From Actinomycetota bacterium (GTDB lineage Bacteria > Actinomycetota > Acidimicrobiia > Acidimicrobiales > JAJPHE01): a DNA stretch of 64,000 bases. Shown here in pieces: positions 1 to 64,000 of this stretch. Both the position numbers and the translations under genes were made by a program. Within the stretch, counting starts at the first letter, position 1; every line of letters starts with the position of its first letter. The stretch spans positions 62,001 to 126,000 of the forward strand of contig JAJPHE010000115.1 in NCBI GenBank assembly GCA_021325435.1, given 5' to 3'. The notes beneath the pieces were generated by a model, which was not told the origin of the DNA, ran no database searches, and was given only the letters and a program-made list of their open reading frames with translations.

Positions 1-475
1 CGTCGCGGATCGGCGCCTGCTTGCACGTGCCGCAGCTGGCGCACGGGCAGCAGCGGTCGGCGTTCGGGTAGCCCAGCTCGCCGCGGCCCCAGTCCACCTC
101 GTTGGTGAGAAGGTCCACCCCGACCTCGGCGCACACCTCCGCCGCCCGAAAGCCGAACCCGTCGGACACCACGGTGACCTCGGCCTCCCGCTGGCGCAGG
201 AACTCGACCAGGGGGACGAAGCCGGGGTCGAGGGGAACCTCGCGGGCCACCGAGCGCAGCAGGTCCTCGTCGTGGGACAGCAGCGCCCACTCGCGGGTCT
301 GGCACTCTCGAGAGCCCATGGTCCCCTCGGCGTAACCCTGGCCGACCGACCTCCAGCCGGGCGGCGCCAGTCGGTCGAGGAGATGCACGCCCGTGTCAGC
401 GACGGTGATGGTGCCGTCGAAGTCGAGGAAGACCGACGTCTGGGCCAGGTCCAACCTCTCCGGGGCCCAGCTCAT
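1..475 (-). CDS. MtnX-like HAD-IB phosphatase (partial, runs off window start)
   Basis: The gene reads leftward from an ATG at 475 and is cut by the window edge after about 158 residues. The N-terminus carries HAD motif I (FLDFDGTIT, about residues 16-24), with the Asp nucleophile and the general acid Asp two residues later. HAD motif II appears as VVSDGFGFR. Near the visible end is a cysteine-rich CCPCASCGTCK stretch, typical of MtnX-like HAD-IB phosphatases related to the 2-hydroxy-3-keto-5-methylthiopentenyl-1-phosphate phosphatase of methionine salvage. The substrate cannot be fixed from sequence, and no other salvage gene is nearby. It lies 40 bp downstream of the acyl-CoA ligase on the same strand and may be co-transcribed with it. 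The C-terminal motifs are outside the window. Confidence 0.82.
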   Translation of the reverse strand, partial: MSWAPERLDLAQTSVFLDFDGTITVADTGVHLLDRLAPPGWRSVGQGYAEGTMGSRECQTREWALLSHDEDLLRSVAREVPLDPGFVPLVEFLRQREAEVTVVSDGFGFRAAEVCAEVGVDLLTNEVDWGRGELGYPNADRCCPCASCGTCKQAPIRD

Positions 476-515
476 CGGACGAAGGGTAACCGCAGCGTCG
501 GAGCGGGTCGGCGGG

Positions 516-2078
516 CTACGCCCCCGCCTCCTTCTCCCAGTAGGGACGGCGCAACTCGCGCTTGAGCGGCTTCATCGCCCCCGACAGGGGCAGGGGCTCG
601 GCGCGGAACTCGACCGACTTGGGCACCTTGTAGCCGGCGATGCTCGCCCGGGCATGCTCCTGGATCTCCTCAGCCGTGGCGCTCATCCCCGGCTTGAGCA
701 CCACGATGGCGTGGACCTGCTCGCCCCAGATGTCATGGGGGATGCCGATCACCGCCACCTGGTCCACCGCCGGGTGGGTGGAGATGGCGTTCTCCACCTC
801 GATGGAGTACACGTTCTCCCCCCCGGACACGATCATGTCCTTCACCCGGTCCACCAGGTACAGATAGCCGGCCTCGTCCATGTGGCCGGCGTCGCCGGTG
901 TGGTACCAGCCGCCCCGGAAGGCGTCGGCCGTCTCCTGCTGGCGGTTCCAGTATCGCTGCATGAAGTTGCCGGCCCGAGCGCAGACCTCGCCCTCCTTGC
1001 CGGAGCCCAGGATCTCGCCGTCCTGGTTCTGGATCGAGAGCACCACCCCCATGGCGGGTCGGCCGGCCGACCGCAGCTTCTGTCCGCCACCGCGATGGTC
1101 CTCGGGGGTGAGGAAGGTGAGAACCGACGACGACTCGGTCATGCCGTACCCCTGCCAGATGTTCATCTCCGGGAAGGTCGACAGCAGCCGGTCGAGCAGG
1201 GCGGCGGGCATGGGCGAAGCCCCGTAGACCAGCTCGCGCAGGCTGGCCATCCGCTCGGCACGGAACTCAGGGTGGGCCATGACCATGGCGATCATGGTCG
1301 GCACCATCACCGTCCAGTCCACCGAGTAGGTCTCGATCGCCTCCATGACGGCGGCGGGCTCGAACAGGGGCACGAACACCGACGTGGCGCCGGCGGCCGG
1401 AATGCCCAGGACCGCCCCCATCGACGCGGCGTGGAACATGGGAGTCTGGTGCAGGTAGACGCGGTGCTCGCTGAAGCCCACCGAGCTGGCGATGTGGTAG
1501 AGGTTCAGCATCTCGGCTCGCTGGTCGAGCAACACCCCCTTGGGCAACCCGGTGGTGCCCCCCGTGTACATCAGGATGACGGGGTCCTCCTCCTCCGGCT
1601 CCTCGGGTACGACCGGATGTCCGGAGGCGATCAGGTCCTCGTAGCGCACGTCGTGGGGGGCGTCGCCGTCACCGATGAGAACCACGTGGCGTAGGGGCAG
1701 GTCGGCGCGCACCTCGTGGATGGACCGGTGGAAGTGGTCGGCGAACATGGCGTCGACGAAGGCCACCTCGGTGCCCGAGTCGGCCAGGATGAACTGCAGC
1801 TCCTTGCCGGCCAGGCGGAGGTTCAGCGGGTTGACGACGCCGGATCCCAGATAGCCGGCGTGGTAAAGCTCGAGGTACTGCTGGCAGTTGGCCGCCATCA
1901 CCGCGAACCGGTCTCCGGGTCGCACCCCGAGCTCGCGCCGAAGGGCGTCGCCGAGGCGCAGGACCCGGTCGCCGTGCTCGGCGAAGGTGAGGTGGCGGTC
2001 GCCGTCGTGGAACCCCACTTTGTCCGGCCAGCGTTCGATGGCCGGCAGCAGCAGCCGGTTGTAGACGAGCTCTTTCAC
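516..2078 (-). CDS. FadD-like acyl-CoA ligase (AMP-forming)
   Basis: This 520-residue protein belongs to the adenylate-forming (ANL) superfamily, which activates carboxylic or fatty acids to acyl-AMP and then acyl-CoA. The AMP-binding P-loop YTGGTTGLPKG lies at about residues 171-181. The A5 motif YGMTES is near 311-316, the A7 motif WYHTGD near 391-396, and the hinge DRVKDMIVSGGENVYS near 410-425. The C-terminal lysine motif is SGAMKPLKREL, so the catalytic Lys is retained. Start is GTG at 2078, preceded by a GGAGG-type ribosome site. It lies 27 bp downstream of the topoisomerase gene, so one transcript is possible. Chain-length preference is not readable. A second ligase is encoded at 25.4-27.0 kb. 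Confidence 0.92.
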   Translation of the reverse strand: MKELVYNRLLLPAIERWPDKVGFHDGDRHLTFAEHGDRVLRLGDALRRELGVRPGDRFAVMAANCQQYLELYHAGYLGSGVVNPLNLRLAGKELQFILADSGTEVAFVDAMFADHFHRSIHEVRADLPLRHVVLIGDGDAPHDVRYEDLIASGHPVVPEEPEEEDPVILMYTGGTTGLPKGVLLDQRAEMLNLYHIASSVGFSEHRVYLHQTPMFHAASMGAVLGIPAAGATSVFVPLFEPAAVMEAIETYSVDWTVMVPTMIAMVMAHPEFRAERMASLRELVYGASPMPAALLDRLLSTFPEMNIWQGYGMTESSSVLTFLTPEDHRGGGQKLRSAGRPAMGVVLSIQNQDGEILGSGKEGEVCARAGNFMQRYWNRQQETADAFRGGWYHTGDAGHMDEAGYLYLVDRVKDMIVSGGENVYSIEVENAISTHPAVDQVAVIGIPHDIWGEQVHAIVVLKPGMSATAEEIQEHARASIAGYKVPKSVEFRAEPLPLSGAMKPLKRELRRPYWEKEAGA

Positions 2079-2105
2079 TCTCCGCTCCTCCCGCCTGGCG
2101 CCGGG

Positions 2106-3149
2106 TCAGGCCGCGACACGCGAGTCGCTCACGTCGGCGTCGGCCAGCATGTCGATGACCGCACGTTCGATCGCCCCCTGGGTGCTCAGCTGCCCGAAGG
2201 AGGCGCCCTCGCCCAGTCGGTGCAGGCTCGGCTGGATGGTCACGTCATGAAGGTAGAGGTCCACGACCCTCGGGTCGACATATGAAGCCCGGGCCACCGC
2301 CGGCGTGTTGCCGAGGTAGTGGGCCACCTCCTTCATGGCCCGGCTGACCGCCCGCTTGCGGGCGGTGGCGGAGCGGGCGGGGGTGGAGACGGCCAGGGCC
2401 ACGGCGGCGAGCACGGTCGCGTTCCAGGTGCGGAAGTCCTTGGCGGAGAAGTCGCCACCGGTGACCGCCTTGATGTGGGTGTTGATGTCGGCCGAGCCGA
2501 CCGGCCGCCATCGGCCTCCGACCCGTGCGGCCAGCAGCCGCTGACCGCCGGCCCGGCGGGCCGTGAGGGCGGAGACGACCTCGGCGACCTCGGGGTCGAC
2601 CAGGGTCTGCAGCCGGCGTTTGCCGAACTTGGCCGTGTAGTCGAAGGTGACCGTGTCGCCGTCCACGCGGGCGTGGCGCTTCTCGAGACTGGCCAGGCCG
2701 TAGGTCTCGTTCTCCTCCACGTAGCCCTCGCTCCCTATGCGGAAGAACCCGAGGTCCAGCAGGCGCACGGCGCAGGCCAGCACCCGGGGCGGGTCGAGCT
2801 CGTCACCGGCGAGGGCGGCGGCGCAGTGACGGCGCAGGTCGGGCAGCGTCCGGGCGAAGTCGAGCATGTGGTCGAACTTCTCGCGGTCGCGGCGGCGACG
2901 CCACGCCTCGTGGTACAGGTACTGCCGACGGCCCCGGGCGTCGGTTCCCACCGCCTGCAGGTGGCCGTGGGGCAGCGGGCAGATCCACACGTCCTCCCAG
3001 GCCGGGGGGATCACCAGGGCCCGGATGCGGTCGATCACCTCGCCGTCGGTCAGCCGGTCCCCGTCAGGGCCCACGTAGTAAAAGCCCCGCCCGGCCCGCC
3101 GCCGGCGGATGCCCGGCATGGAGCAGTCGACGCGACGCAGCCGGGGCAT
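2106..3149 (-). CDS. DNA topoisomerase IB
   Basis: This 347-residue protein matches the short bacterial/poxvirus-type topoisomerase IB family, which relaxes both positive and negative supercoils through a 3'-phosphotyrosyl intermediate. The N-terminal DNA-binding part (residues 1-80) includes the family-typical GIRRRRAGRGFYY start and VIPPAW. Expected catalytic residues are visible: Arg137 (FFRIGSEGY), Lys near 174 (YTAKFGK), Arg240 (KDFRTWNA) and Tyr290 in the ASYVDPRV signature. Length is normal for the family. The ATG at 3149 gives a natural family N-terminus. It sits just downstream of tRNA-Val and upstream of the acyl-CoA ligase on the same strand. In bacteria it is usually an accessory enzyme alongside topoisomerase IA and gyrase. 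Confidence 0.93.
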   Translation of the reverse strand: MPRLRRVDCSMPGIRRRRAGRGFYYVGPDGDRLTDGEVIDRIRALVIPPAWEDVWICPLPHGHLQAVGTDARGRRQYLYHEAWRRRRDREKFDHMLDFARTLPDLRRHCAAALAGDELDPPRVLACAVRLLDLGFFRIGSEGYVEENETYGLASLEKRHARVDGDTVTFDYTAKFGKRRLQTLVDPEVAEVVSALTARRAGGQRLLAARVGGRWRPVGSADINTHIKAVTGGDFSAKDFRTWNATVLAAVALAVSTPARSATARKRAVSRAMKEVAHYLGNTPAVARASYVDPRVVDLYLHDVTIQPSLHRLGEGASFGQLSTQGAIERAVIDMLADADVSDSRVAA

Positions 3150-3215
3150 GCTCCTTGCTTACCCGACCGTGGATCGCCTACTCGCGGCCGGCGATCCGTG
3201 GCGTCGAGCCGGCGG

Positions 3216-3289
3216 TGGGCGTAGCTGGACTTGAACCAGCGACCTCCTCGGTGTGAACGAGGCGCTCTGCCAGACTGAGCCATACGCCC
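3216..3289 (-). tRNA. tRNA-Val (anticodon CAC)
   Basis: Read on the minus strand, this folds as a full cloverleaf. The acceptor stem is GGGCGTA paired with TACGCCC, and the discriminator A is at 3216. The D-arm is GCTC...GAGC. The anticodon stem CCTCG/CGAGG holds the loop TTCACAC with anticodon CAC at 3255-3253. The T-arm is GCTGG/CCAGC with loop TTCAAGT. CAC reads GUG valine codons. The bases after the discriminator are CCG, so the final A of CCA is not encoded and must be completed by nucleotidyltransferase. Confidence 0.96.
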
Positions 3290-3305
3290 GAGCCGGGCCA
3301 GCGTA

Positions 3306-3325
3306 GCCGCCGCGGCCGCGGCGGC
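3306..3325. other. 20-nt perfect GC palindrome between amidase and tRNA-Val
   Basis: The sequence GCCGCCGCGGCCGCGGCGGC equals its own reverse complement over all 20 bases. It lies between the amidase stop (3344) and the tRNA-Val 5' end (3289). It could form a cruciform or, in RNA, a GC-only hairpin with a minimal loop acting as a terminator for the amidase transcript. No T-tract follows, and a chance origin in GCC-rich DNA is possible. Confidence 0.35.
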
Positions 3326-3343
3326 CGCCGGGGCCGCCGCTGC

Positions 3344-4747
3344 TCAGGCGTCGAGCGGGGCGACCGCCTCGAGCTCCAGCGCCTCCTCAAGGGCGGCCGC
3401 CGCCCGCAACACGACGAGGTCGCCGTGCTGGGGACCGACCAGCTGGATCCCGACGGGCAGGCCCGAGGCGGTGAAGCCGGCACAGACGGAGGCGGCCGGC
3501 GACCGCGTCATGTTGAAGGGATAGGTGTAGCGGACCCAGTTGGGGTCGCTGGACCCGTTGATCACCCCGAACTGCCCGCTGAGCGGGGGCGGCGCCGCGC
3601 AGGTGGGGGTCACGAGGAGCCGGGCCTGGCGGAACAGGTCCACCAGACGGAGGTTGAGCAGATGACACTGGTCCTCGGCCACCACCAGGTCGGTGGCCCG
3701 CCGCTCGGCGGCCGCCTCCACCTGCGAGCGCAGGGCCGGGTCCATCTGAGACCACATCTCGGTTCCCCGGAACGGCTCGAGGCTGCGCAGGTTGTAGGTG
3801 GTGGTCAAGGTCAGCCAGGCCGAGATGGGGTCCTCGCCGAACACCGGATCCACCTCGACCACCTCGGCGCCGAGGTCCTCGAGCACCCGGACCGCTCGCT
3901 CGCACACGGAACGGACCTCATCGTCGAGGGGGGCGTAGCCGAGCGTCGGCGCCCAGGCGATGCGGACCGGCACGTGAGGCTCTTCCACCGCCCCCGCCCA
4001 CGACGGCTCCGGCATCGGCAGCGAGCGCAGGTCCGTCGGGTCGGGTCCGATTACCGAGTCCAGCACCAGGGCGGTGTCCGCCACCGTGCGGGCCATCACG
4101 CCCCTGGTCGACAGGTGGTGCCAGTCCGGCGCCTTGGAGCCTCCGGTCGGCACCCGGCCGAGCGACGGCTTGAAGCCCGACAGCCCACAGGCCGACGCCG
4201 GGATGCGGATGGACCCGCCGCCGTCGGACCCGGTCGCCAGCGGCACCATGCCGGAGGCCACCGCCGCCGCGCTGCCACCCGAGGAGCCACCGGGGCTGTG
4301 CTCGGGGCTCCAGGGGTTGCGGGTGGCGCCGAACAGCGAGTTCTCGGTGTCGGCCTTCCATCCCAACTCGGGCGTGTTGGTCTTGCCGACGACGACGCAC
4401 CCGGCGGCCCGCAGCCTCGCCACCAGGGCCGAGTCGGCCGGCACCGGACCACGGTCGGCGAACAGGTGCGATCCGAGGGTGGTGGGGAAGCCGGCGGCGT
4501 CCTCGAGGTCCTTCACGCCGATGGGCAGGCCGGCCAGCTCGCCCACGTCCTCGCCGCGGGCGATGCGCTCGTCGACGGCCCGGGCCGACGCCAGGGCCCG
4601 CTCGCCGTCCACCGCCACGAAGGCGTTGATCCGACCGTCGAGCGCCTCGATCCGGTCCAGCGATGCCTGCACCAGCTCGCGGGCCGACACCTCCCCCCGC
4701 CTCACCCGCTCGGCGAGGGCGCCGACTGATTCGCGCCGGAAGTCCAT
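3344..4747 (-). CDS. amidase (amidase signature family)
   Basis: This 467-residue amidase signature enzyme hydrolyses carboxylic amide bonds. The Ser-cisSer-Lys triad is visible: Lys79 in IGVKD, cis-Ser155 in the GGSSGGS glycine/serine motif, and nucleophile Ser179 in GSDGGGSIRIPA. Length and motif spacing match cytosolic actinobacterial amidases annotated as AmiA/GatA-like. A GatA role is unlikely because no gatB or gatC is adjacent. The reading frame is open upstream to 4990, but that part overlaps the divergent VOC gene and has no family similarity. The ATG at 4747 gives the typical MDFR...SVGALAERVRRGEVSA start. The substrate is unknown. Confidence 0.9.
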   Translation of the reverse strand: MDFRRESVGALAERVRRGEVSARELVQASLDRIEALDGRINAFVAVDGERALASARAVDERIARGEDVGELAGLPIGVKDLEDAAGFPTTLGSHLFADRGPVPADSALVARLRAAGCVVVGKTNTPELGWKADTENSLFGATRNPWSPEHSPGGSSGGSAAAVASGMVPLATGSDGGGSIRIPASACGLSGFKPSLGRVPTGGSKAPDWHHLSTRGVMARTVADTALVLDSVIGPDPTDLRSLPMPEPSWAGAVEEPHVPVRIAWAPTLGYAPLDDEVRSVCERAVRVLEDLGAEVVEVDPVFGEDPISAWLTLTTTYNLRSLEPFRGTEMWSQMDPALRSQVEAAAERRATDLVVAEDQCHLLNLRLVDLFRQARLLVTPTCAAPPPLSGQFGVINGSSDPNWVRYTYPFNMTRSPAASVCAGFTASGLPVGIQLVGPQHGDLVVLRAAAALEEALELEAVAPLDA

Positions 4748-4813
4748 GGCGGCCGAGCCTACGGCCGTCAGCCCGGCTCGACAGGCCCGAGGCGTCACGA
4801 CCACGATCGGCGG

Positions 4814-5653
4814 GTGATCGTCGCCGACCTCGACCACGTGGCGCTGGCCGCCGAGCGCCAGGACCACCTCTGGCCCCGGTACGCCGGCGACCTGGGCGGG
4901 CGCTGGCACGGCGCCGGCGACAGCCCCGGCTTCGACTCGGCCCAGCTGCTTTACGCCAACGGGATGAAGGTGGAGACCCTCGAGCCCCACCGGGTGGCCG
5001 AGAACGACTTCCTACGCCGCTTCCTGGACCGCAACGGCCCGGGGCCCCACCACCTCACCTTCAAGGTGCCCGATATCGAGGCGGCCCTCGCCGAGGTGGA
5101 GCGGGCCGGGTTCACTCCGGTGGGGGTGAACCTGGCCGACCCGGGGTGGATGGAGGCGTTCCTCCATCCGCGGGAGGTGCCCGGGGTGGTGGTGCAGCTG
5201 GCCCAGTCCTCGGGCGAAGGCGGGTGGTGGTCGGACCCGCCGGCCTCGCTGCCACCGCCGCGCCCTTCCGGACCGGCGACGCTCGTCCACGCCGCCCACT
5301 CCGTCGCATCCCTCGACATCGGCCTGCGGCTGTTCGCCGACGTGCTCGGCGGGGCCGAGGCGGGACGGGGCGAGGCCGGGGACGCCCGCTGGGTCGACCT
5401 CGACTGGCCGGGGGGAGGCCGGGTCCGGCTGCTCGCCCCCAACGGCGAGGGGCCGGTGGGCGACTGGCTCGGTGGGCGCCCCGGGCGGTTCCACCACTTG
5501 GCGTTCCGGGGCCCCGACCCCGCCGGCATCCCCGGGGCCAAGCCCACCGCCGGGGACCAGTGGGTCATCGAACCCGACGACAATCTCGGCACCCGCCTCG
5601 TCCTTTTGGCTGCGTCCGGGGGAGGCGAAGACCCGGCAGGTTCGAACCGGTAG
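4814..5653 (+). CDS. two-domain VOC family protein (glyoxalase/dioxygenase fold)
   Basis: This 279-residue protein has two vicinal oxygen chelate modules. The first begins VADLDHVALAAE and continues through HHLTFKVPDIEAALAEV (about residues 75-95). The second begins around residue 158 (LVHAAHSVASLDIGLRLF) and contains RFHHLAFRG. Conserved His and Glu residues at module edges suggest metal binding as in methylmalonyl-CoA epimerase or glyoxalase I, but the reaction cannot be assigned. Start is GTG at 4814, 66 bp from the divergently transcribed amidase. It ends 17 bp before the alkyl-DHAP-synthase-like gene, so the two are probably one transcript. Confidence 0.8.
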   Translation: MIVADLDHVALAAERQDHLWPRYAGDLGGRWHGAGDSPGFDSAQLLYANGMKVETLEPHRVAENDFLRRFLDRNGPGPHHLTFKVPDIEAALAEVERAGFTPVGVNLADPGWMEAFLHPREVPGVVVQLAQSSGEGGWWSDPPASLPPPRPSGPATLVHAAHSVASLDIGLRLFADVLGGAEAGRGEAGDARWVDLDWPGGGRVRLLAPNGEGPVGDWLGGRPGRFHHLAFRGPDPAGIPGAKPTAGDQWVIEPDDNLGTRLVLLAASGGGEDPAGSNR

Positions 5654-5670
5654 CCCGGTAGTCTCCCTCG

Positions 5671-7290
5671 GTGCCCGACAGGCGCCGTTCTTGGTGGGGC
5701 TGGGGCTGGGAGGGCGAAGGCCCCGACCGTCGCCAGAAGGAAGCGATCGCCGCCGGGCTGGCCGCCCGCTTCGGGCTGGCCGAGCTGGCCGTGGCCGAGC
5801 CCGCCCGCCTCGAGGATCTCGACCTGCCCCGCCCCCGGGTGGAGCCCCCGGAATCGATCTCCCGCTACTGCTCGTCGGGGGTGTACGAGCGGGCGTCGCA
5901 CAGCTACGGCAAGTCGTTCCGCGACGTGGTGCGGGGCTTCCGGGGCCAGATGGACCACCCGCCCGACGTGGTGGCCTTTCCGGCCGACGAGGCCGAGCTG
6001 GTGTCCGTCCTGGACTGGGCGACCGGCGCCGGCGCGGCGGTGGTCCCCTACGGCGGCGGCTCTTCGGTGGTGGGAGGGGTCGAGTGCGACCCCGGCGACC
6101 GCTACGCCGGCGTGGTGTGTGTCGACCTAGGCCGCCTCGACCGGGTGCTCGAGGTGGACCGGGTGTCGCGGGCCGCCCGCATCCAAGGAGGAGTGCTGGG
6201 TCCCTCGCTGGAGGAGCAGCTGCGGCCCCACGGCCTGACCCTGCGCCACTTCCCCCAGTCCTTCGAGTTCTCGTCGCTCGGAGGTTGGCTGGCGACCCGC
6301 TCGGGCGGCCACTACGCCACCGCCCACACCCACATCGACGACTTCGTCGAGTCGATCCGCATGGTCACCCCGGCCGGAGTCCTCGAGTCGCGCCGTCTGC
6401 CCGGCTCCGGCGCCGGGCCCTCCCCCGACCGGCTGGCCCTGGGCTCGGAGGGAACCCTCGGCGTCATAACCGAGGCGTGGATGCGCCTGCAGGACCGTCC
6501 CCGCTACCGCTCCTCGGCGGGGGTGCGCTTCACCGACTACGGCGACGCCGTCGCCGCCACCCGCCAGGTGGTGCAGGCCGGGCTGCGACCGGCCAACTGC
6601 CGGCTGCTCGACGACGCCGAGGCGGCGTTGTCGGCCGGGTCGGGCGGCGGCGTCCACCTCCTGGTCCTCGGGTTCGAGTCCGCCGACCACCCGGTCGATG
6701 GGCCCATGACCCGGGCGGTGGAGATCTGCGCCGCCCACGGCGGCCAGGTGCCCGACGGGGTGCGCACCAGCGGGCCCGACCAGGAGTCCTCCGAGGCCGG
6801 CCGCCAGGGCGCCGTGGGCGCGTGGCGCAACGCGTTCATCCGGGCCCCCTACTCCCGCGACGCGCTGGTGGCCATGTCGATGATCGTCGAGACGTTCGAG
6901 ACCGCCTGCACGTGGGACGCATTCGATGACCTCCACGCCGGAGTCATCTCGACCGTGGAGAAGGCCGTGCGCGAGGTGTGCGGCGCCGGCACCGTCACCT
7001 GCCGGTTCACCCACGTCTACCCCGACGGCCCCGCCCCCTACTTCAGCGTCATGGGGCCGGGCCGGCGTGGATCCGAGGTGAGCCAATGGGACGAGATCAA
7101 GGCGGCGGCGGCGGACGCGGTCCTCTCCCACGGCGGCACCATCACCCACCATCACGCCGTCGGGCGCGATCACCGGCCCTGGTACGACCAGCAGCGGCCC
7201 CGGTTGTTCGCCGAGGCACTGAAGGCGGCCAAGTCCGTCCTCGATCCCGCCGGGGTGATGAACCCCGGCGTCCTGGTCGACCCCAGCTGA
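5671..7290 (+). CDS. FAD-linked oxidase, alkyldihydroxyacetonephosphate synthase-like (AGPS family)
   Basis: This 539-residue flavoprotein belongs to the vanillyl-alcohol-oxidase/AGPS superfamily. The N-terminal FAD domain carries the phosphate-binding loop PYGGGSSVVGG at about 127-137 and the SLGGWLATRSGGHYA segment at about 202-216. The C-terminal substrate domain has RFTHVYPDG and the hallmark GGTITHHHAVGRDH; the triple His at about 493-495 matches the active-site histidines of eukaryotic AGPS. That enzyme replaces the acyl chain of acyl-DHAP by a fatty alcohol, making the ether bond of ether lipids. Mycobacteria have homologues annotated AgpS. Downstream genes encode a fatty acyl-CoA reductase and an acyltransferase, which fits such a role. 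A different oxidase of this family remains possible. Confidence 0.85.
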   Translation: MPDRRRSWWGWGWEGEGPDRRQKEAIAAGLAARFGLAELAVAEPARLEDLDLPRPRVEPPESISRYCSSGVYERASHSYGKSFRDVVRGFRGQMDHPPDVVAFPADEAELVSVLDWATGAGAAVVPYGGGSSVVGGVECDPGDRYAGVVCVDLGRLDRVLEVDRVSRAARIQGGVLGPSLEEQLRPHGLTLRHFPQSFEFSSLGGWLATRSGGHYATAHTHIDDFVESIRMVTPAGVLESRRLPGSGAGPSPDRLALGSEGTLGVITEAWMRLQDRPRYRSSAGVRFTDYGDAVAATRQVVQAGLRPANCRLLDDAEAALSAGSGGGVHLLVLGFESADHPVDGPMTRAVEICAAHGGQVPDGVRTSGPDQESSEAGRQGAVGAWRNAFIRAPYSRDALVAMSMIVETFETACTWDAFDDLHAGVISTVEKAVREVCGAGTVTCRFTHVYPDGPAPYFSVMGPGRRGSEVSQWDEIKAAAADAVLSHGGTITHHHAVGRDHRPWYDQQRPRLFAEALKAAKSVLDPAGVMNPGVLVDPS

Positions 7291-7335
7291 CCCGGCCGAG
7301 GACGGAAGCCAGGCGACGGCCGATAGGGTTGGGTC

Positions 7336-7902
7336 GTGGTCGACTCCCGCGCTGGCGCCAACCGCGGCGCCACCAAGGGCAAGTCGCCTGGGCGGCTCAT
7401 GGAGCGAAACGAGCGGTTGGCGACGCTGGCCGCCGCCGTGCTCAGCGTGGCCGCCGGAGTCGGGTTCCTCGCCGCCTTCCTGGTCGGCCACCACCGCGGC
7501 CACACCAGTGGCACCGCCGTCGCCGTCTACACCGCGGGGGACTTCGTCTTCGCCGGCATCCTCGCCTGGGCGGCGCGGGCCGGCAACCGCTTCGCCACCG
7601 GGATGATCGCCGTCGTCGGCGGCTTCCTCCTGTGGGGCAGCACCGCCATCTCCTTCCCCTACCTCGCCCTGGCCGCCTGGCTGCTGGTCCGCAACTCTCG
7701 GGCCATGCGGGCCCAGCGCGACGCCGAGCGGGCGGCGGCGCCGGCGCGCCCCCGGCCGGCGCCCGCGGAGAAGCGAGCCGGCGGGTGGTTCAGCCGCCGC
7801 AAGCGCTCGGCCGACACCGGCCCCGGAGGGGTTCGACGGCCTCCGCCGTCGAAGCGTTACACCCCGCCGCGCCCGCCGGCCAAGGGCGGTCGGAAACGCT
7901 GA
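7336..7902 (+). CDS. hypothetical membrane protein with basic C-terminal tail
   Basis: I do not recognise a family for this 188-residue protein. Residues about 27-50 (LATLAAAVLSVAAGVGFLAA), 58-82 and 88-118 are hydrophobic and could form three or four transmembrane segments. The last 65 residues are rich in Arg, Lys, Pro and Ala and should be cytoplasmic. Start is GTG at 7336. It lies 45 bp after the AGPS-like gene and 76 bp before the reductase on the same strand, so it may belong to the same transcription unit. It has no catalytic motif and could be a membrane partner for the lipid enzymes, but that is only inferred from position. Confidence 0.7.
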   Translation: MVDSRAGANRGATKGKSPGRLMERNERLATLAAAVLSVAAGVGFLAAFLVGHHRGHTSGTAVAVYTAGDFVFAGILAWAARAGNRFATGMIAVVGGFLLWGSTAISFPYLALAAWLLVRNSRAMRAQRDAERAAAPARPRPAPAEKRAGGWFSRRKRSADTGPGGVRRPPPSKRYTPPRPPAKGGRKR

Positions 7903-7978
7903 GGGCCGGCATCCTGCCCCGGCCCCACCGCGGTCGGCATGGTCGACCGCGCCGGCAGGCGGATGGTAGAGAGAGGCG

Positions 7979-10309
7979 GTGATCAGAGAGGCCCTGGCCG
8001 GCGGGCGCGTCGGCGTCACCGGCGCCACCGGCTTCCTCGGCACCGCTCTGGTGGAGCGCATCCTCCGCTCCGTCCCCGAATGTGAGGTGGCGGTCGTGGT
8101 CCGGTCGGGCCGGCGGACCGGGGCGGCCGAACGGGTCAGGCGAGAGCTCATCCGCAACGACTGCTTCGACCGCCTGCGGGCCGAGCTCGGCGACCGCTTC
8201 GACGCCGAGGTGGCCCGCCGCCTGCACGTGGTCGAAGGCGACGTCGGCACCGACGGCCTCGGGTTGAGCGACGAGGGGCGAGAGGTGCTGGCCGGTTGCC
8301 GCACCGTCGTCCACTCCGCCGCCACCGTCAGCTTCGACGCTCCGCTCGACACGGCCGTCGAGGTGAACATGCTGGGGCCGTCGCGGGTGGCGGCGGTCAT
8401 GGCCGCCCAGGACGGGCACGCCCCGCATCTGGTGGCGGTCTCGACCGCCTACGTCGCCGGCGGTCGCCGGGGCGACGCCCCCGAGAAGCTGCTGCCCGAC
8501 ACCCCCTTCGCCACCGAGGTCCCCTGGCGCGACGAGGTGAGCGCCGCCCGCCGGGTGCGGGCCGACCTCGAGGCGGAAAGCCGCACCCCGGCCCGGCTGG
8601 CCAAGTTCCACAAGCAGGCCCGGGCCGACCTCGGCGCGGCCGGGGCCCCGCTCCTTTCGGACCGAGCCGAGCGCTACCGCCAGGAGTGGGTGTCCGAGCA
8701 GCTGGTGGAGGCGGGCCGGGCCCGGGCCGTCTCGCTCGGCTGGCCCGACGCCTACGCCTACACCAAGGCCCTCGGCGAGCGGGCCCTGCTCGAGAACCGC
8801 GGACCGGTGCCGGTGACGATCGTGCGGCCCTCGATCATCGAGTCGGCCCTGAGCGAGCCCCGCCCCGGTTGGATCCGCGGCTTCCGCATGGCCGAGCCGG
8901 TGATCATCTCCTATGCCCGGGGCTTGCTTCAGGCCTTCCCCGGAGCCCCCGAGGGCGTGGTCGACGTCATACCGGTCGATCTGGTGGTCGCCGCCATCCT
9001 GGCGGCCGCCGCCGCCGGGCCCGACCCGTCCGGGGCCAGCGTGTACCAGGTCGCCTCCGGCGCCGAGAACCCGCTCTACTACCGCACCCTCGTCAACCTC
9101 GTTCAGTCCTACTTCACCGAGAACCCGCTCTACGACGCCGACGGCCAGCCCATCGTCGTGCCCGAGTGGTCGTTCCCCGGGCGGGGGCGGGTCGAGCGCC
9201 AGCTGCAGCGGGCCGATCGGGCCCTGTCCGGGGCGGAGAAGATGATCCGCTCCCTGCCGGTGCGGGGGCGCCAGGCCCGGTGGACCGCCACCCTCGAAGA
9301 GCGCCGCACCCAGGTGGACCGGGCCCTCGGCTACGTGAAGCTGTACGGCGCCTATACCGAGACCGAGGCGCGCTTCCGCGTCGACCGCCTCCTCGACCTG
9401 TGGGGACGGCTGGAGCCGGCCGAGCGCGACGCCTTCTGCTTCGACCCCCGGGTGGTGGACTGGCCTCGGTACGTGCAGGAGGTCCACCTGCCGTCGATCG
9501 TCACCCACGCCCGGGTGCGCACCGTCCCGGGCCGGCGGACCGGCCCCGACCGCCACGAGCGGGGGCGACGGGCCATCCTGTCGCCCGACCGCCACCTCGC
9601 CACCTTCGACCTCGAGAACACCCTGGTCGCCTCCAACGTGGTCGAGTCCTACTCCTGGCTGGCGACCCGCGACCTCGACGACGCCGACCGGGTGCGCTTC
9701 ACCGCCCGGGTGCTGCGCCAGGCGCCGGGGTTGCTGGCCCTCGACCGACGCGACCGCGGCGACTTCTTGCGCCATTTCTACCGCCGCTACCGCGAGGCCG
9801 ATGCCGGGCAGCTGCGCGAGGACGCGGTCGAGCTGTTCCACTCGTTGCTGCTGGCCAAGTCGTTCCCGGCCGGGATCCGCCGCGTCCGCCAGCACCGGGC
9901 CCTGGGGCACCGCACCCTCCTCATCACCGGCGCCCTCGACCTAGTGGTGGAGCCGTTCCGCCCTCTGTTCGACGACATCGTCTGTGCCCGGATGTCAGAG
10001 CGCGGCGGCCGCCTGACCGGGGAGCTCGACCAGCCCCCTCCGACCGGGGAGGCCCGGGCCCTGGTAATGGCCGACTACGCCGCTGCCGAGGGCCTCGAGC
10101 TGGAGCAGTCGGTGGCCTACGCCGACTCGGCCAGCGACCTGCCGATGCTCGAGGCCGTCGGTCATCCGGTGGCGGTCAACCCCGAGGTCAAGCTGGCCAC
10201 CATCGCCCGGCGGCGGGGCTGGCACACCGAGGTCTGGGAGAAGGCCCCCGGCTACGCGCCCCCCCTGCTTCCCCTCGCCCCCCGCCTGGCCGCCCGGAGG
10301 GCGCGGTGA
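7979..10309 (+). CDS. fatty acyl-CoA reductase-like SDR fused to HAD-IB domain
   Basis: This is a 776-residue fusion. Residues 1 to about 500 form an extended short-chain dehydrogenase of the male-sterility/fatty acyl-CoA reductase type. The dinucleotide motif is GVTGATGFLGTAL (12-24), with Ser155 in VAVSTAYVAG and the YxxxK pair Tyr259/Lys263 (DAYAYTKALGER). Such enzymes reduce acyl-CoA to aldehyde or alcohol. From about residue 537 a HAD-IB domain follows (HLATFDLENTLVASN, LLITGALD, YADSASDLPMLEAVG), like the HAD part of PlsC or SerB fusions. Motif I reads DLENT, so the usual second Asp is Glu, which may weaken phosphatase activity. The stop overlaps the next start by 4 nt (GTGA), showing translational coupling with the alcohol dehydrogenase gene. 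Confidence 0.87.
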   Translation: MIREALAGGRVGVTGATGFLGTALVERILRSVPECEVAVVVRSGRRTGAAERVRRELIRNDCFDRLRAELGDRFDAEVARRLHVVEGDVGTDGLGLSDEGREVLAGCRTVVHSAATVSFDAPLDTAVEVNMLGPSRVAAVMAAQDGHAPHLVAVSTAYVAGGRRGDAPEKLLPDTPFATEVPWRDEVSAARRVRADLEAESRTPARLAKFHKQARADLGAAGAPLLSDRAERYRQEWVSEQLVEAGRARAVSLGWPDAYAYTKALGERALLENRGPVPVTIVRPSIIESALSEPRPGWIRGFRMAEPVIISYARGLLQAFPGAPEGVVDVIPVDLVVAAILAAAAAGPDPSGASVYQVASGAENPLYYRTLVNLVQSYFTENPLYDADGQPIVVPEWSFPGRGRVERQLQRADRALSGAEKMIRSLPVRGRQARWTATLEERRTQVDRALGYVKLYGAYTETEARFRVDRLLDLWGRLEPAERDAFCFDPRVVDWPRYVQEVHLPSIVTHARVRTVPGRRTGPDRHERGRRAILSPDRHLATFDLENTLVASNVVESYSWLATRDLDDADRVRFTARVLRQAPGLLALDRRDRGDFLRHFYRRYREADAGQLREDAVELFHSLLLAKSFPAGIRRVRQHRALGHRTLLITGALDLVVEPFRPLFDDIVCARMSERGGRLTGELDQPPPTGEARALVMADYAAAEGLELEQSVAYADSASDLPMLEAVGHPVAVNPEVKLATIARRRGWHTEVWEKAPGYAPPLLPLAPRLAARRAR

Positions 10310-11520
10310 AGGCGCTGGTGTTCGAGCGGTCCTTGCCCCGCTACGCCGCCGCCCGGGTGGCGAGCTCGTGGGTGCCTGGAGGTGGGGCCCGGGTCGGACC
10401 GCTGCGGCTGGCCCAGGAGGAGGACCCGGCTCTGCCCGGACCGGAGTGGCGCCGGGTGTCCCCCATCCTGGCGGGCATCTGCGGGTCCGACCTTTCGACG
10501 GTGGACGGACGGAGCTCGCGCTACTTCGAGCCCATCGTCAGCTTTCCGTTCGTACCCGGCCACGAGGTCGTCGGCCGGCTGATAGGCGGCCCCGACGACG
10601 GAGCCCGGGTGGTGCTGGAGCCGGTGCTCGGATGCGCGGCCCGCGGCCTCGAGCCCCCCTGCGCCGGCTGTGCGTCGGGTAGCACCGGCGCCTGCGAGCG
10701 GGTGGCGTTCGGCCACATCAAGCCGGGGCTGCAGACCGGCTTCTGCGCCGACACCGGCGGGGGGTGGTCCACCTCGCTGGTCGCCCATCCGTCCCAGCTC
10801 CATCCGGTGCCCGACGGCCTCGGCGACGACCACGCCGTCGTGGTCGAGCCGGCCGCCTGCGCCGTCCACGCCGCCCTGGCATCGGGAGACGTCGAAGGGG
10901 CCACGGTGGCGGTCGTTGGCGCCGGCACCCTCGGGCTCCTCGTCGTCGCCGCCCTGCGCCACTTCTGCCTCCCCGGCGCCATCATCGCCGCGGCCAAGCA
11001 CCCCCACCAACGACGCCTCGCCACCGAGCTGGGGGCCGACCACGTGGTCGAGCCCGCCGGCCTGGCCCGGGCCGTGCGGCGCCACACCCGCGCCATGGCC
11101 GTCGGCGACGGGCTGTCCGGGGGGGCCGACGTGGTGCTGGACTGCGTGGGCAGCGCCGACTCCATCGCCGAGGCGCTGGCTGTCGTCCGCCCCCGGGGCC
11201 GGGTCGTGATGGTCGGCATGCCCGGTGTCACCCGGGTCGACCTGACGCCGCTGTGGCACCGCGAGACCCAGCTGGTCGGCGCCTACGCCTACGGGGTGGA
11301 GACCCCGCCCGGCCGCCCCGGGCCGGTGCGCACCTTCGAGCTCGCCTTCGAGCTGGTGCAGGAGGCCGACCTGGGCCGACTGGTGTCGGCCCGCTATCCC
11401 CTCGACCGTTACGCCGACGCCATCGCCCACGCCGGCGCCGCCGGCCGGCGGGGCGCGGTGAAAGTGGTGTTCGACCTGCAGCACGAGTCACGCCGACCGA
11501 CCTGGAGGACCGCGTCATGA
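10306..11520 (+). CDS. zinc-dependent alcohol dehydrogenase (MDR family)
   Basis: This 404-residue medium-chain dehydrogenase has the catalytic-zinc motif around ICGSDLS (Cys and Asp) and PGHEVVG. A Cys-rich stretch (LGCAARGLEPPCAGCASGST) resembles the structural zinc lobe. The Rossmann motif is AVVGAGTLGLLVVAAL. The start is GTG at 10306, overlapping the reductase stop by 4 nt. The ATG of the next gene overlaps its own stop by 4 nt. It probably interconverts an alcohol and an aldehyde or ketone using NAD(P). In this operon it could handle the fatty aldehyde/alcohol made by the upstream reductase, or reduce a ketone on a glycerol backbone. Neither is proven by sequence. Confidence 0.87.
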   Translation: MKALVFERSLPRYAAARVASSWVPGGGARVGPLRLAQEEDPALPGPEWRRVSPILAGICGSDLSTVDGRSSRYFEPIVSFPFVPGHEVVGRLIGGPDDGARVVLEPVLGCAARGLEPPCAGCASGSTGACERVAFGHIKPGLQTGFCADTGGGWSTSLVAHPSQLHPVPDGLGDDHAVVVEPAACAVHAALASGDVEGATVAVVGAGTLGLLVVAALRHFCLPGAIIAAAKHPHQRRLATELGADHVVEPAGLARAVRRHTRAMAVGDGLSGGADVVLDCVGSADSIAEALAVVRPRGRVVMVGMPGVTRVDLTPLWHRETQLVGAYAYGVETPPGRPGPVRTFELAFELVQEADLGRLVSARYPLDRYADAIAHAGAAGRRGAVKVVFDLQHESRRPTWRTAS

Positions 11521-13103
11521 GCCCCCGACCAGGCTTCGTGCTGGAGGTGGACCGCTCCACGCCGGCCACCCTGATGTGGCACGGGGAGGGCTACCGGCTG
11601 GAGCGCCTGCCGACCGGGGCCAGGGTCGTCTACCCGCCCGAGCCGCTGGAGCCCCTCGCCGACCCGCGTGGGGCGATCCGCCACGTCCTCGAGAACCCGG
11701 TCGACAGCGCACCTCTCTCCGCCCTCCTGCGCCCCGGCATGCGGCTCACCATCGCCTTCGACGACGTGTCACTGCCCCTGCCGCCCATGCGCCGCCCCGA
11801 CATCCGCCAGCAGATCATCGAAGCCGTTCTCGACGCCGCCGCTGCCGCCGGGGTCGACGACGTCGTTCTGGTCGCCGCCCTGGCCCTGCACCGGCGCATG
11901 ACCGAGCCGGAGCTGCGCCACGCCCTGGGCAACCGCGTCTACGACTCCTTCGCCCCCCACGGGCTGCTGACCCAGCACGACGCCGAGGACCCGGACAACC
12001 TCATCCATCTGGGGGTGACCGACGCCGGCGAGGACGTAGAGCTGAACAAGCGGGCGGCCACCAGCGACCTGCTGGTCTACGTCAACATCAACCTGGTGGC
12101 CATGGACGGCGGCCACAAGAGCGTGGCGACCGGCCTGGCCAGCTACCGGTCGCTGCGCCACCACCACAACGTGCGGACCATGCTGCACTCCCGCTCGTTC
12201 ATGGACCAGCACCGCTCGGAGCTGCACTCCTCCAACTGGAGGATGGGTCGGCTGATCGCCGAGTCCGGCGTCAAGGTCTTCCAGATCGAGACGACCGTCA
12301 ACACCGACACGTTCCCCGAGCAGTTCAGCTTCCTCTCCAAGCGCGAGTGGGAGTGGTCCGCCCGCGACCGGGTCGGCTTCCTCGCCACTTCGAGCGCGCT
12401 GGCCCGCACGCCCGACCGGGTGCGCCGCCAGATCTTCCACTCGATGCGCTCCCCGATCGGGCTCACCAGCGTCCAGGCCGGGGAGGTGGAGGCGGTGCAC
12501 GCCCTCACGACCGAGAACGTCTACCGCCAGCAGCTCGTCGAGGTCGACGGTCAGTCGGACGTGCTGACCATGGGGCTCCCCTATATCTGCCCCTACAACG
12601 TCAACTCGATCATGAACCCCATCCTCGTCATGTGCCTGGGGCTCGGCTACTTCTTCAACCTCTACCGGGGCCGTCCCCTCGTGCGCCAAGGCGGGGTGCT
12701 GATCATGTCCCACCCCACCCCGTGGGCCTTCGACCCCGTCTTCCACCCGAGCTACATCGACTTCTTCGAGCAGGTGCTGGCCGAGACGACCGACCCGCTC
12801 GAGATCGAGGCCAAGTACGAGCAGTCGTTCGCCACCGACCCGTGGTACATCCACCTGTACCGCACGGGCCACGCCTACCACGGCGTGCACCCGTTCTACA
12901 TGTGGTACTGGGGGGCGCACGCCCTCGACCATCTCGGCCGGGTGATCGTCGTGGGTGGCGACCCGGCCGCCGTGCGCCGGCTCGGCTTCAAGTCGGCCTC
13001 GAGCATGGCCGACGCCCTGGAGATGGCCGAGGACGTCGTGGGCCGCGACCCGTCCATCACCCATCTGCACGCCCCCCCGCTGCTGATGGCGGACGTGCGT
13101 TGA
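11517..13103 (+). CDS. LarA-like (DUF2088) protein
   Basis: This 528-residue protein shares the lactate-racemase N-terminal domain (DUF2088). Recognisable pieces are FDDVSLPLPPM (81-91), a helix and strand leading to ALALHRRMTEPEL (His125), and MDGGHKSVATG, in which Lys201 aligns with the LarA lysine that anchors the nickel-pincer nucleotide. An HHH cluster follows at about 218-220. Beyond residue 300 it is longer than usual LarA and includes hydrophobic NPILVMCLGLGYFFNLYRG. LarA-type enzymes racemise or epimerise 2-hydroxyacids and sugars. The substrate here is unknown. The cofactor genes larB, larC and larE are not in the window. ATGA overlap with the dehydrogenase and TTGA overlap with the acyltransferase place it firmly in the operon. 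Confidence 0.78.
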   Translation: MSPRPGFVLEVDRSTPATLMWHGEGYRLERLPTGARVVYPPEPLEPLADPRGAIRHVLENPVDSAPLSALLRPGMRLTIAFDDVSLPLPPMRRPDIRQQIIEAVLDAAAAAGVDDVVLVAALALHRRMTEPELRHALGNRVYDSFAPHGLLTQHDAEDPDNLIHLGVTDAGEDVELNKRAATSDLLVYVNINLVAMDGGHKSVATGLASYRSLRHHHNVRTMLHSRSFMDQHRSELHSSNWRMGRLIAESGVKVFQIETTVNTDTFPEQFSFLSKREWEWSARDRVGFLATSSALARTPDRVRRQIFHSMRSPIGLTSVQAGEVEAVHALTTENVYRQQLVEVDGQSDVLTMGLPYICPYNVNSIMNPILVMCLGLGYFFNLYRGRPLVRQGGVLIMSHPTPWAFDPVFHPSYIDFFEQVLAETTDPLEIEAKYEQSFATDPWYIHLYRTGHAYHGVHPFYMWYWGAHALDHLGRVIVVGGDPAAVRRLGFKSASSMADALEMAEDVVGRDPSITHLHAPPLLMADVR

Positions 13104-14068
13104 GACGCATCCGCATCGGGGAGCGCACGCTGGACCTCGACCGTCTCCGGCCCCGGCCGGCGTCGTTCCCTTGGGGGTCGCCCACCCACCCGGGTGGGGT
13201 GGACGTCCCCGAGGAGGAGCGACGGACCGGGGTCGACTACGACACGGCCTGGTCGCGCCGTTACCCCACCCGGGTCGCCCGGGCCTTCTTCCTCGAGGGG
13301 GTCACCCGGCCCTTGGTCCACGCCGTCATCCCCCCCAATGTGGTGGGCCTCGACCTCCTCGACGGCCTCGAGCCGCCGGTCATCTTCGCCGCCAACCACG
13401 CCAGCCACCTCGACACGCCCCTGGTGCTGTCCACCTTGCCCCGCCGCTTCCGGCACCGGGCCGTGGTCGCCGCCGCCGCCGACTATTTCTTCGACACCCG
13501 CTGGAAGGGCGCGGTGTGGTCGTTCGCCCTGGCCGCCATACCCATGGAGCGCACCCGGGTCAGCCGCCGCTCCGCCGACCTGGCGGCCGAGCTCATCGGG
13601 GACGGGTGGAGCCTCGTGATCTACCCCGAAGGGGGCCGCACCCCCGACGGGTGGGCCCAGCCGTTCCACGGCGGCGCCGCCTACCTGTCGGTCCGCACCG
13701 GGGCCCCGCTGGTGCCGGTGCACATCGCCGGCACCCGCCGGGCCCTGGGGCGCGGCGCCCGCCGCCTGCGTCCCGGCCCCACCCGGGTGACGTTCGGTCG
13801 ACCGCTGACCGCCGGCCCGGGGGAGGACGCCCGCCGCCTCGCCGGCCGCCTGGAAGCCGAGGTCGCCGCCCTGGCCGACGAGGGGCGCACCGACTGGTGG
13901 CAGGCCCGTCAGCGGGCCGCGGCCGGGCACACCCCTCCCCTGGCCGGCCCTGACGCCGCCCCGTGGCGGCGGACGTGGGCGCTCGGCCCGGCAACCGACA
14001 CCGAGCGGCGGCGCTGGCCCGAGCTTGGCCGCGCCGACGCCGAACGCAGCCGGCGCCGCCGGGACTGA
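13100..14068 (+). CDS. PlsC-like 1-acyl-glycerol-3-phosphate acyltransferase
   Basis: This protein of about 322 residues has lysophospholipid acyltransferase motifs. The HX4D catalytic motif is NHASHLD (His100, Asp105). A second block, IPMERTRVSRRS, fits the glycerophosphate-binding motif, and YPEGGRTPDG fits motif III. The family moves acyl chains from acyl-CoA or acyl-ACP to glycerolipid hydroxyls. I chose the TTG at 13100 because it overlaps the upstream stop (TTGA) like the other junctions of this operon. A GTG at about 13199 is an alternative. With the AGPS-like enzyme and fatty acyl-CoA reductase upstream, a role in acylating DHAP or an alkyl-glycerophosphate is plausible. The C-terminal 60 residues are basic and poorly conserved in appearance. 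Confidence 0.85.
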   Translation: MRRIRIGERTLDLDRLRPRPASFPWGSPTHPGGVDVPEEERRTGVDYDTAWSRRYPTRVARAFFLEGVTRPLVHAVIPPNVVGLDLLDGLEPPVIFAANHASHLDTPLVLSTLPRRFRHRAVVAAAADYFFDTRWKGAVWSFALAAIPMERTRVSRRSADLAAELIGDGWSLVIYPEGGRTPDGWAQPFHGGAAYLSVRTGAPLVPVHIAGTRRALGRGARRLRPGPTRVTFGRPLTAGPGEDARRLAGRLEAEVAALADEGRTDWWQARQRAAAGHTPPLAGPDAAPWRRTWALGPATDTERRRWPELGRADAERSRRRRD

Positions 14069-14079
14069 GTGATGGGGGG

Positions 14080-15351
14080 CTAGAAGGCGCCGGTGCCGTT
14101 AGGGGTGCCGAGGCCGGTGGGGCCGTCGTAGCCCACGCCCGCGGTGCAGAGGTCACTGACCGTACAGGTGCCGTTCGAACCCGAGGTGACGTCGTTCAGG
14201 CTCGACGCGTGAGAGTACGGGTACGAGCTGGTGATGCTGGCGGCGTTGCCGGCCAGGGCGTACACCGAGGCGACGATGGGCGAGGCAACGCTGGTGCCGC
14301 CGAACACAAGCCAGCCGCTGGCCCCGTAGGTGTCGTAGACGGCGACGCCGGTGCTCGGATCGGCCTCGGCGGACACGTCGGCCACCGCCCGGTTTGGGCA
14401 CCCCGTTGCAGTCTGCCCCAAGCCGTTCGGCTCGTAGGCCGAACATCCGCTCCCCGCCCCCGACCACGCCGACTCGCTCCACCCCCTACTGCTGGCGCTG
14501 TCCGGGCGGAGGGTGGTGCCGCCGACGGCAGTCACGTACGGCGACGCCGCCGGATACTCCACTCCGTAGCCGTTGTCCCCGGAGCTAACTGTCACCGCTA
14601 CGCCGGGGTGGTCGTAGTAGGAGTCGTAGCTGGTCTCGCTGGAGGACTCCGGTCCGCCGTAGCTGTTCGACACGGCGTTGGCCTTCAAGGCGACGGCCGT
14701 GTTCACGGCGGTGCCCAGGTTGGTGTAGCTGGGGGAGCTCGCCTCCACGAGGAGGATGTTGCAGTTCGGACAGATGGCCGAGACCATGTCCAGGTCGAGG
14801 GAGATCTCTTGGGCCCAGCTGCTGTTGCCCCGTGGAGTGCTTGTCCCGCCGCTCTGGTTGACCTTGCGGAACCACGGCCCGGTGGCGGTCGAGCTCCACT
14901 TACTCAGAAGCGGAATGGCCGTGGCGCCGACGTGGCCCCGGTAAATGTTGACGTCGTTGAAGGCGTAGGGGTCGTCGTAGGCGTCGACGATCGCCACCGT
15001 CTGGCGGACCCCACCGACGAACCCTCCGGTCGAGGAGATGCTGGCGAGGTTGTAGGCCGACTGGAGGTCAGCCGGCCTGTAGCCGCTGGTCGGCGCAGTT
15101 GCCGTCGTCGTTCCGCTGTGCCCGTCAGAGCCGACGTGGCTGCCCCGCCAGTTGTGGGCCGGATCGAGCAGCTGGATGGCGCCGCACGCCGCCTCCCCGG
15201 GCGCAGGTGCAGCACAGGAGTGCGCCTGATCCGACTGGGCGCTCGGTCCGCCGCTGGGGGCGGCGACAGCTGTTCCGCCCACTCCCAGCGACCCAGCCAG
15301 ACCGACGCACGCGATGAGACTCGTAATGGCAGATTTCCGCATGCCCCGCAA
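14080..15351 (-). CDS. secreted sedolisin-type serine peptidase (S53)
   Basis: This 423-residue protein has an N-terminal signal peptide (basic start, hydrophobic 9-27, cleavage likely after AVA near residue 30). The body matches family S53: Glu182 and Asp186 in SSWAQEISLDLDMV, the oxyanion Asp259 in SSGDNGYG, and nucleophile Ser354 in FGGTSVASP. The C-terminus GYDGPTGLGTPNGTGAF resembles the calcium-binding end of these enzymes. Sedolisins are acid-acting endopeptidases. Only about 60 residues separate the signal peptide from the catalytic fold, so the usual large activation prodomain seems missing. It converges with the acyltransferase gene, 11 bp apart. Confidence 0.88.
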   Translation of the reverse strand: MRGMRKSAITSLIACVGLAGSLGVGGTAVAAPSGGPSAQSDQAHSCAAPAPGEAACGAIQLLDPAHNWRGSHVGSDGHSGTTTATAPTSGYRPADLQSAYNLASISSTGGFVGGVRQTVAIVDAYDDPYAFNDVNIYRGHVGATAIPLLSKWSSTATGPWFRKVNQSGGTSTPRGNSSWAQEISLDLDMVSAICPNCNILLVEASSPSYTNLGTAVNTAVALKANAVSNSYGGPESSSETSYDSYYDHPGVAVTVSSGDNGYGVEYPAASPYVTAVGGTTLRPDSASSRGWSESAWSGAGSGCSAYEPNGLGQTATGCPNRAVADVSAEADPSTGVAVYDTYGASGWLVFGGTSVASPIVASVYALAGNAASITSSYPYSHASSLNDVTSGSNGTCTVSDLCTAGVGYDGPTGLGTPNGTGAF

Positions 15352-15429
15352 TTCGGCACGATCCGGTGCGATCTGAGGCGTTTGGGGGGGTGGTGTCCGG
15401 TGTGAGGCTTCGGGTCGGCCAGCGAATGG

Positions 15430-16170
15430 CTATTCCACCAGCCGCAACCCCGAGGGGGCCATGGACGGCTCGGGCGAGGCCAGCTCGACCACGAACTCGG
15501 TGCGATGGGCCGGAAAGACGTGCTCGGCCACGAGCACAGCCGACCCGTCAGCGGCCCGGGTCACCCGCTCGCAGCGCAGCACCGGGGAGCCCTCCGGCAC
15601 GCCCAGGTCGGCGGCGTCGCGGGCGCTGGCGGCCGCCGCCCCGATCGTCTGGGTGGCCCCGCCCAGGGGGACGTCGAGCAGCTCGTAGAAGGTGTGACGC
15701 TCAACGTCGTCACGGGAGAACGACGAGCCCAGGGCGGCAGGCAACCAGACGGTCACCCGGGCGAAGGGAGTCCCGTCCGCCAGGTTCACCCGGCGGACCT
15801 GAAGGACTTCGATCCGCTCGGCCGGCCCCAGGAGACGGGCGACCCAGTCCGGAGCGGGCACGAAGCGGAAGTCGACCACCTTTCGGCCCGGTTCCATCCC
15901 GGATTCGGACAGCTGCTCCTCGATCGTGCCGAGACGGCCCAGGCCCTGGCGAAGCGGGCGCACGGAGGCGAACCAGCCGAACCCCTGGCGCGAGTCGACC
16001 AGCCCTTCGGCCTTCAGGTGCTCGAGGGCCTTGCGGACCGTGATCCGGCTCACCCCGTAGGCTCGGGAGAGCTCCGCCTCACTGGGTAGGACCCCACCGG
16101 CGGACACCTCGCCCGCCTCAATTTGGGCCCGCAGCTCCGCGGCCACCGCCAAGTAGCGCACCTGTCTCAC
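15430..16170 (-). CDS. GntR family transcriptional regulator with UTRA domain
   Basis: This 246-residue HutC-subfamily regulator has a winged helix at about residues 5-70 ([20 protein letters not shown] is the recognition region). Residues 95-240 form a UTRA effector-binding domain. The GTG start at 16170 directly abuts an imperfect palindrome at 16171-16192, between this gene and the divergent aconitase gene. It is therefore likely to autoregulate and to control the aconitase gene. HutC-type proteins bind small metabolites in UTRA; the ligand here is unknown, but a tricarboxylate or a compound feeding the TCA cycle would fit. No Shine-Dalgarno is apparent, so a leaderless message is possible. 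Confidence 0.88.
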
Positions 16171-16192
16171 TTGTCATATACTTGTATCACAA
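16171..16192. promoter_or_regulatory. Putative GntR operator overlapping aconitase promoter
   Basis: The 22-bp interval matches its reverse complement at 16 of 22 positions, with arms TTGT and ACAA, as for GntR/HutC sites. It contains TATACT (16177-16182), a good -10 element for rightward transcription of aconitase. Repressor binding would cover the promoter of both divergent genes. No clear -35 is visible. Confidence 0.55.
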
Positions 16193-16220
16193 TGCTTGGC
16201 CCGACGGAAGGAGACCTCCC

Positions 16221-18506
16221 ATGGCGACGGTCACCCCCACCACCCCCCTGGAGCTAATCGACAAGGTCTACGGGAGCCTCACCGAGCGGGTGGCGATCGG
16301 CCGCCGGCGCCTGGGCCGCCCCCTCACCCTGGCCGAGAAGATCCTCTTCAACCACCTGGCCGACCCCGAGCACCAGGAGCTCGAGCGGGGCCGTAGCTAT
16401 GCCGAGCTCTACCCCGACCGGGTAGCCATGCAGGACGCCACCGCCCAGATGGCCCTCCTGCAGTTCATGACCGCCGGGCTGGCCCGGGTGGCGGTGCCGA
16501 CAACAGTCCATTGCGACCACCTCATCCAGGCTCGGGTGGGAGCCAAGGAGGACCTCGCCGTCGCCGAGGACGTGAACGCCGAGGTCTACCAATTCCTGCG
16601 TAGCGCGTCCGAGCGTTACGGCATCGGCTTCTGGAAGCCGGGCTCGGGCATCATCCACCAGGTCGTGCTGGAGCAGTACGCCTTCCCCGGCGGCATGATC
16701 ATCGGCACCGACAGCCACACTCCGAACGCCGGGGGCCTGGCCATGATCGCCGTCGGGGTCGGCGGGGCCGACGCCGTCGACGTGATGGTGGGCGGCACCT
16801 TCGGCGTGCGATGGCCGAAGCTGATCGGGGTGCGCCTGACCGGGTCGCTGTCCGGGTGGACGGCGCCCAAGGACATCATCCTCAAGGTCGCCGAGATCCT
16901 CACCGTGAAGGGCGGCACCGGCGCCATCGTCGAGTACTTCGGCCCGGGCGCCGACAGCATCAGCGGCACCGGCAAGGCGACCATCTGCAACATGGGCGCG
17001 GAGATCGGCGCCACCTGCTCCCTGTTCCCCTACGACGACCACTCGGGGCGCTACCTCAAGGCCACCGGGCGCGAGGCGTTCGCCGACCGGGCGGACCGGG
17101 TCATCGAGGACCTCCGGGCCGACTCCGAGGTCGACTCAGACCCCGAGCGCTTCTTCGACCGGGTCATCGAGATCGACCTGTCCGCCCTCGAGCCCCACAT
17201 CGTCGGCCCCCACACTCCGGATCTGGCCCGCCCCGTGTCGGCCATGGGCTCCGAAGCCCGCGAGAAGGGCTGGCCGGTGGAGCTGACCAACTGCCTGGTC
17301 GGCTCGTGCACCAACTCCTCCTACGAGGACATCACCCGGGCGGCCAGCGTGGCCCGGCAGGCCTCGGCCCGGGGGCTGCGGGCCCGGGTTCCCCTCCTCG
17401 TCACGCCGGGGTCCGAGCGGGTGCGAGCCACCATCGAACGAGACGGGCTGCTGGCCGACCTCGAGGCCATCGGTGCGACGGTTCTCGCCAACGCCTGCGG
17501 TCCCTGCATCGGCCAGTGGAAGCGCGACGACATCGCCGAGGGCGAGGCCAACTCCATCCTGACGTCGTACAACCGCAACTTCCCCAAGCGAAACGACGGC
17601 AACGCCGCCACCCTCGCCTTCATGGGGTCGCCGGAGATCGTGGTGGCCTACGCCCTAACCGGCACGCTCGACTTCAACCCCCTGACCGACGGGGTGGACG
17701 GCGTCCTGCTGGAGCCGCCGGTGGGCGAAGAGTTGCCCTCGCGGGGGTTCGAGAGTGGGGACGCCGGCTATGTGGCTCCCCCCGAGGACGGCAGCCAGGT
17801 GGAGGTGGTGGTTCATCCGAGCAGCACCCGGCTGCAGCTGCTCGAGCCCTTCTCGCCCAGCCCGGAGGCGGCGCTCACCGAACTGCCGATCCTGCTCAAG
17901 GCCCAGGGCAAGTGCACCACCGACCACATCTCGGCGGCGGGCCCGTGGCTTCGTTACCGCGGCCACCTCGACAACATCTCGTCCAACCTCTTCCTCGGCG
18001 CGGTCAACGCCTTCACCGGCGAGGCCGGCGCCGGACGCTGCCCAGTGCACGGCCAGATTGAGCCCTACCCCGACTGCGCCCGGCACTGCCGCGAGGCGGG
18101 AGTCAGCTGGGTGGCGGTCGGCGACGAGAACTACGGCGAAGGGTCTTCCCGTGAGCACGCGGCCATGGAGCCCCGGTTCATGGGGTGCCGGGCCATCTTC
18201 GCCCGCTCCTTCGCCCGCATCCACGAGACCAACTTGAAGAAGCAGGGCGTGCTCGCTCTGACGTTCTCCGACCCCGCCACCTACGACCAGATCGGGGAGG
18301 AGGACCGCATCTCCATCCTCGGGCTGGACGGGCTGGCCCCGGACCGACCCGTCGAGTGCCGGATCACCAAGCCGGACGGGACCACCGTCGACTTCACCGC
18401 CACCCACACCATGTCCGAGGAGCACATCGCCTGGTATCGGGCCGGCTCGGCCCTCAACCTCATCCGCGAGAAGACCGCGCCGAGCCCGCGCCGTCACCGG
18501 GGCTGA
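16221..18506 (+). CDS. aconitate hydratase
   Basis: This 761-residue enzyme interconverts citrate and isocitrate through cis-aconitate in the TCA cycle. Its order of motifs follows mitochondrial-type aconitase. The DSHTPNAGG segment comes early. The [4Fe-4S] ligand cysteines occur as [10 protein letters not shown] and then [10 protein letters not shown]. The swivel domain carries [19 protein letters not shown], with the active-site Ser, and then [14 protein letters not shown]. The ATG at 16221 follows AAGGAGA at 16207-16213. An upstream in-frame ATG at 16182 lies inside the promoter and is rejected. It is divergent from a GntR regulator, whereas many actinobacteria place a TetR-type AcnR next to acn. 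A short hairpin overlaps its stop codon. Confidence 0.95.
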
Positions 18507-18521
18507 GGGCCGCAGCCCTCA
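18504..18521. terminator. Hairpin containing both convergent stop codons
   Basis: TGAGGGC (18504-18510) and GCCCTCA (18515-18521) form a perfect 7-bp stem with a CGCA loop. The first TGA is the aconitase stop, and the last TCA is the gatD stop on the other strand. The hairpin is symmetrical and could help end both transcripts. There is no T-tract, so intrinsic termination would be weak. Confidence 0.45.
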
Positions 18522-19340
18522 CCGCCGGCGGCCCCACCTCCGCAGCGGTCCCCATCGGGCCCCGCCGCCGGCGCCAACGGCGGCGAGGCGCTCGGCCCGC
18601 AGGGCGTTGGCCTCAGCATCTTCGATCGGGTCGAGGGGCCCCACGACAGACTCGAGGATGAGATCGGCCAGGATGGGGTTGCGGGCCATCACCGGGCCGT
18701 GCATGTAGGTGCCGACCACCCGGCCGGACACGGCGCCCTCGCTGCGGTCCCCCGCCCCGTTGCCGACCCCCGACACGACCTGCCCCAGGGGGGTCACCCC
18801 CGGGCCGAGGGTGGTGACCCAGCGGTGGTTCTCGTAGCCGGTGAGGGTGGGCAACCCCCGGGCGCCCAGCGCCGCCGTGGGGGTGGAGACCACCTCCCCG
18901 ACCGCCCGTCGGCCCCGCCCCCGGTCGGTGACGGCGTCGATGAGACCCAGGCCGTCGCGGGGCGTGCCGTCCGCCCCCAGGAACGAGCGGCCGAGGATCT
19001 GAAAGCCGGCGCACACCGCCAGCACCGCGGCTCCGGCTTCCACGGCGCGGGCCAGCGGCTGGCCGTGGGACAGCTCGGCCGCCGCCCGGGCCTGAGGCTT
19101 GTCCTCCCCGCCCCCCAGGCAGTACACGTCGCAGCTGTCGGGCACCGGGGCGCCGGGGTGGACCTCGACCAGCTCGGAGGCGATCTGCCGCCACTCCAGC
19201 CGCCTGGCGAGGATCACGGCGTTGCCGCCGTCCCCGTAGGTGCCGAGCAGCTCGGGGTGGACCACGGCGATCCGTATCGCCGACTCGGTGACCCGGCCGG
19301 CGGCCACCGGCAGCTCGGGCGTCCGCCGCGCCTCAGCCAT
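18519..19340 (-). CDS. gatD: GatD, lipid II isoglutaminyl synthase glutaminase subunit
   Basis: This 273-residue class I glutamine amidotransferase is CobB/CobQ-like. The nucleophile Cys110 lies in VLAVCAGFQILG, and a catalytic His lies in GTYMHGP. GatD releases ammonia from glutamine and passes it to MurT, which amidates the D-Glu of the lipid II stem peptide to D-isoglutamine. The preceding murT gene overlaps it by 8 nt, as usual for this pair. The ATG at 19340 leaves a short non-conserved leader before IRIAVVHPELLGTYGDGGN, the family start. The complex acts at the cytoplasmic membrane during peptidoglycan synthesis in many Gram-positive bacteria. Confidence 0.93.
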   Translation of the reverse strand: MAEARRTPELPVAAGRVTESAIRIAVVHPELLGTYGDGGNAVILARRLEWRQIASELVEVHPGAPVPDSCDVYCLGGGEDKPQARAAAELSHGQPLARAVEAGAAVLAVCAGFQILGRSFLGADGTPRDGLGLIDAVTDRGRGRRAVGEVVSTPTAALGARGLPTLTGYENHRWVTTLGPGVTPLGQVVSGVGNGAGDRSEGAVSGRVVGTYMHGPVMARNPILADLILESVVGPLDPIEDAEANALRAERLAAVGAGGGARWGPLRRWGRRR

Positions 19341-20601
19341 CGGATGACAGAGCCCGCAGCTGCTGGAACGACGTGTAGTTGGCGACGACGTCGACGACGC
19401 CCTCGGAGCTGCCGCCCGAGGCGTCCGAGCCGGCTCTCACCGCCTCGGTCAGGTCGGGCACGGTGACGTGGTCGACCTCCGCGTACCTGAGCCTCACGCC
19501 GAGGTCTCGGCAGCGCTCCCCCGTCGCCACCACCAGCCGCCGGCCGGCGAGGCGCTCGAAGGGCACGTCCCACAGCCACGAGGGGTCGCGCCCGTCGGCC
19601 ACCCGGGCGTTGATGGCGACGACCACCGGCGCCGGCGGCGGCGACAGGATGTCGAAGATCTCCATCCATCCCGCCGGGTTCTTGGACAGCAGCAGCCGGC
19701 AGGAGCGCCCTCCCACCCGCACCACCCGGTAGCGCCCGGTCACCTCGCTCACCGCGGCCATCGCCTCGGCCGCCCGGGCCTCGTCGACGCCGAGGATCGT
19801 CGCCGCGGTGGCGGCCATGGCCGCGTTGGCCCGGTTGGCCCTCCCGGGCAGGCCGAGCTGGAGGGGCACCCGCCGTCCGCCGGTCGTCACCAGCTCTGAT
19901 CCCTCCAGCCACACCTGCGGGTCGGGACGGGACAGGCCGCAGGTCGGACAAGCCCAGGTGTCCGCGTCAAAGGCGATCGTCCCCTCGCATTCCGGGCAGC
20001 CGCTCGCATCCAGCTTCCATGAGGCGCCCGCCGCCACCCACACCACCGTCGGGGCGGCCAGGGCGGCCCACGCCACCAGGGGGTCGTCGGCGTTGGCCAC
20101 CACCGTCGCGTCGGTGAGGCCGCCCACCGCCTGGCGCCAACGGGCGGCCAGCATGCGGACCTCGCTCATGCGATCGAGCTGGTCGCGGCTGAGATTGAGC
20201 AGGCACACGCCGACCGGGCGCACGGCGGCCGCCACCCGGCCCAGGTAGGCCTCGTCCACCTCGAGCACGGCCACCGAGCCCGGCTCGGCGGTCGACAGGG
20301 CCGCGACCAGCCCGGGGGGGAGGTTGGCCCCCCCGAGGTTGGTGACCACCGGATGGGTGGTCACCACGGCCGTGGACAGCAGGCGGGTGGTGGTGGTCTT
20401 GCCGTTGGTGCCGCTAACCAGCACAACCCGGTGGCCGACGGCGAGACGCTCCAGGGCCGAGGGGTCGATGGCCAGGCTGACCCGCCCCCCGATGACGCCG
20501 CCGCTGCCGGCGCCGATCCGCCGCGACACCGCCGACACCGCCGACCCGGCCCGGGCCGCGCCGCGGGTGCGCAAGGGCAGCCGACCGGGCCGGGAGGCCA
20601 C
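19333..20601 (-). CDS. murT: MurT, lipid II isoglutaminyl synthase ATP-dependent subunit
   Basis: This Mur-ligase-like protein has the P-loop VSGTNGKTTTTR, a Mur central domain (LEVDEAYLGRV, NLSRDQLDRM), and the MurT-specific zinc ribbon with two CPxC pairs (CPEC and CPTC) inserted in the central domain. The C-terminal DUF1727-type part contains KNPAGWMEIFD and ends NYTSFQQLRAL. The open frame extends far upstream through the overlapping acyltransferase gene, but that part is not MurT-like. I chose GTG at 20601, which follows GGAGG by 11 nt and gives 422 residues, normal for MurT. A TTG at 20622 is an alternative. Together with GatD it amidates lipid II glutamate. Confidence 0.92.
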   Translation of the reverse strand: MASRPGRLPLRTRGAARAGSAVSAVSRRIGAGSGGVIGGRVSLAIDPSALERLAVGHRVVLVSGTNGKTTTTRLLSTAVVTTHPVVTNLGGANLPPGLVAALSTAEPGSVAVLEVDEAYLGRVAAAVRPVGVCLLNLSRDQLDRMSEVRMLAARWRQAVGGLTDATVVANADDPLVAWAALAAPTVVWVAAGASWKLDASGCPECEGTIAFDADTWACPTCGLSRPDPQVWLEGSELVTTGGRRVPLQLGLPGRANRANAAMAATAATILGVDEARAAEAMAAVSEVTGRYRVVRVGGRSCRLLLSKNPAGWMEIFDILSPPPAPVVVAINARVADGRDPSWLWDVPFERLAGRRLVVATGERCRDLGVRLRYAEVDHVTVPDLTEAVRAGSDASGGSSEGVVDVVANYTSFQQLRALSSDG

Positions 20602-20627
20602 CCCGGCGGTCGCCTCCGGCAAGCCGG

Positions 20628-22013
20628 TCAGGCCTCGACCGGATGGGCGGGCGGGGTGGCCAGCTCGATCTGGCGGGCGGTGGGCCGGCGCCGCCGGCGG
20701 GCCTCGGGCGGCAGCAGGGCGACGATCGCCGCCATGATCCGCTCGGTGTCGGCGTGGGGCTCGTCGTGGGCCAGCTGCGCCGGCTTTCCCACCCGCACCT
20801 GAACCGTCGGCGGGTTGACGATCTGGTGGACGCGGGGGAGCCGCTCCCGCCGGGGCCAGACCAGCTCGGTGCCCCACAACCCGATCGGCACCACGGGCGC
20901 CCCGGTGAGGGCGGCCAGCCGGGCCGCCCCGGTCTTGCCCTTGAGCTCGGGGTCGAAGAACTGCCGGCCGCGGGGGATGGTGCCCTGCGGCAGCACGGCC
21001 ACCAGCTCTCCGGCTTCGAGGGCGACCTGCGCCTCGCGCAGCGGCTGGTCCGACCCGGTCCCCCGCTCGACCCGGATGCCTCCGGCGGCGCGGGCCAGGG
21101 AGCCGACCACCGGCGCGTCGAAGACCTCCTTCTTGCCGAGGAACCGCAGCTTGCGCCCGGCGCCCAGCACGGTGAGCCCGATGGCGGCGGGGTCGAAGTA
21201 GCTCCGGTGGTTGGCGACGATGATGGCAGGGCCCTCGGCGGGGATGTTCTCCCGCCCGGAGATGTCGAAGCGGGCGTAGGGGAACATGGCCGGGTGCGAC
21301 AGCCACTGCACCACGTCCATCGGCTCGATGCCGGCCAGCTTGGGCACGCCGGGTGGGGCGTCGAGGTTCATGACCGGCCACCGTCGCACCACGGCGACGG
21401 CGAGCAGGCGGGGATCCGGGTTGACGGCGACCGGATGGCCGACCGAGCTGAGCAGGGGCACATCGAAGACACTGTCCGAGTAGGCGTAGCTGGCCGACAG
21501 GTCGACCTGGCGGGACTCGGACCAGCGCCTGACCGCAGCCAGCTTCCCCGTGGCCCACACGAACTCCCCCTCGAGGGAGCCGGTGTAGGCGCCGTCTCGC
21601 TCGGCGTAGCGGGTGGCCACGATGTCGTCGAAACCGAGGCGCTCGGCCAGCGGCGCCACCAGGTCGACCGGCGTGGTGGTGGCCAGCACGGTCAGGTGGC
21701 CGGACTCGCGGTGGCGGCGGAGCAGGGGCCGAGCGTAGGGGGCGACGATGGCGTCGAGCTCCTCCGCCGCCTCCTTGCCGGCCTGGCGCACGGTGTCGGC
21801 CGGCCATCCCTTGGCGAACAGGGCGGCGGCCCGAGCCAGCGCCATGGAGGGCAGTGACTCCCCCACCACGTCGTAGAGCCGGTAGAGCAACCGGCCCGAC
21901 CGGGCCCGGCGGCCGTCCACCACCCCGGCGGCGGCAAGGGCCTCGCTGATCAGCGGACCACTGGCCCGGCGCAGGACTGTGCGGTCAAGGTCGAAGAACG
22001 CAGCGACGGCCAC
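20628..22013 (-). CDS. Bifunctional HAD-IB phosphatase / 1-acylglycerol-3-phosphate acyltransferase
   Basis: This 461-residue fusion resembles the mycobacterial PlsC-type proteins. The N-terminal HAD-IB domain (1 to about 215) has intact motif I FFDLDRTVL, motif II TVLATTTP and motif IV YSDSVFDVPLLSSVG. The C-terminal acyltransferase has the HX4D motif NHRSYFD and the motif III element PQGTIPRGRQFF. The likely role is acylation at glycerol sn-2 to make phosphatidic acid; the HAD domain may dephosphorylate an intermediate. It is 26 bp upstream of murT on the same strand and probably co-transcribed with murT-gatD. In contrast to the HAD domain at 7979-10309, both motif I aspartates are conserved. 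Confidence 0.9.
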   Translation of the reverse strand: MAVAAFFDLDRTVLRRASGPLISEALAAAGVVDGRRARSGRLLYRLYDVVGESLPSMALARAAALFAKGWPADTVRQAGKEAAEELDAIVAPYARPLLRRHRESGHLTVLATTTPVDLVAPLAERLGFDDIVATRYAERDGAYTGSLEGEFVWATGKLAAVRRWSESRQVDLSASYAYSDSVFDVPLLSSVGHPVAVNPDPRLLAVAVVRRWPVMNLDAPPGVPKLAGIEPMDVVQWLSHPAMFPYARFDISGRENIPAEGPAIIVANHRSYFDPAAIGLTVLGAGRKLRFLGKKEVFDAPVVGSLARAAGGIRVERGTGSDQPLREAQVALEAGELVAVLPQGTIPRGRQFFDPELKGKTGAARLAALTGAPVVPIGLWGTELVWPRRERLPRVHQIVNPPTVQVRVGKPAQLAHDEPHADTERIMAAIVALLPPEARRRRRPTARQIELATPPAHPVEA

Positions 22014-22071
22014 CCGGAGACGTTATCCCCCGGCCGGGCCACACCCGGCCCCTGCCCTATCGTCACCGGCG

Positions 22072-23001
22072 ATGGAGCTGCGTCAGCTCGCCGCCATCGC
22101 CGCCGTAGCCGACCAGGGCACCTTCTCAGCCGCGGCCGACGCTCTCGGAACGGTGCAGTCCAACGTCTCCGCCCACGTCGCCAACCTCGAGCGCGAGCTC
22201 GGTGTCACCCTGTTCGACCGGTCCGCCGGCCGGCTGACCGAAGAGGGTGAGGCGGTCGTGGCCCGGGCCCGCCGGGTGATGGCGGAGATGGAGGCCCTGC
22301 TGGCCGACGTGGCCGCCGTCCGCCACGACGTGTCGGGCTCGGCCCGCCTCGGCGTCATCGGCACCACGGGGCGGTGGCTGGCGCCCCTCCTTCTCGACGC
22401 CACCGCCGCCCGCTACCCGGGCGTCCGCCTGGCGGTGGTGGAAGGCAACACCACCGTGCTCGAGACCCTGCTGCTGGGCGGGCGCCTCGACCTGGGCGTG
22501 GCCCAGCTGCCGGTGAAGGACGACGACCTGGTGGCGACCCGTCTGTTCGACGAGGACCTGGTGCTGGTGGTGCCGGCGGAGAGTGAGCTCGCCCGCCGGC
22601 GCGAGATCGAGCTGGGCGAGCTGGCCGGCATGCCGCTGCTCCTGCCCCTGCCCGGCACCACCTTGCGTGAGGAGCTGGACGCCGCCGTCCGCCCGGCCGG
22701 ATTCGAGCTGACGCCCAAGGCCGAGCTGGACGGGGTCCGCCTCATCGCCTCGCTTACCTTCGAGGGCCACGGCCCCGCCCTACTACCGGCCACGGCGGTG
22801 CCGGAGTTCCTGCGCGACCGGTGGGCGTCGGTCGCCGTTCGCGGCCTGCCCCGCCGTCAGGTCGGCAAGGTCCTGCGCCGACGAGGGCTGCTGTCGGCCC
22901 CGGCCCGGGCCGTGGCCGAGCTACTCGACGAGCTGGTAGCCGCCGAGCTGACCGCGGGGCGGCCGGGCGAGCGGGGACTGCATCCGGCCGGCAATTCGTA
23001 A
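22072..23001 (+). CDS. LysR family transcriptional regulator
   Basis: This 309-residue protein has the LysR winged helix at residues 1-60 (MELRQLAAIAAVADQGTFSA, then ALGTVQSNVSAHVANLE). A periplasmic-binding-like effector domain follows from about residue 90 (ARLGVIGTTGRWLAP). Length is normal. The ATG at 22072 matches the family N-terminus; the frame is open further upstream, but that part overlaps the start of the divergent acyltransferase gene. LysR proteins commonly control a divergent neighbour, here the HAD-PlsC gene 58 bp away. Target and inducer are not known. Confidence 0.92.
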   Translation: MELRQLAAIAAVADQGTFSAAADALGTVQSNVSAHVANLERELGVTLFDRSAGRLTEEGEAVVARARRVMAEMEALLADVAAVRHDVSGSARLGVIGTTGRWLAPLLLDATAARYPGVRLAVVEGNTTVLETLLLGGRLDLGVAQLPVKDDDLVATRLFDEDLVLVVPAESELARRREIELGELAGMPLLLPLPGTTLREELDAAVRPAGFELTPKAELDGVRLIASLTFEGHGPALLPATAVPEFLRDRWASVAVRGLPRRQVGKVLRRRGLLSAPARAVAELLDELVAAELTAGRPGERGLHPAGNS

Positions 23002-23108
23002 CGTCTTTGTCACTTCCATCCGGCGCAGACCCGACCTATGTTTTCGGCCCGGACGGGGCGCGGCACCCACCGGGGTGAACCCGCCGCCCGGCCACAGGGG
23101 GTGCGGTC

Positions 23109-23342
23109 GTGACCCAGGTGAGCGACATGCACGGTTTCCGGGTCGAGGTGCGCAACCGCTTCGACGGGGGTTGGTCCAGCGGCTACGTGCTGGAGGAGGT
23201 GATCCGCTCCGGCGTCGGGGAGATGTACCGCATCCGGCGCGACTCCGACGGATCGGTTCTACCCGCTCTGTTCGACCGCAGGGACGTCCGCCGGGCCGAC
23301 CCCGGCTTCGTGGTGGACTGGGAGATCGCCAGCGGGTCCTGA
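23109..23342 (+). CDS. small hypothetical protein (77 aa)
   Basis: I do not recognise a family. The protein is soluble and compact, with alternating charged and hydrophobic residues. Segments FRVEVRNRFDGGWSSGYVLE and FDRRDVRRA suggest a small beta-rich domain with a short helix. Start is GTG at 23109, following AGGGGGTG with about 6 nt spacing. Codon bias resembles the neighbours. It lies between LysR and the thiamine-binding protein genes, with no hint of function. Confidence 0.6.
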   Translation: MTQVSDMHGFRVEVRNRFDGGWSSGYVLEEVIRSGVGEMYRIRRDSDGSVLPALFDRRDVRRADPGFVVDWEIASGS

Positions 23343-23405
23343 CCGGAGGCGGGCCGAGGGCCGGGCGGCATCGGAGCACCCTTCCGCCCGATAGCGTCGC
23401 CGCCG

Positions 23406-23708
23406 ATGATCGTCGCATTCTCGGTGACGCCTCTGGGCGTGGGTGATTCGGTCGGAGACCTGGTGGCCGAGGCGGTGGCGGTGGCCCGCCAGAGTGGGCT
23501 CCCGTGTGAGACCAACGCCATGTTCACCAACCTCGAAGGGGAGTGGGACGAGGTCATGGAGGTCGTCAAGGCCTGCGTGGCCAAGGTGGCCGAGGCCGCG
23601 CCACGGGTGAGCCTGGTGCTCAAAGCCGACTACCGGCCGGGCACCACCAACGCCATGGTGACCAAGGTGGCCTCGCTGGAGCGGCGTCTGGGCCGCCCGG
23701 CGGACTGA
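23406..23708 (+). CDS. MTH1187/YqgV family thiamine-binding protein
   Basis: This 100-residue protein matches the DUF77/MTH1187 family of ferredoxin-like fold proteins that bind thiamine or related pyrimidines. Visible family features are the start [38 protein letters not shown] and the [12 protein letters not shown] strand. Full-length members are about 100 residues, as here. It probably senses or buffers a thiamine-related ligand in the cytoplasm. The TGA is only 2 bp from the stop of the convergent coiled-coil gene. Confidence 0.88.
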
Positions 23709-23710
23709 TT

Positions 23711-23965
23711 TCAGGCGGCGGGAGAGGTCTGGTCAGCCGGCACCGCGTCGTGGAAGGCCACCGGCCCTTCAGCGGGTTCCGCCCCTGCGTCGACACTGGC
23801 GGCCAGGTCGGACAGCGCCGCCAACTCCGTCTGCAACTGGTCGATCTCGACCTGGATGGCGGCGGCGTCGGACTTCCTGCCCTGCACGCTCGCCCGCTCG
23901 CGTCGTTCGACCAGCTCGATCAGCTGGAGCTCGAGACCAACGGCGTGGTCCTCGCCAGAGTTCAT
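23711..23965 (-). CDS. small coiled-coil protein (84 aa)
   Basis: I do not recognise a family. The ATG at 23965 follows AGGAGG with about 8 nt spacing and gives 84 residues; a longer open frame to 24133 overlaps the divergent MFS gene. Residues about 8-52 have heptad-like hydrophobic spacing (LELQLIELVERRERASVQG, then IQVEIDQLQTELAALSDL), predicting one or two helices in a coiled coil. The tail is acidic and proline/alanine-rich. Function is unknown. Confidence 0.65.
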   Translation of the reverse strand: MNSGEDHAVGLELQLIELVERRERASVQGRKSDAAAIQVEIDQLQTELAALSDLAASVDAGAEPAEGPVAFHDAVPADQTSPAA

Positions 23966-24020
23966 CGTTTGAGCCTCCTGTCCCACCCGGTTCGTTCCCC
24001 GGCCCGGCTCGTCACACACC

Positions 24021-25448
24021 GTGGCAATGTCTGGAACGTCGTCTGAGTCGGCGGGCGTCCTGCTCGCCGTATCGGCGGGCCTGGCGCTGGCCACGGTGAA
24101 CAGCACGATCGTGAACGTGGCCCTTCCGGCCATCGGCCGTCACCTCCACGCCGATCTCGTCCTGCTCCAGTGGGTGGTGAACTCGTTCACCCTCGTCTAC
24201 TGCGCTCTGCTGCTGCCCGCCGGCCCCGTCGGAGACCGGATCGGTCGCCGCCGGCTCCTCCTCGGCGGCATGTCGGTGTTCGCCGCCGGCTCGGTCGCCT
24301 GCGCCGTAGCCCCTGACATCACCTCGCTGATCGGGGGCCGGGTCCTCCAGGGAATCGGGGGCTCGGCCATCGTGCCCGGCGGCCTCGCCCTCCTCGCCCG
24401 CCAGTTCGGCGAGCCGGCGGCGCGGGCCCGGGCCCTCGGGGTGTGGGCGGGGGTGGCCAGCCTGGGCCTCGCCGTGGGGCCCGTCGTAGGTGGTGTGCTG
24501 ATCAGCGGGTTCGGGTGGCGGTCGGTCTTCTGGCTGCTGTCGGGGTTGGCCGCGGCCAGCGTGGTGATGGTCCGCCGGCTGGTGCCCGAGCGACTGCACG
24601 GCGCCGATCCGCAGGCGGCGCCGTTCGACTGGCCCGGTGCCCTGTTGGGGGGCATCTGGCTGGCGGCCCTCTCCTTCGCCCTCATCGAGGCCCACGAGTA
24701 CGGGTGGAGCTCGCCGGAGGTCCTCGGCGCCCTCGGCGTGACGGCGGCGTCGCTGGCGGGGTTCGTGCGGGCCGAGCAGCGCCGGCCGCCGCAACGCCCG
24801 CCGCTGATGCCCCTCGGCGTCTGGCGGTCCCGATCGTTCATCGCCGCCAACCTCGGCGGCCTCGCCTACTTCCTGTCCCTGTTCGGCATCCTCTTCTTCT
24901 TCAGCCTCTACCTGCAGCAGCAACGGGGCGACTCGGCCCTGGCCGCCGGCTTGCTGTTCCTTCCGCTGACCGTCGTCATGGCGGTGCTCGGGCCGGTGGC
25001 GGGCCGGTTGGTCGCCCGGATCGGGGTCCGTCCCGTCGTCACCGTCGGCTTCGCCGTCGCCGGGTGTGGCTGTCTCGCCCTCGCCGCCCTACCGGGCGGA
25101 AGCGGGCACGTCGACCTCGAGCTCCGCCTGCTGCTGACGGGCGTCGGCTTCGGCCTCATGAGCACCCCGATGACCACGGCGGCGATGGGTTCCCTGCCGC
25201 CGGCCGCCGGCGGTCTGGCCTCGTCGCTGTACAACGCGTCGCGCCAAGCGGGCGCCGTCATGGGAGTGGCGCTGCTCGGAGCGGTGCTCACCGCCCGCCA
25301 GGCGTCGGTCCGCCGGCACCACCCCGGCGGGGCGGCGGCGTTCCTGTCCGGCCTGCACTCAGCGATGCTCGTGGCCGGGCTGATGCTGCTGGGCTCGGCA
25401 ATGCTGAGCTGGCGGCTGCTGCGGGGTTCCGGCGGTCCGATCAGTTGA
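24021..25448 (+). CDS. MFS transporter, DHA2 (14-TM) drug:H+ antiporter type
   Basis: This protein of about 475 residues has many hydrophobic segments. The MFS motif A appears after TM2 as GDRIGRRRLLL, motif B follows TM3 as GGRVLQGIGGSAIVPG, and the motif C region is GLAVGPVVGGVL. Length and the extra central helices fit the DHA2 family of proton-driven exporters, similar to EmrB/QacA proteins. The start could be GTG at 24021 or ATG at 24027; neither has a clear Shine-Dalgarno. Its last 8 nt overlap the end of the convergent acyl-CoA ligase gene. The substrate is unknown. Confidence 0.9.
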   Translation: MAMSGTSSESAGVLLAVSAGLALATVNSTIVNVALPAIGRHLHADLVLLQWVVNSFTLVYCALLLPAGPVGDRIGRRRLLLGGMSVFAAGSVACAVAPDITSLIGGRVLQGIGGSAIVPGGLALLARQFGEPAARARALGVWAGVASLGLAVGPVVGGVLISGFGWRSVFWLLSGLAAASVVMVRRLVPERLHGADPQAAPFDWPGALLGGIWLAALSFALIEAHEYGWSSPEVLGALGVTAASLAGFVRAEQRRPPQRPPLMPLGVWRSRSFIAANLGGLAYFLSLFGILFFFSLYLQQQRGDSALAAGLLFLPLTVVMAVLGPVAGRLVARIGVRPVVTVGFAVAGCGCLALAALPGGSGHVDLELRLLLTGVGFGLMSTPMTTAAMGSLPPAAGGLASSLYNASRQAGAVMGVALLGAVLTARQASVRRHHPGGAAAFLSGLHSAMLVAGLMLLGSAMLSWRLLRGSGGPIS

Positions 25449-27009
25449 CTCGGCGCTGGCGACCGGCCCAGTAGGGCTCGCGCAGCTCACGCTTCAGGAT
25501 CTTGCCCGACGGGTTGCGGGGCAGGACGTCGATGAAGTCGACCGACGTGGGGCACTTGTAGTGGGCCAGGCGCTGCCGGGCGAAGGCGATGATGCCCGCC
25601 TCATCGGGCTCCGCTCCCTCACGCAGCACCACCACGGCCTTGACGGTCTCGCCCCACTTGTCGTGGGGGACGCCGATCACCGCCACGTCGGCCACGCCCG
25701 GATGGGCGGCCAAGGCGTTCTCGACTTCGGCGGGGTACACGTTCTCGCCGCCGGACACGATCATGTCCTTGATGCGGTCGGTGAGGAACAGGAATCCGTC
25801 CTCGTCGAGGTAGCCGGCGTCGCCCGTGCGGAACCAGCCGTCGGCGAGCAGGACCTCGGCGGTCGCCTCCGGCTTCCCCCAGTAGCCCTTCATGTTCTGG
25901 GCGGAGCGGGTCCACACCTCGCCCACCTCACGGGGGGCGCGGCCCGCCCCGCTGTCGGGATCGACGATCTTCAGCTCCACCCACGGGTAGGGGCGCCCGG
26001 CCGAGCGGAGGAGATGGCCGCGGGGGCCGTCGGGGTCGTGGTCCGCCGCGTCGAGCTGGGTGATGGCCCCGGTGGTCTCGGTGAGGCCGGAAACCTGCAC
26101 GAAGTCACAGCGGAAGGTCCTCATGGCCCGTAGCAGCGTCTCGTCGGTGATGGGCGACGCCCCGTAGGCGATCATCCGCAGAGCGGAGTAGTCGCCGTCA
26201 GCCGCGCCCGGCACCCCCGACAGCAGCTGCAGCACGGCGGGCACGATGAAGGCGTTGGTGATGCGCAGCCGCTGGAAGCTCTCCACCAGCTCCGCCGGCA
26301 CCACCTCTCGGAAGACGACCGAATGGCAACCGGCGGACATCCCCACCAGCGCCCACCCCGAGCCGCCGATGTGGAACAACGGCATGGCCACGGCGTTCAC
26401 CGAGCTGCCGTCCATGCTCCACGCCGGACACACCTCCGAGATCAACCCGCCGAGGTTCGAGTTGGTGAGCATGGCCCCCTTGGGCAGGCCCGTCGTGCCC
26501 GAGGTGTAGAGCTGGAGGGCGACGTCGTCGGGGCCCGAGCCACCACCCGGGTCCTCCGAGGGCTGGGCGGCCAGCCAGTCCTCGTGGCTGACCCGGCCGG
26601 CCCCGTCCCCGACGACGACGATCTCCTTCACCGTCGACAGCTCACCCTCGAACTGCTCGAGGTGGCCAAGGAACTCCTCTCCGACGAAGAGGACCTTGGC
26701 CCCGGCGTCGCTGACGATGTAGGCCATCTCGGGCGGAGCCAGGCGCCAGTTGACGGCCACGGTGACCGCGCCCAGCTTGCCGGCGCCGAAGAGGACGTCG
26801 AAGTACTCACCGCCGTTCTTGTCGAGGAAGGCGACCCGGTCGTCGGCGCCGACGCCTAGGGCGGCGAGACCCTGGGCCACCCGGCTGGACCGGTCGTCGA
26901 GCTCCGACCAGGTGAAGCGACGCCCCCCGCAGGTGAGGGCGGGCGCGTCCGGCGACGCCGCCGCGTTGCGCCTCACAACTCCGGCGAGAGACCAGGGGCG
27001 CTCAGCCAT
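25441..27009 (-). CDS. FadD-like acyl-CoA ligase (AMP-forming)
   Basis: This 522-residue ANL-superfamily ligase has the P-loop YTSGTTGLPKGAML, the A5-like element GLTETTG, A7 WFRTGDAGYLDEDGF, the hinge DRIKDMIVSGGENVYP and the C-terminal catalytic PRNPSGKILKREL. It should convert a fatty or aryl acid to its CoA thioester using ATP. The ATG at 27009 has a GGGAGGA site. It is last in an apparent operon with an MBL hydrolase and a nitronate monooxygenase (gaps of 22 and 18 bp). This suggests a peripheral catabolic route ending in a CoA ester, but the compound is not identifiable. Confidence 0.92.
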   Translation of the reverse strand: MAERPWSLAGVVRRNAAASPDAPALTCGGRRFTWSELDDRSSRVAQGLAALGVGADDRVAFLDKNGGEYFDVLFGAGKLGAVTVAVNWRLAPPEMAYIVSDAGAKVLFVGEEFLGHLEQFEGELSTVKEIVVVGDGAGRVSHEDWLAAQPSEDPGGGSGPDDVALQLYTSGTTGLPKGAMLTNSNLGGLISEVCPAWSMDGSSVNAVAMPLFHIGGSGWALVGMSAGCHSVVFREVVPAELVESFQRLRITNAFIVPAVLQLLSGVPGAADGDYSALRMIAYGASPITDETLLRAMRTFRCDFVQVSGLTETTGAITQLDAADHDPDGPRGHLLRSAGRPYPWVELKIVDPDSGAGRAPREVGEVWTRSAQNMKGYWGKPEATAEVLLADGWFRTGDAGYLDEDGFLFLTDRIKDMIVSGGENVYPAEVENALAAHPGVADVAVIGVPHDKWGETVKAVVVLREGAEPDEAGIIAFARQRLAHYKCPTSVDFIDVLPRNPSGKILKRELREPYWAGRQRRVN

Positions 27010-27027
27010 GTTTCGTTCCTCCCGCGA

Positions 27028-28029
27028 TCACCGGGCAGCCAGCAGCTTCATTGCTTGGGTGCAGATCTCCGACACCAGCTCCGCCGCCGGCTTCACCCGC
27101 CCGACGTGACCGACCGACTGGCCGGCGTAGAGCGCCATGGCCCCGATGTCGCCGGTGGTCTGCTTGTTCGGCACCGGCGGCGCCAACCGGGGCACCGGCA
27201 TGGTCTGTCCTGAATCGAGCTCGATCTGGGCCACCACCTCACCGGCAGCAGCGGCGGCGTCTACGCAGCTGCGCAGGACCCGATGGGGCGCGTGGGGCCA
27301 GATGGCGGAGAACGTCTCGGTGAGGACCGTGTCCTCGGCCCGGGCGGCGACGAGAGCGTCCACATAGGTCGGATGGGCGCCGGACTCGTGGGTGGCGAGG
27401 AAGGCAGTCCCGATCCGCGCCGCCGAGGCCCCCGCCGCCATGACCGCGGCCATCGCCCGCCCGCCGGCTATCCCTCCTGCCGCCACCACCGGCAGCTCCA
27501 CCGCCTCGAGTACCAGCTCGAGCAGGGGCAGCAGACCTACCGTCCCACGCACGTGCCCCCCCGCCTCCACCCCCTGAGCCACCACGAAGTCCACCCCGGC
27601 CCCGGCCGCCGCCCTGGCCTCGTCGGCCGACCCCACCTGCCAGCCGCACAGGGCGCCGGCGTCGTGCACCCGCCCGACGAGACCTTGATCAGGGTCGCCG
27701 TAGAAGAACTCGAGCAGCCTGGCACGGGGGGCGGCGGCGTCCACCGCGGCGAGATCGAGGAACGGCATCAGAAAGTTCACCCCGATGGGCCCCCCCGCCT
27801 CCTCGACGGTGGATTCGACCAGGGCGCCCAGCTGCTCCGCCGCCACCATCGGGGTGGCCAGCATGCCGACTCCGCCGGCGGCGGCGACCGCTCGGGCCAG
27901 CTCCGGCGTCGACACCCCTCCCATGCCGGCCTGTTGGACGGGGAGGCGGCAGCCGACGAGCCGGGTGAAGGCCGTATCCCACTGGAGCTCGGACACGTTC
28001 GGACCGTACCGCGCCTCCGGTCGGCTCAT
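27028..28029 (-). CDS. nitronate monooxygenase / enoyl-reductase-like FMN protein
   Basis: This 333-residue TIM-barrel flavoprotein belongs to the NMO/2-nitropropane dioxygenase family. Motifs seen are LPVQQAGMGGVSTPELARA at the N-terminus, GVNFLMPF, the FMN/substrate motif AQGVEAGGHVRG, VVAAGGIAGG (phosphate binding) and GASAARIGTAFLATHES. Many actinobacterial members are annotated NMO, but some act as enoyl reductases or on other substrates. The start at 28029 (ATG) has no obvious ribosome site; a GTG at 27996 is possible. It lies between the MBL hydrolase and acyl-CoA ligase genes in one operon. Confidence 0.88.
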   Translation of the reverse strand: MSRPEARYGPNVSELQWDTAFTRLVGCRLPVQQAGMGGVSTPELARAVAAAGGVGMLATPMVAAEQLGALVESTVEEAGGPIGVNFLMPFLDLAAVDAAAPRARLLEFFYGDPDQGLVGRVHDAGALCGWQVGSADEARAAAGAGVDFVVAQGVEAGGHVRGTVGLLPLLELVLEAVELPVVAAGGIAGGRAMAAVMAAGASAARIGTAFLATHESGAHPTYVDALVAARAEDTVLTETFSAIWPHAPHRVLRSCVDAAAAAGEVVAQIELDSGQTMPVPRLAPPVPNKQTTGDIGAMALYAGQSVGHVGRVKPAAELVSEICTQAMKLLAAR

Positions 28030-28051
28030 CAGTTGCCGGCGGGCGGAGGTC

Positions 28052-28762
28052 TCAGCGGCCGAAGAGAGCCAGCCACTCCTGCATGGTCTGGGGCCGCATC
28101 ACCGGGTTCATCTCCTTCACCGCTCCGAGGGTGGCGGCCGACGGCACCGAATAGCGGTGGCCGGGGAACAGGACCGTCTCGTCGGGCAGGCCGGCCAGGC
28201 GGCGGACGCTCTCGAACATGGCCTCGGGGTCGCTGCCCGGCAGGTCGGTACGCCCGCACCCCTCGACGAACAGGGTGTCACCGGCGACGAGCATGCCGGC
28301 GACCAGGAAGCACTGGCTGCCGGGCGTGTGACCGGGGGTGTGGAGCAACTCGATGTCGACCTCGCCGACGGTGACCCGGTCGCCGGAGTCGTGGGTGACG
28401 AGATCCGATGCCGACACGCCGGTCACCCGGCTGACCCACTCCGCCTCGTGGCGGTGCACGTGGACGGGAACAGGCTGGACGGCGAGGAGCTCACCCACGC
28501 CCTGGATACCGTGGCCCATCATGGACCCGCCCACGTGGTCGGGATGGTGGTGGGTGGCCATGGCCCCGACCAGTCGCATTCCGTCGGCCCCGGCCACCTC
28601 GACGATCTCGGCGACCTGGTAGGCCGGATCCACCACCACCGCCTCGCCGGTGCGCCGATCGCCGATGAGGTACACGAAGTTGACCATCTGCCCGGCCAGC
28701 GGGTCGCCGGCAGCGAAGTCGCGGCCCGACAGCAGCTGCCTGAAGTACAGACGGTCCTCCAC
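28052..28762 (-). CDS. MBL-fold metallo-hydrolase (glyoxalase II-like)
   Basis: This 236-residue metallo-beta-lactamase-fold enzyme has the metal motif THHHPDHVGGS, a downstream His in HTPGHTPGSQCF, the bridging Asp in VAGDTLFVEGCGRTD and the last His in LFPGHRY. The layout is closest to glyoxalase II and persulfide-dioxygenase-like thioesterases. The substrate is unknown; a thioester product of the neighbouring ligase is possible. The gene is first in the operon leading to nitronate monooxygenase and FadD. Confidence 0.88.
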   Translation of the reverse strand: MEDRLYFRQLLSGRDFAAGDPLAGQMVNFVYLIGDRRTGEAVVVDPAYQVAEIVEVAGADGMRLVGAMATHHHPDHVGGSMMGHGIQGVGELLAVQPVPVHVHRHEAEWVSRVTGVSASDLVTHDSGDRVTVGEVDIELLHTPGHTPGSQCFLVAGMLVAGDTLFVEGCGRTDLPGSDPEAMFESVRRLAGLPDETVLFPGHRYSVPSAATLGAVKEMNPVMRPQTMQEWLALFGR

Positions 28763-28901
28763 GGGAGACGCATCGTAGGTGGCCCCCGTTCTTGCCCCGC
28801 GCCCAGATAATGGCTACCTTCCGGGTCGGATTTTGGCGGGGCGGAAGCCGGGGACGTGGCGCCCCGTCGGAGCCGTCACCGGAGGGGCTGGGAGGGTCCT
28901 C

Positions 28902-29072
28902 GTGGACGAGGGGAGCAGGAGCCGGCGCGGCGGTGCGCTGGTGTCGGCGCGCTGTTCGGAGTGCGGCACCACCGTGTACTCACCTCAGCTCAGCCCCGAC
29001 GAGCTTCTCCGGCGCCACCGGCCCTACTGCCCGGCGGCGGCCGACCCCGACGACGGCGCCAGCGGCGATTGA
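28902..29072 (+). CDS. small C2HC zinc-finger-like protein (56 aa)
   Basis: GTG at 28902 follows GGAGGG with about 6 nt spacing and opens a 56-residue protein. The core SARCSECGTTVYSPQLSPDE followed by LLRRHRPYCP has a C-x2-C pair, then His and Cys spaced x3, consistent with one bound zinc. No family is recognised. Such miniature zinc proteins are common in actinobacteria and their roles are mostly unknown. Confidence 0.6.
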   Translation: MDEGSRSRRGGALVSARCSECGTTVYSPQLSPDELLRRHRPYCPAAADPDDGASGD

Positions 29073-29105
29073 TCGACGCCGCCCCGGGCCCGGAGGGCGT
29101 GTGGA

Positions 29106-29885
29106 TCATCCCCAGCGTGGCGCGGCCGGCCGGCGGCGGGGCAGCAGGACCCGGATCGTCACCGCCCCGAAGATGAAGCCGACCACGTGGGCGACATAGG
29201 CCACGCCGGCGCCCTGGGCCACCCCCCCGCCGGACGAGTAGGCCCACTGCAGAAGGAACCAGAAGCCGAGCACCAGCCAGGCAGGCAGGCGGAACGGCAG
29301 GAAGAGCAGGAACGGCACCAAGGTCGTGACCCGGGCCCGCGGGTAGAGCACTAGGTAGGCGCCCAGCACGCCGGCGATTGCGCCGGACGCGCCGATGAGC
29401 GGGTTCACCGAGTGCGGAAAGGCGAGGGCGTAGCCGTAGGCAGCCACATACCCGGACGCCAGGTAGAACAGCAGAAAACGAAGACGACCGAGGCGATCCT
29501 CGACGTTATTGCCGAACACGTAGAAGAACAGAAGGTTGCCGAGGATGTGCAACCACCCGCCGTGGAGGAACATGGCGGTGAGTACGGACAGGACCGGCAC
29601 CTTGTGGAAACGCTCGGGTGGGCAGCGGAACGGGCCCACGTTGGTCTCGACCGTCGGTGGCCGGCGGGCCAACTGACGGTCATGGACCAGCTCGGTGGGT
29701 AGGGCCCCGTAGTGGTCGAAGAACTCAGCCTGCTGGCAGGCGGCAGGGACGGTGCCGGGCGTGCCCGACAGCGACAGCTTGGGGATGGGCTCGGCGAGGA
29801 AGAGCGCAAGATTGACGACGATGATCAGATACGTGACCATCGGCGTGCGCCGCACAGGGTTCTCGTCGTGAACGGGGATGACCAT
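29106..29885 (-). CDS. rhomboid family intramembrane serine protease
   Basis: This 259-residue membrane protein has the rhomboid signature. It contains HGGWLHILGNLLFFYVFG (about 108-125; His108 and Asn117 oxyanion residues), catalytic Ser167 in LIGASGAIAGVLGAYLVLYP, and catalytic His233 in VAYVAHVVGFIFG. Six hydrophobic segments fit the core, with an extracytoplasmic loop after TM1. The chosen ATG at 29885 gives MVIPVHDENPVRRTP, the usual start of bacterial rhomboids; a longer frame to 30014 overlaps the divergent RNase Z gene. It cleaves helices of membrane substrates; the target is unknown. Confidence 0.92.
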   Translation of the reverse strand: MVIPVHDENPVRRTPMVTYLIIVVNLALFLAEPIPKLSLSGTPGTVPAACQQAEFFDHYGALPTELVHDRQLARRPPTVETNVGPFRCPPERFHKVPVLSVLTAMFLHGGWLHILGNLLFFYVFGNNVEDRLGRLRFLLFYLASGYVAAYGYALAFPHSVNPLIGASGAIAGVLGAYLVLYPRARVTTLVPFLLFLPFRLPAWLVLGFWFLLQWAYSSGGGVAQGAGVAYVAHVVGFIFGAVTIRVLLPRRRPAAPRWG

Positions 29886-29968
29886 GGGGTCCCATCCTCG
29901 CTCGACAGATCGGCGCTCGAGCGGTGGGCCAGCCAAGCACCGCCGGCGAGGGGCCGGCAAGCTCGCTG

Positions 29969-30880
29969 ATGTCAGGACGTGAGCTGGTCGTGCTCGGAAC
30001 GGCCAGCCAGGCACCGACCCGCCACCGCAACCACAACGGCTACTTCCTCCGATGGGACGGCGAGGGCATCCTGTTCGACCCCGGGGAGGGCACCCAGCGC
30101 CAGATGATCCTGGCCGGGGTCTCCTCTCCGAGCATCGGGCGCATCTGCGTCACCCACTTTCACGGCGACCACTGCCTGGGGCTGCCGGGAGTCATCCAAC
30201 GGATGTCACTGGACGGGGTGTCCGGCCCGGTGGACGTCCACTTCCCCGCTGGGGGCGAGGTCTACTACGAGCGGTTGCGGCGGGCGGCGATCTTCGACGA
30301 CCGCACCGAGCTGCGCCCCCGACCCGCCGAGGGCGAGCACTGGGTGACAGAGCTGAGAGACCTGCGCCTGGTGGCCAGAAGGTTGGACCATCGGGCCGAC
30401 ACGGTCGGATGGCGCCTCGAGGAGCCCGACGGGGTCCGCATGGTGCCCGAGCGGCTGAGAGCGGCCGGCATCTTCGGGCCCGACGTGGGGCGGTTGCAGC
30501 GTGAGGGATCGTTGATGATCGAAGGCCGCCGCATCTCCCTCGAGGAGATGAGCGCCCCCCGGCGGGGACAGCGAATGGCGTTCATCATGGACACCCGGGT
30601 CTGCGACGCCGCCTTCGAGCTGGCCGCCGACGCCGACCTGGTGGTCTGCGAGGCGACCTTCCTGTCGTCGGATGCCGACCTCGCCCAGGCCTACGGCCAT
30701 CTCACCGCCGGCCAGGCCGCGTCGATCGCCGCCGTGGCCGGGGCCCGCCGACTGGTTCTAACCCACTTCTCCCAGCGCTACGGCGACGACAGCGCTCACC
30801 TGCGCGAAGCGACCGAGGTGTTCGGCGACGTGGTCGCCGCCCGCGACCTCGACGTCGTGACCGTTCCCCCCCGGCGGTGA
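29969..30880 (+). CDS. rnz: ribonuclease Z
   Basis: This 303-residue MBL-fold endonuclease matures tRNA 3' ends. It begins RELVVLGTASQAPTRHRNHN and has the zinc motif THFHGDHCLGLPGV, a later Asp in AFIMDTRVCD, His in YGHLTAGQAA and His in LVLTHFSQRY. This is the complete RNase Z metal set. The ATG at 29969 is favoured; an upstream in-frame start at 29924 gives a non-family leader. The only tRNA visible here has an incomplete CCA, so 3' trimming by RNase Z followed by CCA addition fits. Its stop is 1 bp from that of the convergent SPFH gene. Confidence 0.92.
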   Translation: MSGRELVVLGTASQAPTRHRNHNGYFLRWDGEGILFDPGEGTQRQMILAGVSSPSIGRICVTHFHGDHCLGLPGVIQRMSLDGVSGPVDVHFPAGGEVYYERLRRAAIFDDRTELRPRPAEGEHWVTELRDLRLVARRLDHRADTVGWRLEEPDGVRMVPERLRAAGIFGPDVGRLQREGSLMIEGRRISLEEMSAPRRGQRMAFIMDTRVCDAAFELAADADLVVCEATFLSSDADLAQAYGHLTAGQAASIAAVAGARRLVLTHFSQRYGDDSAHLREATEVFGDVVAARDLDVVTVPPRR

Positions 30881-30881
30881 C

Positions 30882-31796
30882 TCAGTCGGGCGCCACCGCC
30901 GGCGCGCCCGCGGCCCCGTTGCCGGCGACGTCGTGGACGGCCCTCGGCGCCAGCCCGGTCAGGCCGGACAGCAGGCCCGACAGTTCCATCGGCACCACCA
31001 GCTTGGTCGACGGCGCCGCGCCGATCTGCTTGAGGGCGTCGAGATACTGCAGCGTCATGGTGTTGGCGTCCACCGACTGGGCCACCTCGAATATCCTCCC
31101 GAGGGCCAGGGCGAACCCCTCCGCCCGCAGGATCGCCGCCTGGCGGTCACCCTCGGCCGAAAGAATCGCCGACTGCTTCTGGCCCTCGGCCACGGTGATC
31201 GACGACTGCTTCTGACCCTCCGACTCGGTCACCACCGCTCGCCGAGTCCGCTCGGCCGACATCTGCCGGGTCATCGCCTCCAGGATCTGCGGCGGCGGGT
31301 TGATCTCGCGGACCTCGACGTTGGTGACCTTCACACCCCAACGCTCCGTCACCTCGTCGAGCTTGACCCGAAGGACCCCGTTCATCTCCTCGCGCTTGGA
31401 CAACACGTCGTCGAGGGGCATGTCGCCGACCACGCTCCGTAGCGTCGTCGAAGCGATGTTGAGGGCAGCCCCCTGGAAGTCCTGAACCTGCAACACGGAG
31501 ACGACCGGATCAATGACCTTATAGAAAATGATGAAGTCGATGGCGATGCCCGCGTTGTCGCGGGTGATGGCCGTCTGGTGGGGGATCTCGAGGTACTGCT
31601 CGCGGAGATCCACCCAATTGACCCGGTCGATAATGGGATTGATCAGGGTGAAGCCCGGCCCCCGGGCCCCGACCGAGCGCCCGAGACGGAAAAGGACGAT
31701 GCGCTGGTACTCACGGACGATCTTGATGGCCGACACCAACAGGCTGAGCACCAGCAGAACCAATACGACGACACCTATGACTGCGCCGATGACCAT
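30882..31796 (-). CDS. SPFH/band 7 (stomatin-like, QmcA-type) membrane protein
   Basis: This 304-residue protein has one N-terminal transmembrane helix (about 3-25) and then a full SPFH domain (YQRIVLFRLGRSVGARGPGF, NWVDLREQYLEIP, QTAITRDNAGIAIDFIIFYK). A long helical region follows with repeated EGQKQSAIL/AEG units, forming the coiled coil. Such proteins oligomerise into membrane microdomain scaffolds and often bind FtsH-type proteases. The ATG at 31796 follows GGAGAGGAGA. The nfeD gene precedes and overlaps it by 22 nt, the standard pairing for this family. Confidence 0.93.
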   Translation of the reverse strand: MVIGAVIGVVVLVLLVLSLLVSAIKIVREYQRIVLFRLGRSVGARGPGFTLINPIIDRVNWVDLREQYLEIPHQTAITRDNAGIAIDFIIFYKVIDPVVSVLQVQDFQGAALNIASTTLRSVVGDMPLDDVLSKREEMNGVLRVKLDEVTERWGVKVTNVEVREINPPPQILEAMTRQMSAERTRRAVVTESEGQKQSSITVAEGQKQSAILSAEGDRQAAILRAEGFALALGRIFEVAQSVDANTMTLQYLDALKQIGAAPSTKLVVPMELSGLLSGLTGLAPRAVHDVAGNGAAGAPAVAPD

Positions 31797-32284
31797 CTGT
31801 TCTCCTCTCCAGGAAGGCTCTCCGGCCCCGGCACCGAGCCGAGCTCCGACCAGACCGTCAGGCCCACCCCACGCACACCGATCACGTGCACCGGCGCGCC
31901 CTCGGGGACGACGCCGCTGACCGATGCCGCCGTCCATGTCTCACCCGCCACCCGCACCACGCCCGTCGGTGACAGCGAGGTGACGGCGACCCCGGCGGCT
32001 CCCGGCGGCGGGGTGGGTCCGGTTCGCACCTCCAGCTTGCGGTAGCGCAGGGCGGGGAGCGCCAGGGCCGCACCGACCAGGGAAGTGCCGGCGGCGACCC
32101 CGGCCATGGCCCAGGCCAGGGCGGTGGTCGGCCCCCGGGAGGCCGCCGCGGCCAGCCAGGCACCCAGAAAGGAGAGAGACACGAACGGCGCCACCAGGGC
32201 GTGGCCGCCGGCGTGGGCGCCGGCCAGGGACGCCCCGGCCAGCAGGAGGACCAGCACCGCCCCCACCAGCCACACGAGGCCCAC
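31775..32284 (-). CDS. NfeD family membrane protein
   Basis: This 169-residue protein has several hydrophobic helices in the first 110 residues and a C-terminal OB-fold-like region. That region (TGPTPPPGAAGVAVTSLSPT, then GVVRVAGETWTAASVSGVVP) closely follows the NfeD consensus, including the G.V..L.P.G.V...G..W.A sequence. NfeD proteins partner with SPFH proteins encoded next door. The GTG at 32284 follows AGGAGG with 6 nt spacing. The longer open frame to 32398 lacks family features. It overlaps the SPFH gene start by 22 nt, implying coupled translation. Confidence 0.88.
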   Translation of the reverse strand: MGLVWLVGAVLVLLLAGASLAGAHAGGHALVAPFVSLSFLGAWLAAAASRGPTTALAWAMAGVAAGTSLVGAALALPALRYRKLEVRTGPTPPPGAAGVAVTSLSPTGVVRVAGETWTAASVSGVVPEGAPVHVIGVRGVGLTVWSELGSVPGPESLPGEENRWSSAQS

Positions 32285-32336
32285 CGGACACCTCCTCGGG
32301 GCCCGACCAGGGCCCGCTAAACCGAGTGTACGGCGG

Positions 32337-33845
32337 TCAGCAGGCGTAGTCGTCGTCGTAGGGACCCGGGCCGTACTGCACCAACCACACCGGTCCACCG
32401 GTGAACGACCCGGCGGAGCAGTAGGCCGCCGGGTCCGACGCGCCGCCGGTCGCCACCCACGCCGGCACCCGGGGGGCGAAGTTCCCGGCGATCTCGTGCC
32501 ACTGGTAGCTGGTGGAGTAGACGGCGGCGGTGGCTCCCCCGGCGTGCAAGGCGTCGATGGCGCCCTGGATCACCGCGGCATTGGCGGCGGTGTCGGAGCT
32601 CCAGTAGTTGCCGGTCTCGACGTCGAGCCACCAGGTCAAGGCCCGGGCCCCGTTGGCGGCCGCCGTCGACTGAGCCCAGGCGGCCGAGTTGTAGCCGTAG
32701 TTGTAGCCCTGGCAGCTGAGGTCGCCCGAGCCGCACCGCCCGGCTGGCCCCCGCATCCAGGACGACGGATCCGACCCCGACGGCGAGTTGACGTTGAGAT
32801 AGAGGCTGAGCCGGCTAGACGCCCACTGCGCCTCCGAGCCCAGGCATGGGTTGGCAGAAAAGGCGTGACCCCCGGTGGCTCCCACCACCGCCACCCGAAA
32901 GGCGCCGCTGGGGTAAGAGCCGCCGCACTGGGGCCAGGAGATGTCGAACCCGGTGGCGCCGGGCGGGTACGGGTCGATCGGCCCAACCCCGCTGCCGACT
33001 CCGGGCCCCCACGCCAGACCGACCACCGGTGGCCCCGGGGGCCCACCGGCAGCCGATCCCCGGTAGGGCGCGTCACCGAACGAGAAGACGCCCCCGTCCG
33101 CGGCGACCAGCCAGTAGCCACCCTCGTCGGGGCTGTCGGCCACGCCGGTGATGGGGGCGGCCAGCGGGGCCAGCAGCTCCGACCCGAAGTAGCGGGCCGT
33201 CCCGAAGGCGAACACCTCGCCGTCGGCCGCGACCAGCCGGTAGCCGAGACCGTCAGGGGTGGTCGACAGGGCCACCATCCGGGCGCCGGGCCGAAGGGCG
33301 CCCACCGAGCCGAGGTACGGCGCGTCGAACCCGAACAGGGCGCCGCTGTCGGCGAGGATCCAGTACCCGCCGGTGGCGAGGTCGGCGGCGATGGCGGTCA
33401 TGCGAGTGGACGTCATCGGGGTGGCCGTACCGAGGAAGCGGGCGTCGCCGAAGGTGAAGACGCCGCCGTCCGCCCCGAGCAGCCAGTAGCCCCGACCGTC
33501 TCGGGTGGAGGCCATGGAGACGATGGGGGCGCGCAAGCGTCGGCCGGCCATGGAACCGAAGAACCTGGCGTCACCGAAGCCTCGGACGGAGCCGTCCGCA
33601 GCGGCCAGCCAGTATCCCCGCCGGCTCGGCGTGGCCGTCACCGCCACCACCGGGGCCGAAGAGCCGAGCGCGGCGAAGCGGGCAGCTCCGCCGAACGCGG
33701 TCACCTCGCCGGCGGCGTTCACCATCCAGTAGCCCGGCTGGCCGGGTGTCCCGGAGCCCGAAGCGGCCGCCGAGCCGGGGGCCATCGGAACGGCCAAGAG
33801 AACGGCCACCACCGCCCCCAGCAGCGCTCCGGCCTTCCTGCCCAC
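32337..33845 (-). CDS. Secreted protein with six GYW/FGDA repeats and C-terminal GH25-like domain
   Basis: This 502-residue protein starts with a signal peptide (hydrophobic residues 7-24, cleavage near AAA-S). Residues about 38-280 hold six repeats of about 40 residues, each with GYW, a DG turn and FG(D)A followed by x-F/Y-x-G. The consensus is GYWLVAADGGVFSFGDAPYR, and six such units could close as a beta-propeller. The rest (from about 305) starts GFDISWPQCGGSYP and continues RVAVVGATGGHAFSANPC and LTWWLDVETGNYW. This resembles glycoside-hydrolase-25/DUF1906-like TIM barrels that act on cell walls. Repeats of this kind are very frequent in secreted Acidimicrobiia proteins. It was probably acquired or shuffled as domains; the substrate is unknown. 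Confidence 0.85.
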   Translation of the reverse strand: MGRKAGALLGAVVAVLLAVPMAPGSAAASGSGTPGQPGYWMVNAAGEVTAFGGAARFAALGSSAPVVAVTATPSRRGYWLAAADGSVRGFGDARFFGSMAGRRLRAPIVSMASTRDGRGYWLLGADGGVFTFGDARFLGTATPMTSTRMTAIAADLATGGYWILADSGALFGFDAPYLGSVGALRPGARMVALSTTPDGLGYRLVAADGEVFAFGTARYFGSELLAPLAAPITGVADSPDEGGYWLVAADGGVFSFGDAPYRGSAAGGPPGPPVVGLAWGPGVGSGVGPIDPYPPGATGFDISWPQCGGSYPSGAFRVAVVGATGGHAFSANPCLGSEAQWASSRLSLYLNVNSPSGSDPSSWMRGPAGRCGSGDLSCQGYNYGYNSAAWAQSTAAANGARALTWWLDVETGNYWSSDTAANAAVIQGAIDALHAGGATAAVYSTSYQWHEIAGNFAPRVPAWVATGGASDPAAYCSAGSFTGGPVWLVQYGPGPYDDDYAC

Positions 33846-33949
33846 CCCGCTTCCCCCCCAGCTCGCCCCGCCGCCACAGTCTTGGATCCGATGACCCGGC
33901 GCCGCAAGCGGCTGGACCCAGGCCTCAGACCTGGTCGACGGAGGCGGGA

Positions 33950-35029
33950 TCAGCTGTGGGAAGGCAGCTCGACCGGCGCGGCCAGGTGGGACTCGGCCCG
34001 GTCACCGCCGGCCCGCTTGGCCCGGTACATGGCCAGATCGCTGAAGCGGACCAGATCGTCGACCAGGTCCACCCCTTCCGGACCCACGGCCACGCCCACG
34101 CTGCATGAAAGGAACACCTGGTCGTCCCCGTGACTGATGGGCTGCCTGACGGCCTCCACCACCCGCTGGGCCAGGGCGGCGGCGCCTGCCGGGCCCCCGA
34201 CGTCCTCAGCGACGACGGCGAACTCGTCACCGCCCAGTCGGGCGAGCTCGTCGCCCGCCCGGCTCACCTGTCGGATGGCGTCGGACACCCGGACCAGCAC
34301 CTGGTCGCCGAAACGGTGACCGAAGTGGTCGTTGACCGACTTGAACCCGTCCAGGTCGACGAACAGCACCGCTAGATCGGCCTGACGCCGCACCGCCCGG
34401 CCCCACGACGCCTCGAGGGCGCGGTAGAAGGCGGCCCGGTTGGGCAGACCGGTCAACGGATCGGAGAACGCCAGCCGTGACAGCTCGCCCTGCGCCCGGG
34501 CCAACCGGGCGCTGACCCAGGCGATGGCCTCGGCCACGAGGACGAACACGGGCACGGCGTAGACGGCCGACGTGTACGCCCACACCGGATGGTGTCCGCC
34601 GACGAACAGGGGCGCCAGGTACGACGCCACCGCCAGCGGGGCCACCCGCAATGCCGTCCAACGCTCCTGGGTGACGCCCACCCACACGAACAACACCATG
34701 TAGAAGATGGCGTAGCGGTAGGGGTCGACCCCCCCGTAGAGGTTGTGCAACGAGATGAGCGTCATCGCCGGAGGGGCGAGGATCCAGAGCATGCCGGGGC
34801 GCGACACCTTGGCCCAGGGGGCGTACCAGGCGGCGGCGCCGATGGCTGTGGCGGCCACGCCGATCCACACCACCGGCCAGCCCTCCATGCCGGCGGGGGC
34901 AGGCAGGAGCGGGCTGGCGGCGGTGACGACGCCGCACAGCAGGTAGAGGACGGCGGCGAGGCGGCCGGCCACCTCGTTGGTCAGGACGCGCGCCGGCCCC
35001 GTCGCCTGGTCGCGCTCGGTGAGCGTCAT
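33950..35029 (-). CDS. membrane-bound diguanylate cyclase (GGDEF)
   Basis: About 359 residues. The N-terminal half has five to six transmembrane helices (for example AVLYLLCGVVTAASPLLP and YAIFYMVLFVWVGV). The C-terminal GGDEF domain starts at DPLTGLPNRAAFYRAL, with DLDGFKSVNDHFGHRFGD and the active-site RLGGDEFAV. An RxxD inhibitory site (RAGD) stands exactly five residues before GGDEF, so product inhibition is likely. No EAL domain follows. It should make cyclic di-GMP at the membrane. The start is ATG 35029, or GTG 35047 in the same frame; neither has a strong ribosome site. Confidence 0.9.
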   Translation of the reverse strand: MTLTERDQATGPARVLTNEVAGRLAAVLYLLCGVVTAASPLLPAPAGMEGWPVVWIGVAATAIGAAAWYAPWAKVSRPGMLWILAPPAMTLISLHNLYGGVDPYRYAIFYMVLFVWVGVTQERWTALRVAPLAVASYLAPLFVGGHHPVWAYTSAVYAVPVFVLVAEAIAWVSARLARAQGELSRLAFSDPLTGLPNRAAFYRALEASWGRAVRRQADLAVLFVDLDGFKSVNDHFGHRFGDQVLVRVSDAIRQVSRAGDELARLGGDEFAVVAEDVGGPAGAAALAQRVVEAVRQPISHGDDQVFLSCSVGVAVGPEGVDLVDDLVRFSDLAMYRAKRAGGDRAESHLAAPVELPSHS

Positions 35030-35128
35030 GGAGCAGCTGCCCGCCACGAATCCACATCTAGGGTTCGGAACGGGACGACCAGATCTTTAACGGCAACCGC
35101 CGGTTCTTCGAGAAAGATCCGGTTGGGG

Positions 35129-35620
35129 TCAGATGACTGACATGACCGGTACGTCCACCGGTATCAGACCGTCCTGGGTGGCGAAGTACAGGCGGTAGCC
35201 CTCCGAGTCGTGGGTGGCGGCCACGAGGAAGACCTGCTCGCGGGCGGCCCGGCGGCCGAGGATGAGAACCAGGTGCGAGTCGCTCTGACCCGGCAACAGC
35301 AGGGTCGATCCGTCCGACAGGGACAGTACGTGGGCCCGACTCTCGTTGTGCACTCCCAGGACCCGGACCCGCCGCTCCTCGAGCGCACGCAGGAAACGGG
35401 CCAGCCGGGGACGCCCCGTCGCCATCTCCTCTTCTTGGGCCTTAGCCATCATGGCCTCGAGCTCGCGGCGTTCGACGGGGCTGAAGATCCGGTCCAGCTC
35501 GTCACCCTGGCGCAGGTCGACGACCATCGTGGTGCGCGGCCGACGCCGGGCCAGCACCGCCAGGACGGCGAGCACGGTCGGCACGACCAGGGCGAGGGCT
35601 ACGGTCACTGCCGTCCTCAT
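35129..35620 (-). CDS. hypothetical membrane-anchored protein (163 aa)
   Basis: I do not recognise a family. Residues 3-25 form one hydrophobic helix (AVTVALALVVPTVLAVLAVL) followed by RRRPR, giving an N-in signal-anchor-like start. The remainder is soluble, with a helical Glu/Met-rich section (about 46-68) and a beta-rich C-terminal part (RVRVLGVHNESRAHVLSLSD, LVLILGRRA, YRLYFATQDGLIPVDV). The start ATG at 35620 is clear. Function is unknown. Confidence 0.65.
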   Translation of the reverse strand: MRTAVTVALALVVPTVLAVLAVLARRRPRTTMVVDLRQGDELDRIFSPVERRELEAMMAKAQEEEMATGRPRLARFLRALEERRVRVLGVHNESRAHVLSLSDGSTLLLPGQSDSHLVLILGRRAAREQVFLVAATHDSEGYRLYFATQDGLIPVDVPVMSVI

Positions 35621-35741
35621 CCCGCCGCTGAGGCCAGTTCAAACCCTGGCCGCCCGTTGCTCATCGGATCACTGTTCGACGCTCGCTCCGTCATTCCTCT
35701 TCGAGCCAATCTGGCCTACCGGCCCGCTTTCGGTTCCGGTC

Positions 35742-37082
35742 TCAGCGTGCCGGAGGGCGGCCCGGAGCGCACGAGTCGTTCGGCCCTACCCGTTCCGGAG
35801 GAACGGGATATCCCAGCTGTGATGTCGCGACCCAGAAGGGCCCGGCGGTGAGCCCGGGCGCCCGGACGGGGTCGAGCGGAGTGGCGGCGGGCAGGCGGCC
35901 ACGGCACCGCTCGGCCCGGGCCAGGGCCGCCTTTTCGGCACCAAAGGCGGCCTTTGCACCGCCGCCGGCCCGGTTGAGGGTGTGAATTCCCCCCAAGAGG
36001 GACAGGGCGACGGCAAGGGCGCCCACTCCCAGGGCGGCGGCGGGGAGCCGCCGGGGCACGACCTCGACGAGGAGGAGAACGACGAGGAGGGCGGCCGGGT
36101 ACTCGTATCGACTGGCCTCTGGTGATTGAGCGGCCGCCCGGGCCAGGCCTGTCAACACCCAGAACACCCCCAGAGCACCTCCGACGGCGAGGAAGCGGAT
36201 GCCGACCCGCCGGGCCAACAGGGCCCAAACCAGTCCCAAAGCCATCGCCGCCCCGACGGCGTAGGCCACCTCCGGTCTGGCCGTACCGCACAATCCCTCA
36301 ACCGTGGCCCGCGCCGACCGGAGGATCCATCCGGGGAGGCGGCCCACGTTGGCCGACGAGTAACCGACCGACCCCACGTCTCCTCGGGGTGATGCACCCG
36401 GCAGCGACCGCAGCCCCGCCGGGGGTAGGGCGGAAGGGCGGTACAGGACGAACCACGCGACCCAGCTCACGCCGACGGCGCCCACCACAACCAAGCGGGC
36501 CGGTTTGCGAAGGAGGGCCGCCTCCACCGCCAGGCCGGCGACGACCGCGAGACCCAGCCCGGAGCTGGCCACCGCCAGGACACCCAGGACGATGGTCAGG
36601 GGCAGCTCCCATCTGACGCCGGCGTCCCACAGAAGTAGGCAGCCGAGCAGTGCCACCAGCGGCAGGACGAAGCCGGCGTTCACCGGCCACAGAAGCACCT
36701 CCCACCCGGCGCCGAGGAAGGCGAACAGGACTGCGGCCAGGGCGGCCACGACGGGCCGGCACCGGCGACTGGCGTAGAGGTAGAGAAGGCCGGCGCAGAC
36801 GACGTGCAGGCCGATCTCCACCGCCCGGTAGGCGCCGTAGTGGCGGAGGCCGACGGCGGCGAACAGCACCCGGTAGATGACGATCACCGTCGCTTGCAGG
36901 TGACCGTTGTGAGGCGCGAGGAAGGCCGAGGCGCCGCCGGAGCGCCGGTAGAGGATGACGCCCCACTCGTCGTAGAAGAAGAACCACGCCCGGCCGACCA
37001 GTCCGATGGTGGCAGCGGCGGCGACGAGAGCGGCCACGGCCAAGACGGCCGACAGTCGCCGCTCGCGCGCCGTCACGTTCAT
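35742..37082 (-). CDS. polytopic membrane protein, glycosyltransferase-like (GT-C type) or unknown
   Basis: About 446 residues with roughly ten hydrophobic segments. After TM1 comes an acidic loop, WFFFYDEWGVILYRRSG, then APHNGHLQ. A DE or DD loop after the first helix is typical of GT-C membrane glycosyltransferases such as the ArnT/PMT type, so a lipid-linked sugar transferase is possible. I see no other diagnostic motif. The C-terminal 60 residues are outside the membrane. ATG at 37082 is preferred over 37097; the divergent gene at 37103 starts 21 bp away. Confidence 0.7.
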   Translation of the reverse strand: MNVTARERRLSAVLAVAALVAAAATIGLVGRAWFFFYDEWGVILYRRSGGASAFLAPHNGHLQATVIVIYRVLFAAVGLRHYGAYRAVEIGLHVVCAGLLYLYASRRCRPVVAALAAVLFAFLGAGWEVLLWPVNAGFVLPLVALLGCLLLWDAGVRWELPLTIVLGVLAVASSGLGLAVVAGLAVEAALLRKPARLVVVGAVGVSWVAWFVLYRPSALPPAGLRSLPGASPRGDVGSVGYSSANVGRLPGWILRSARATVEGLCGTARPEVAYAVGAAMALGLVWALLARRVGIRFLAVGGALGVFWVLTGLARAAAQSPEASRYEYPAALLVVLLLVEVVPRRLPAAALGVGALAVALSLLGGIHTLNRAGGGAKAAFGAEKAALARAERCRGRLPAATPLDPVRAPGLTAGPFWVATSQLGYPVPPERVGPNDSCAPGRPPAR

Positions 37083-37102
37083 GCCTCTCCATAGCATGGG
37101 TC

Positions 37103-37579
37103 ATGGCCGCGCCCACCGAGACGCTCGAGTTCTGGCCGGATCGTCCCCAGGCGCTGGTGGAGCGGATGGGCGAGATGGCCGTCACGGGCGACGGCTGGAT
37201 CAACCTCACCCCCCACGTGGGCGACGAGGATCCAGAGCTGCCCGGCGACGGGCTGTTCGGGGCCTTCTCGGCCCGCGGTCCGGCGGTGCCGTTGTGCACC
37301 TGGGTGCCGGCTCGGCGTCGGCGTGAGCGACGCGGACGCCAGTCCCTGGGCGTGCAGCACGCCACGGGCACCCGGGCCGCAGCCCGTCTGGCCGGGGCCG
37401 GCCACCCCGTGCCGGAGGGTTGGAGGGTGACCCAGGATCATCCCCGGCGGGGCCTGGTAGTCGAGGTGCACGCCGACGAACCGCCGGAGCGGGTGCTCTC
37501 CTGGCTGATCGGGGCCGGGGAGGCCTTGTGCCTGCCCACCCCGACCGGCCAGTGGCGGGCGGCCCTCTACCGGGGCTGA
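37103..37579 (+). CDS. hypothetical protein (158 aa)
   Basis: I do not recognise a domain. The protein is soluble, with WPDRPQALVERMGEMAVTGD and GWINLTPHVGDEDPE at the N-terminus and basic, alanine-rich and beta segments after (RGLVVEVHADEPPERVLSWL). GC-rich codon use and the ATG 21 bp from a divergent start support it as a real gene. The LGVQHATGTRAAARLAGAGH segment with VPEGWRVTQDHPRRGLV looks structured. No function is proposed. Confidence 0.6.
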   Translation: MAAPTETLEFWPDRPQALVERMGEMAVTGDGWINLTPHVGDEDPELPGDGLFGAFSARGPAVPLCTWVPARRRRERRGRQSLGVQHATGTRAAARLAGAGHPVPEGWRVTQDHPRRGLVVEVHADEPPERVLSWLIGAGEALCLPTPTGQWRAALYRG

Positions 37580-37687
37580 CAGGACGTCAATCCGGCCGAT
37601 CGGCGGCCCTCAGCGCCGAAATCGTCGGGCGAGTGTCGGGCGACCAGCGCTTCAGAGACCGCTAACCCCAAGCGGTAGCCTTCGCCG

Positions 37688-38071
37688 GTGGCCACCAGGA
37701 CAAACCAATGGTTCTCCGGTCGGGCGATCCTGGCCCACGTGGCTCTGTTGATCTGGTTCCCCGGTTGTCTGGTCGCCTGCTGGTGGCAGGCCACCCGGGC
37801 CATGTCCGGGAACTGGCTGAGCTGGTTGTACGCCACCGAGTGGCCCGCCCTGGCCGTCTTCGGTGTCGCCGTGTGGTGGGGCCTGCTCCACGACGACCCC
37901 GACTCCGTGGGCACCCGGGCGGTGCGCCGCTGGCAAGAGGAGGAGCGCCGGAGCCACCCCGCTCCTGAGCGCCGCGCCGTGCAGGTCGACGATCCGGAGC
38001 TGGCCGCCTACAACCGTTACCTGGCCTCGCTGGCGGCCAGTGGACGGCGCAAATCGTGGCGCAGCCCGTGA
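37688..38071 (+). CDS. hypothetical membrane protein (127 aa)
   Basis: This small protein has two hydrophobic helices (AILAHVALLIWFPGCLVACWW and YATEWPALAVFGVAVWWGLL) and a basic, charged C-terminal tail of about 55 residues ending RKSWRSP. GTG start at 37688. The 16-nt overlap with the following DUF3817 gene indicates coupled expression. No enzyme motif is present. Related two-helix proteins of unknown function occur in other actinobacteria, by my recollection rather than a search. Confidence 0.68.
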   Translation: MATRTNQWFSGRAILAHVALLIWFPGCLVACWWQATRAMSGNWLSWLYATEWPALAVFGVAVWWGLLHDDPDSVGTRAVRRWQEEERRSHPAPERRAVQVDDPELAAYNRYLASLAASGRRKSWRSP

Positions 38072-38376
38072 CCGGCGCCCTCCTTCGCTACCGGGTGATG
38101 GCCTACATCGTCGGCGTCGGTCTGATCATCCTCGTGTTCGTGGGCATGCCGCTGCAGTACGGCGCCCACCAGAAGGCAGTGGTCGCCGTGGTCGGGCCCA
38201 TCCACGGGTTCTTGTACATCGTGTACCTGGCCGCCGCCCTGGACATGGCCCGGCGGGCCCGCTTCACGTTGTTCCAGATGGTCGCCATGGTGGGCGCCGG
38301 CCTGCTGCCCTTCCTCGCCTTCTACATCGAGCGCAAGGTCACCCGTCGGGTGGAAGAGGAGCTGCTCGCCGCCTGA
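38056..38376 (+). CDS. DUF3817 family membrane protein (106 aa)
   Basis: Three hydrophobic helices (YIVGVGLIILVFVGMPL, VVGPIHGFLYIVYLAAALDM, QMVAMVGAGLLPFLAFYIE) with the GPIHGFLYIVYL signature of DUF3817/YdzA-like proteins. The end FYIERKVTRRVEEEL is characteristic too. The GTG at 38056 lies inside the preceding gene, overlapping by 16 nt. Function of this family is unknown; members are often near membrane-integrity genes. Confidence 0.82.
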   Translation: MAQPVTGALLRYRVMAYIVGVGLIILVFVGMPLQYGAHQKAVVAVVGPIHGFLYIVYLAAALDMARRARFTLFQMVAMVGAGLLPFLAFYIERKVTRRVEEELLAA

Positions 38377-38394
38377 GGGCGTCGGCCTCGCCGC

Positions 38395-38835
38395 TCAGTT
38401 GGCGAAGTCCTCGGTGATGAAGACCTGCCCGGTGTACGGCGAGCGGATGACGGCTACGCCGACCATGGTGAAGTAGGGGCTCAACAGATTGGCGCGATGC
38501 TCGGCGCTCTGGTCGAACCCGAGCTCCACCGACGACACGGTGGGCCCGACGCCAACGTTCTCGCCGACCGTGGTCGCGCCGGGCGGAGCTTGAAGCATCA
38601 GGTCCGGGTTGTGCCCCAGCGCATTGGCGCGCACCAGGTTCTCGTCCCAGGCCTCCGCCGCAGCCTGAAGATTGGCGGTCTGAATGGCCAGCGGGGCCAA
38701 GCCGTAGGTGGCGCGGTAAGCGTTGATGTTCTGCACCACATACCACGCCGGAGACGGTGAAGCTCCGGCCGTCGCTCTAGGCACGACAGCGAAGACGAGC
38801 GCGGCAACCGCGCCGAACAGGATTCTCTTCAGCAT
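38395..38835 (-). CDS. secreted CAP-domain (SCP/PR-1-like) protein
   Basis: This 146-residue protein has a signal peptide (LKRILFGAVAALVFAVV, cleavage near TAGAS) and a small CAP domain. Elements are INAYRATYGLAPLAI, LGHNPDL with the CAP His, GENVGVG and SAEHRANLLSPYFTMVGVAV. CAP proteins are extracellular; bacterial ones are of unclear function, some with protease-like or lipid-binding roles. The ATG at 38835 follows GGGGAG; an ATG at 38847 is also in frame. Only one of the canonical acidic residues can be placed with confidence. Confidence 0.85.
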   Translation of the reverse strand: MLKRILFGAVAALVFAVVPRATAGASPSPAWYVVQNINAYRATYGLAPLAIQTANLQAAAEAWDENLVRANALGHNPDLMLQAPPGATTVGENVGVGPTVSSVELGFDQSAEHRANLLSPYFTMVGVAVIRSPYTGQVFITEDFAN

Positions 38836-39054
38836 TTTTCTCCCCATGGGGTCCCAGCTACGTGAACGAGAACCTAGGCGACCATCGCGTCGGCGGCAAC
38901 GACCCGCAATAGGTCAGCGTCAACCGGGCCACACAAGTCAGACTCTCCTAAACCGCCGTTGTTTTCTGGGCTTTTCGGGCCTTACCGACCCACCGGAAAG
39001 AACGCAAGAAGCCGCGTCCTATTAGACAATGCTGAACACAGGAGGATGTCAGGC

Positions 39055-39345
39055 ATGATCATCGAGACTCACCGGTTCCGATTGGCTTCGGGCACCAGCC
39101 GCGATTCGTTCGTCGACGCGGACTCGCAGGCCCAGGTGGACTTCTTCTACCAACAGGCCGGCCTGAGACGGAGAACGGTCGCCAGCGGAGACGACGGAGA
39201 GTGGCTGACCGTCACCCTCTGGGACTCCCCCGACGCGGCCCGAGCCGCGTGGCGTGCCGCCGAGGAGAATCCAGCAGCTCGACACTTCCTCAGCCTCATC
39301 GATGACGACAGTACGGAGCGAAAGACCTACTCGCTGTTGGGGTGA
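39055..39345 (+). CDS. hypothetical protein (96 aa), possible dimeric alpha/beta-barrel fold
   Basis: The ATG at 39055 is selected by GGAGGA at 39041-39046 with 8 nt spacing; the longer frame begins in AT-richer non-coding sequence. The protein runs IIETHRFRLASGTSRDSFVD, FFYQQAGLRRRTVASGDDGE, WLTVTLWDSPDAARAAWRAA. This resembles monooxygenase-like ABM or stress-response dimeric barrels (a strand, then a helix after a W..... DSPDAARAA stretch). The match is weak and no catalytic residue is evident. Confidence 0.62.
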   Translation: MIIETHRFRLASGTSRDSFVDADSQAQVDFFYQQAGLRRRTVASGDDGEWLTVTLWDSPDAARAAWRAAEENPAARHFLSLIDDDSTERKTYSLLG

Positions 39346-39353
39346 TCGGCGTC

Positions 39354-39707
39354 CTACTGCTGGACGAGCATGACGGGATTGCCCTCAGGGTCGGCCACTC
39401 CGGCGAGCGTCGGTCCTCCGGGGATGTCGAAGGGCTGAGCCAGGACCGCGCCTCCGAGGGCTTCCGCCTTGTCGAGGGAGGCGTGCAGGTCGCGCACCTG
39501 GACGTAGAGGGTCACCCGGCTCTGTTCGCCCTGGCGGATGTGCCCGCCGGGACCGGGCTCGGGGGCGCCGATGCCCGGTTCGATGTTCATGACGGGTCCC
39601 TCGCCGATTCGCCAGTTGAACAGCTCTCGATAGAAGGCCCTGAGCCGGTCAGGGTCGCGCGCTTCGATCTCCCAGTGGACCACCGGCCGAGCCCAGTCCT
39701 CGCTCAT
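39354..39707 (-). CDS. VOC family protein (117 aa)
   Basis: A single-module vicinal oxygen chelate protein. It contains VVHWEIEARDPDRLRAFYRE with LFNWRI, then TLYVQVRDLHASLDKAEALG and ends GVADPEGNPVMLVQQ. His near residue 10 and Glu near 112 are plausible metal ligands. Similar proteins are annotated glyoxalase/bleomycin-resistance-like. ATG at 39707 follows AGGAGG with 5 nt spacing. Its stop is 8 bp from that of the convergent 96-aa gene. The reaction is unknown. Confidence 0.85.
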   Translation of the reverse strand: MSEDWARPVVHWEIEARDPDRLRAFYRELFNWRIGEGPVMNIEPGIGAPEPGPGGHIRQGEQSRVTLYVQVRDLHASLDKAEALGGAVLAQPFDIPGGPTLAGVADPEGNPVMLVQQ

Positions 39708-39762
39708 CGTCCTCCTAGTTGCTCCGCGGGGGCGCAGCATACGAGCGGTGCCACACCGGTAA

Positions 39763-40248
39763 TCAGACCGTCACTATCCGGCTGGCGGCCACGGTGCCGT
39801 CGACCAATTCGAGCTCGCCGACGGTGTGGACCGGCTGGGCCCGCCGCTGCGTCGGTGACCCGGGGTTGAAGAGCAGCTGTCCGTCCAGACCTTCCTCGTT
39901 CCAAGGGATGTGGCTGTGGCCGAACACGACGACGTCGGCCGTGGGGAACTGCCGTCGCAGGCGGGCGGCACGTCCGGCTCGCGGCCCGCTGTCATGGATC
40001 ATGGCGACGCGCACGTCGGCCAGCTCCACCACCCGAGCGACAGGAAGCAGGCCGACGAGCTCCACGTCGTTGTTGCCGAGCACCGCGTGAAGTGGCGCCA
40101 CCTCGGCCAGGGAATCGAGAGTCGACCGGCTCGTCACGTCACCGGCGTGGAGGACAACGTCAGCGGCCTCGATCAGCTGACGAGCTCTGGCCGAGAGCCC
40201 GTCGATGCCCCGCCGTAGATGGGTATCCGCCAGCACCGCGACCCGCAC
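39763..40248 (-). CDS. YfcE/MJ0936-type metallophosphoesterase
   Basis: A 161-residue calcineurin-like phosphoesterase. Metal-binding motifs appear in order: ADTH at the N-terminus, VLHAGDVTS, GNNDV, then an internal His in VAMIHDSGP and the paired His in FGHSHIP, ending FNPGSPTQRRA. Length and order match the small YfcE/MJ0936 phosphodiesterases. The physiological substrate of most members is unknown. The preceding site-2 protease gene on the same strand lies 30 bp upstream. Confidence 0.88.
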   Translation of the reverse strand: MRVAVLADTHLRRGIDGLSARARQLIEAADVVLHAGDVTSRSTLDSLAEVAPLHAVLGNNDVELVGLLPVARVVELADVRVAMIHDSGPRAGRAARLRRQFPTADVVVFGHSHIPWNEEGLDGQLLFNPGSPTQRRAQPVHTVGELELVDGTVAASRIVTV

Positions 40249-40278
40249 CGGTTGCAGCTTGCCACTGATGGCCGCCCC

Positions 40279-41424
40279 TTAGAAGGCGGGGGCGCCCGCC
40301 GGTCGGCGAACCCCGACGTCGGGGAGGCGAGCGGCGATGCCATCGGAGGACAGGAGTCCGACCAGCCGCCCGTGGTCGAGCACCAGGGCGGCATGGTCAC
40401 GCCCCGAGCGGACCTTCTCCGCCACCTCGGCCAGGCCGTCATCCGGAGCGCACACGACGATCTCGTCGGGGCCGGCGGCGGCTTCGGTGATAGGCGTCAG
40501 CCACCACCGCTGCCCGGGGACCTCGTTCATGCGTTCGGTTGTGGTGAGGCCCACGATGGCGCCGTTCTCGTCGCCCACCGGAACGGCCTCGGCGAGGTGA
40601 GCGCGGGCCAACCGATCCACCTCGGCGACGGTCGCTGACGCCGGCACCACCAGCGGTGCGATGTTCATGGCGTCGACGACGCGTGGCTCACCACCCTGCT
40701 GGGCGGCGACCGCCAGCCGCTGCTCCTGGCCGGCGGCGGTGACCACGAACCAGCCGATGAGGGCGAGCCAGAGGCCGCCGGCCGCCCCTCCGAAGACGAA
40801 CTCGGCGCCGCCGAGGGCGATCAGCCCGTAGCCGACGAACCGCCCCATGGCCGCCGCCGCCGAAGTAGCCCGAGCCCGGTCGTCCCACCGGCGCCACAGC
40901 AGAGATCGCAGCACCCGGCCACCGTCCAGCGGGAAGGCCGGCAGCAGGTTGAACAGGCCGAGCACAACGTTGATTCCGGCGAGCCACGCCATCGACGCCA
41001 CCACCAGGTGGCTGACGCCTTGGGTGTGAAGCAACCAGGCGGCCGCGCCGGTGGTCACTCCGATGCCCAAACTGGCCAAGGGGCCGGCCAGCGCCGTGCG
41101 CAGCTCGGTCCGGTGGTCGCTGACATCGCCTTCGAGCTGGGCGACCCCCCCGAACAGCCAGAGGACGATGACCCTCACCTGGACACCGTGGCGGCGAGCC
41201 ACCGCCGCATGGGCCAGCTCGTGGACCAGCAGGCTGGCGAAGAAGGCGACGGTGGTCGCCAGGGCGGCGACCCAGTAGGCGGCCCGGTTGTAGCCGGCCG
41301 CCTCGACCGGCAGCTGCCCCGAGGCCAACCCCCAGGCCACGAGGACGAAGATGGGCGCCAGGCTCCAGTTGGCCGCCACCCGGATCGTGCCGATCCGACC
41401 CAGCGTCAACCCGTCGTTCATCAT
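40279..41424 (-). CDS. M50 site-2 protease with C-terminal CBS domains
   Basis: A 381-residue membrane metalloprotease. Zinc motif HELAH (His68-His72) is in the helix after SLLVHELAHAAVARRHG; the third ligand Asp167 is in NLLPAFPLDGGR. Five or six transmembrane segments precede about residue 240. The C-terminus carries a CBS pair (VVDAMNIAPLVVPASATVAE, VPVGDENGAIVGLTTTERM, then VRSGRDHAALVLDHGRLVGL), which can bind adenine nucleotides. Such proteins perform regulated intramembrane proteolysis; related mycobacterial enzymes exist. The adjacent downstream gene is a phosphoesterase. The substrate is unknown. Confidence 0.92.
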   Translation of the reverse strand: MMNDGLTLGRIGTIRVAANWSLAPIFVLVAWGLASGQLPVEAAGYNRAAYWVAALATTVAFFASLLVHELAHAAVARRHGVQVRVIVLWLFGGVAQLEGDVSDHRTELRTALAGPLASLGIGVTTGAAAWLLHTQGVSHLVVASMAWLAGINVVLGLFNLLPAFPLDGGRVLRSLLWRRWDDRARATSAAAAMGRFVGYGLIALGGAEFVFGGAAGGLWLALIGWFVVTAAGQEQRLAVAAQQGGEPRVVDAMNIAPLVVPASATVAEVDRLARAHLAEAVPVGDENGAIVGLTTTERMNEVPGQRWWLTPITEAAAGPDEIVVCAPDDGLAEVAEKVRSGRDHAALVLDHGRLVGLLSSDGIAARLPDVGVRRPAGAPAF

Positions 41425-41571
41425 CGTTCCTCCTTACCTCCTACAACGCCGGCGGGGCCGGCAACGTTCCGAGGGTGGCCTCCGGCCCTGCGAGAGGGCT
41501 GGGAGCCGGCTGTGGACCGGCTTCGTCGGCCGAGCAGGTGGTTTGATGGTCGGTCGAAGGAATGGAGCGGG

Positions 41572-42504
41572 GTGACGGAGCGCATCGATTACGACGAGTT
41601 CGGCATGTTCCACGAGAACGCCGCCGAGTACGGACTCCCCTACGACGGGCCGCCGACCGTTCGCCGCCAGTTCGTCGAGGTGGGCGGCGGACGCCGGATC
41701 AGCGCCCTGGTGTGGGGGGAGGGCGCGCCGGAGCTGGTGCTGCTCCACGGGGGGTCGCAGAACGCCCACACCTGGGACACCGTCGCCATGGCCCTCGGAC
41801 GGCCTCTGGTGGCCGTGGACCTACCGGGCCACGGGCATTCCGACGGGCCCGCCGATCGGGTCCGCGGCCCCCTGAACGTCGAGGCGAACGCGGCCGACGT
41901 GGCGGTGGCCGTGCGGGCTCTGGCACCTGACGCTCGCGGGGTGGTGGGCATGTCGCTCGGAGGCCTCACCCTCATCGCCCTCGCCCGGCAGGCGCCCGAG
42001 CTGGTGCGGCGGGTGGTCCTGGTCGACATAACCCCGGGCATCAACCGCGAGAGCGCCAGGCACATCACCGACTTCGTCAACGGACCGCCCACCTTCCCCA
42101 GCTTCGAGCAACTGCTGGAGAGAACCATCCAGTTCAACCCGACCAGAAGCGTGTCCTCGCTGCGCCGGGGGATCCTTCACAACGCCGTTCAACTGGAGGA
42201 CGGCAGCTGGGAGTGGCGCTGGGCCAGGTGGCGCCGACAGGGCGCCAGCGGACCCGAGACGCCAACATCGGCCGCCGAAGACATCTACGCCGAGATGTGG
42301 GGGTGGGTGAGCGCCATACAGGTGCCGGTGATGCTCGCCCGGGGCATGACCGCTCAGTCGGTCATCCGTGACGACGACGAGGCCGAGCTGTTGCGGCGCC
42401 ATCCCGGCGCCCACGTCGTGAGGTTCGTGGGCGCCGGCCACAGCATCCAGGGAGACAAGCCGGTCGAGCTGGCCCGAGAGATCGAGGCGTTCGTCTTCGA
42501 CTAG
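41572..42504 (+). CDS. alpha/beta hydrolase
   Basis: A 310-residue hydrolase with oxyanion motif LLHGGSQNAHTWD, PGHGHSDGP, the nucleophile elbow GMSLGG (Ser128), a candidate acid residue in a late strand, and His290 in VGAGHSIQGD. The substrate is not readable; esters or epoxides are common in this family. GTG at 41572 is chosen because the upstream frame reads through a promoter-like stretch. It converges with the MFS gene, with 13 bp between stops. Confidence 0.88.
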   Translation: MTERIDYDEFGMFHENAAEYGLPYDGPPTVRRQFVEVGGGRRISALVWGEGAPELVLLHGGSQNAHTWDTVAMALGRPLVAVDLPGHGHSDGPADRVRGPLNVEANAADVAVAVRALAPDARGVVGMSLGGLTLIALARQAPELVRRVVLVDITPGINRESARHITDFVNGPPTFPSFEQLLERTIQFNPTRSVSSLRRGILHNAVQLEDGSWEWRWARWRRQGASGPETPTSAAEDIYAEMWGWVSAIQVPVMLARGMTAQSVIRDDDEAELLRRHPGAHVVRFVGAGHSIQGDKPVELAREIEAFVFD

Positions 42505-42517
42505 CGGCCGCCGCCGG

Positions 42518-43909
42518 TCAGACTTCGTCGGCCCCGGAGAACGCCCGGGCCATGTCGGCCTCGACGAAACGCTGAACCGAGGCCCCGACCAGACCGCCCG
42601 CCCCGACCAGCACCCCGAGCACGACCAGGGCCACCCGCTGGCCGGCCCCGTTGATCAGCGGTCCGACCACCGCCACCTGGAGGACGATCGCTCCCAGCGC
42701 GTACCACAGCAACGACCATCCGTATGCCTGCGCCCGCAGCCGCGGCGAAGCCACGAAGGCCACCAGGGTGGTGTAGGCGGGCAGGAAGCCGAAGGCGCCG
42801 ACGGTCAGGGCGGCGGTGGCCGCCACCGACAGACCGAGGAACGGGACCACGCTCATCACCAGGATGCCCACGCCGCAGCTGAGCACCAGATAGCCGCTGA
42901 TCTTCGCCAAGTGGGGGATCCGGCCCGCGGCCAGAGCCCGATTGGTGAGGCGCCCCCCATAGATGATGCCGAACAGACCGCCGAGTCCGTACAGGAGGCT
43001 GATGTTGCCCCGCGCCGCGTCCCCGAGGTGGTACACGTCGTGGAAGAAGTTGTTGAGCACCGTCTGAAGGGGGAGGGTCCCCGCCCCGAAGAGGAAGGCG
43101 GCTATCCAGGTACGGCGCAACGACCGGATGGCGCGTACCCGTCGGAAGCCTTCGCGCACCGAACGCAACGGCTCGCCGAAGGACAAGCCCATCGAGGCGC
43201 CTCGCGCCGGCTCGGCCAGCCGTTGCAGCAGCACCACGAAGGCGAATGTCGGCACGGCCAGGGCCACGAAGGCGACCCGCCATCCGAGCAGGGCGGCGAT
43301 CAGCCCGGCAAGGGGGCCCCCGATGAGACCCAGGCCCTGACTGACCCAGCGGTAAGTGGTGAACACGGAGCCGAGGGCGGTGGAGCCGTAGTAGTCCGCC
43401 AGCAAGCTGGGATAGACGGTCTCCGTCGTCAACTGACCGACACCACCGACCGTGCGGGCGAGCACCAGGAGGGCGAGGACCGGCGCCACCCCCGTGAGGA
43501 TGGCCGTCACCCCCCACAGGATCCCGGCCAGGACGCTGAGTCGCACCCGGTTGGTGCGGTCGCCCCAGTAGCCGAGGTGGACCGAGAACACGACCGGCAC
43601 CGCTCCGGTGAGGGTGGCGATCGAGTCGATGCTGGCCACCGACAGATGGAACGTGTGTCGGATGTCGGGGGCCAAGATGCCGAAGGCGTTGAGGTCGAAG
43701 CTCTGCACGCCCGCCAGGCCGACCAGCACGGCCAGGGGCACCCAGCCGGTCGGTTCGAGGCGGTCGGCGAATTCCTTCAGGACTCGGGGTGCCACCCGTC
43801 GCCTGGCCCCTGCTGACGGAGACAGACCCGGGCCGGCCGGAGCCTCCTCCACCCCCTCCGGCGCCGCGCCCTCCGCCGCCACCACTGCCGGTTCTGCCGC
43901 CCCCTCCAC
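42518..43909 (-). CDS. MFS transporter
   Basis: About 463 residues with twelve predicted transmembrane helices. The motif A-like element GYWGDRTNRVRL follows TM2, and the second half has a matching GGRLTNRA. The N-terminal 55 residues are Ala/Pro/Glu-rich and cytoplasmic. The start is uncertain: GTG at 43909 is used, and the frame is open back to 44299 over a divergent gene. Substrate unknown. The intergenic region with the next gene holds an inverted repeat at 43999-44011. Confidence 0.85.
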   Translation of the reverse strand: MEGAAEPAVVAAEGAAPEGVEEAPAGPGLSPSAGARRRVAPRVLKEFADRLEPTGWVPLAVLVGLAGVQSFDLNAFGILAPDIRHTFHLSVASIDSIATLTGAVPVVFSVHLGYWGDRTNRVRLSVLAGILWGVTAILTGVAPVLALLVLARTVGGVGQLTTETVYPSLLADYYGSTALGSVFTTYRWVSQGLGLIGGPLAGLIAALLGWRVAFVALAVPTFAFVVLLQRLAEPARGASMGLSFGEPLRSVREGFRRVRAIRSLRRTWIAAFLFGAGTLPLQTVLNNFFHDVYHLGDAARGNISLLYGLGGLFGIIYGGRLTNRALAAGRIPHLAKISGYLVLSCGVGILVMSVVPFLGLSVAATAALTVGAFGFLPAYTTLVAFVASPRLRAQAYGWSLLWYALGAIVLQVAVVGPLINGAGQRVALVVLGVLVGAGGLVGASVQRFVEADMARAFSGADEV

Positions 43910-43998
43910 GCCGGAACAGTACGGCGTGCTGGCAGGTATCTCCTGCCCCGAAAGGGAACGTCTACATACCCGGGCCGGGACGAGAATTAACTGATTGA

Positions 43999-44011
43999 TT
44001 GAATTCGTCAA
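43999..44011. promoter_or_regulatory. Inverted repeat TTGAATTCGTCAA between divergent genes
   Basis: TTGA and TCAA flank ATTCG in an otherwise AT-richer island of about 30 bp between the MFS gene and the divergent metal-dependent hydrolase gene. It begins 11 bp before the latter's ATG. A repressor site or a start-region element is plausible. The arms are only 4 bp, so chance is possible. Confidence 0.35.
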
Positions 44012-44021
44012 ATCGTCTAGG

Positions 44022-44930
44022 ATGGGGGCCGTGACCACCCAGACAGAGATCCCTCCGACAAAGACCAGAGAGCGGAAGGTCCCGACCCGGCGCATCTCCT
44101 TCGAGGAGGCGCTCACCGACCTCCCCAAGCATTTCGCCGCCGACGGTGACCTGATTCTCAGCCACCTGGCCGCCGCCCTGTCGGGGCTGTTCCCGGACGG
44201 GGAGGACTTCTTCGTCCGTTCGGTGCGCCGTTTCCGCGACCAGGTGCAGGACCCGGTCCTCAAGCGGCAGGTGGCGGGCTTCATCGGCCAGGAGGCCATG
44301 CACGGCCGCGAGCACCGGGCCCTGAACGAGCGGCTGGCCGAGCTGGGCTATCCGACCAAGCAGATCGAGCGGTTCACCCGTTGGGGCCTGGCCCTGCGCG
44401 AGCGGCTGCTCTCCCCGGCCTCGAACCTGGCGGCCACCGCTGCCCTCGAGCACTTCACCGCCACCCTCGCCGAGCTGCTGCTCACCCATGAGGAGGTCCG
44501 GGCCCTGTTCGGTCACGACGGGGTGAAGGAAGTGTTCCTGTGGCACGCCCTCGAGGAGTCGGAGCACAAGGCGGTGGCCTTCGACGTGTACAAGGCGGTT
44601 GGGGGAAGCGAGCGTACGCGTATCGTCACCATGAAGGTGATCCGCTTCGCCTTCCTTACCGGCCTAGCCGCCCAGGTGGCGGTCTCGCTCCTCGGTGACT
44701 CCGACACCTACCGGGGCGGCAACCTCCGACGCAGCTGGCGCCGGCTCAGGCGGTCCCCACTTCTCAGCCGTGAGCTGTGGCGGCAGCTGAAGGACTACGA
44801 CCGTGCCGACTTCCACCCGGAGGACCGCGACACCGCCGCCCTGATCGAGCAATGGCGCTCGGAGCTTTTCGGCGAGGAGGGAGTGCTGAACGACCGGCTC
44901 GTCGGCGCCCGGGGAGACACCACGGCATGA
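44022..44930 (+). CDS. metal-dependent hydrolase (ferritin-like PF10118 family)
   Basis: A 302-residue protein of the predicted metal-dependent hydrolase family. Metal-ligand candidates in four helices are FIGQEAMHGREHRALNERL, ALEHFTATLAELLL and LWHALEESEHKAVAFDVYKA. These provide Glu and His pairs typical of a di-iron or dinuclear site. The next gene, an EthA-like monooxygenase, overlaps its stop by 4 nt (ATGA), so both should act in one pathway, probably oxidation of an alkyl, ketone or steroid-like substrate. Start ATG 44022; GTG 44031 is an alternative. True activity for this family is mostly unproven. Confidence 0.85.
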   Translation: MGAVTTQTEIPPTKTRERKVPTRRISFEEALTDLPKHFAADGDLILSHLAAALSGLFPDGEDFFVRSVRRFRDQVQDPVLKRQVAGFIGQEAMHGREHRALNERLAELGYPTKQIERFTRWGLALRERLLSPASNLAATAALEHFTATLAELLLTHEEVRALFGHDGVKEVFLWHALEESEHKAVAFDVYKAVGGSERTRIVTMKVIRFAFLTGLAAQVAVSLLGDSDTYRGGNLRRSWRRLRRSPLLSRELWRQLKDYDRADFHPEDRDTAALIEQWRSELFGEEGVLNDRLVGARGDTTA

Positions 44931-46414
44931 GTGGTGAGCACCTCGACGTACTGATCGTCGGGGCGGGCCTCTCCGGGGTCTGTGCCGGTCACTACGTGCA
45001 GAGCAAGTGCCCGTGGGCGAGCTACGCCATCTTCGAAGCCGGAGACTCCATCGGAGGGACCTGGGACCTGTTCCGCTACCCGGGCGTGCGGTCGGACTCG
45101 GACATGTTCACGCTCGGGTACTCGTTCCGGCCGTGGCCGGAGGACAAGTCGATCGCCGACGGTGCCTCGATCCTGAGCTACATCAAGGACACGGCCCGGT
45201 CGGAAGGCATCGATCAGCGCATCCGCTACCGCCACCGGGTGGCGGCTGCCGCCTGGTCGACCGAGGAAGCGCGCTGGCACGTGACCGTCGAGACCGATGG
45301 CGGGGCCATTCATGAGCTGACCTGCTCGTTCCTTCTGTCTTGTACCGGCTACTACCGCTACGACCGCGGCTACCTCCCCGAGTTCATCGGCCTCGAGCGA
45401 TACCGGGGCGAGGTGGTCCATCCTCAGCACTGGCCCGACAACCTGGACTACACCGGCAAGCGGGTCGTCGTCATCGGCAGCGGCGCCACCGCCGTCACCC
45501 TGGTACCCGCCCTGGCCGAGAAGGCCGAGCAGGTGACGATGCTGCAGCGCTCACCGAGCTACATCGCCTCCCTGCCGGCGCGGGCCCCCGTCGCCGCCTT
45601 CCTCCGTCGTCTGCTTCCCGAGCGGCTGGCGGCCCCCGCCATCAGGTGGGTGAACGCCATCATGACCCAGACCTTCTACCAGCTGAGCCGACGCCGGCCG
45701 GCCATGGTCAAGCGCATGCTGCGCCGAGGTCTCGAGCGCGAGCTGCCGCCCGGATACGACATCGACACTCACTTCACTCCGCGCTACAACCCGTGGGACC
45801 AGCGACTCTGCGTGGTCCCCGACGGCGACCTGTTCGCAGCCATCCGGCAGGGACGGGCATCGGTGGTGACCGACCAAATCGCCACCTTCACCGAGAAGGG
45901 GTTGCTCCTCGAGTCCGGAGAGGAGCTGGAGGCGGACATCGTGGTCACCGCCACCGGCCTCGAACTGATCTTCATGGGCGGCATCCAGCTCAGCGTGGAC
46001 GGAGAGGCCGTGCCGGTGAGCTCCAAGCTCAGCTACAAGGGGATGATGCTCGAAGGGGTGCCGAACCTGGCCATCGCCATCGGCTACACCAACGCCTCGT
46101 GGACGCTCAAGTGCGAGCTCACCTGCAACTACGCCACCCGGCTGCTCAACCACATGAAACAGACCGGCATGCGCCAGTGCACCCCGGTGAACCAGGACGC
46201 CTCGGTCAGCGCCGAGCCCCTTCTCGGGCTCTCCTCGGGGTACGTCCAGCGATCGGTGCACCTGTTTCCGAAGCAGGGCTCGCGGTTCCCCTGGCAGGTC
46301 CACCAGAGCTACCTACGCGACTATCGCGACCTCAAACGGGCTGACATCAGGGACAGGGCCATGGTGTTCTCCAACCCGGCCGGCCGACGGGCCCCGGCGG
46401 TCGCCGCCTCCTGA
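44927..46414 (+). CDS. EthA-like FAD-containing Baeyer-Villiger monooxygenase
   Basis: A 495-residue flavoprotein. The FAD Rossmann motif is LIVGAGLSGVCAG, followed by FEAGDSIGGTWDLFRYPGVR. The BVMO fingerprint is RYRGEVVHPQHWPD (F to Y at its start), and the NADP Rossmann motif is VVIGSGATAVTL. Length and order fit EthA (about 489 residues), which makes esters from ketones and activates thioamides. The ATG overlaps the upstream stop (ATGA). A role in ketone degradation is likely; the substrate is not readable. Confidence 0.93.
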   Translation: MSGEHLDVLIVGAGLSGVCAGHYVQSKCPWASYAIFEAGDSIGGTWDLFRYPGVRSDSDMFTLGYSFRPWPEDKSIADGASILSYIKDTARSEGIDQRIRYRHRVAAAAWSTEEARWHVTVETDGGAIHELTCSFLLSCTGYYRYDRGYLPEFIGLERYRGEVVHPQHWPDNLDYTGKRVVVIGSGATAVTLVPALAEKAEQVTMLQRSPSYIASLPARAPVAAFLRRLLPERLAAPAIRWVNAIMTQTFYQLSRRRPAMVKRMLRRGLERELPPGYDIDTHFTPRYNPWDQRLCVVPDGDLFAAIRQGRASVVTDQIATFTEKGLLLESGEELEADIVVTATGLELIFMGGIQLSVDGEAVPVSSKLSYKGMMLEGVPNLAIAIGYTNASWTLKCELTCNYATRLLNHMKQTGMRQCTPVNQDASVSAEPLLGLSSGYVQRSVHLFPKQGSRFPWQVHQSYLRDYRDLKRADIRDRAMVFSNPAGRRAPAVAAS

Positions 46415-46448
46415 CGCCAGCGGTCCTCCCACCTGCCAAGGCCGGCGG

Positions 46449-48692
46449 TCATCCCGACGGCGAGCTGGTCGTCGTCGTGTTGTTGCGCCCGTTACCCGAG
46501 TAGGCCGTCGTAGTGGTGGTGTTGGCCGGGGCGGTCGTGGTCGTCGGGTAGGTGGTGGTCGTCGTCTGATAGGTCGTGGTCGTCGGGTACACGGTGGTGG
46601 TGGTGTCCCCGAGGCTGGTCGTGGTCGACGGGACGGTCGTGGAGCTCGAGGTGGTGGAGCTGGTCGGCAGCGGCACCGGCGGGTTCTGACCGGCCACCTG
46701 AGCGTACGGTTGGAGCGCCAGCGACTCGGGGCCCGCCGTCACCAGCCCCTCCACCTTCTGGCCCGCGAGTGCTGTGGTCATCACCGACGAGAAGATGCGG
46801 GCGGGGAACGTGCCGCCTGTGACGCTGACGCCGTGGACGTCGGTCATGGGGACGGCGCCGTTCAACTGGCCGACCCACACGGCGGCGGCCAGCTGGGGGG
46901 TGAACCCGGCGAACCAGGCGTCGCGGTACTGATCGGTCGTGCCGGTCTTGCCTGCCAGCGGGCGACCGATGGCCGCCGCCGTCCCCGTTCCGTTCTGCAC
47001 GACCCCCTCCATGGCCCGGGTGAGGACGGCCACCTCCTTGGGGTCGAGGGCGGCGTGGGTTTCGGTCTGGTGGCGGTAGATCTCCACGCCGTGGCGGTCG
47101 ACTATGCGGGTGATCGAATAGGGCCTGGCCCACACTCCACGGGCGGCGAGGGTCGCATAGGCGGTCGCCATGTCGAGCGGACTCACACCATGGGTGACGG
47201 CGCCGAGGGCCACCGACGGGTTGTTGCGATCGGCGTCGAGGGTCGCCGGAAGGCCGGCGTTCTCCGCCATCTGCACCGCCTTGTCCGGTCCGACCACCGC
47301 CACCAGCTGAGCGAAGACCGTGTTGATCGACTTGGCCAGGGCGTCGTCGATACTGGCCGTCGGCTGACCGGGCTCGTAGTTGTGCACCTGCCAAGGAGTT
47401 CCCTTGTAGTTGATGGTCATCGGTGAGTCGGCCGGCAGAACCGACCGCGGGTCGATGCCGGCGTCCAAGGCGGCGAGGTAGACGAACGGCTTCATGGCAG
47501 AACCGGGTTGGCGATGGCCGTCCACCGCCGGGTTGAACCCGGTGCTCGCCTGACCGAGTCCTCCGAACACCAGGCGGATGGCACCGTCACCGGGCTGGAT
47601 CGAGACCATCGCCGCCGCCGGGTCGCCCGGCCCACCCAGCATCTTCTGGACCGCATCGTGGGCGGAGCGCACCGCGGCGGTGTTGAGCGTGGTGTAGACG
47701 GTGTAGCCCCCCGTGTCCAGGGCGCGCAGTCGAGCGTCTGCGGTCGGGCCCAGTGCCGGCAACATGGCCGCCTCGCGGCGCACCACATCCACGAACTGAG
47801 GAGCGGGGCCCGGATCGGAGGTGGGGGCCTGCAGCGACAAGCCGAGGGGCGAGGCGAGATCGCCCTTCAGCTCATCCTGGCGCAGCCAGCCGTGCGCGGC
47901 CATGGCCCGCAGGACCTCGTTGCGGCGGACGATCACCTTGTTCGGATTGGTGGCGGGGTCGAGCCCCTCAGGTGAGCGGATCTTGCCGGCCAGCATGGCC
48001 GCCTGCGGCGCGGTGAGCTGCGCCGGAGACTCGTTGAAGAAGGTGTGGGCGGCGGCGGCGATCCCGTAGGCGCCGTCGCCGAAGTAGACCTGGTTGAGGT
48101 AACGCTGAAGGAGCTGGTCCTTGGTGTAGTGACGGGCCAGCTCGTCCGCGTACAGCAGCTCCTCGACCTTGCGCAGGATGGTCCGGCGCGAGCCGACGTA
48201 GTTGATCTTGGCTAACTGCTGGGTGATGGTGCTGGCTCCCTGAGTGGAGTTGCCCCCCACATCGGCGAACAGGGCGCGGGCGACGCCCGCGGGATCCACT
48301 GCGGCCTCCTGGTAGAAGCGGGCGTCTTCCGCCGCCAACACGGCGTGGGGTACCTGCGGCGGAAGGTCCTTCAGCCGCACCTTGTCGAGCGACTGAGTCC
48401 CGTCGAACTGGGCCAGGACGGTGCCGTCGGCGGCGACCACCTTGCTGGTGGCGGACAGGTCCCCGAATCCGGCGATGTTCGGAGCGAAAGGCGAGGTCGC
48501 GACCAGGACGAGCCGACTCAGCGACGTGGAGGCGATGCCGCGAGTGGGCGGAAAAGCAAGAGCGGCGACCGGCACGCCGACAACGATGGCGGCCACCCAC
48601 CGCCACCGCAGTCTCCGGCCGCCCGGCAGGGGCAGGCCACGGGGTGCCTCTCTGCGGCCTCGCCGACGGAAACCCGGAAGTCGCCATGACAT
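46449..48692 (-). CDS. class A penicillin-binding protein with threonine-rich tail
   Basis: A 747-residue bifunctional peptidoglycan synthase. A cytoplasmic basic stretch precedes one TM helix (about 31-48). The glycosyltransferase (GT51) domain has Glu122 in AAEDARFYQEA, QGASTITQQLAK, RKVEELLYADELARHYTKDQ and YLNQVYFGDGAYG. The transpeptidase domain has SxxK at Ser398-Lys401 (GSAMKP), SIN at 455-457 and KTG at 582-584. Residues about 677-747 are a Thr/Ser/Tyr-rich disordered tail with TTTT-YP/YQ repeats, probably extracellular. Start ATG 48692 fits PBP architecture; the open frame continues to 49580 over the divergent phosphotransferase gene. Confidence 0.94.
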   Translation of the reverse strand: MSWRLPGFRRRGRREAPRGLPLPGGRRLRWRWVAAIVVGVPVAALAFPPTRGIASTSLSRLVLVATSPFAPNIAGFGDLSATSKVVAADGTVLAQFDGTQSLDKVRLKDLPPQVPHAVLAAEDARFYQEAAVDPAGVARALFADVGGNSTQGASTITQQLAKINYVGSRRTILRKVEELLYADELARHYTKDQLLQRYLNQVYFGDGAYGIAAAAHTFFNESPAQLTAPQAAMLAGKIRSPEGLDPATNPNKVIVRRNEVLRAMAAHGWLRQDELKGDLASPLGLSLQAPTSDPGPAPQFVDVVRREAAMLPALGPTADARLRALDTGGYTVYTTLNTAAVRSAHDAVQKMLGGPGDPAAAMVSIQPGDGAIRLVFGGLGQASTGFNPAVDGHRQPGSAMKPFVYLAALDAGIDPRSVLPADSPMTINYKGTPWQVHNYEPGQPTASIDDALAKSINTVFAQLVAVVGPDKAVQMAENAGLPATLDADRNNPSVALGAVTHGVSPLDMATAYATLAARGVWARPYSITRIVDRHGVEIYRHQTETHAALDPKEVAVLTRAMEGVVQNGTGTAAAIGRPLAGKTGTTDQYRDAWFAGFTPQLAAAVWVGQLNGAVPMTDVHGVSVTGGTFPARIFSSVMTTALAGQKVEGLVTAGPESLALQPYAQVAGQNPPVPLPTSSTTSSSTTVPSTTTSLGDTTTTVYPTTTTYQTTTTTYPTTTTAPANTTTTTAYSGNGRNNTTTTSSPSG

Positions 48693-48800
48693 TGCCGCGG
48701 CTTTGTCCCCGGATTCGAAGCTTCCAAATCCCGGGTCTTGAGCGCGGCAATTCGCTTGGCCGCTCGCCCGGTCCCCCCATAGCGTCCGTTTGGTGACTGA

Positions 48801-49640
48801 ATGAGCAGCGGCGACCAGCAGCACGCGCAGGAAGAAGCCCATGCCGGCGTCACCGCGGCGCCTTCCCGAGTGACGATCACCGAAGGGGTGGTGCTTCGCC
48901 CAGCTGGCCCGTGGACACCGGCAGTCCACGCCCTGCTGCGCCATCTGGAAAAGGTCGGCTTCGCCGCCGCTCCTCGGGTCGTGGGCGAAGGCGAGGACGG
49001 GCACGGAAACGAGACGGTCTCCTACATCGAGGGCGAGTTCGTGCATCCCCGAGCGTGGAGCGACGAAGGCATCGTCGAGCTCGGTCGGCTGCTTCGCCGC
49101 CTGCACGACTCGGTAGCCGGCTTCGTCCCCCCGCCTGATGCCGCCTGGCAGCCGTGGTTCACCCGCTGCGAGAGACCGGGCTCGATCATCGGCCACGGCG
49201 ACCTGGGACCCTGGAACATCGTCGCCCGCGCCGGGCTTCCGGTCGGGATTATTGACTGGGAGTTCGCCGGCCCGGTCGACCCGCTCGACGAGGTGGCCCA
49301 GGCGGCCTGGCTGAACTGCCAGCTGCACGACGACGACGTGGCCGCCCGCAACCGACTGCCCACCCCAGAGGCCCGGGCCCGCCAGCTGGCCCTGTTCTCC
49401 TCGGCCTACGGCCTGAGTCGTCCGGCGCGGACCGGGCTGGTGACCCGGATGGTGGAACATGCCATCCGCGACGCGGCCCACGAGGCGATCGACGCCGGAG
49501 TTAGTCCCGGTGGAGGGGACGCCGGGGCCATCTGGGCCATCGCCTGGCGGACCCGGTCGGCGGCGTGGATGGTCCGTCACCGGCGTCTGCTGGAGAGCGC
49601 CCTGCTGGAGGGCCCGCCGGCGGATCAGCCGGCGCGGTGA
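48801..49640 (+). CDS. APH family phosphotransferase
   Basis: A 279-residue aminoglycoside-phosphotransferase-like kinase. The catalytic loop reads IIGHGDLGPWNIVARAG, with the catalytic Asp and downstream Asn; the metal-binding element is IIDWEFAGPVDPLDE. The N-lobe nucleotide-binding region is short and divergent. In actinobacteria this family includes kinases of small molecules, sugars and antibiotics; there is no evidence for resistance. It is divergent from the PBP gene by 108 bp and is followed 38 bp later by tetR. Confidence 0.82.
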   Translation: MSSGDQQHAQEEAHAGVTAAPSRVTITEGVVLRPAGPWTPAVHALLRHLEKVGFAAAPRVVGEGEDGHGNETVSYIEGEFVHPRAWSDEGIVELGRLLRRLHDSVAGFVPPPDAAWQPWFTRCERPGSIIGHGDLGPWNIVARAGLPVGIIDWEFAGPVDPLDEVAQAAWLNCQLHDDDVAARNRLPTPEARARQLALFSSAYGLSRPARTGLVTRMVEHAIRDAAHEAIDAGVSPGGGDAGAIWAIAWRTRSAAWMVRHRRLLESALLEGPPADQPAR

Positions 49641-49652
49641 TTGTTGATGACC

Positions 49653-49668
49653 CTTACGTAGCAGTAAC
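49653..49668. promoter_or_regulatory. Putative TetR operator upstream of tetR
   Basis: CTTACGTAGCAGTAAC lies 10 bp before the tetR ATG. It contains TTAC and GTAA arms around a 6-bp centre. The block CTTACGTARCAGT recurs at 51218-51230 before the amidohydrolase gene and nowhere else that I noticed. This pairing suggests autoregulation and a local regulon for the TetR protein. Confidence 0.55.
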
Positions 49669-49678
49669 TTTGCTTGCC

Positions 49679-50302
49679 ATGGCCGTCAGCACGTCAACCT
49701 CGCCGAGCGCCGACGATCGGCAGCGCCGACGGATGAGGGGGGAGGACCGCCGCGTGCAGCTGCTCGAGGCGGCCGGCGAGCTGGTGCGGCGCAAGGGGGC
49801 GGCGGCCGTGACGATGGACGCCCTCGCCGCCGAAGCCGGCGTCTCCAAGCCGCTCGTCTACATGCACTTCTCCAACACCCCCGAGGTGCTGCTGGCTCTC
49901 ATGCGCCAGGAGCACGAAAGACTCGACGCCGAGGTGTTGACCGGCCTGGCCAGCGCGACGACCTTCGACGAACGCCTGGCCGCCCTCACCCGCCCTTACT
50001 TCCGGCTCCTGGCCGAACGGGGCTCGCTCTTCCACGAGCTGGTCATCCGCCAGTCCAACCACGAGGTGCTCGAGCGGTGGCAGGCCGAGCGGCGCACGAC
50101 AGTCGTCGAGTTCATCGCCGAGGTGATCCGCGGCGAGTTCGACATCTCGGCGCCCCGGGCCACGCTGGCCGCCGCCGCCCTGTTGGGGGCGTTCGAATCG
50201 CTGGCCCGCCGGTGGGCCGACACGGCGGAGATCGGCCAGCCCGAGGCGGAGCAGGTCTTCCGCCGCCTGGTCCACGGCGGACTCGAGGAGCTCAGCCGAT
50301 GA
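49679..50302 (+). CDS. TetR family transcriptional regulator
   Basis: A 207-residue regulator. The N-terminal HTH spans about residues 22-68 (RRVQLLEAAGELVRRKGAAA, TMDALAAEAGVSKPLVYMHF, where the usual Y.YF appears as YMHF). The ligand-binding helices follow. The ATG at 49679 is preferred; the frame is open further but overlaps the previous gene. Its stop overlaps the start of the PhyH gene by 4 nt (ATGA). A candidate operator sits immediately upstream and is repeated before the amidohydrolase gene. Confidence 0.9.
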   Translation: MAVSTSTSPSADDRQRRRMRGEDRRVQLLEAAGELVRRKGAAAVTMDALAAEAGVSKPLVYMHFSNTPEVLLALMRQEHERLDAEVLTGLASATTFDERLAALTRPYFRLLAERGSLFHELVIRQSNHEVLERWQAERRTTVVEFIAEVIRGEFDISAPRATLAAAALLGAFESLARRWADTAEIGQPEAEQVFRRLVHGGLEELSR

Positions 50303-51183
50303 CGAAGGCCGCCCTTCACCCGTGGAACCGCGAGTTCGCCTGGGCCGATCATCGGGCGCTCGCAGGCTTGCTCACCCAGGCGCAGGTGGACCAGTTCGAC
50401 CACGACGGCTTCGTGGTCCTACCCCAGCTGCTTGACAGCGACGAGCGGTCCCGCACCGTCGCCGAGATCGACTGGCTGGAGGCGGAAGCGGAGGCCCATT
50501 TGCGCTCCCTTCCGAACCAGCGCTTCAGCATCGCCGAGGCGGGGGCGATCACCTTCACGACTCATGTAGTGACAAGGTCGCCATGGCTTCGCCAGCTGTC
50601 GGCCCATGCCCGCATCCTCGCCATCTGCTCCGATCTGGTCGGACCAGATGTCCGTCTCTACTGGGACCAGGCGGTCTACAAAAAGCCGGAGAAGCCCCGC
50701 CGCTTCCCGTGGCACCAGGACAACGGCTACAACTTCGTGGAGCCTCAGGCCTACCTGACGGTGTGGGTGGCCCTCACCGACGCCACCCTCCGAAACGGCT
50801 GCCCGCAGGTGGCTCGGGGACTCCACCGCCGGGGCACGCTCCGGCACTATTTCGTCGACCCGCTCGGTTTCGAGTGCTTCTCCGAGCACGACGACCCTGC
50901 CGTGGCCGAGGTGCCCGCGGGAGGCGCCGTCGTGTTCTCGTCGCTAACCCCCCACCTGACGGGACCGAACACCACCGGGGAGGTCCGCAAGGCTTACATC
51001 CTCCAGTACGCGCCGGTCGGAGCGGCGATGCTCAGGGGCAACCCGGACAAGGGCGATCCCCTCGAGCGTCTGGTGTGCGCCGAGCCAACCCGCCAGTACC
51101 AGGTGCTCGAGGGCGGGCGTCCGGTCGATCCTCCGCCGCTCGCCCCGGAGGCAGCCGGCCCCAGCGTCATCCGCCACGGGTGA
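50299..51183 (+). CDS. phytanoyl-CoA dioxygenase family (PhyH) protein
   Basis: A 294-residue Fe(II)/2-oxoglutarate-dependent oxygenase. The facial triad is His139 and Asp141 in PWHQDNGYN and His219 in SSLTPHLTGPNTT; Arg230, about eleven residues later, fits 2-oxoglutarate binding. The N-terminus has FDHDGFVVLPQLL, typical of PhyH. Such enzymes hydroxylate alkyl or acyl groups. The gene is translationally coupled to tetR and lies 70 bp before an amidohydrolase gene, suggesting a shared catabolic route. The substrate is unknown. Confidence 0.92.
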   Translation: MTKAALHPWNREFAWADHRALAGLLTQAQVDQFDHDGFVVLPQLLDSDERSRTVAEIDWLEAEAEAHLRSLPNQRFSIAEAGAITFTTHVVTRSPWLRQLSAHARILAICSDLVGPDVRLYWDQAVYKKPEKPRRFPWHQDNGYNFVEPQAYLTVWVALTDATLRNGCPQVARGLHRRGTLRHYFVDPLGFECFSEHDDPAVAEVPAGGAVVFSSLTPHLTGPNTTGEVRKAYILQYAPVGAAMLRGNPDKGDPLERLVCAEPTRQYQVLEGGRPVDPPPLAPEAAGPSVIRHG

Positions 51184-51217
51184 CCAGCGGTTGCCATCCC
51201 CAGCCAAGGTTATTACG

Positions 51218-51237
51218 CTTACGTAACAGTCAGTTAC
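51218..51237. promoter_or_regulatory. Putative TetR operator upstream of amidohydrolase
   Basis: CTTACGTAACAGT at 51218-51230 repeats the element before tetR. It overlaps the palindrome TTACGTAA (51219-51226) and an inverted repeat of GTAAC and GTTAC (51223-51227 and 51233-51237). It lies about 16 bp before the amidohydrolase ATG, so a bound repressor would block this promoter. Confidence 0.55.
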
Positions 51238-51253
51238 ACTCTGGGGAGGCGAA

Positions 51254-52407
51254 ATGCCCTACGCGTCGGGGCGCGTCTATTACGACGCCGACAGCCATGT
51301 CATGGAGCCGTCCGATTGGATCGCCGAGTTCGCCGATCCCCATCTCCGCCCCCGGCTCAAGCCCCTCATCCCGGGACGGTTCGACACCGCCGCCGCCCGA
51401 CGCGCCGCCCAGAAGCGAGGATCTGACCCGGACCTGATGGCCAAGCTCGAGGACGGCCTGATGGCCAACAAGGGCTATGAGGCGCTGGGGGCTTGGGACC
51501 CGGCTGAACGCTCGCGGGCCCTCGACCTCCTCGGCTTCGAGCGTCAGCTGGTGTTCACCACCGCCGGCCTCTTCCCGGTGCTGGTCGATGACGACCTCGA
51601 CCTCTACTACGGGGCGGTGCGGGCCCTGAACCGAGCGATGGCCGCCTTCTGCGGCGAGGACCCGCGGTTGATGGCGGTCGCCTACGTCCCCCTGGTGGAC
51701 CCACAGCGGGCGGCCCAGGAGACGGTCTACGCCCTCGAGCTCGGATGCGCGGCCGTGATGGTCCCTACCGGCGCGCCCCCGGAGTACTCCCCCACCCATC
51801 CGGCCTACGACGGGGTGTGGGGGCCATTGGCCGAGGCCGGCGCCCCTTTCACGGTCCACATCGGCGGCGGCGGTGTGCTGCTGCCGCCCGCGTTCCGGAA
51901 CAACGGCCGTCCCGTGCCTCCCGACTTCACCGGCGGAGGCGAGAACATCCGCTCGAAGGACTTCGTGGGCCAGCACCGCTACCCGGAGATGTTCCTGTCC
52001 ATGCTCGTGCTCGACGGGTTGTTCGACCGCTTCCCCACTCTCAAGGGGGCCTCGATCGAGCAGGGGGCCGAATGGCTGGTGACCCTGCTGCGCCGCCTCG
52101 ATCAAGCCCAGGACGCCTTCGCCCGCAACGAGCCGGACCTGGAGGCGCTGAAGCTCCGGGCGTCGGATTACGTGCGGAGGCACCTGAGGTTCGCCCCGTT
52201 CCCGTTCGAGGACGTGGCTGGATAACTGACCAGGTGGGACCCGAGCTGCTGCTCTTCGGTACCGACTACCCCCACACCGAGGGAGGCCGTAACCCGCTCG
52301 GTCGGTTCGAGCGCTCTTTTGACGCCGCCGGCACCAGCGATGGCGCCCGCAACCGCTTCTACAGCGGCAACTTCGCCGAGCTGTTCGCCATCCCCCTTCC
52401 CGTCTGA
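51254..52407 (+). pseudogene. amidohydrolase family protein, frameshifted near its end
   Basis: The first frame runs 51254-52225 (323 residues) and contains the amidohydrolase TIM barrel: YDADSHVMEPSDWIAEFADP, VAYVPLVDPQRAAQE, AAVMVPTGAP, FTVHIGGGG and LKGASIEQGAEWL. After FEDVAG it stops at TAA (52223). The missing end is intact in another frame from about 52219 to 52407: WITDQVGPELLLFGTDYPH, then EGGRNPLGRF, with the catalytic Asp in FGTDYPHTEG. A single-base loss around 52217-52219 restores one protein of about 384 residues. The cause may be a true mutation, an assembly error or a -1 frameshift. Catalytic His residues in the main frame are intact. Confidence 0.8.
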
Positions 52408-52419
52408 CTCTGGGGCGGC

Positions 52420-52765
52420 TCAGTCGAGGCAGGCCGCCAGCTTTTTGGGGGCGATGAGCCGATAGCTGTCCTTGACCAGCTCCTCGAGCTCGGTCCAGTC
52501 GAGGGCGGGGTGGACGAGCTCCACTCCGATCCAGCCCTTGCTGCCCACGTAGGCCGGAAGGAAATAGGGCTCACCCTGAGCCAGGAGGGCCTGATGGTCC
52601 TCTCGGGTCGTCTTGAGCGAGACCGACGGGCGGGACGGGTCGTGGCCACCCGCCATGCAGAAGATCTTCTTGGAGACACGAAACGTCGCCGCGTCCCCAG
52701 GTCCGCTCCTCGTACGCCTCCGGCAGGGACAGGCACAGGCGCCGGAGCCGATCCATCGGCTTCAT
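52420..52765 (-). pseudogene. MmcQ/YjbR-like DNA-binding protein, frameshifted
   Basis: Read leftward from the ATG at 52765, the protein begins MKPMDRLRRLCLSLPEAYEE and RTWG. It then loses frame at a GGGG run near 52706. The continuation in the other frame is DAATFRVSKKIFCMAGG, HDPSRPSVSLKTTREDHQAL, ending ELVKDSYRLIAPKKLAACLD at 52420. Together this makes the complete cysteine-containing MmcQ/YjbR fold (about 115 residues) with only a +1 or -2 base change. It lies next to another frameshifted gene, so a local sequence error is a real possibility. If real, the gene is broken. Confidence 0.75.
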
Positions 52766-52838
52766 CCCAGCATTCTGGCCAGTCCGAGGGGAGCCGGCGT
52801 CGGACCACGGATAAGCGAGCCTTCGGTAACGTTCCCCG

Positions 52839-53813
52839 ATGGCGAGACGGCGGGCGGTCGGCGGGGGCGACGCGGCCGCGGTGGGCGCGGCGCTGCGCCA
52901 CCAACGCGAGAGCCTGGGGTGGTCACGACCGGAACTGGCCAGGCGCCTCGAGGTCACGGCGCCGGACATCACCCGTCTCGAAGCGGGTCACCCTGCTGTC
53001 ACCACCGGCCTGCTCTTCGCCGCCGCCGCCGCCCTCGGCCTTCGTCTGGCGCCGAGTGAGGCGCCCACGTCGGCCGCGCCACCCGAGGACGGCCTGACCC
53101 GGGCGGAAGCCGCCCGCCGGCTGGGGGTGAGCGAACGGGCCATCACCGCCATGATCGCCAAGGGCGAGCTGTCGGCCACCAAGGTGAAAGGCCAGTACAG
53201 AATCGACCCGGCGGCCGTCGAGGCTCGAAGCGCCCAAGGCCAGACCAGGGGCAGCAGGCCGCCCAAGGCGACTCGGGCGCGGTCGGCGCCACCGGAGCGC
53301 CGCCACCTTCTCCGCAGCCAACCGGTACGCAGCAGGACGGCCATGCTGGTCGATGACGACGTCAACTGGCTGCGGTTGATGTCCTACCGGCTCAGCAACC
53401 GGGGCTGGGACGTCGTCCGGTTCACGTCGGGGGAGGAAGCCCTCAAGGGCTATGAGGAGACCCGACCCGGGGTGGTGGTGACCGACTACATGATGACCGG
53501 CCTGTCGGGGGTCGAACTGGCGACAGCCCTCAGAGAGCAAGGTTTCGACGGCCCCCTGGTGCTGCTCTCCGCTTATGAGGACGCCAACATTCGGCGGGCC
53601 GGGCAGCAGCTGCAGATGCACGTGGTGTCCAAGCTGGCCGAGGAGACCATCGCCCGGATCCTCCAGGAGTTCGCCCACGCCCTTCCGCCCGACGGAACCG
53701 CCAAGATGGCCGCCCCGACATTGGCGAAGACCGAACCCGGGGCCGACGCCCGAAGGGCGGTCAAGGGAACCAGGTTGCTGCGGGGCGCCCGGCGGCGGCG
53801 CAATTCGCATTGA
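52839..53813 (+). CDS. XRE-type HTH + excisionase-type HTH + receiver domain protein
   Basis: A 324-residue protein with an unusual order. Residues about 14-68 form an XRE/Cro HTH (ALRHQRESLGWSRPELARRL, EVTAPDITRLEAGH). Residues about 86-128 form an excisionase/MerR-like HTH_17 (LTRAEAARRLGVSERAITAM, KGQYRIDPAAVEA). A basic linker follows, and a receiver domain spans about 167-285. The receiver has Asp172-174 (LVDDDVNW), phospho-acceptor Asp216 (VVVTDYMMTGLSG), Ser244 and Lys265 (VVSKLAEE). The C-terminus is basic. All phosphorylation residues are present. No histidine kinase is adjacent. Standard receivers precede DNA-binding domains; here two precede the receiver. Confidence 0.88.
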   Translation: MARRRAVGGGDAAAVGAALRHQRESLGWSRPELARRLEVTAPDITRLEAGHPAVTTGLLFAAAAALGLRLAPSEAPTSAAPPEDGLTRAEAARRLGVSERAITAMIAKGELSATKVKGQYRIDPAAVEARSAQGQTRGSRPPKATRARSAPPERRHLLRSQPVRSRTAMLVDDDVNWLRLMSYRLSNRGWDVVRFTSGEEALKGYEETRPGVVVTDYMMTGLSGVELATALREQGFDGPLVLLSAYEDANIRRAGQQLQMHVVSKLAEETIARILQEFAHALPPDGTAKMAAPTLAKTEPGADARRAVKGTRLLRGARRRRNSH

Positions 53814-53816
53814 GCA

Positions 53817-54269
53817 TCATCTCGACACCCATGCGTCGGGGTCTTCCACCAGCTTGCGGATGGCGTGGGGCAGCTGGCCCCGTGCCAGTTGAGCGATCGT
53901 CACCACCTCGAGCACCCGACGAAGGTTGGCCCGCACCGCAATCCACAACTCCTGGATCGACGCGACAGTCTCGGGGTAGGTCGTGGCCTCCGGACGCAGG
54001 CCCTGCACCTCAGCAAGGGGCCCGTCGACGGCTCGCATGACCGCCGCCGCCGTGACCTGATCCGGAGGGGTCACGAACCGGTATCCGGCGTCGGGCCCCC
54101 GGCGGCTGAGAACGATGCCGGCCCGCCGGAGGGTGAGCAGGATCGCCTCCAGGTAGTTGGCGGGCAACCCCTGGCTCGTCGCCAGCTCCTCGGCGGTCAT
54201 TGGTCGTCCTTCGACCGCCAGAGCCACGAGGGCCCGCAGGGCGTAGTCAGTCCGAGCAGAGATGTACAC
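53817..54269 (-). CDS. Rrf2 family transcriptional regulator without Fe-S cysteines
   Basis: A 150-residue winged-helix protein. The N-terminus YISARTDYALRALVALAVEG and helix LATSQGLPANYLEAILLTLR are the Rrf2 signature, followed by RRAGIVLSRRGPDAGYRF (wing). No cysteine is present, so it cannot hold an iron-sulfur cluster as IscR and NsrR do; a different ligand or none is implied. GTG at 54269 begins the family-typical start; the longer frame is not family-like. It is divergent from the CmcJ-like gene by 120 bp and may regulate it. Confidence 0.88.
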   Translation of the reverse strand: MYISARTDYALRALVALAVEGRPMTAEELATSQGLPANYLEAILLTLRRAGIVLSRRGPDAGYRFVTPPDQVTAAAVMRAVDGPLAEVQGLRPEATTYPETVASIQELWIAVRANLRRVLEVVTIAQLARGQLPHAIRKLVEDPDAWVSR

Positions 54270-54389
54270 GAGTTGATTCTCGTCGCCCAGGCCCGATCCC
54301 ACAGGAATCCGGCCTCTAGCATGGGTGGCGATGGAGCCGGAGGGGCCCAGAAGCGGCCCGGCGGCCGATGAGGCCAAGGAGGCGGCAGG

Positions 54390-55202
54390 TTGACGGTGTT
54401 CTGCCGGGCGAACCTCAACTACCTACCCCGGGAAGGACCAGGGGGCGGCGGCCCCAGCGAGGTCGAGATCCATGACGGTCGGTCCGCCGACCTTCCTGGC
54501 TGGGAGGAATGCGGATTCGAGCTCCTCCGCCACGCGTCGTCCGTCCCAGAATGGGCAGACGACCAGATCGCCGGCGTTCACTACGTCGAGATGGAAGAGC
54601 TGGCCTGCAAGCTGACCGGTGCCGACGTCGCGCTGGTGTCGGGCCACATCACGAGGAGCCCGCAAGACGCCAGGCGACACCACCAGCTCTCCCCGATCAC
54701 CTTCGTGCACTCCGACTTCGCCGCTGGTCATGACAGCCTGATTCGTAGCTCATACCGCGATCCGAGCGAGCGGGCGGCCGCCGCCCTCGAACGCAACGGC
54801 ATCTCATCGGAAGAGGTGGCAGAAGCCGACCGGCTGTTAATCCTTCAGTTCTGGAGGAATCTCGGTCCAGCCAAGATGGACCACCCGATTGCCTTTTGTG
54901 ATGTCCGCACCGTCGATCCCTCTGACGGCGTTGCCTTCCGGGTGACGGACTACGCCGGAACGGGCTTCGATTTCGACGCTCTCGGCATCCGCGCGCCCGA
55001 GGGCGGATCTGCCCACCGCTGGTATGCCTTTCCGGCTATGCAGAGGGACGAGGTCGTGGCCTTCCGCACTTACGACACCGACCTGGTCCGGACCGGGGGA
55101 ACGTACTTCACCCCCCACTCCGCCTTCCGCGACCCGGGGGTGCCTCTCGACCATCCTCCTCGCTGGAGCATCGAGCTACGGGCCACCTGCCTGTACTGGT
55201 AG
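54390..55202 (+). CDS. CmcJ/NvfI-like oxidoreductase
   Basis: A 270-residue protein resembling the CmcJ/NvfI and AsaB-like family, whose founding members act in cephamycin and fungal secondary metabolism. Family-like elements are PITFVHSDFAAGHDSLIRSS, LLILQFWRNLGPAKMDHPIA and FCDVRTVDPSDGV, and AFRTYDTDLV near the C-terminus. The start is TTG at 54390, preceded by AAGGAGG with 7 nt spacing; GTG 54396 is possible. The gene lies next to Rrf2. The true reaction here is unknown. Confidence 0.78.
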   Translation: MTVFCRANLNYLPREGPGGGGPSEVEIHDGRSADLPGWEECGFELLRHASSVPEWADDQIAGVHYVEMEELACKLTGADVALVSGHITRSPQDARRHHQLSPITFVHSDFAAGHDSLIRSSYRDPSERAAAALERNGISSEEVAEADRLLILQFWRNLGPAKMDHPIAFCDVRTVDPSDGVAFRVTDYAGTGFDFDALGIRAPEGGSAHRWYAFPAMQRDEVVAFRTYDTDLVRTGGTYFTPHSAFRDPGVPLDHPPRWSIELRATCLYW

Positions 55203-55220
55203 GCAGCCCGGGCGCCCCGG

Positions 55221-55514
55221 TCAGGCCTGCAGGTCGGGCAGGCGCGCTTGGGCCAGATCGACCCGGTGACCCCGGATGGGAACGCCTTCGGCTCTCAGGA
55301 GCCTGAGCTGAGCGACCCCCTTGGGGACGGTGCCATCCGATCTCACCACCCGGTGCCAGGGCACGTTCTCGTTGGTCGTGGCCAAGACCCTTCCGACAAG
55401 TCGCGGAGCGCCGCGATCGATGTCGCCGTAAGTGCGAACGAAGCCCTCCGGTATGGCACGAATCCGATCGAGGATCCGTCGATGACGGGAGAGGTCCGCT
55501 GATCCCTCGCTCAG
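55221..55514 (-). CDS. alkyltransferase-like (ATL) protein, MGMT family, putative CTG start
   Basis: A 97-residue MGMT-like protein. It reads LDRIRAIPEGFVRTYGDIDR, GAPRLVGRVLATTNENVPWH, RVVRSDGTVPKGVAQLRLLR, then AEGVPIRGHRVDLAQARLPD. The catalytic Cys of alkyltransferases is Trp in PWHRVV, the hallmark of ATL (Atl1/eAtl) proteins that bind O6-alkylguanine and recruit nucleotide-excision repair. No ATG, GTG or TTG precedes the conserved core in this frame. A CTG at 55514-55512 overlaps the upstream TGA (CTGA), so coupled initiation at CTG is the likely start. It is therefore easy to miss in automated annotation. Confidence 0.85.
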   Translation of the reverse strand: MSEGSADLSRHRRILDRIRAIPEGFVRTYGDIDRGAPRLVGRVLATTNENVPWHRVVRSDGTVPKGVAQLRLLRAEGVPIRGHRVDLAQARLPDLQA

Positions 55515-56080
55515 GATTGGCTGGGCGGGACGAAGAAGGACCTGATTAACGGCTCATAGTGCTCGAGCGGAGGCGTGTGGTAGCCGGGGTCGAAGGCCGG
55601 CATGTCGTAGTTCCTGACGAACTCCTCGGCCAGGTGGTAGTACTGATGGCCCCGGAGGGCGTCACGGGCGTTGCGATCCCCGCCGACGTAGTGCCAGAAG
55701 TAGTACCCCTGGAACACTGCGTGCTGCTGAACCATCCAGTGGTAGGCCTCCGACACCCAGGGCCTCAGAATGGCGGCCGCGATGTCAGCGTGGTTCCGGG
55801 GCCCGAGGACGTCACCAATGTCGTGGAGCAGGGCGCAGATCAGGTACGCCTCGTCCCGTCCGTCGAGCTCGGCCCGGTGAGCGGTCTGGAGGCTGTGGGT
55901 GAGACGATCAACGGCGAAGCCGCTGGTGTCGGCGTCGAGGAGGCGAAGCTGCTGGAGGAGCCGGTCCGGCAGCTCCTCGACCTGCACGTCGTGTTGGGAG
56001 GAGATGATGGCCCAGTCCTCGGCCGTCGACTCATCCATTCTGGTGAACTTGGCTCTCTTGTCGACCATGGACTGACTCAT
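55511..56080 (-). CDS. HD-domain protein (PhnZ-like)
   Basis: A 189-residue HD-superfamily protein. The HD motif is LICALLHDIGDVLGPRNHADIAAAIL, with His in YHWMVQQHAVFQGYYFWHY and a final metal-ligand Asp candidate downstream. The N-terminus reads KRAKFTRMDESTAEDWAI. Members of this type are close to the di-iron oxygenase PhnZ/TmpB group but vary in activity. Start ATG at 56080, with AAAGGTGG nearby. It overlaps the ATL gene by 4 nt (CTGA) and likely shares its transcript. Confidence 0.85.
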   Translation of the reverse strand: MSQSMVDKRAKFTRMDESTAEDWAIISSQHDVQVEELPDRLLQQLRLLDADTSGFAVDRLTHSLQTAHRAELDGRDEAYLICALLHDIGDVLGPRNHADIAAAILRPWVSEAYHWMVQQHAVFQGYYFWHYVGGDRNARDALRGHQYYHLAEEFVRNYDMPAFDPGYHTPPLEHYEPLIRSFFVPPSQS

Positions 56081-56239
56081 TGGCCACCTTTCCGGTCCGA
56101 ACCCGGCCTTGCGTCCGCTCAGTCCCATCCTATTTCCGGCCCGGCCCGGCCGGCTCGTCTCAGGTGCCGCCCAACGGTCCGAGGCCGGCGCGGGGCACGC
56201 CCGGGAGTCCCTCGATCGGCCGCCGCCCTGACCTGTCCG

Positions 56240-56626
56240 TCACCGACCCCGGCCAGAATGATGCTGGGTCAGTGACCACCGGATCGCCGCCTCCAGCTTG
56301 GTGACCGATACCGCCTTGTCCACCACGGCGTCGGCCCCGAGCCCGATCAGTTGGCGGCTGACGGTGCGGTCGTCGACGAACGAGGAGTACACGACGATCG
56401 CCGCCTCGGGTGCCACCTCCCGCAAGAGAGGTAGGGCGGCATCGCCGCTCATGGTCTCGAGGCGGCGGTCGAGCACGATGACATCGGGATGGAGCGCTTC
56501 AGCGAGGCGGAGAGCGACATCACCGGCATCTGCCTCACCGACCACGCGCATGTCCTGCTTGGTCTCCATGTACCAGCGGAGCATCATCCGCAGGTCACTC
56601 ACGTCCTCGACGAGGAGTACGTCCAT
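56240..56626 (-). CDS. stand-alone response regulator receiver (CheY-like)
   Basis: A 128-residue receiver domain only. The acidic pocket is Glu7 and Asp8 (LLVEDVSD), phospho-acceptor Asp53 (VIVLDRRLETMSG), Ser81/Ser82 in VVYSSFVDD and Lys104 in VVDKAVS. There is no output domain. It should act by protein interaction or as a phosphorelay intermediate. The kinase is not in the window. It lies 159 bp upstream of the HD gene on the same strand. Confidence 0.9.
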   Translation of the reverse strand: MDVLLVEDVSDLRMMLRWYMETKQDMRVVGEADAGDVALRLAEALHPDVIVLDRRLETMSGDAALPLLREVAPEAAIVVYSSFVDDRTVSRQLIGLGADAVVDKAVSVTKLEAAIRWSLTQHHSGRGR

Positions 56627-56823
56627 CCGCGCCTCTAGTCATCCACCGCAAGATCTGCGTCGGCTGGCGATACCAGGAACTGAGCCCCAGGTCAGGCCTG
56701 TGGTCAGGGAGGACTCGACCGTCCCGCCCGAGCCCTCCGAGTGCACACTGGCGGTGCGTACCGGCCGGCGAGAAAGGGAACAGCTAGTCCACTACCAATA
56801 GTCAACGCAACTGGAGGTTTCTC

Positions 56824-56979
56824 ATGCTGCGCGACGTGCTCATCGCTCTACTCATCACCATCGTGGCAGTCGCCCTCGGCCTGACCGTCCACCCGGTGCT
56901 GTTCTTCTTGTTGGTCCTCGCCGTCGCGTGGCTGTTCGTGGGCCCCCGCTACGGACGTCGTCGCCACCATCTGATCTGA
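56824..56979 (+). CDS. small membrane protein (51 aa)
   Basis: An ATG at 56824 is preceded by TGGAGG with 7 nt spacing. The protein is 51 residues: MLRDVLIALLITIVAVALGL, then TVHPVLFFLLVLAVAWLFVG, then PRYGRRRHHLI. Two hydrophobic stretches with a basic C-terminus indicate a membrane hairpin. No family is recognised. The good ribosome site and clean two-helix composition argue for a real small gene. Confidence 0.65.
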   Translation: MLRDVLIALLITIVAVALGLTVHPVLFFLLVLAVAWLFVGPRYGRRRHHLI

Positions 56980-57227
56980 CCCAGAGCGTGGCCGGCCGGC
57001 CGCCGGCTCGGCGCCGCCCCCCCAGCAGAGCGGCAGCCAGTCGGCGGCCACGCCGTGGCATCAACTTCGACGCCTGGGAGTGAGAGTCCTTCCGCACCGA
57101 GCCCTGCCAGGACCGCCACCCGGCCGCGGTAGGACCCGTCCTGCGGCAACTGACGGTTGCGCGCTACCCACTCCCTCGTCAACACTCGGCGGCGGGCGAC
57201 GGCGTCGTCGCCTCAGAGGGAGGGCCG

Positions 57228-57551
57228 ATGCTGATCAGCACTATGAATGACATCCCGGGCCACGAGATCACAGAGGTCATCGGCGAAGTCTTCGGCCTCA
57301 CCGTCCGCTCGCGGAATGTCGGCTCCCAGATAGGAGCCGGACTCAAATCCCTCGTCGGAGGAGAGCTGAAGGGCATGACCAAGAACCTGGCCGCCAGTCG
57401 GGAAGAGGTCATTCAGCGCATGGTCGAGGAAGCGGCGGCGAAGGGCGCCGACGCAGTCCTGGCGTTTCGATTCGACACCTCGGAGATGGGCGGCAACTGG
57501 ACCGAGATCTGCGCCTACGGAACCGCGGTCAAGATCGCCCGCCGCGCCTGA
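57228..57551 (+). CDS. YbjQ family (UPF0145) heavy-metal-binding-like protein
   Basis: A 107-residue YbjQ family protein with LISTMNDIPGHEITEVIGEV, the glycine-rich turn SQIGAGLKSLVGGELKG, then KNLAASREEVIQRMVEEAAA, KGADAVLAFRFDTSEMGGNW and EICAYGTAVKI. This is close to the full family consensus. The family forms pentamers and is named heavy-metal-binding from one structure, but its cellular role is unsettled. A strong hairpin follows 20 bp downstream. Confidence 0.92.
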   Translation: MLISTMNDIPGHEITEVIGEVFGLTVRSRNVGSQIGAGLKSLVGGELKGMTKNLAASREEVIQRMVEEAAAKGADAVLAFRFDTSEMGGNWTEICAYGTAVKIARRA

Positions 57552-57570
57552 CGCGGGTGAGAAGCGCACC

Positions 57571-57603
57571 AGGCGTACCGGCGGCGGGTCCGCCGGTACG
57601 CCT
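57571..57603. terminator. Hairpin with 13-bp perfect arms
   Basis: AGGCGTACCGGCG (57571-57583) and CGCCGGTACGCCT (57591-57603) are exact reverse complements, separated by 7 nt. The hairpin lies 20 bp after the ybjQ stop. It is followed by a GC-rich stretch with only a short T-run (TTGCTCCTTT), so a Rho-independent terminator of high-GC type is likely. It could act for both strands because the next gene is convergent. Confidence 0.75.
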
Positions 57604-57721
57604 GCCGGCCTTGCTCCTTTACTGGCCTTGACGTGAGGCCCGCGTGTTTTTGGAGCATCGTGGAGCCGATTGAGACGATCCAGGCTCGTTCCATCTTCTC
57701 GAACACCGCCGCCAGGCTGTC

Positions 57722-58567
57722 CTATTCGAGAACCTCGGGCGGTGACTCTTGGACAACGCTGTAAGCGGGGACCGGCCCGTGACCCCGAGCTGTCGTCCGC
57801 TTCTGGACGTCAAGCCGGGTCGTGGCCAGCACGGCGACCAGCACGAATATGGCCAGAGTGAGCACCAGGGCCACCGGGGCGTCGCCCCATCCGAGGCCGC
57901 TAACCGCCCTGGGCTTGCCCATCCAATCGGCAAAGGACGCCCCTAGCGGCCGGGTGGCCACATAGGCGAACCAGAACGAGAAGATGGGGTTCCAGCCTAG
58001 GAACCGATAGCCGATGGCGGGCACCGCGATCACCCCGGCGAAGAGGAGCCCGGAGTCCAGGTAGCCGAGATGGAAGGTGTAGGCGGTCAGGTCCCCCAAG
58101 GCGGTGCCCATGGCGAAGGTGGCCACCACCGCCGCCCAGTAGAAGGCCTCGCGGCGCAGGGTGTCGACGCTGTGGATGGAAAGGGTTCTCTCGGTCCGGG
58201 CCCAGATGAGGAACACGGTGCCCAGTCCCACGGCGTAGAGGGCGGTAGAGACCGGATAGGGCACCCCCGCTCCGACGTGCAAGGCATCGGCGGCCATGGT
58301 GCCGAACACGCCGACCATCACCACCGCCAACCAATAGGTCCAGGCGACATACCGCCGCATCGAAAGCTGTAGAGCCAGGGCCACCAGGAACCCGACAAAA
58401 CCCATTCCGACTGCCAGGAACGGGTTGAACCGGTGCACCATGTAATCCGACGTCGACTCGCCCATGGCCGTGGAGAGGGCCTTGATGACCCAGAAGTACA
58501 CGGTGATCTCGGGAACCCGGAGGGGGCCGCGCCGGGTGAGCCCAGCAAGGATTGATCGGTCGGTCAC
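57722..58567 (-). CDS. DUF347-like (COG4705) polytopic membrane protein
   Basis: A 281-residue protein with about eight hydrophobic helices and four copies of a short intramembrane motif: KALSTAMGESTSDYMVHRF, GVFGTMAADALHVGAGVPY, GTALGDLTAYTFHLGYLDSG and RPLGASFADWMGKPR. The alternating G..T/S..D pattern is the DUF347 repeat. Charged residues inside helices suggest a transport or metal-linked function, but none is proven. It is convergent to ybjQ. Confidence 0.82.
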   Translation of the reverse strand: MTDRSILAGLTRRGPLRVPEITVYFWVIKALSTAMGESTSDYMVHRFNPFLAVGMGFVGFLVALALQLSMRRYVAWTYWLAVVMVGVFGTMAADALHVGAGVPYPVSTALYAVGLGTVFLIWARTERTLSIHSVDTLRREAFYWAAVVATFAMGTALGDLTAYTFHLGYLDSGLLFAGVIAVPAIGYRFLGWNPIFSFWFAYVATRPLGASFADWMGKPRAVSGLGWGDAPVALVLTLAIFVLVAVLATTRLDVQKRTTARGHGPVPAYSVVQESPPEVLE

Positions 58568-58607
58568 GCCCTCAGTCTGGTCGGTACCGCGCTCTCGGAT
58601 GGCGCGG

Positions 58608-59069
58608 CTACGGCGGCGCTGGCCCCAGGGTCACGCAGCGGGCGAACGGGGAGCGTGACACCGCGGCCAGGGCGGCATAGAGGTCATCCGCCTCACCCAG
58701 GGGCTGGCCTCGGCTGGCGTCATGGCGTGCAGCGGCCAGGTCGGAGGCCAGCCAACGCAGGTGCTGACCGGGCGGCACGGCGCCTGCGGCGGCGTCGACT
58801 CGAGACAGCATTTGGGTGATCTGGTAAGGGCGGGGCGCGGGGGAGATCGCCAGCGGGTGGTCGGCGCAGTAGCCGACAACGGCGCCCAACGGGCCGGGGA
58901 CTGGGTCCCGGCGGCGAGGGGTCCTGCGGGCCGCCACCGCGTCTCCCCTCAGTAGCCCACAGCCCGCGACCAGCCCCGCCGTCAGAGCCACGACGGCCAA
59001 ACCCAGCGCACAGCCAGCCGCGGGCCACCGGGTGGGGTCGGCTCCTCCCATATCGAGCCAGGATGCCAT
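58608..59069 (-). CDS. putative lipoprotein (153 aa)
   Basis: I do not recognise a family. Residues about 17-37 are hydrophobic and end LTAGLVAGCGLL, a lipobox-like LVAGC that could mark a lipid-anchored cell-surface protein. The rest is alanine-rich with helices (AVPPGQHLRWLASDLAAARH, DDLYAALAAVSRSPF) and contains two further cysteines. Start ATG at 59069. Confidence 0.6.
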   Translation of the reverse strand: MASWLDMGGADPTRWPAAGCALGLAVVALTAGLVAGCGLLRGDAVAARRTPRRRDPVPGPLGAVVGYCADHPLAISPAPRPYQITQMLSRVDAAAGAVPPGQHLRWLASDLAAARHDASRGQPLGEADDLYAALAAVSRSPFARCVTLGPAPP

Positions 59070-59171
59070 TCGCGGGCGGGTGGGAGGCGCACCCCGCCCG
59101 GAGGACGGTTGCGGGCAGGGGCCTGATCATCCCGGTGGCGGCCACGAGCGCCGCCCGGGGTCTGCCGGCCC

Positions 59172-59471
59172 CTAGTCGGTGAAGACGCGGGCCAGCTCTA
59201 CGGCCAAGCGACGCTCCCCCACATGCGGCGAGCGTCGCGGGAGCCGGTAGCGGTTACGCCGGCCTTCCTTAAGAATCTCGACGTGGCCCTCGTCGGCCAA
59301 TTCACGGATGATCAGTTGAACGGCCCGTTCAGTGATACCGACTTCGCGGGCGATGTCACGGACCCGGGCGTCGGGCGTCCGGGCCACCGCCAGAAGGACC
59401 CGCGCCTGGTTGGTAAGGAAGGAGACGGGCCGACCACTGGCCTCGGCCGGATCCTGTTCAAGCGCCACCAT
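59172..59471 (-). CDS. winged-helix transcriptional regulator (99 aa)
   Basis: A short regulator whose core is FLTNQARVLLAVARTPDARV, RDIAREVGITERAVQLIIRE, LADEGHVEILKEGRRNRYRL. It matches the MarR/ArsR-like HTH wing used by small archaeal/actinobacterial regulators. It is divergent from the MarR gene at 59546 and shares the palindrome at 59493-59505. Its ATG is at 59471. Confidence 0.8.
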   Translation of the reverse strand: MVALEQDPAEASGRPVSFLTNQARVLLAVARTPDARVRDIAREVGITERAVQLIIRELADEGHVEILKEGRRNRYRLPRRSPHVGERRLAVELARVFTD

Positions 59472-59492
59472 CTGCGTAGGATACTTCAGTAA

Positions 59493-59505
59493 TTGCGCAG
59501 CGCAA
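59493..59505. promoter_or_regulatory. Perfect operator-like palindrome TTGCGCAGCGCAA
   Basis: TTGCGC and GCGCAA are perfect arms around a central A. It sits between the divergent winged-helix gene and the MarR gene and 40 bp before the MarR start, within an AT-richer 70-bp interval. It is a likely binding site for one or both of the adjacent regulators. Confidence 0.65.
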
Positions 59506-59545
59506 ACACTGCGCCCTGATCGTCGTCTGGTGGTAGAAATAGGCG

Positions 59546-60013
59546 GTGGGCGACCCCCGAAGCGCAGATGCCGACAATGAGGACTCGAACCGCCTGGCCG
59601 ACGCGGTCCTGCAGGGGGCCCAGGTTCTCCTCGAGGTGTCGGCCGGGGCCATGCGAGAAGCCGGGGATCTCAGCCCATCCCAGTACCAAGTGCTCCTGAT
59701 CCTGTCAGCCCGGGGCGCTCACCGGCTGGCCGATCTGGCGACGACCTTGGGAGTGTCGCCGTCTAACGCCACCCGCATGGCCGACCGGCTAGTCCACAAA
59801 CGGCTGATTCGACGCCACCGCCAGTCGGGCGACCGGCGCGAGGTCAAGATCGCTCTCACCCCGGCCGGTCAGGCCATGGTGGAGGCCGTCACCGCCGCAC
59901 GACGGGCCATGATCACCCGGATGCTTTCCGACCTGACGCCAGCCCAGAAAGGGGCGCTCGAGCTGGGGCTGCGCTCGCTAAGCGGAGCCAGGGCGGCGGC
60001 CGACACCGCGTAA
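59546..60013 (+). CDS. MarR family transcriptional regulator
   Basis: A 155-residue MarR protein. The winged HTH core is GDLSPSQYQVLLILSARGAH and LATTLGVSPSNATRMADRLV, then the wing RRHRQSGDRREVKIALTPAG. N- and C-terminal helices form the dimer interface. GTG start at 59546. The closest downstream gene on the opposite strand encodes a membrane protein. The ligand is unknown. Confidence 0.9.
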   Translation: MGDPRSADADNEDSNRLADAVLQGAQVLLEVSAGAMREAGDLSPSQYQVLLILSARGAHRLADLATTLGVSPSNATRMADRLVHKRLIRRHRQSGDRREVKIALTPAGQAMVEAVTAARRAMITRMLSDLTPAQKGALELGLRSLSGARAAADTA

Positions 60014-60059
60014 GCCGTCCGACCAGATAGCGCGGACGGTCAGACCGCTGGTACGAAGC

Positions 60060-60755
60060 TCAGTCCTGGCCGGGCGCCAGCGCCCGCAGATGCCTGCCAG
60101 GGCCCGTAGACACCGGGCGGGGCGGATCCTCGACGACACCCGGCATCGACAGCGGGCTCACTGCGGCGTCCTCGCCGAATGTGCTGTACCAGCGCGACGA
60201 GGAGAACCAGATGCACAACCACACCCCGACCAATGGCACGAACCAGTTGAAAACAGTGGCCGGCAACCTCCCACCTACGAGCGCCCCCAGCGCGAAGGAG
60301 GCCGCCGCAATGGTCGAACACACGCCCCATGCCGCGGTCTGGACCCGGTTGACCTGGTTAAACGCCTCCGACTCGGCCTGGTCGGGCGGGACCATCTCGA
60401 GGGTGTACTGGCTCGTGAAAGGCGCCCGCAGTAACGATCCGAACGCCGCTAGGGCCAAGCCCACGGCCGCCAACGACCGGTCATAGGGTCGGATCTCGAC
60501 CAGCAACCCGGACGGGAGCAACGCCCCGAACACCGTCAAGCCCCCAAAGAGCCCAACGGCCGCGACTTCCAACCCTCCTACCGCTGGCCAGGCCCGACGG
60601 ACCAGGAGGGTCACCCCGCAGACCACAAAAGCGGCGGCCGCCGCTCCGGTCAGACTCAGGCCCTCCGACCGGGACGCCACGACGAACACCAGCCAAGGGG
60701 ACAGGCCAAGAGCCAAAGCCCTATTCACCAGAACCAGACTACCGCTGTTGATCAC
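60060..60755 (-). CDS. six-helix membrane protein resembling half of an MFS transporter
   Basis: About 231 residues from GTG 60755. Six hydrophobic segments: SGSLVLVNRALALGLSPWLV, AAAAAFVVCGVTLLV, VGLFGGLTVFGALLPSG, SLAAVGLALAAFGSLLRAPF, VCSTIAAASFALGALVGG and VPLVGVWLCIWF. The element EMVPPDQAESEAFNQVNRVQ between helices 4 and 5 resembles MFS loop features. The upstream frame stays open to 60953 but looks non-coding. It may be a truncated transporter lacking the N-terminal half, or a distinct family. Confidence 0.5.
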   Translation of the reverse strand: MINSGSLVLVNRALALGLSPWLVFVVASRSEGLSLTGAAAAAFVVCGVTLLVRRAWPAVGGLEVAAVGLFGGLTVFGALLPSGLLVEIRPYDRSLAAVGLALAAFGSLLRAPFTSQYTLEMVPPDQAESEAFNQVNRVQTAAWGVCSTIAAASFALGALVGGRLPATVFNWFVPLVGVWLCIWFSSSRWYSTFGEDAAVSPLSMPGVVEDPPRPVSTGPGRHLRALAPGQD

Positions 60756-61021
60756 CTCGAGACGCCCATCGAGCAGAGTCCATACGCACCCTCCGACGAG
60801 GCAGGCGCTGCCGGGTGCCCGGCTCCACTGGCGGCGGCAGTCGTCGAGTTCATGACCGGAGCCCTGATCCAAACGGCCGGGAGGGCCGGTCACACTCTCC
60901 GACGTCAGTAGACCGGGCTGTGGACGGACCACGGGGCGAGGTCCGCGGCGCATCGTCTACGAGATCGATACGGAACCCTGATCGAATGTCCCCATCGGGA
61001 ACCTGACCACCGGGTCAGGGT

Positions 61022-61333
61022 CTACTCCGGACGGAGCGAAAGCGCCAAGCGTGGCACGACGAACGACAGGAGAAAGATCGGCAAGAACCTCTTTCCTGTA
61101 CTCCGGAATGCGACGAGCTGGCCCTCGGACGCGTCAAAACTCAGCGTCCTGCTCAGGTTTCGACCGCTGCGGACTTGGAGGGTGTGATGTCCAGTTGCGA
61201 TTGGTATCTCGATGGTGTCGTTCATATCGAGTGACCCACAAGGCTGATCGTCGATCACAACGTCATACGCACCACGACGGACCTCGACTCCGATCGCCTT
61301 ATGGCTGAGCTTGAGAGTCGCCGGCATCCTCAA
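61022..61333 (-). CDS. hypothetical protein (103 aa)
   Basis: No family recognised. It begins with beta-rich segments (IGVEVRRGAYDVVIDDQPCG and IPIATGHHTLQVRSGRNLSR, like a PEGA-type sandwich) and ends with a hydrophobic helix (LPIFLLSFVVPRLALSL) that could anchor it to the membrane. Codon choice is less GC-extreme than in most genes here. ATG at 61333 is clear. Confidence 0.6.
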   Translation of the reverse strand: MRMPATLKLSHKAIGVEVRRGAYDVVIDDQPCGSLDMNDTIEIPIATGHHTLQVRSGRNLSRTLSFDASEGQLVAFRSTGKRFLPIFLLSFVVPRLALSLRPE

Positions 61334-61492
61334 CCTCCCCTTTGTGGCAGCCGATCGGCTGTCACCAGCTGATTGATCATGGAAGCCTCATGCTCCGCCA
61401 AGCTACGTAGTGAGGCGCACGGTAGCCGGCGACGTGCGAGGCTTCCCGACGCTCTTGCCGCGGCTTCGAAGAGCTCCGGAGGTACCCCTTGA

Positions 61493-61678
61493 CTACGGTT
61501 TGGATGGGGCGATCAAGATCCGTCGGACCAGGTACAAGTCGAGCGCCAGGGGGATGACGAAAACCAAGCCCCACCAGCGCCCCGTGACGGAGAGCAGAAC
61601 GATGAGGATGGCGATCCAAACGGCCAGCAGCAGCCGTATCACCAGCGACGACCTTCGGTGACGCAGATCCCAATTCAC
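61493..61678 (-). CDS. small two-helix membrane protein (61 aa)
   Basis: No family recognised. The protein has a basic N-terminus (NWDLRHRRSS) and then LVIRLLLAVWIAILIVLLSV and WWGLVFVIPLALDLYLV, predicting two membrane helices. It may be a small regulator of a membrane complex, but nothing in the sequence shows this. The ATG at 61678 has no strong ribosome site. Confidence 0.5.
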   Translation of the reverse strand: MNWDLRHRRSSLVIRLLLAVWIAILIVLLSVTGRWWGLVFVIPLALDLYLVRRILIAPSKP

Positions 61679-61862
61679 TGTTCGCCCATGCTACGAGCAA
61701 GTGACCTGCGGTATCCCTACGAAGGTTCGAGGTGCTGAACGATCAGGCGCATCTGATCGTTGCCGAGTGCGAAGGTGTCTCGCCTCTTGACCGCCGTCGG
61801 GGCATTGATTTCTCCTTGGGGCTAGTCGTGCAGCTTGGCCAGACCGACGGTCGGGAGGCCGC

Positions 61863-62339
61863 TCAGACGGCTATCACCGCCTGGGCGAACGGCTCAAGGT
61901 TCCACCCGTTGGGCGCTCCTACCGCATCGCGCATGGATTCCCATCCGGGCCCGTGTCTGTCCAGGTGCCGGTGCTCCAGCTCCACCAGGGTGCGGGACTC
62001 ACCTTGCGCAGTGAATGTCACGTGCACCTCGCTTGCCTTGGTCAGGTCGGATTCGATCTGCCACTGCAGGTTGATGCTCCAGCTGAACGCCACGTGCGTA
62101 GGAGGGTCGTAGGCCAGCACGGTGGACCACCGGCTCTCGGTGCCGTTGACGCCCCGGTCGATGATCGAGCCCCCGACCCTCGGCTCAAAGACCATCTCGG
62201 CCAAGGGCTCGCCAAGCAGGTGGTGGTTGGGATCCCACCATTTGCCGATGTCCTGGGTGAAGAACAAGAAGGCTCGCTCGACGGGCACGTCGACTACGAC
62301 TGAGCGGCGGACGGTCGTGGTGTCGGTTCCGGTGGTCAT
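61863..62339 (-). CDS. SRPBCC/AHSA1-like domain protein
   Basis: A 158-residue START/Bet v 1-like fold of the AHSA1 type. It has RRSVVVDVPVERAFLFFTQD, KWWDPNHHLL, then VFEPRVGGSIIDRGVNGTES and VLAYDPPTHVAFSW, ending near HLDRHGPGWESMRDAVGAPN. The ATG overlaps the stop of the ArsR regulator by 4 nt, so both genes form one operon. ArsR-AHSA1 pairs are common and usually unconnected to metals. Confidence 0.88.
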   Translation of the reverse strand: MTTGTDTTTVRRSVVVDVPVERAFLFFTQDIGKWWDPNHHLLGEPLAEMVFEPRVGGSIIDRGVNGTESRWSTVLAYDPPTHVAFSWSINLQWQIESDLTKASEVHVTFTAQGESRTLVELEHRHLDRHGPGWESMRDAVGAPNGWNLEPFAQAVIAV

Positions 62340-62677
62340 GGTGCCTCCTCGGCGGTTGGCGGATCGGATGGTTCCGGTCGGTTGACCTGCTCGACGGCCC
62401 CCTTGAAGGCGGCCAGGGATCGCTCCCAGAACGACTCGAAGTAAGCCCGCAGTATCTCCAGGCCGGCGGTGTCGAGTCGGTAAACGTGGCGAGTACCTAT
62501 TCGCTCTTCCTGAACCAGCCCGGCTTGGCGCAGGACCCTGAGATGCTGGGACACGGCGGGCCGGCTCACCGGCAGGCGGTCGGCCACTTGGCCGACCGGG
62601 CTCGGTCGCTCGGCGACTAGTTCGAACACCTGCCGGCGGGTGGGGTCGGCCAGGGCGGCCAGAGCGTCAGCAATCAC
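62336..62677 (-). CDS. ArsR family transcriptional regulator
   Basis: A 113-residue ArsR protein: LAALADPTRRQVFELVAERP, VGQVADRLPVSRPAVSQHLR, VLRQAGLVQEERIGTRHVYR. It has no Cys metal box, so it belongs to the AHSA1-linked, non-metal ArsR group. Start GTG at 62677. The palindrome CTTACCGTAAG begins at its start codon, so binding should block its own translation start region and transcription. Confidence 0.9.
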   Translation of the reverse strand: MIADALAALADPTRRQVFELVAERPSPVGQVADRLPVSRPAVSQHLRVLRQAGLVQEERIGTRHVYRLDTAGLEILRAYFESFWERSLAAFKGAVEQVNRPEPSDPPTAEEAP

Positions 62678-62687
62678 TTACCGTAAG
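62677..62687. promoter_or_regulatory. ArsR operator-like palindrome CTTACCGTAAG
   Basis: CTTAC and GTAAG are perfect arms around one C, at the first base of the arsR start codon and upstream of it. The site sits in the only AT-richer patch of the region and is best explained as an autoregulatory operator. The region 62688-62903 shows nothing else convincing. Confidence 0.6.
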
Positions 62688-62903
62688 TTACGCCTTACCC
62701 TTGTTGCCGTCAAGGCCAGTTGTCCGCTTCAAGACGCCTGACGGCGGAAGGTCGCTGCCTTCCGATGGCGAGCGTCGGCCAGCGAGACGTCTACAAGTAG
62801 TAATGGGGGGCTGTACCTCCACGCCTCCTTGTCGGCCTCTTGCTCATCGTCTTGGGCCTCGTTCAGATCGCAAGGTGACAGCACCTTCCGAGCGGTTTGC
62901 CAT

Positions 62904-63359
62904 TTACTCCGGCGACCAGACGTACCTGATGTCGGGAGCCCGCTCCTCGTTGTGGCTGCCGTCTGTGCGCTCGGCGGCGACGAACCCGTGTCGCTCGTAG
63001 AACCGCTGAGCTCCAAGATTCGACTCGAAGGTCCAGAGCTGGAGGCCATGGGATCGGGTCGACTGGGCATGGCGAAGTAACGCCGATCCCACTCCCGCCC
63101 CTAGGTGCGAAGGGTCCACGTAGAGCTGCTCCGCCCAGTCGCCCGCCAGGACCATGACGCCCACGATCCGTCCGTGGGCGCTCTCGGCCACCCAGAGCTC
63201 GCGCTCTGGAAACACCTGGTCGGAGAACCAGCGGCGGACGTCGGCCTCCTCGTGAACTAGCGGAGGAACGGCCGGAACGGCCGCTTTCCGCGAGCGCAGG
63301 TATACGTCCGCCGCGGCAGGAACATCGTCGGCCAGCGCACGTCGGACCCGAACCACCAT
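62904..63359 (-). CDS. GNAT family N-acetyltransferase
   Basis: A 151-residue acetyltransferase with VRVRRALADDVPAAADVYLR at the start, ELWVAESAHGRIVGVMVLAG, the acetyl-CoA-binding motif QLYVDPSHLGAGVGSALLRH, and LWTFESNLGAQRFYERHGFV. This is a complete GNAT fold. Substrate unknown. ATG at 63359. The 219 bp to the VapC gene show no further gene I can support. Confidence 0.9.
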   Translation of the reverse strand: MVVRVRRALADDVPAAADVYLRSRKAAVPAVPPLVHEEADVRRWFSDQVFPERELWVAESAHGRIVGVMVLAGDWAEQLYVDPSHLGAGVGSALLRHAQSTRSHGLQLWTFESNLGAQRFYERHGFVAAERTDGSHNEERAPDIRYVWSPE

Positions 63360-63578
63360 GAAGGTCTAGTTCACGCGAGGCTCGCCCGACCGCCCTGGTC
63401 TAGTGGGCTGGAGGGCCCAACAGGGTCCGGGCCCTCGTCCAGAGTGTTGCGGGTACCACAGTCATTCGCTCTGACTGAAGGCGATGCGATCGGGCCGCCC
63501 CGGCGAATCCCGCCCCGGTCCGACATCCGGGCGAGCCACCGGTGGCCCCACCCTGTTGCTGACCGGCACATCGGACCG

Positions 63579-63926
63579 TCAGTCGAGAGAGCGAAGCCGC
63601 AAGCCGCGTACGGCTTCGAAGTGACGCACGTTTCTGCTAGCAAGACCCAGGCGGTGTTCGAGGGCGGTGGCAGCAATGAGAGCATCGGGCATGGGAATGC
63701 CAGCTTCCAGCCGTATGCGGCCGCCCCTTTCGGCGATCGCCCGATCTACGGGTAGCTCACGAAACGGGGCGAGCAGCCTCGCAACCGCGGCGCTGGCGGT
63801 CGTGCCCGCGAAGAGCTCGGCTCGTGTGATGACCGAATAGTGCACCCGGTGCCGTCGGGGGGCCAGCGGCGCGACGCCCCGAAGGTGGTCGATGAAGATG
63901 CCGGTATCGACGAGAAGGTCAGCCAC
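63579..63926 (-). CDS. VapC-like PIN-domain toxin
   Basis: A 115-residue PIN-domain protein. It has acidic positions in LLVDTGIFIDHLRG, RAELFAGT, and PDALIAATALEHRLGL, then SRNVRHFEAVRGL. These are the residues that bind Mg and cleave RNA in VapC toxins. GTG start at 63926. The antitoxin reading frame overlaps it by 8 nt, an arrangement typical of vapBC operons. The tRNA or mRNA target is unknown. Confidence 0.85.
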   Translation of the reverse strand: MADLLVDTGIFIDHLRGVAPLAPRRHRVHYSVITRAELFAGTTASAAVARLLAPFRELPVDRAIAERGGRIRLEAGIPMPDALIAATALEHRLGLASRNVRHFEAVRGLRLRSLD

Positions 63927-64000
63927 GATCCCACTCGGCCCGGTCAGGGGCCCGAGCACCGGGGTCGGCTCCGAAAGTCGCCGAGAGCGCCTCCGTGGCG
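63919..64000 (-). CDS. VapB-like antitoxin (C-terminal end only, cut by window)
   Basis: The visible 26 residues, ATEALSATFGADPGARAPDR then AEWDRG, end in the EWDRG pattern common in VapB antitoxins. The TGA at 63921-63919 overlaps the VapC GTG start by 8 nt. The N-terminal DNA-binding part is outside the window. Type of antitoxin fold is unknown. Confidence 0.6.
   Translation of the reverse strand, partial: ATEALSATFGADPGARAPDRAEWDRG

Follow-up and report, generated by a model that had tools for sequence, protein, structure and literature searches.

A probable new role for the nickel enzyme LarA in making ether-type lipids, suggested by a conserved actinobacterial operon

Two bodies of work bear on the locus described here, one on the ether lipids of bacteria and the other on the LarA family of nickel enzymes. 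In Myxococcus, the aerobic ether lipids made by the elb system rely chiefly on ElbD, with alkylglycerone-phosphate synthase (AGPS) contributing little (PMC9131029), and Rubrobacterales have been reported with approximately 46% ether-linked core lipids (PMC10821996). Among the LarA proteins, LarAH14 from Frankia was inactive on every hydroxyacid substrate tested, and another hydride-mediated reaction has been suggested for those LarA groups that lack H174 and K298 (PMC7583248). The literature that we searched yielded no description of LarA with ether lipids or with a fatty acyl-CoA reductase (FAR), nor of a lipid-operon context for the LarAH14/15/16 family or of its co-inheritance with a FAR fused to a HAD domain (FAR-HAD). 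Here, we describe a four-gene operon in which a LarA enzyme of this family, judging from sequence comparisons, probably has a new role in making ether-type lipids.

The locus and its conserved four-gene unit

The window, namely the whole stretch of 64,000 nucleotides that was analysed, comes from a source genome of 4.0 Mb. The first-pass annotation had recognised five enzymes grouped together, the last four of them joined by 4-nt overlaps; all five indeed lie on the forward strand as described (Table 1), with overlaps of GTGA (10306-10309), ATGA (11517-11520) and TTGA (13100-13103).

Table 1. Genes at the locus, with positions in the window
Feature	Position	Strand	Remarks
VOC/glyoxalase-like protein	4814..5653	+	PF13669; stops 17 bp 5' of AGPS
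AGPS orthologue, alkylglycerone-phosphate synthase-like flavoenzyme; accessory neighbour	5671..7290	+	PF01565 + PF02913; best PDB matches are AGPS
188-aa small membrane-protein-like ORF between AGPS and FAR-HAD	7336..7902	+	Absent from the first-pass annotation
FAR-HAD, fusion of fatty acyl-CoA reductase and HAD-IB phosphatase-like domain; core	7979..10309	+	PF07993, PF12710
Zinc-dependent medium-chain alcohol dehydrogenase (Zn-ADH); core, missing in some loci	10306..11520	+	PF08240/PF00107
LarA homologue, LarAH14/15/16 family, NPN nickel-cofactor enzyme; core	11517..13103	+	NCBIfam NF052592
PlsC/AGPAT-like acyltransferase; core	13100..14068	+	PF01553, 64 bits

FAR-HAD matches PF07993 (NAD_binding_4) with 194 bits and PF12710 with 90 bits, its Sterile (male sterility C-terminal) domain being partial (33.0 bits against a cut-off of 35.4). 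The GxxGxxG, YxxxK and HAD motifs are retained across 30 orthologues, among which the second Asp of HAD motif I is replaced by Glu in Acidimicrobiia. The PlsC-like translation carries the motifs NHASHLD and YPEGGR, and Pfam finds neither AMP-binding nor ACP domains in the core proteins. Two further genes flank AGPS. The VOC gene is possibly co-transcribed with it, and has no counterpart adjoining AGPS or the core genes in the other loci compared. The 188-aa ORF on its other side has no Pfam or NCBIfam match, and is not conserved, none of the other AGPS loci having a counterpart at E<=1e-3.

Across 20 neighbourhoods from the same order, FAR-HAD, LarA and PlsC occur together in every one, ADH in 17 and AGPS in a single one. 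Comparable figures emerge from a set of 80 named loci: FAR and HAD are present in 51/51 of those with enough upstream sequence, ADH lies upstream of LarA in 47 of these 51, and PlsC lies 3' of LarA in all 72 with enough downstream sequence, with AGPS present in two of the 80. Homologous pairs of core genes are co-directional in every comparison across loci (102/102, 109/109 and 106/106), the aligned ends lying a median of 35-56 bp apart, and the same order recurs in several further families within the phylum, with LarA identities of 62-67%. The closest named LarA loci mostly bear the label Acidimicrobiales or Actinomycetota, in line with the order being that of the named Acidimicrobiales. When plasmids were searched for annotated relatives of LarA, only one weak match came up, from Rhizobium.

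The conserved unit is therefore made up of FAR-HAD, Zn-ADH, the LarA-like gene and the PlsC-like gene, with AGPS outside it, and this operon is inherited as one unit in several actinobacterial lineages, Rubrobacter among them. Gene-order conservation, on which the first-pass annotation had made its reading of the cluster depend, is strong for these four genes, but does not extend to AGPS.

LarA as a partner of FAR-HAD and its active site

FAR-HAD was found in 60/60 genomes with a LarAH14/15/16-type LarA as against 0/56 without one. These comprise a first set of 76 genomes (57/57 versus 0/19, counts uncorrected further for relatedness) and a second set of 40 (3/3 versus 0/37, the 37 including some with weaker LarA paralogues). 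LarC, which is required for the nickel-pincer (NPN) cofactor, is present in 54/57 LarA-positive and 0/19 LarA-negative genomes, again uncorrected further for relatedness; the samples include drafts, and the three LarA-positive genomes lacking LarC are all drafts. LarA, FAR-HAD and LarC are jointly absent from the 19 negative genomes, and since these fall in three families that also hold positive genera, the three genes must have been lost (or gained) together at least three times.

The core genes also adjoin larE, larB and larC in four genomes: in three of them the operon runs on into the three cofactor genes, and in the fourth these are found next to the operon, larE reading from the other strand. 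For the source genome, profile searches recover larC and larE, and a larB-like ORF directly precedes larC, so that the cofactor genes whose presence had been left for checking are all accounted for. Given this co-inheritance with FAR-HAD and LarC, the larE-larB-larC clustering and the cofactor genes of the source genome, it is all but certain that LarA is an NPN enzyme and works together with FAR-HAD.

The protein itself is a full-length member of NF052592 (905.7 bits against a cut-off of 740), and its predicted structure has a mean pLDDT of 89.6. With matches of Z below 8 disregarded, the nearest fold is that of LarA_Sp (9q3k; Z 39.5, rmsd 2.4 over 453 residues), and LarA_Bw (9q3j) aligns with Z 36.3. 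For the active site, we compared 144 LarA sequences from fetched loci, with residues assigned from profile alignments. D83, H125, K201 and H217 (D72, H108, K184 and H200 in lactate racemase numbering) are invariant in 144/144, and these include both the NPN-linking Lys (K201) and the Ni-binding His (H217), in keeping with the original proposal of a nickel-pincer enzyme. Two residues associated with hydroxyacid racemization are replaced. The position of the second catalytic His, H174, is held by Asn in 143/144 and Cys in 1/144, this Asn being N190 or N192, both conserved, with the assignment uncertain by two residues. The position of R75, which binds the carboxylate and the NPN phosphate, is held by Leu in 133, Ile in 9 and Cys in 2 of the 144, with neither Arg nor Lys found there. 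In a search for an equivalent of K298, no Lys other than K201 proved to be conserved at >=90%, though the alignment to LarA_Lp is poor over the C-terminal domain. On these grounds, a plain hydroxyacid racemase is unlikely.

This bears on two alternatives for LarA. The first, suggested in the first-pass annotation, is that it inverts a stereocentre, either in the glycerol backbone or in a hydroxyacid precursor of a head group, as an ordinary or one-way racemase. Every LarA enzyme of known activity is a racemase or epimerase, one-way racemization has been proposed for the single-His LarA_Sp (PMC12611868), and the stereochemistry of the Rubrobacter lipids was not determined (PMC10821996), all of which would leave room for such an activity. 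However, the replacement of H174 and R75 and the lack of any conserved Lys but K201, together with the inactivity of Frankia LarAH14 and the different hydride-mediated reaction suggested for such groups (PMC7583248), weakens the proposal to the point that we consider inversion quite improbable. The second is that LarA is a lactate racemase supplying D-lactate to a nearby D-Ala-D-Ala ligase homologue (Ddl), with the lipid-gene setting being incidental. A Ddl-like gene does lie upstream of the operon in 14 Acidimicrobiia loci, but in most of these a divergent TetR gene separates the two; the window has no such ligase gene, and in other families none was seen adjoining the operon. As the catalytic residues for lactate are missing and the co-occurrence with FAR-HAD is perfect, neighbourhood and active site together rule against such a cell-wall role, which we regard as exceedingly improbable.

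AGPS and the ether lipids of Rubrobacter

The AGPS-like protein of the window finds its best PDB matches in the Dictyostelium and guinea-pig enzymes, and a tree places it and 14 orthologues in a clade with these two with a support of 100/99. R419, R515, Y578 and the HHH motif (H615-H617) are retained in it and in 13 full-length orthologues, the motif having been correctly noticed near residue 493 of the window protein (residues 493-495). A separate, wider AGPS-like family, also present in the source genome, keeps the HHH motif but lacks R515. Phylogeny had been named beforehand as capable of refuting the AGPS assignment; the homologue groups with eukaryotic AGPS and not with other oxidases, and by tree and active site it is a genuine AGPS rather than a generic oxidase.

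A eukaryote-like route would follow naturally from such an enzyme: FAR would provide the fatty alcohol, PlsC would act as the DHAP acyltransferase, AGPS would exchange acyl for alkyl, ADH would reduce the alkyl-DHAP and LarA would be a side player. Beyond the intact active site and eukaryotic affinity of AGPS, its position speaks for this route: the window and five further loci have the gene 0.7-4.4 kb upstream of FAR-HAD, with both on one strand. Nevertheless, AGPS would then be expected wherever the pathway occurs, whereas within the order it is found in 10/41 operon-positive and 4/19 operon-negative genomes (Fisher p = 1), and in 0/7 Rubrobacteraceae (best score 94 bits, against approximately 450 or more for full-length orthologues). 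With no association across genomes, AGPS is excluded as a core member and, considering also its place upstream of FAR-HAD in six loci, is best described as a real but accessory neighbour. It was originally taken for the ether-forming enzyme of the cluster, a role hard to reconcile with its absence from most operon-positive genomes; and as the link between LarA, FAR-HAD and LarC is far tighter than any involving AGPS, we think the eukaryote-like route improbable. In those lineages in which AGPS does adjoin the operon, the core may do no more than feed fatty alcohol to it.

The Rubrobacteraceae were recognised from plasmid contigs that match R. radiotolerans and R. indicoceani exactly. Their loci have the order PlsY-FAR-HAD-ADH-(gap)-LarA, and PlsY adjoins FAR-HAD in six loci of Rubrobacter. 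Sinninghe Damste reportedly proposed in 2023 that five Rubrobacter species carry an operon that makes 1-O-alkyl glycerol phosphate, and the PlsY-FAR-HAD-ADH part of these loci is presumably that operon. To our knowledge, neither a role for LarA and NPN nor the finding that the genes are conserved among Acidimicrobiia and in further families formed part of that proposal.

A Ger/PlsA-type PF09989 protein was found in 0/23 genomes, including the seven Rubrobacteraceae, with the Thermotoga maritima control being positive. Some Rubrobacter encode a second FAR-like protein (seen at two loci, with none listed for genome G334); it was considered as an ElbD and rejected, being by sequence an NRPS-like adenylation-carrier-reductase with no apparent acyltransferase domain. 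An ether synthase of a radically different kind, encoded at another place in the genome of Rubrobacter, may be an alternative source of the ether bond. The earlier suggestion that the cluster makes alkyl-glycerol lipids gains support from the Rubrobacterales, which carry the core operon and are reported to be rich in ether lipids (PMC10821996), a correlation drawn from this one lineage; in the literature searched, we found no lipid analysis of any Acidimicrobiia.

The same gene content would also be expected if the operon made some fatty-alcohol product that is not an ether lipid. FAR and ADH are compatible with any such product, be it fatty alcohols, wax-type esters, long-chain diol lipids or alkyl glycolipids, and as the chemistry of the LarA family targets OH-bearing carbon atoms (PMC7583248), the substrate of LarA could be a hydroxy-lipid, for instance a 1,2-diol or a 2-hydroxyacyl chain. 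Against this, the invariable PlsC of the named loci and the PlsY of the Rubrobacter loci point to glycerol phosphate, ether/ester glycerolipids dominate in Rubrobacter, and LarA has lost the carboxylate-binding Arg. We accordingly view these products as unlikely, albeit worth bearing in mind.

A proposed pathway and its relation to known systems

While the genetic module is well documented, the product, the order of the steps and the reaction of LarA are what we infer from it, the ether product on the basis of one lineage and of pathway logic. The reading to which we give about even chances is that the operon provides an NPN-dependent step in an aerobic route, independent of AGPS, to glycerolipids of the fatty-alcohol or ether type. 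FAR would reduce an acyl-CoA as far as the aldehyde or the alcohol; LarA would carry out an NPN hydride-transfer step on an alkyl-glycerol intermediate derived via FAR; ADH and HAD would set the redox and phosphate state of that intermediate; and PlsC would acylate the second glycerol position. The likeliest product would be a 1-O-alkyl-2-acyl (mixed ether/ester) glycerolipid, formed without AGPS. Where AGPS has been added beside the operon, in a minority of lineages including that of the window, it would draw on the same fatty alcohol. Alternatively, LarA might act on a side metabolite.

A more specific and distinctly tentative version, which we would not expect to hold but do not dismiss, makes LarA an oxygen-tolerant, NPN-dependent, non-racemase enzyme of ether-bond formation. 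Fatty aldehyde from FAR and glycerol 3-phosphate would form a hemiacetal, in which NPN would move a hydride from glycerol C2 to alkyl C1 in a redox-neutral shift, giving 1-O-alkyl-DHAP and water in one step; ADH would then reduce the former to alkyl-glycerol phosphate. Speculatively, such a shift would account both for FAR-HAD never being separated from LarA and for the second His being dispensable. If correct, this would give bacteria a new route to ether lipids, and it would be the first reaction of the NPN cofactor that is not an isomerization.

More generally, a role for LarA in this operon would extend nickel-pincer chemistry from hydroxyacid racemization to lipid synthesis. LarAH14/15/16, until now an orphan family whose tested member failed in all substrate assays, is given a pathway and a substrate class to test, and the operon is a concrete candidate for ether lipid synthesis without AGPS and Ger in aerobic bacteria. 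The gene set could also mark ether-lipid producers in soils and waters, which are common habitats of Acidimicrobiia.

Among known systems, the window LarA belongs to the same NF052592 family as the Frankia LarAH14 (PMC7583248). With LarA_Sp and LarA_Bw it shares a single catalytic His, an Asn near the site of the second, the NPN Lys and the Ni His (PMC12611868); equivalents of Tyr307 and His401 are also kept. The identity is ~25%, and the operon LarA differs in having Pro in place of His306 of LarA_Sp and Leu/Ile/Cys in place of Lys76, and in genomic setting, the genes for LarA_Sp and LarA_Bw adjoining sugar genes and the operon LarA lying among lipid genes. As for routes to ether lipids, AGPS (EC 2.5.1.26) shares its clade and active site with the window protein, but is optional in operon-bearing genomes, and the Ger/PlsA ester-to-ether reductase is an alternative bacterial route to the same kind of lipid, without a match in the 23 genomes searched. 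The elb operon of Myxococcus xanthus resembles the core operon in combining a FAR domain, a HAD protein, an AGPAT-like domain and a dehydrogenase-type protein (PMC9131029). It differs in that ElbD is a FAR-ACS-ACP-AGPAT fusion, whereas the core operon joins FAR to HAD, encodes PlsC as a protein of its own and includes LarA. As this list of parts resembles that of elb, in which AGPS is minor, we would place the operon in an aerobic, AGPS-independent synthesis of alkyl (ether) glycerolipids.

Genes bordering the operon

In FAR-HAD, the first protein of the operon, HAD motif I reads DLENT, with Glu in place of the second Asp, in all 20 Acidimicrobiia sequences, and DxDGT in the majority of the remaining families. 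Immediately upstream of the FAR-HAD gene, six Rubrobacteraceae loci (L091-L096) carry a gene for a PlsY-like glycerol-3-phosphate acyltransferase, and a divergent TetR gene occupies the upstream side in L041, L043, L044 and further loci. A TetR gene also adjoins the operon in L084, L089 and L090. This frequent neighbor is a candidate regulator; no TetR gene was seen next to the operon in the window.

Downstream of the operon in the window, a peptidase-like ORF follows immediately on the opposite strand. The GntR/aconitase pair lies close to the operon in several Acidimicrobiia, a proximity that is probably mere regional synteny. The HAD-PlsC fusion gene, about 7 kb from the operon in the window, is found near it in other loci as well.

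Features within and outside the operon
Feature	Location	Strand	Remarks
HAD motif I	window FAR-HAD, residues near 541		DLENT; orthologue comparison
Sedolisin/subtilisin-type secreted peptidase-like ORF	window 14080-15351	minus	GGTSVASP motif
GntR-family regulator + aconitase	window 15430-18506		divergent pair
HAD-PlsC fusion protein	window 20628-22013	minus	separate from operon proteins
LarA paralogue	L100:9401-10933		others in G310, G359, G457, G525
Second AGPS-like flavoenzyme	G000:C110:12654-13901		relatives in most Acidimicrobiia

Related families outside the operon

The LarA paralogues score about 510-540 bits on NF052592, below its cut-off, and the genomes bearing them lack FAR-HAD; their role probably differs from that of the operon LarA. 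The second AGPS-like family is widespread and retains the active-site residues R419 and Y578, along with the HHH motif, without R515.

The ligand of LarA_Sp

LarA_Sp (PDB 9q3k), the sister of the operon LarA, was produced in L. lactis with a covalent ligand that adds 316.5 Da (PMC12611868). Both 1-O-hexadecylglycerol (316.53) and dihydroxystearate (316.48) come close to this value by mass; the agreement may be a coincidence, given the large number of formulas that would match and the use of L. lactis as production host.

Follow-up and report, generated by a model that had tools for sequence, protein, structure and literature searches.

CTG looks like a regular start codon in one bacterial order, with an ATL gene among its apparent users

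CTG looks like a regular start codon in the order to which the window belongs, judging from conserved gene starts, and a minus-strand ATL gene within the window appears to be one of its users. By the window we mean the whole 64,000-nucleotide stretch of DNA that was analyzed. Among bacteria, initiation at CUG is considered rare and weak. In the present order, mreB, a gene of the essential type, would use CTG about as often as ATG, in 27 families, and 0 of the 31 outgroup loci need it. We lean slightly towards a broader proposal, in which CTG would be a fourth regular start across the order, used genome-wide and freely exchanged with ATG, GTG and TTG, and in which the fidelity of initiation would be set outside the initiator tRNA. 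Our searches found no open-access literature on CTG starts in this group, probably Acidimicrobiia to judge from named contigs that carry close ATLs.

Results

The minus strand carries a predicted ATL gene

An earlier note on this DNA had proposed a minus-strand ATL gene carrying a PWHRVV motif. The sequence, the PF01035 profile and the conserved columns confirmed the gene, its motif, its coordinates and the CTGA junction. The locus contains the following features.

55221 to 55514, minus strand: ATL gene with a probable CTG start, 97 codons plus TGA (PF01035, kept invariant residues, AlphaFold2/Foldseek)
55511 to 56080, minus strand: HD-domain gene with ATG at 56080, the upstream overlap partner (PF01966, 6.9e-06)
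55511 to 55514, minus strand: CTGA, the putative ATL start codon overlapping the HD stop (sequence)
55515 to 55517, minus strand: ATC one codon upstream of the CTG, the sole other near-cognate codon at the expected start
55554 to 55556, minus strand: in-frame TGA upstream of the ATL frame, which bars an ATG, GTG or TTG start further upstream
55383 to 55385, minus strand: TTG, with which standard start codons first appear in the ATL frame, 43 codons into the gene (sequence)

A profile search matched the AGT DNA-binding domain (PF01035, 3e-12) to residues 11-78 of the 97 in the ATL frame, with no N-terminal domain, and the coding log-likelihood was +6.8 in this frame versus -19.4 and -22.9 in the two shifted frames. 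The window's genome holds one ATL copy. In an alignment with 24 relatives, which are 56-72% identical to the window ATL over the core, the window protein keeps all 28 columns that are invariant in those relatives, together with each of 12 others whose conservation is 90% or higher. P52 and W53 are invariant in the 25 sequences, the window copy reading PWHRVV with the active-site Cys replaced. Y29 and R38 are invariant as well, and would be the Tyr and the putative Arg finger used in base flipping, having been matched to the roles of human Y114 and R128 by motif position. ATLs are defined as proteins whose active-site Cys is replaced, usually by Trp, giving PWHR (PMC10779285). The window protein agrees with this definition in its motif, its Tyr and its putative Arg finger, and we filed it as an ATL.

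The AlphaFold2 model built from the 25-sequence alignment reached a mean pLDDT of 93.2 and a pTM of 0.84, with its first helix at residues 2-19. Using this model, Foldseek returned the S. pombe ATL 3gva as top match (TM 0.73, 29% identity), followed by 3gx4 and then V. parahaemolyticus 2kif, and a sequence search of solved structures gave the same order (3gva 8.3e-06, 2kif 4.3e-04). Known ATLs bind O6-alkylguanine without repairing it and flag the lesion for nucleotide excision repair, with recruitment of UvrA/UvrC. By analogy, the window ATL would presumably bind O6-alkylguanine, leave it unrepaired and flag it for nucleotide excision repair. Defence-system profiles matched neither the ATL nor the HD protein. 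A convergent 270-residue frame on the plus strand (54390-55202) has no Pfam match.

The ATL frame offers CTG as its start

The ATL CTG occupies 55514-55512, the HD stop TGA 55513-55511 and the ATL stop TGA 55223-55221. Between the TGA at 55556 and the TTG at 55385, the ATL frame contains no ATG, GTG or TTG; the other near-cognate codons in this stretch are ATC 55517, ATC 55475, ATT 55463, ATA 55454, ATC 55421 and AGG 55391. The earlier note had conceded that an ATG or GTG start further upstream in relatives would overturn its reading; in the window, an in-frame stop located 14 codons upstream of the CTG precludes such a start.

That note had also suggested comparing the starts of relatives, and this comparison agrees with the CTG, which lies 27 codons before the TYGD motif. 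The nearest standard start stands at exactly 27 codons in 4 of the 24 relatives (ATG in L061, L072 and L086; GTG in L062). Measured in each relative from the nearest standard start that leaves the first helix intact, the distance is 21-28 codons in 16, 30-42 in 7 and 60 in 1; the window start falls within this range, and is conserved as a position. The 24 relatives exclude L088 (contig edge), L075 and L063 (the same DNA as L003 and L086), L087 (no TYGD) and the remoter matches L004-L060. The relative at L068:2866-3264 has no standard start closer to TYGD than 60 codons upstream, and a nearer CTG is present.

Since the modelled first helix spans residues 2-19, the ATL protein should begin about there. 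With no standard codon available and with relatives starting at this place, the claim that the ATL gene starts at the CTG overlapping the HD stop is supported. Taking the two statements jointly, we consider it probable that minus-strand 55514-55221 encodes a functional ATL protein, as identified from its sequence and model, and that its translation starts at the CTG at 55514. On the sequences compared, this CTG is an individual case for the gene, its ATL relatives elsewhere having a standard start. That standard start rules would miss the gene, as had been predicted, agrees with the Prodigal description, in which CTG starts are not considered (PMC2848648).

The HD-ATL junction is compatible with translational coupling

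The HD protein resembles, below threshold, the phosphonate-degradation HD oxygenase TIGR03276. The ATL frame is -1 relative to HD, and the two genes share bases between stop and start in the 4-base overlap CTGA. A sequence scan found no Shine-Dalgarno-like stretch upstream of the ATL CTG. RNA structure at the junction was nothing special (z-score -0.66), and an Rfam search of the window returned only a tRNA. Stop-start overlaps support termination-reinitiation coupling in general, according to Huber et al. 2019 (PMC6728339). Because no Shine-Dalgarno-like stretch precedes the CTG, translational coupling of HD and ATL via the overlap is plausible.

A functional connection of the HD protein to DNA repair was not supported. 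Among 31 HD-match and 58 ATL-match loci, only L001 and L031, both of them copies of the window's own locus, carry the two genes, and G001, a genome of the same family that holds the closest relative of the HD gene, has no ATL match. As the pairing is found only here, we read no shared pathway into the pair.

mreB is frequently found with CTG at its start site in the window's order

The recurrence of CTG at mreB and tlyA start sites across the order supports CTG initiation at the ATL gene. Because the N-terminus of the first MreB paralog is rigid (X-A-R-D-LAIDLGTANT), the codon four before the motif could be typed. The census read 149 genomes (loci L243-L273, L275-L277 and L321-L435), of which 146 carried the motif and three (G050, G076 and G165) did not and were left untyped; 48 of the 198 genomes in the order had no mreB match at 1e-44, and G021 also falls outside the census.

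The codon at this site in the 146 loci was CTG in 59, ATG in 53, GTG in 28, TTG in 5 and ATC in 1, so that NTG stands at this fixed position in 145 of the 146; CTC, CTT and CTA were found in none of the 146. CTG accounts for 6,228 (51%) and CTC for 4,628 (38%) of the 12,156 leucine codons in the sample of the window's genome. That only CTG appears, and never CTC, CTT or CTA, even though CTG makes up just 51% of leucine codons, argues that an internal leucine is no explanation. In 46 of the 59 CTG loci, a search reaching 30 codons upstream, or as far as the stop, met no standard start, and in 27 CTG loci an in-frame stop lies at most 12 codons above, leaving CTG as the sole NTG at the expected start. 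CTG mreB genes occur in 27 of 48 families, and 10 families mix CTG with other codons, which argues for repeated changes of the codon. Of the 59 CTG starts, 28 have a Shine-Dalgarno-like motif upstream, versus 7 of the 53 ATG starts (Fisher p 1e-4, with related genomes non-independent).

Outside the order, mreB had a standard start in 31 of 31 loci (L274, L278-L300 and L436-L442), several of which are the second paralog with a longer N-terminus. The difference in CTG use, 59 of 146 in the order versus 0 of 31 outside, gives p 1e-6, again with related genomes non-independent. At one order locus (L389, genome G109) mreB has ATC at the conserved site, and GTG codons 10 and 13 codons above could serve.

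tlyA and further genes add CTG candidates

We read 37 tlyA loci of the order, 3 of which lacked the motif and were left untyped (tlyA loci overall: L132-L161, L185-L212 and L443-L475). In 18 of the 34 typed loci, CTG was found and the 10 codons preceding RRRLD held no standard start, 16 of these loci reading CTGA; 11 had a standard start and 5 had neither. In L143 (TAG CTG ACC GCA CGT CGC) and L138, stops lie three codons above RRR. Among outgroup loci, where 5 of 21 and 8 of 33 lacked the motif and were untyped, a standard start was present in 31 of 41 typed (12 of 16 plus 19 of 25). CTG without a standard start was seen outside the order in 3 of 3 loci of family f70 and in 3 of 6 of family f73, one more of which had neither; of other genomes of the same class, G440 and G452 have CTG without a standard start and G412 has ATG. 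On these sequences, CTG use in tlyA may be wider than in mreB. Neither a standard start nor CTG lies within 10 codons before the core in L141, L149, L154, L158 and L185 of the order, or in L206 and L453 outside it, L453 being open for only 2 codons; ACG or ATN may serve as the start in those loci.

The window's genome was sampled over a first 334 kb and later over 595 kb (15%). In the 595-kb sample, MreB, TlyA, two MBL-fold proteins and a SAM hydrolase had no standard start before their family profile. Residue 2 of MreB aligns with TIGR00904 position 2, the first standard start being codon 39 after the CTG, and residue 8 of TlyA aligns with TIGR00478 position 1. The MBL-fold protein after a murI-like gene aligns residue 6 with NF041851 position 2, the second MBL-fold protein residue 2 with the same position, and the SAM hydrolase residue 6 with NF058624 position 1; scores for NF041851 and NF058624 are below the curated cut-offs, and these names are loose. 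Two of these genes are located as follows.

L302:1299-2132, minus strand: MBL-fold protein, no standard start before the profile
L307:10012-10827, plus strand: SAM hydrolase, no standard start before the profile

The MBL-fold gene after the murI-like gene has CTG only in the window's genome (G000), and standard starts in the 22 relatives read. The Mug glycosylase was dropped as a CTG case, its N-terminus being variable and a GTG at residue 19 being able to serve.

In a scan of the sample, 72 of 404 genes had no standard start near the coding onset, mostly false frames of a GC-rich genome; candidates were chosen from it by eye, and we used a candidate only if it had a family profile. Overlap pairs called by coding score alone numbered 17 for CTGA, 7 for ATGA, 18 for GTGA and 3 for TTGA, and since several of the CTGA pairs are chance, we draw no rate from them. 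CTG was not among the 14 codons most enriched for an upstream Shine-Dalgarno motif in the 595-kb sample, because its signal is diluted by its use as a leucine codon.

Alternative explanations of the ATL start

We weighed four other readings of the ATL start. Translation might begin at the ATC at 55517, which is in frame and adjacent to the CTG, or at another near-cognate codon. The ATC at the MreB start of G109, and the 5 of 34 order tlyA loci where standard starts and CTG are both missing within 10 codons, are compatible with this. However, CTG outnumbers ATC by 59 to 1 at the MreB start, and the junction that recurs in tlyA is CTGA and not ATCCTGA, so we regard this option as unlikely.

The gene could instead have recently lost its start codon and be decaying, or an assembly error could have altered an original ATGA overlap. 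The genome is a draft in 160 contigs, and an A in place of the C at CTGA would be synonymous in HD (both Ser) and would restore the usual ATGA. Yet no invariant ATL residue has been lost, and CTG stands at 59 of 146 mreB starts in the order, including genomes in one or a few contigs (G139, G090 and G013), which is unlike random error. We give this explanation very little weight.

A -1 frameshift near the end of HD would yield an HD-ATL fusion of about 285 residues needing no start codon, and the ATL frame does lie at -1 relative to HD and stays open over the 13 codons upstream of the CTG. The earlier note had itself named a frameshift as a way to be wrong. But the overlap contains no X XXY YYZ slippery heptamer, relatives of HD have variable tails and stop near the same point, no fused HD-ATL was found among the loci examined, where the adjacent pair occurs only at the window's own locus, and the CTG falls at the position where relatives begin; a frameshift is therefore most improbable. 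The TTG at 55385 is the first standard start in the frame, but its 54-residue product would lack TYGD as well as the N-terminal helix and the conserved helix that comes after TYGD, making it hardly credible as the start.

A proposed route to CUG initiation

With initiation at the CTG as the preferred reading, our model suggests that the ribosome would finish HD at UGA and shift one base to the CUG. As no Shine-Dalgarno motif precedes the ATL CTG, termination-reinitiation after HD would be the likeliest route. The ordinary initiator fMet-tRNA would then read the CUG through a weak first pair, and the ATL protein would be made at a low level; a weak start of this kind could suit a low-dose damage sensor.

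An unusual initiator tRNA was considered as the cause of the CTG starts and rejected: the anticodon stem is ordinary, GGG-CTCATAA-CCC being kept in 29 of 30 loci (L213-L242). In the remaining locus, L242 of G010, the match spans 48 bases and leaves the 5' side of the stem unconfirmed. Among the 12 tRNAs in the 15% genome sample, none is initiator-like with anticodon CAG. The CUG is then presumably read by the usual fMet-tRNA, and an initiator tRNA of ordinary appearance offers no cause for a relaxed start choice. In a structural study, a variant of the E. coli initiator tRNA reads CUG through a weak first pair, and E. coli complexes on CUG are weaker than those on AUG, GUG or UUG (PMC11497404). 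In a mycobacterial reporter study, CTG made up 0.03% of selected start sites, and CTG starts were called scarce (PMC4633059).

Discussion

If the order-wide proposal is true, CTG would often be offset by a stronger Shine-Dalgarno motif or by a stop-start overlap, initiation fidelity would differ from that of mycobacteria and E. coli, and public gene predictions for the group would cut or miss a few percent of genes. Gene finders limited to ATG, GTG and TTG would truncate or lose real genes in a large environmental group, the window ATL included. The order would also be a natural system for asking what governs start-codon choice.

The infC gene starts at AUU, a rare non-standard bacterial start. 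Such starts, infC AUU and the CUG of the structural study (PMC11497404), resemble the present case in that the initiator tRNA reads a near-cognate codon. They differ from it in that CTG here appears at about the frequency of ATG at one conserved gene, order-wide, and swaps with ATG, GTG and TTG within families. The ATGA and GTGA termination-reinitiation overlaps, as described in PMC6728339, share with the window junction a 4-base stop/start overlap and a short reinitiation distance, whereas at the window junction CTG would replace ATG, GTG or TTG and no Shine-Dalgarno motif lies above it.

As for the protein, the window ATL resembles S. pombe Atl1, the E. coli ATL and V. parahaemolyticus 2kif in being a C-terminal-domain-only AGT fold, with PWHRVV replacing PCHRVV, the Tyr and the putative Arg finger; 3gva and 2kif are its best solved matches. 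It differs from the solved ATLs in being shorter (97 residues), in its compact HTH region, in its 29-31% identity to them and in its probable CTG start.
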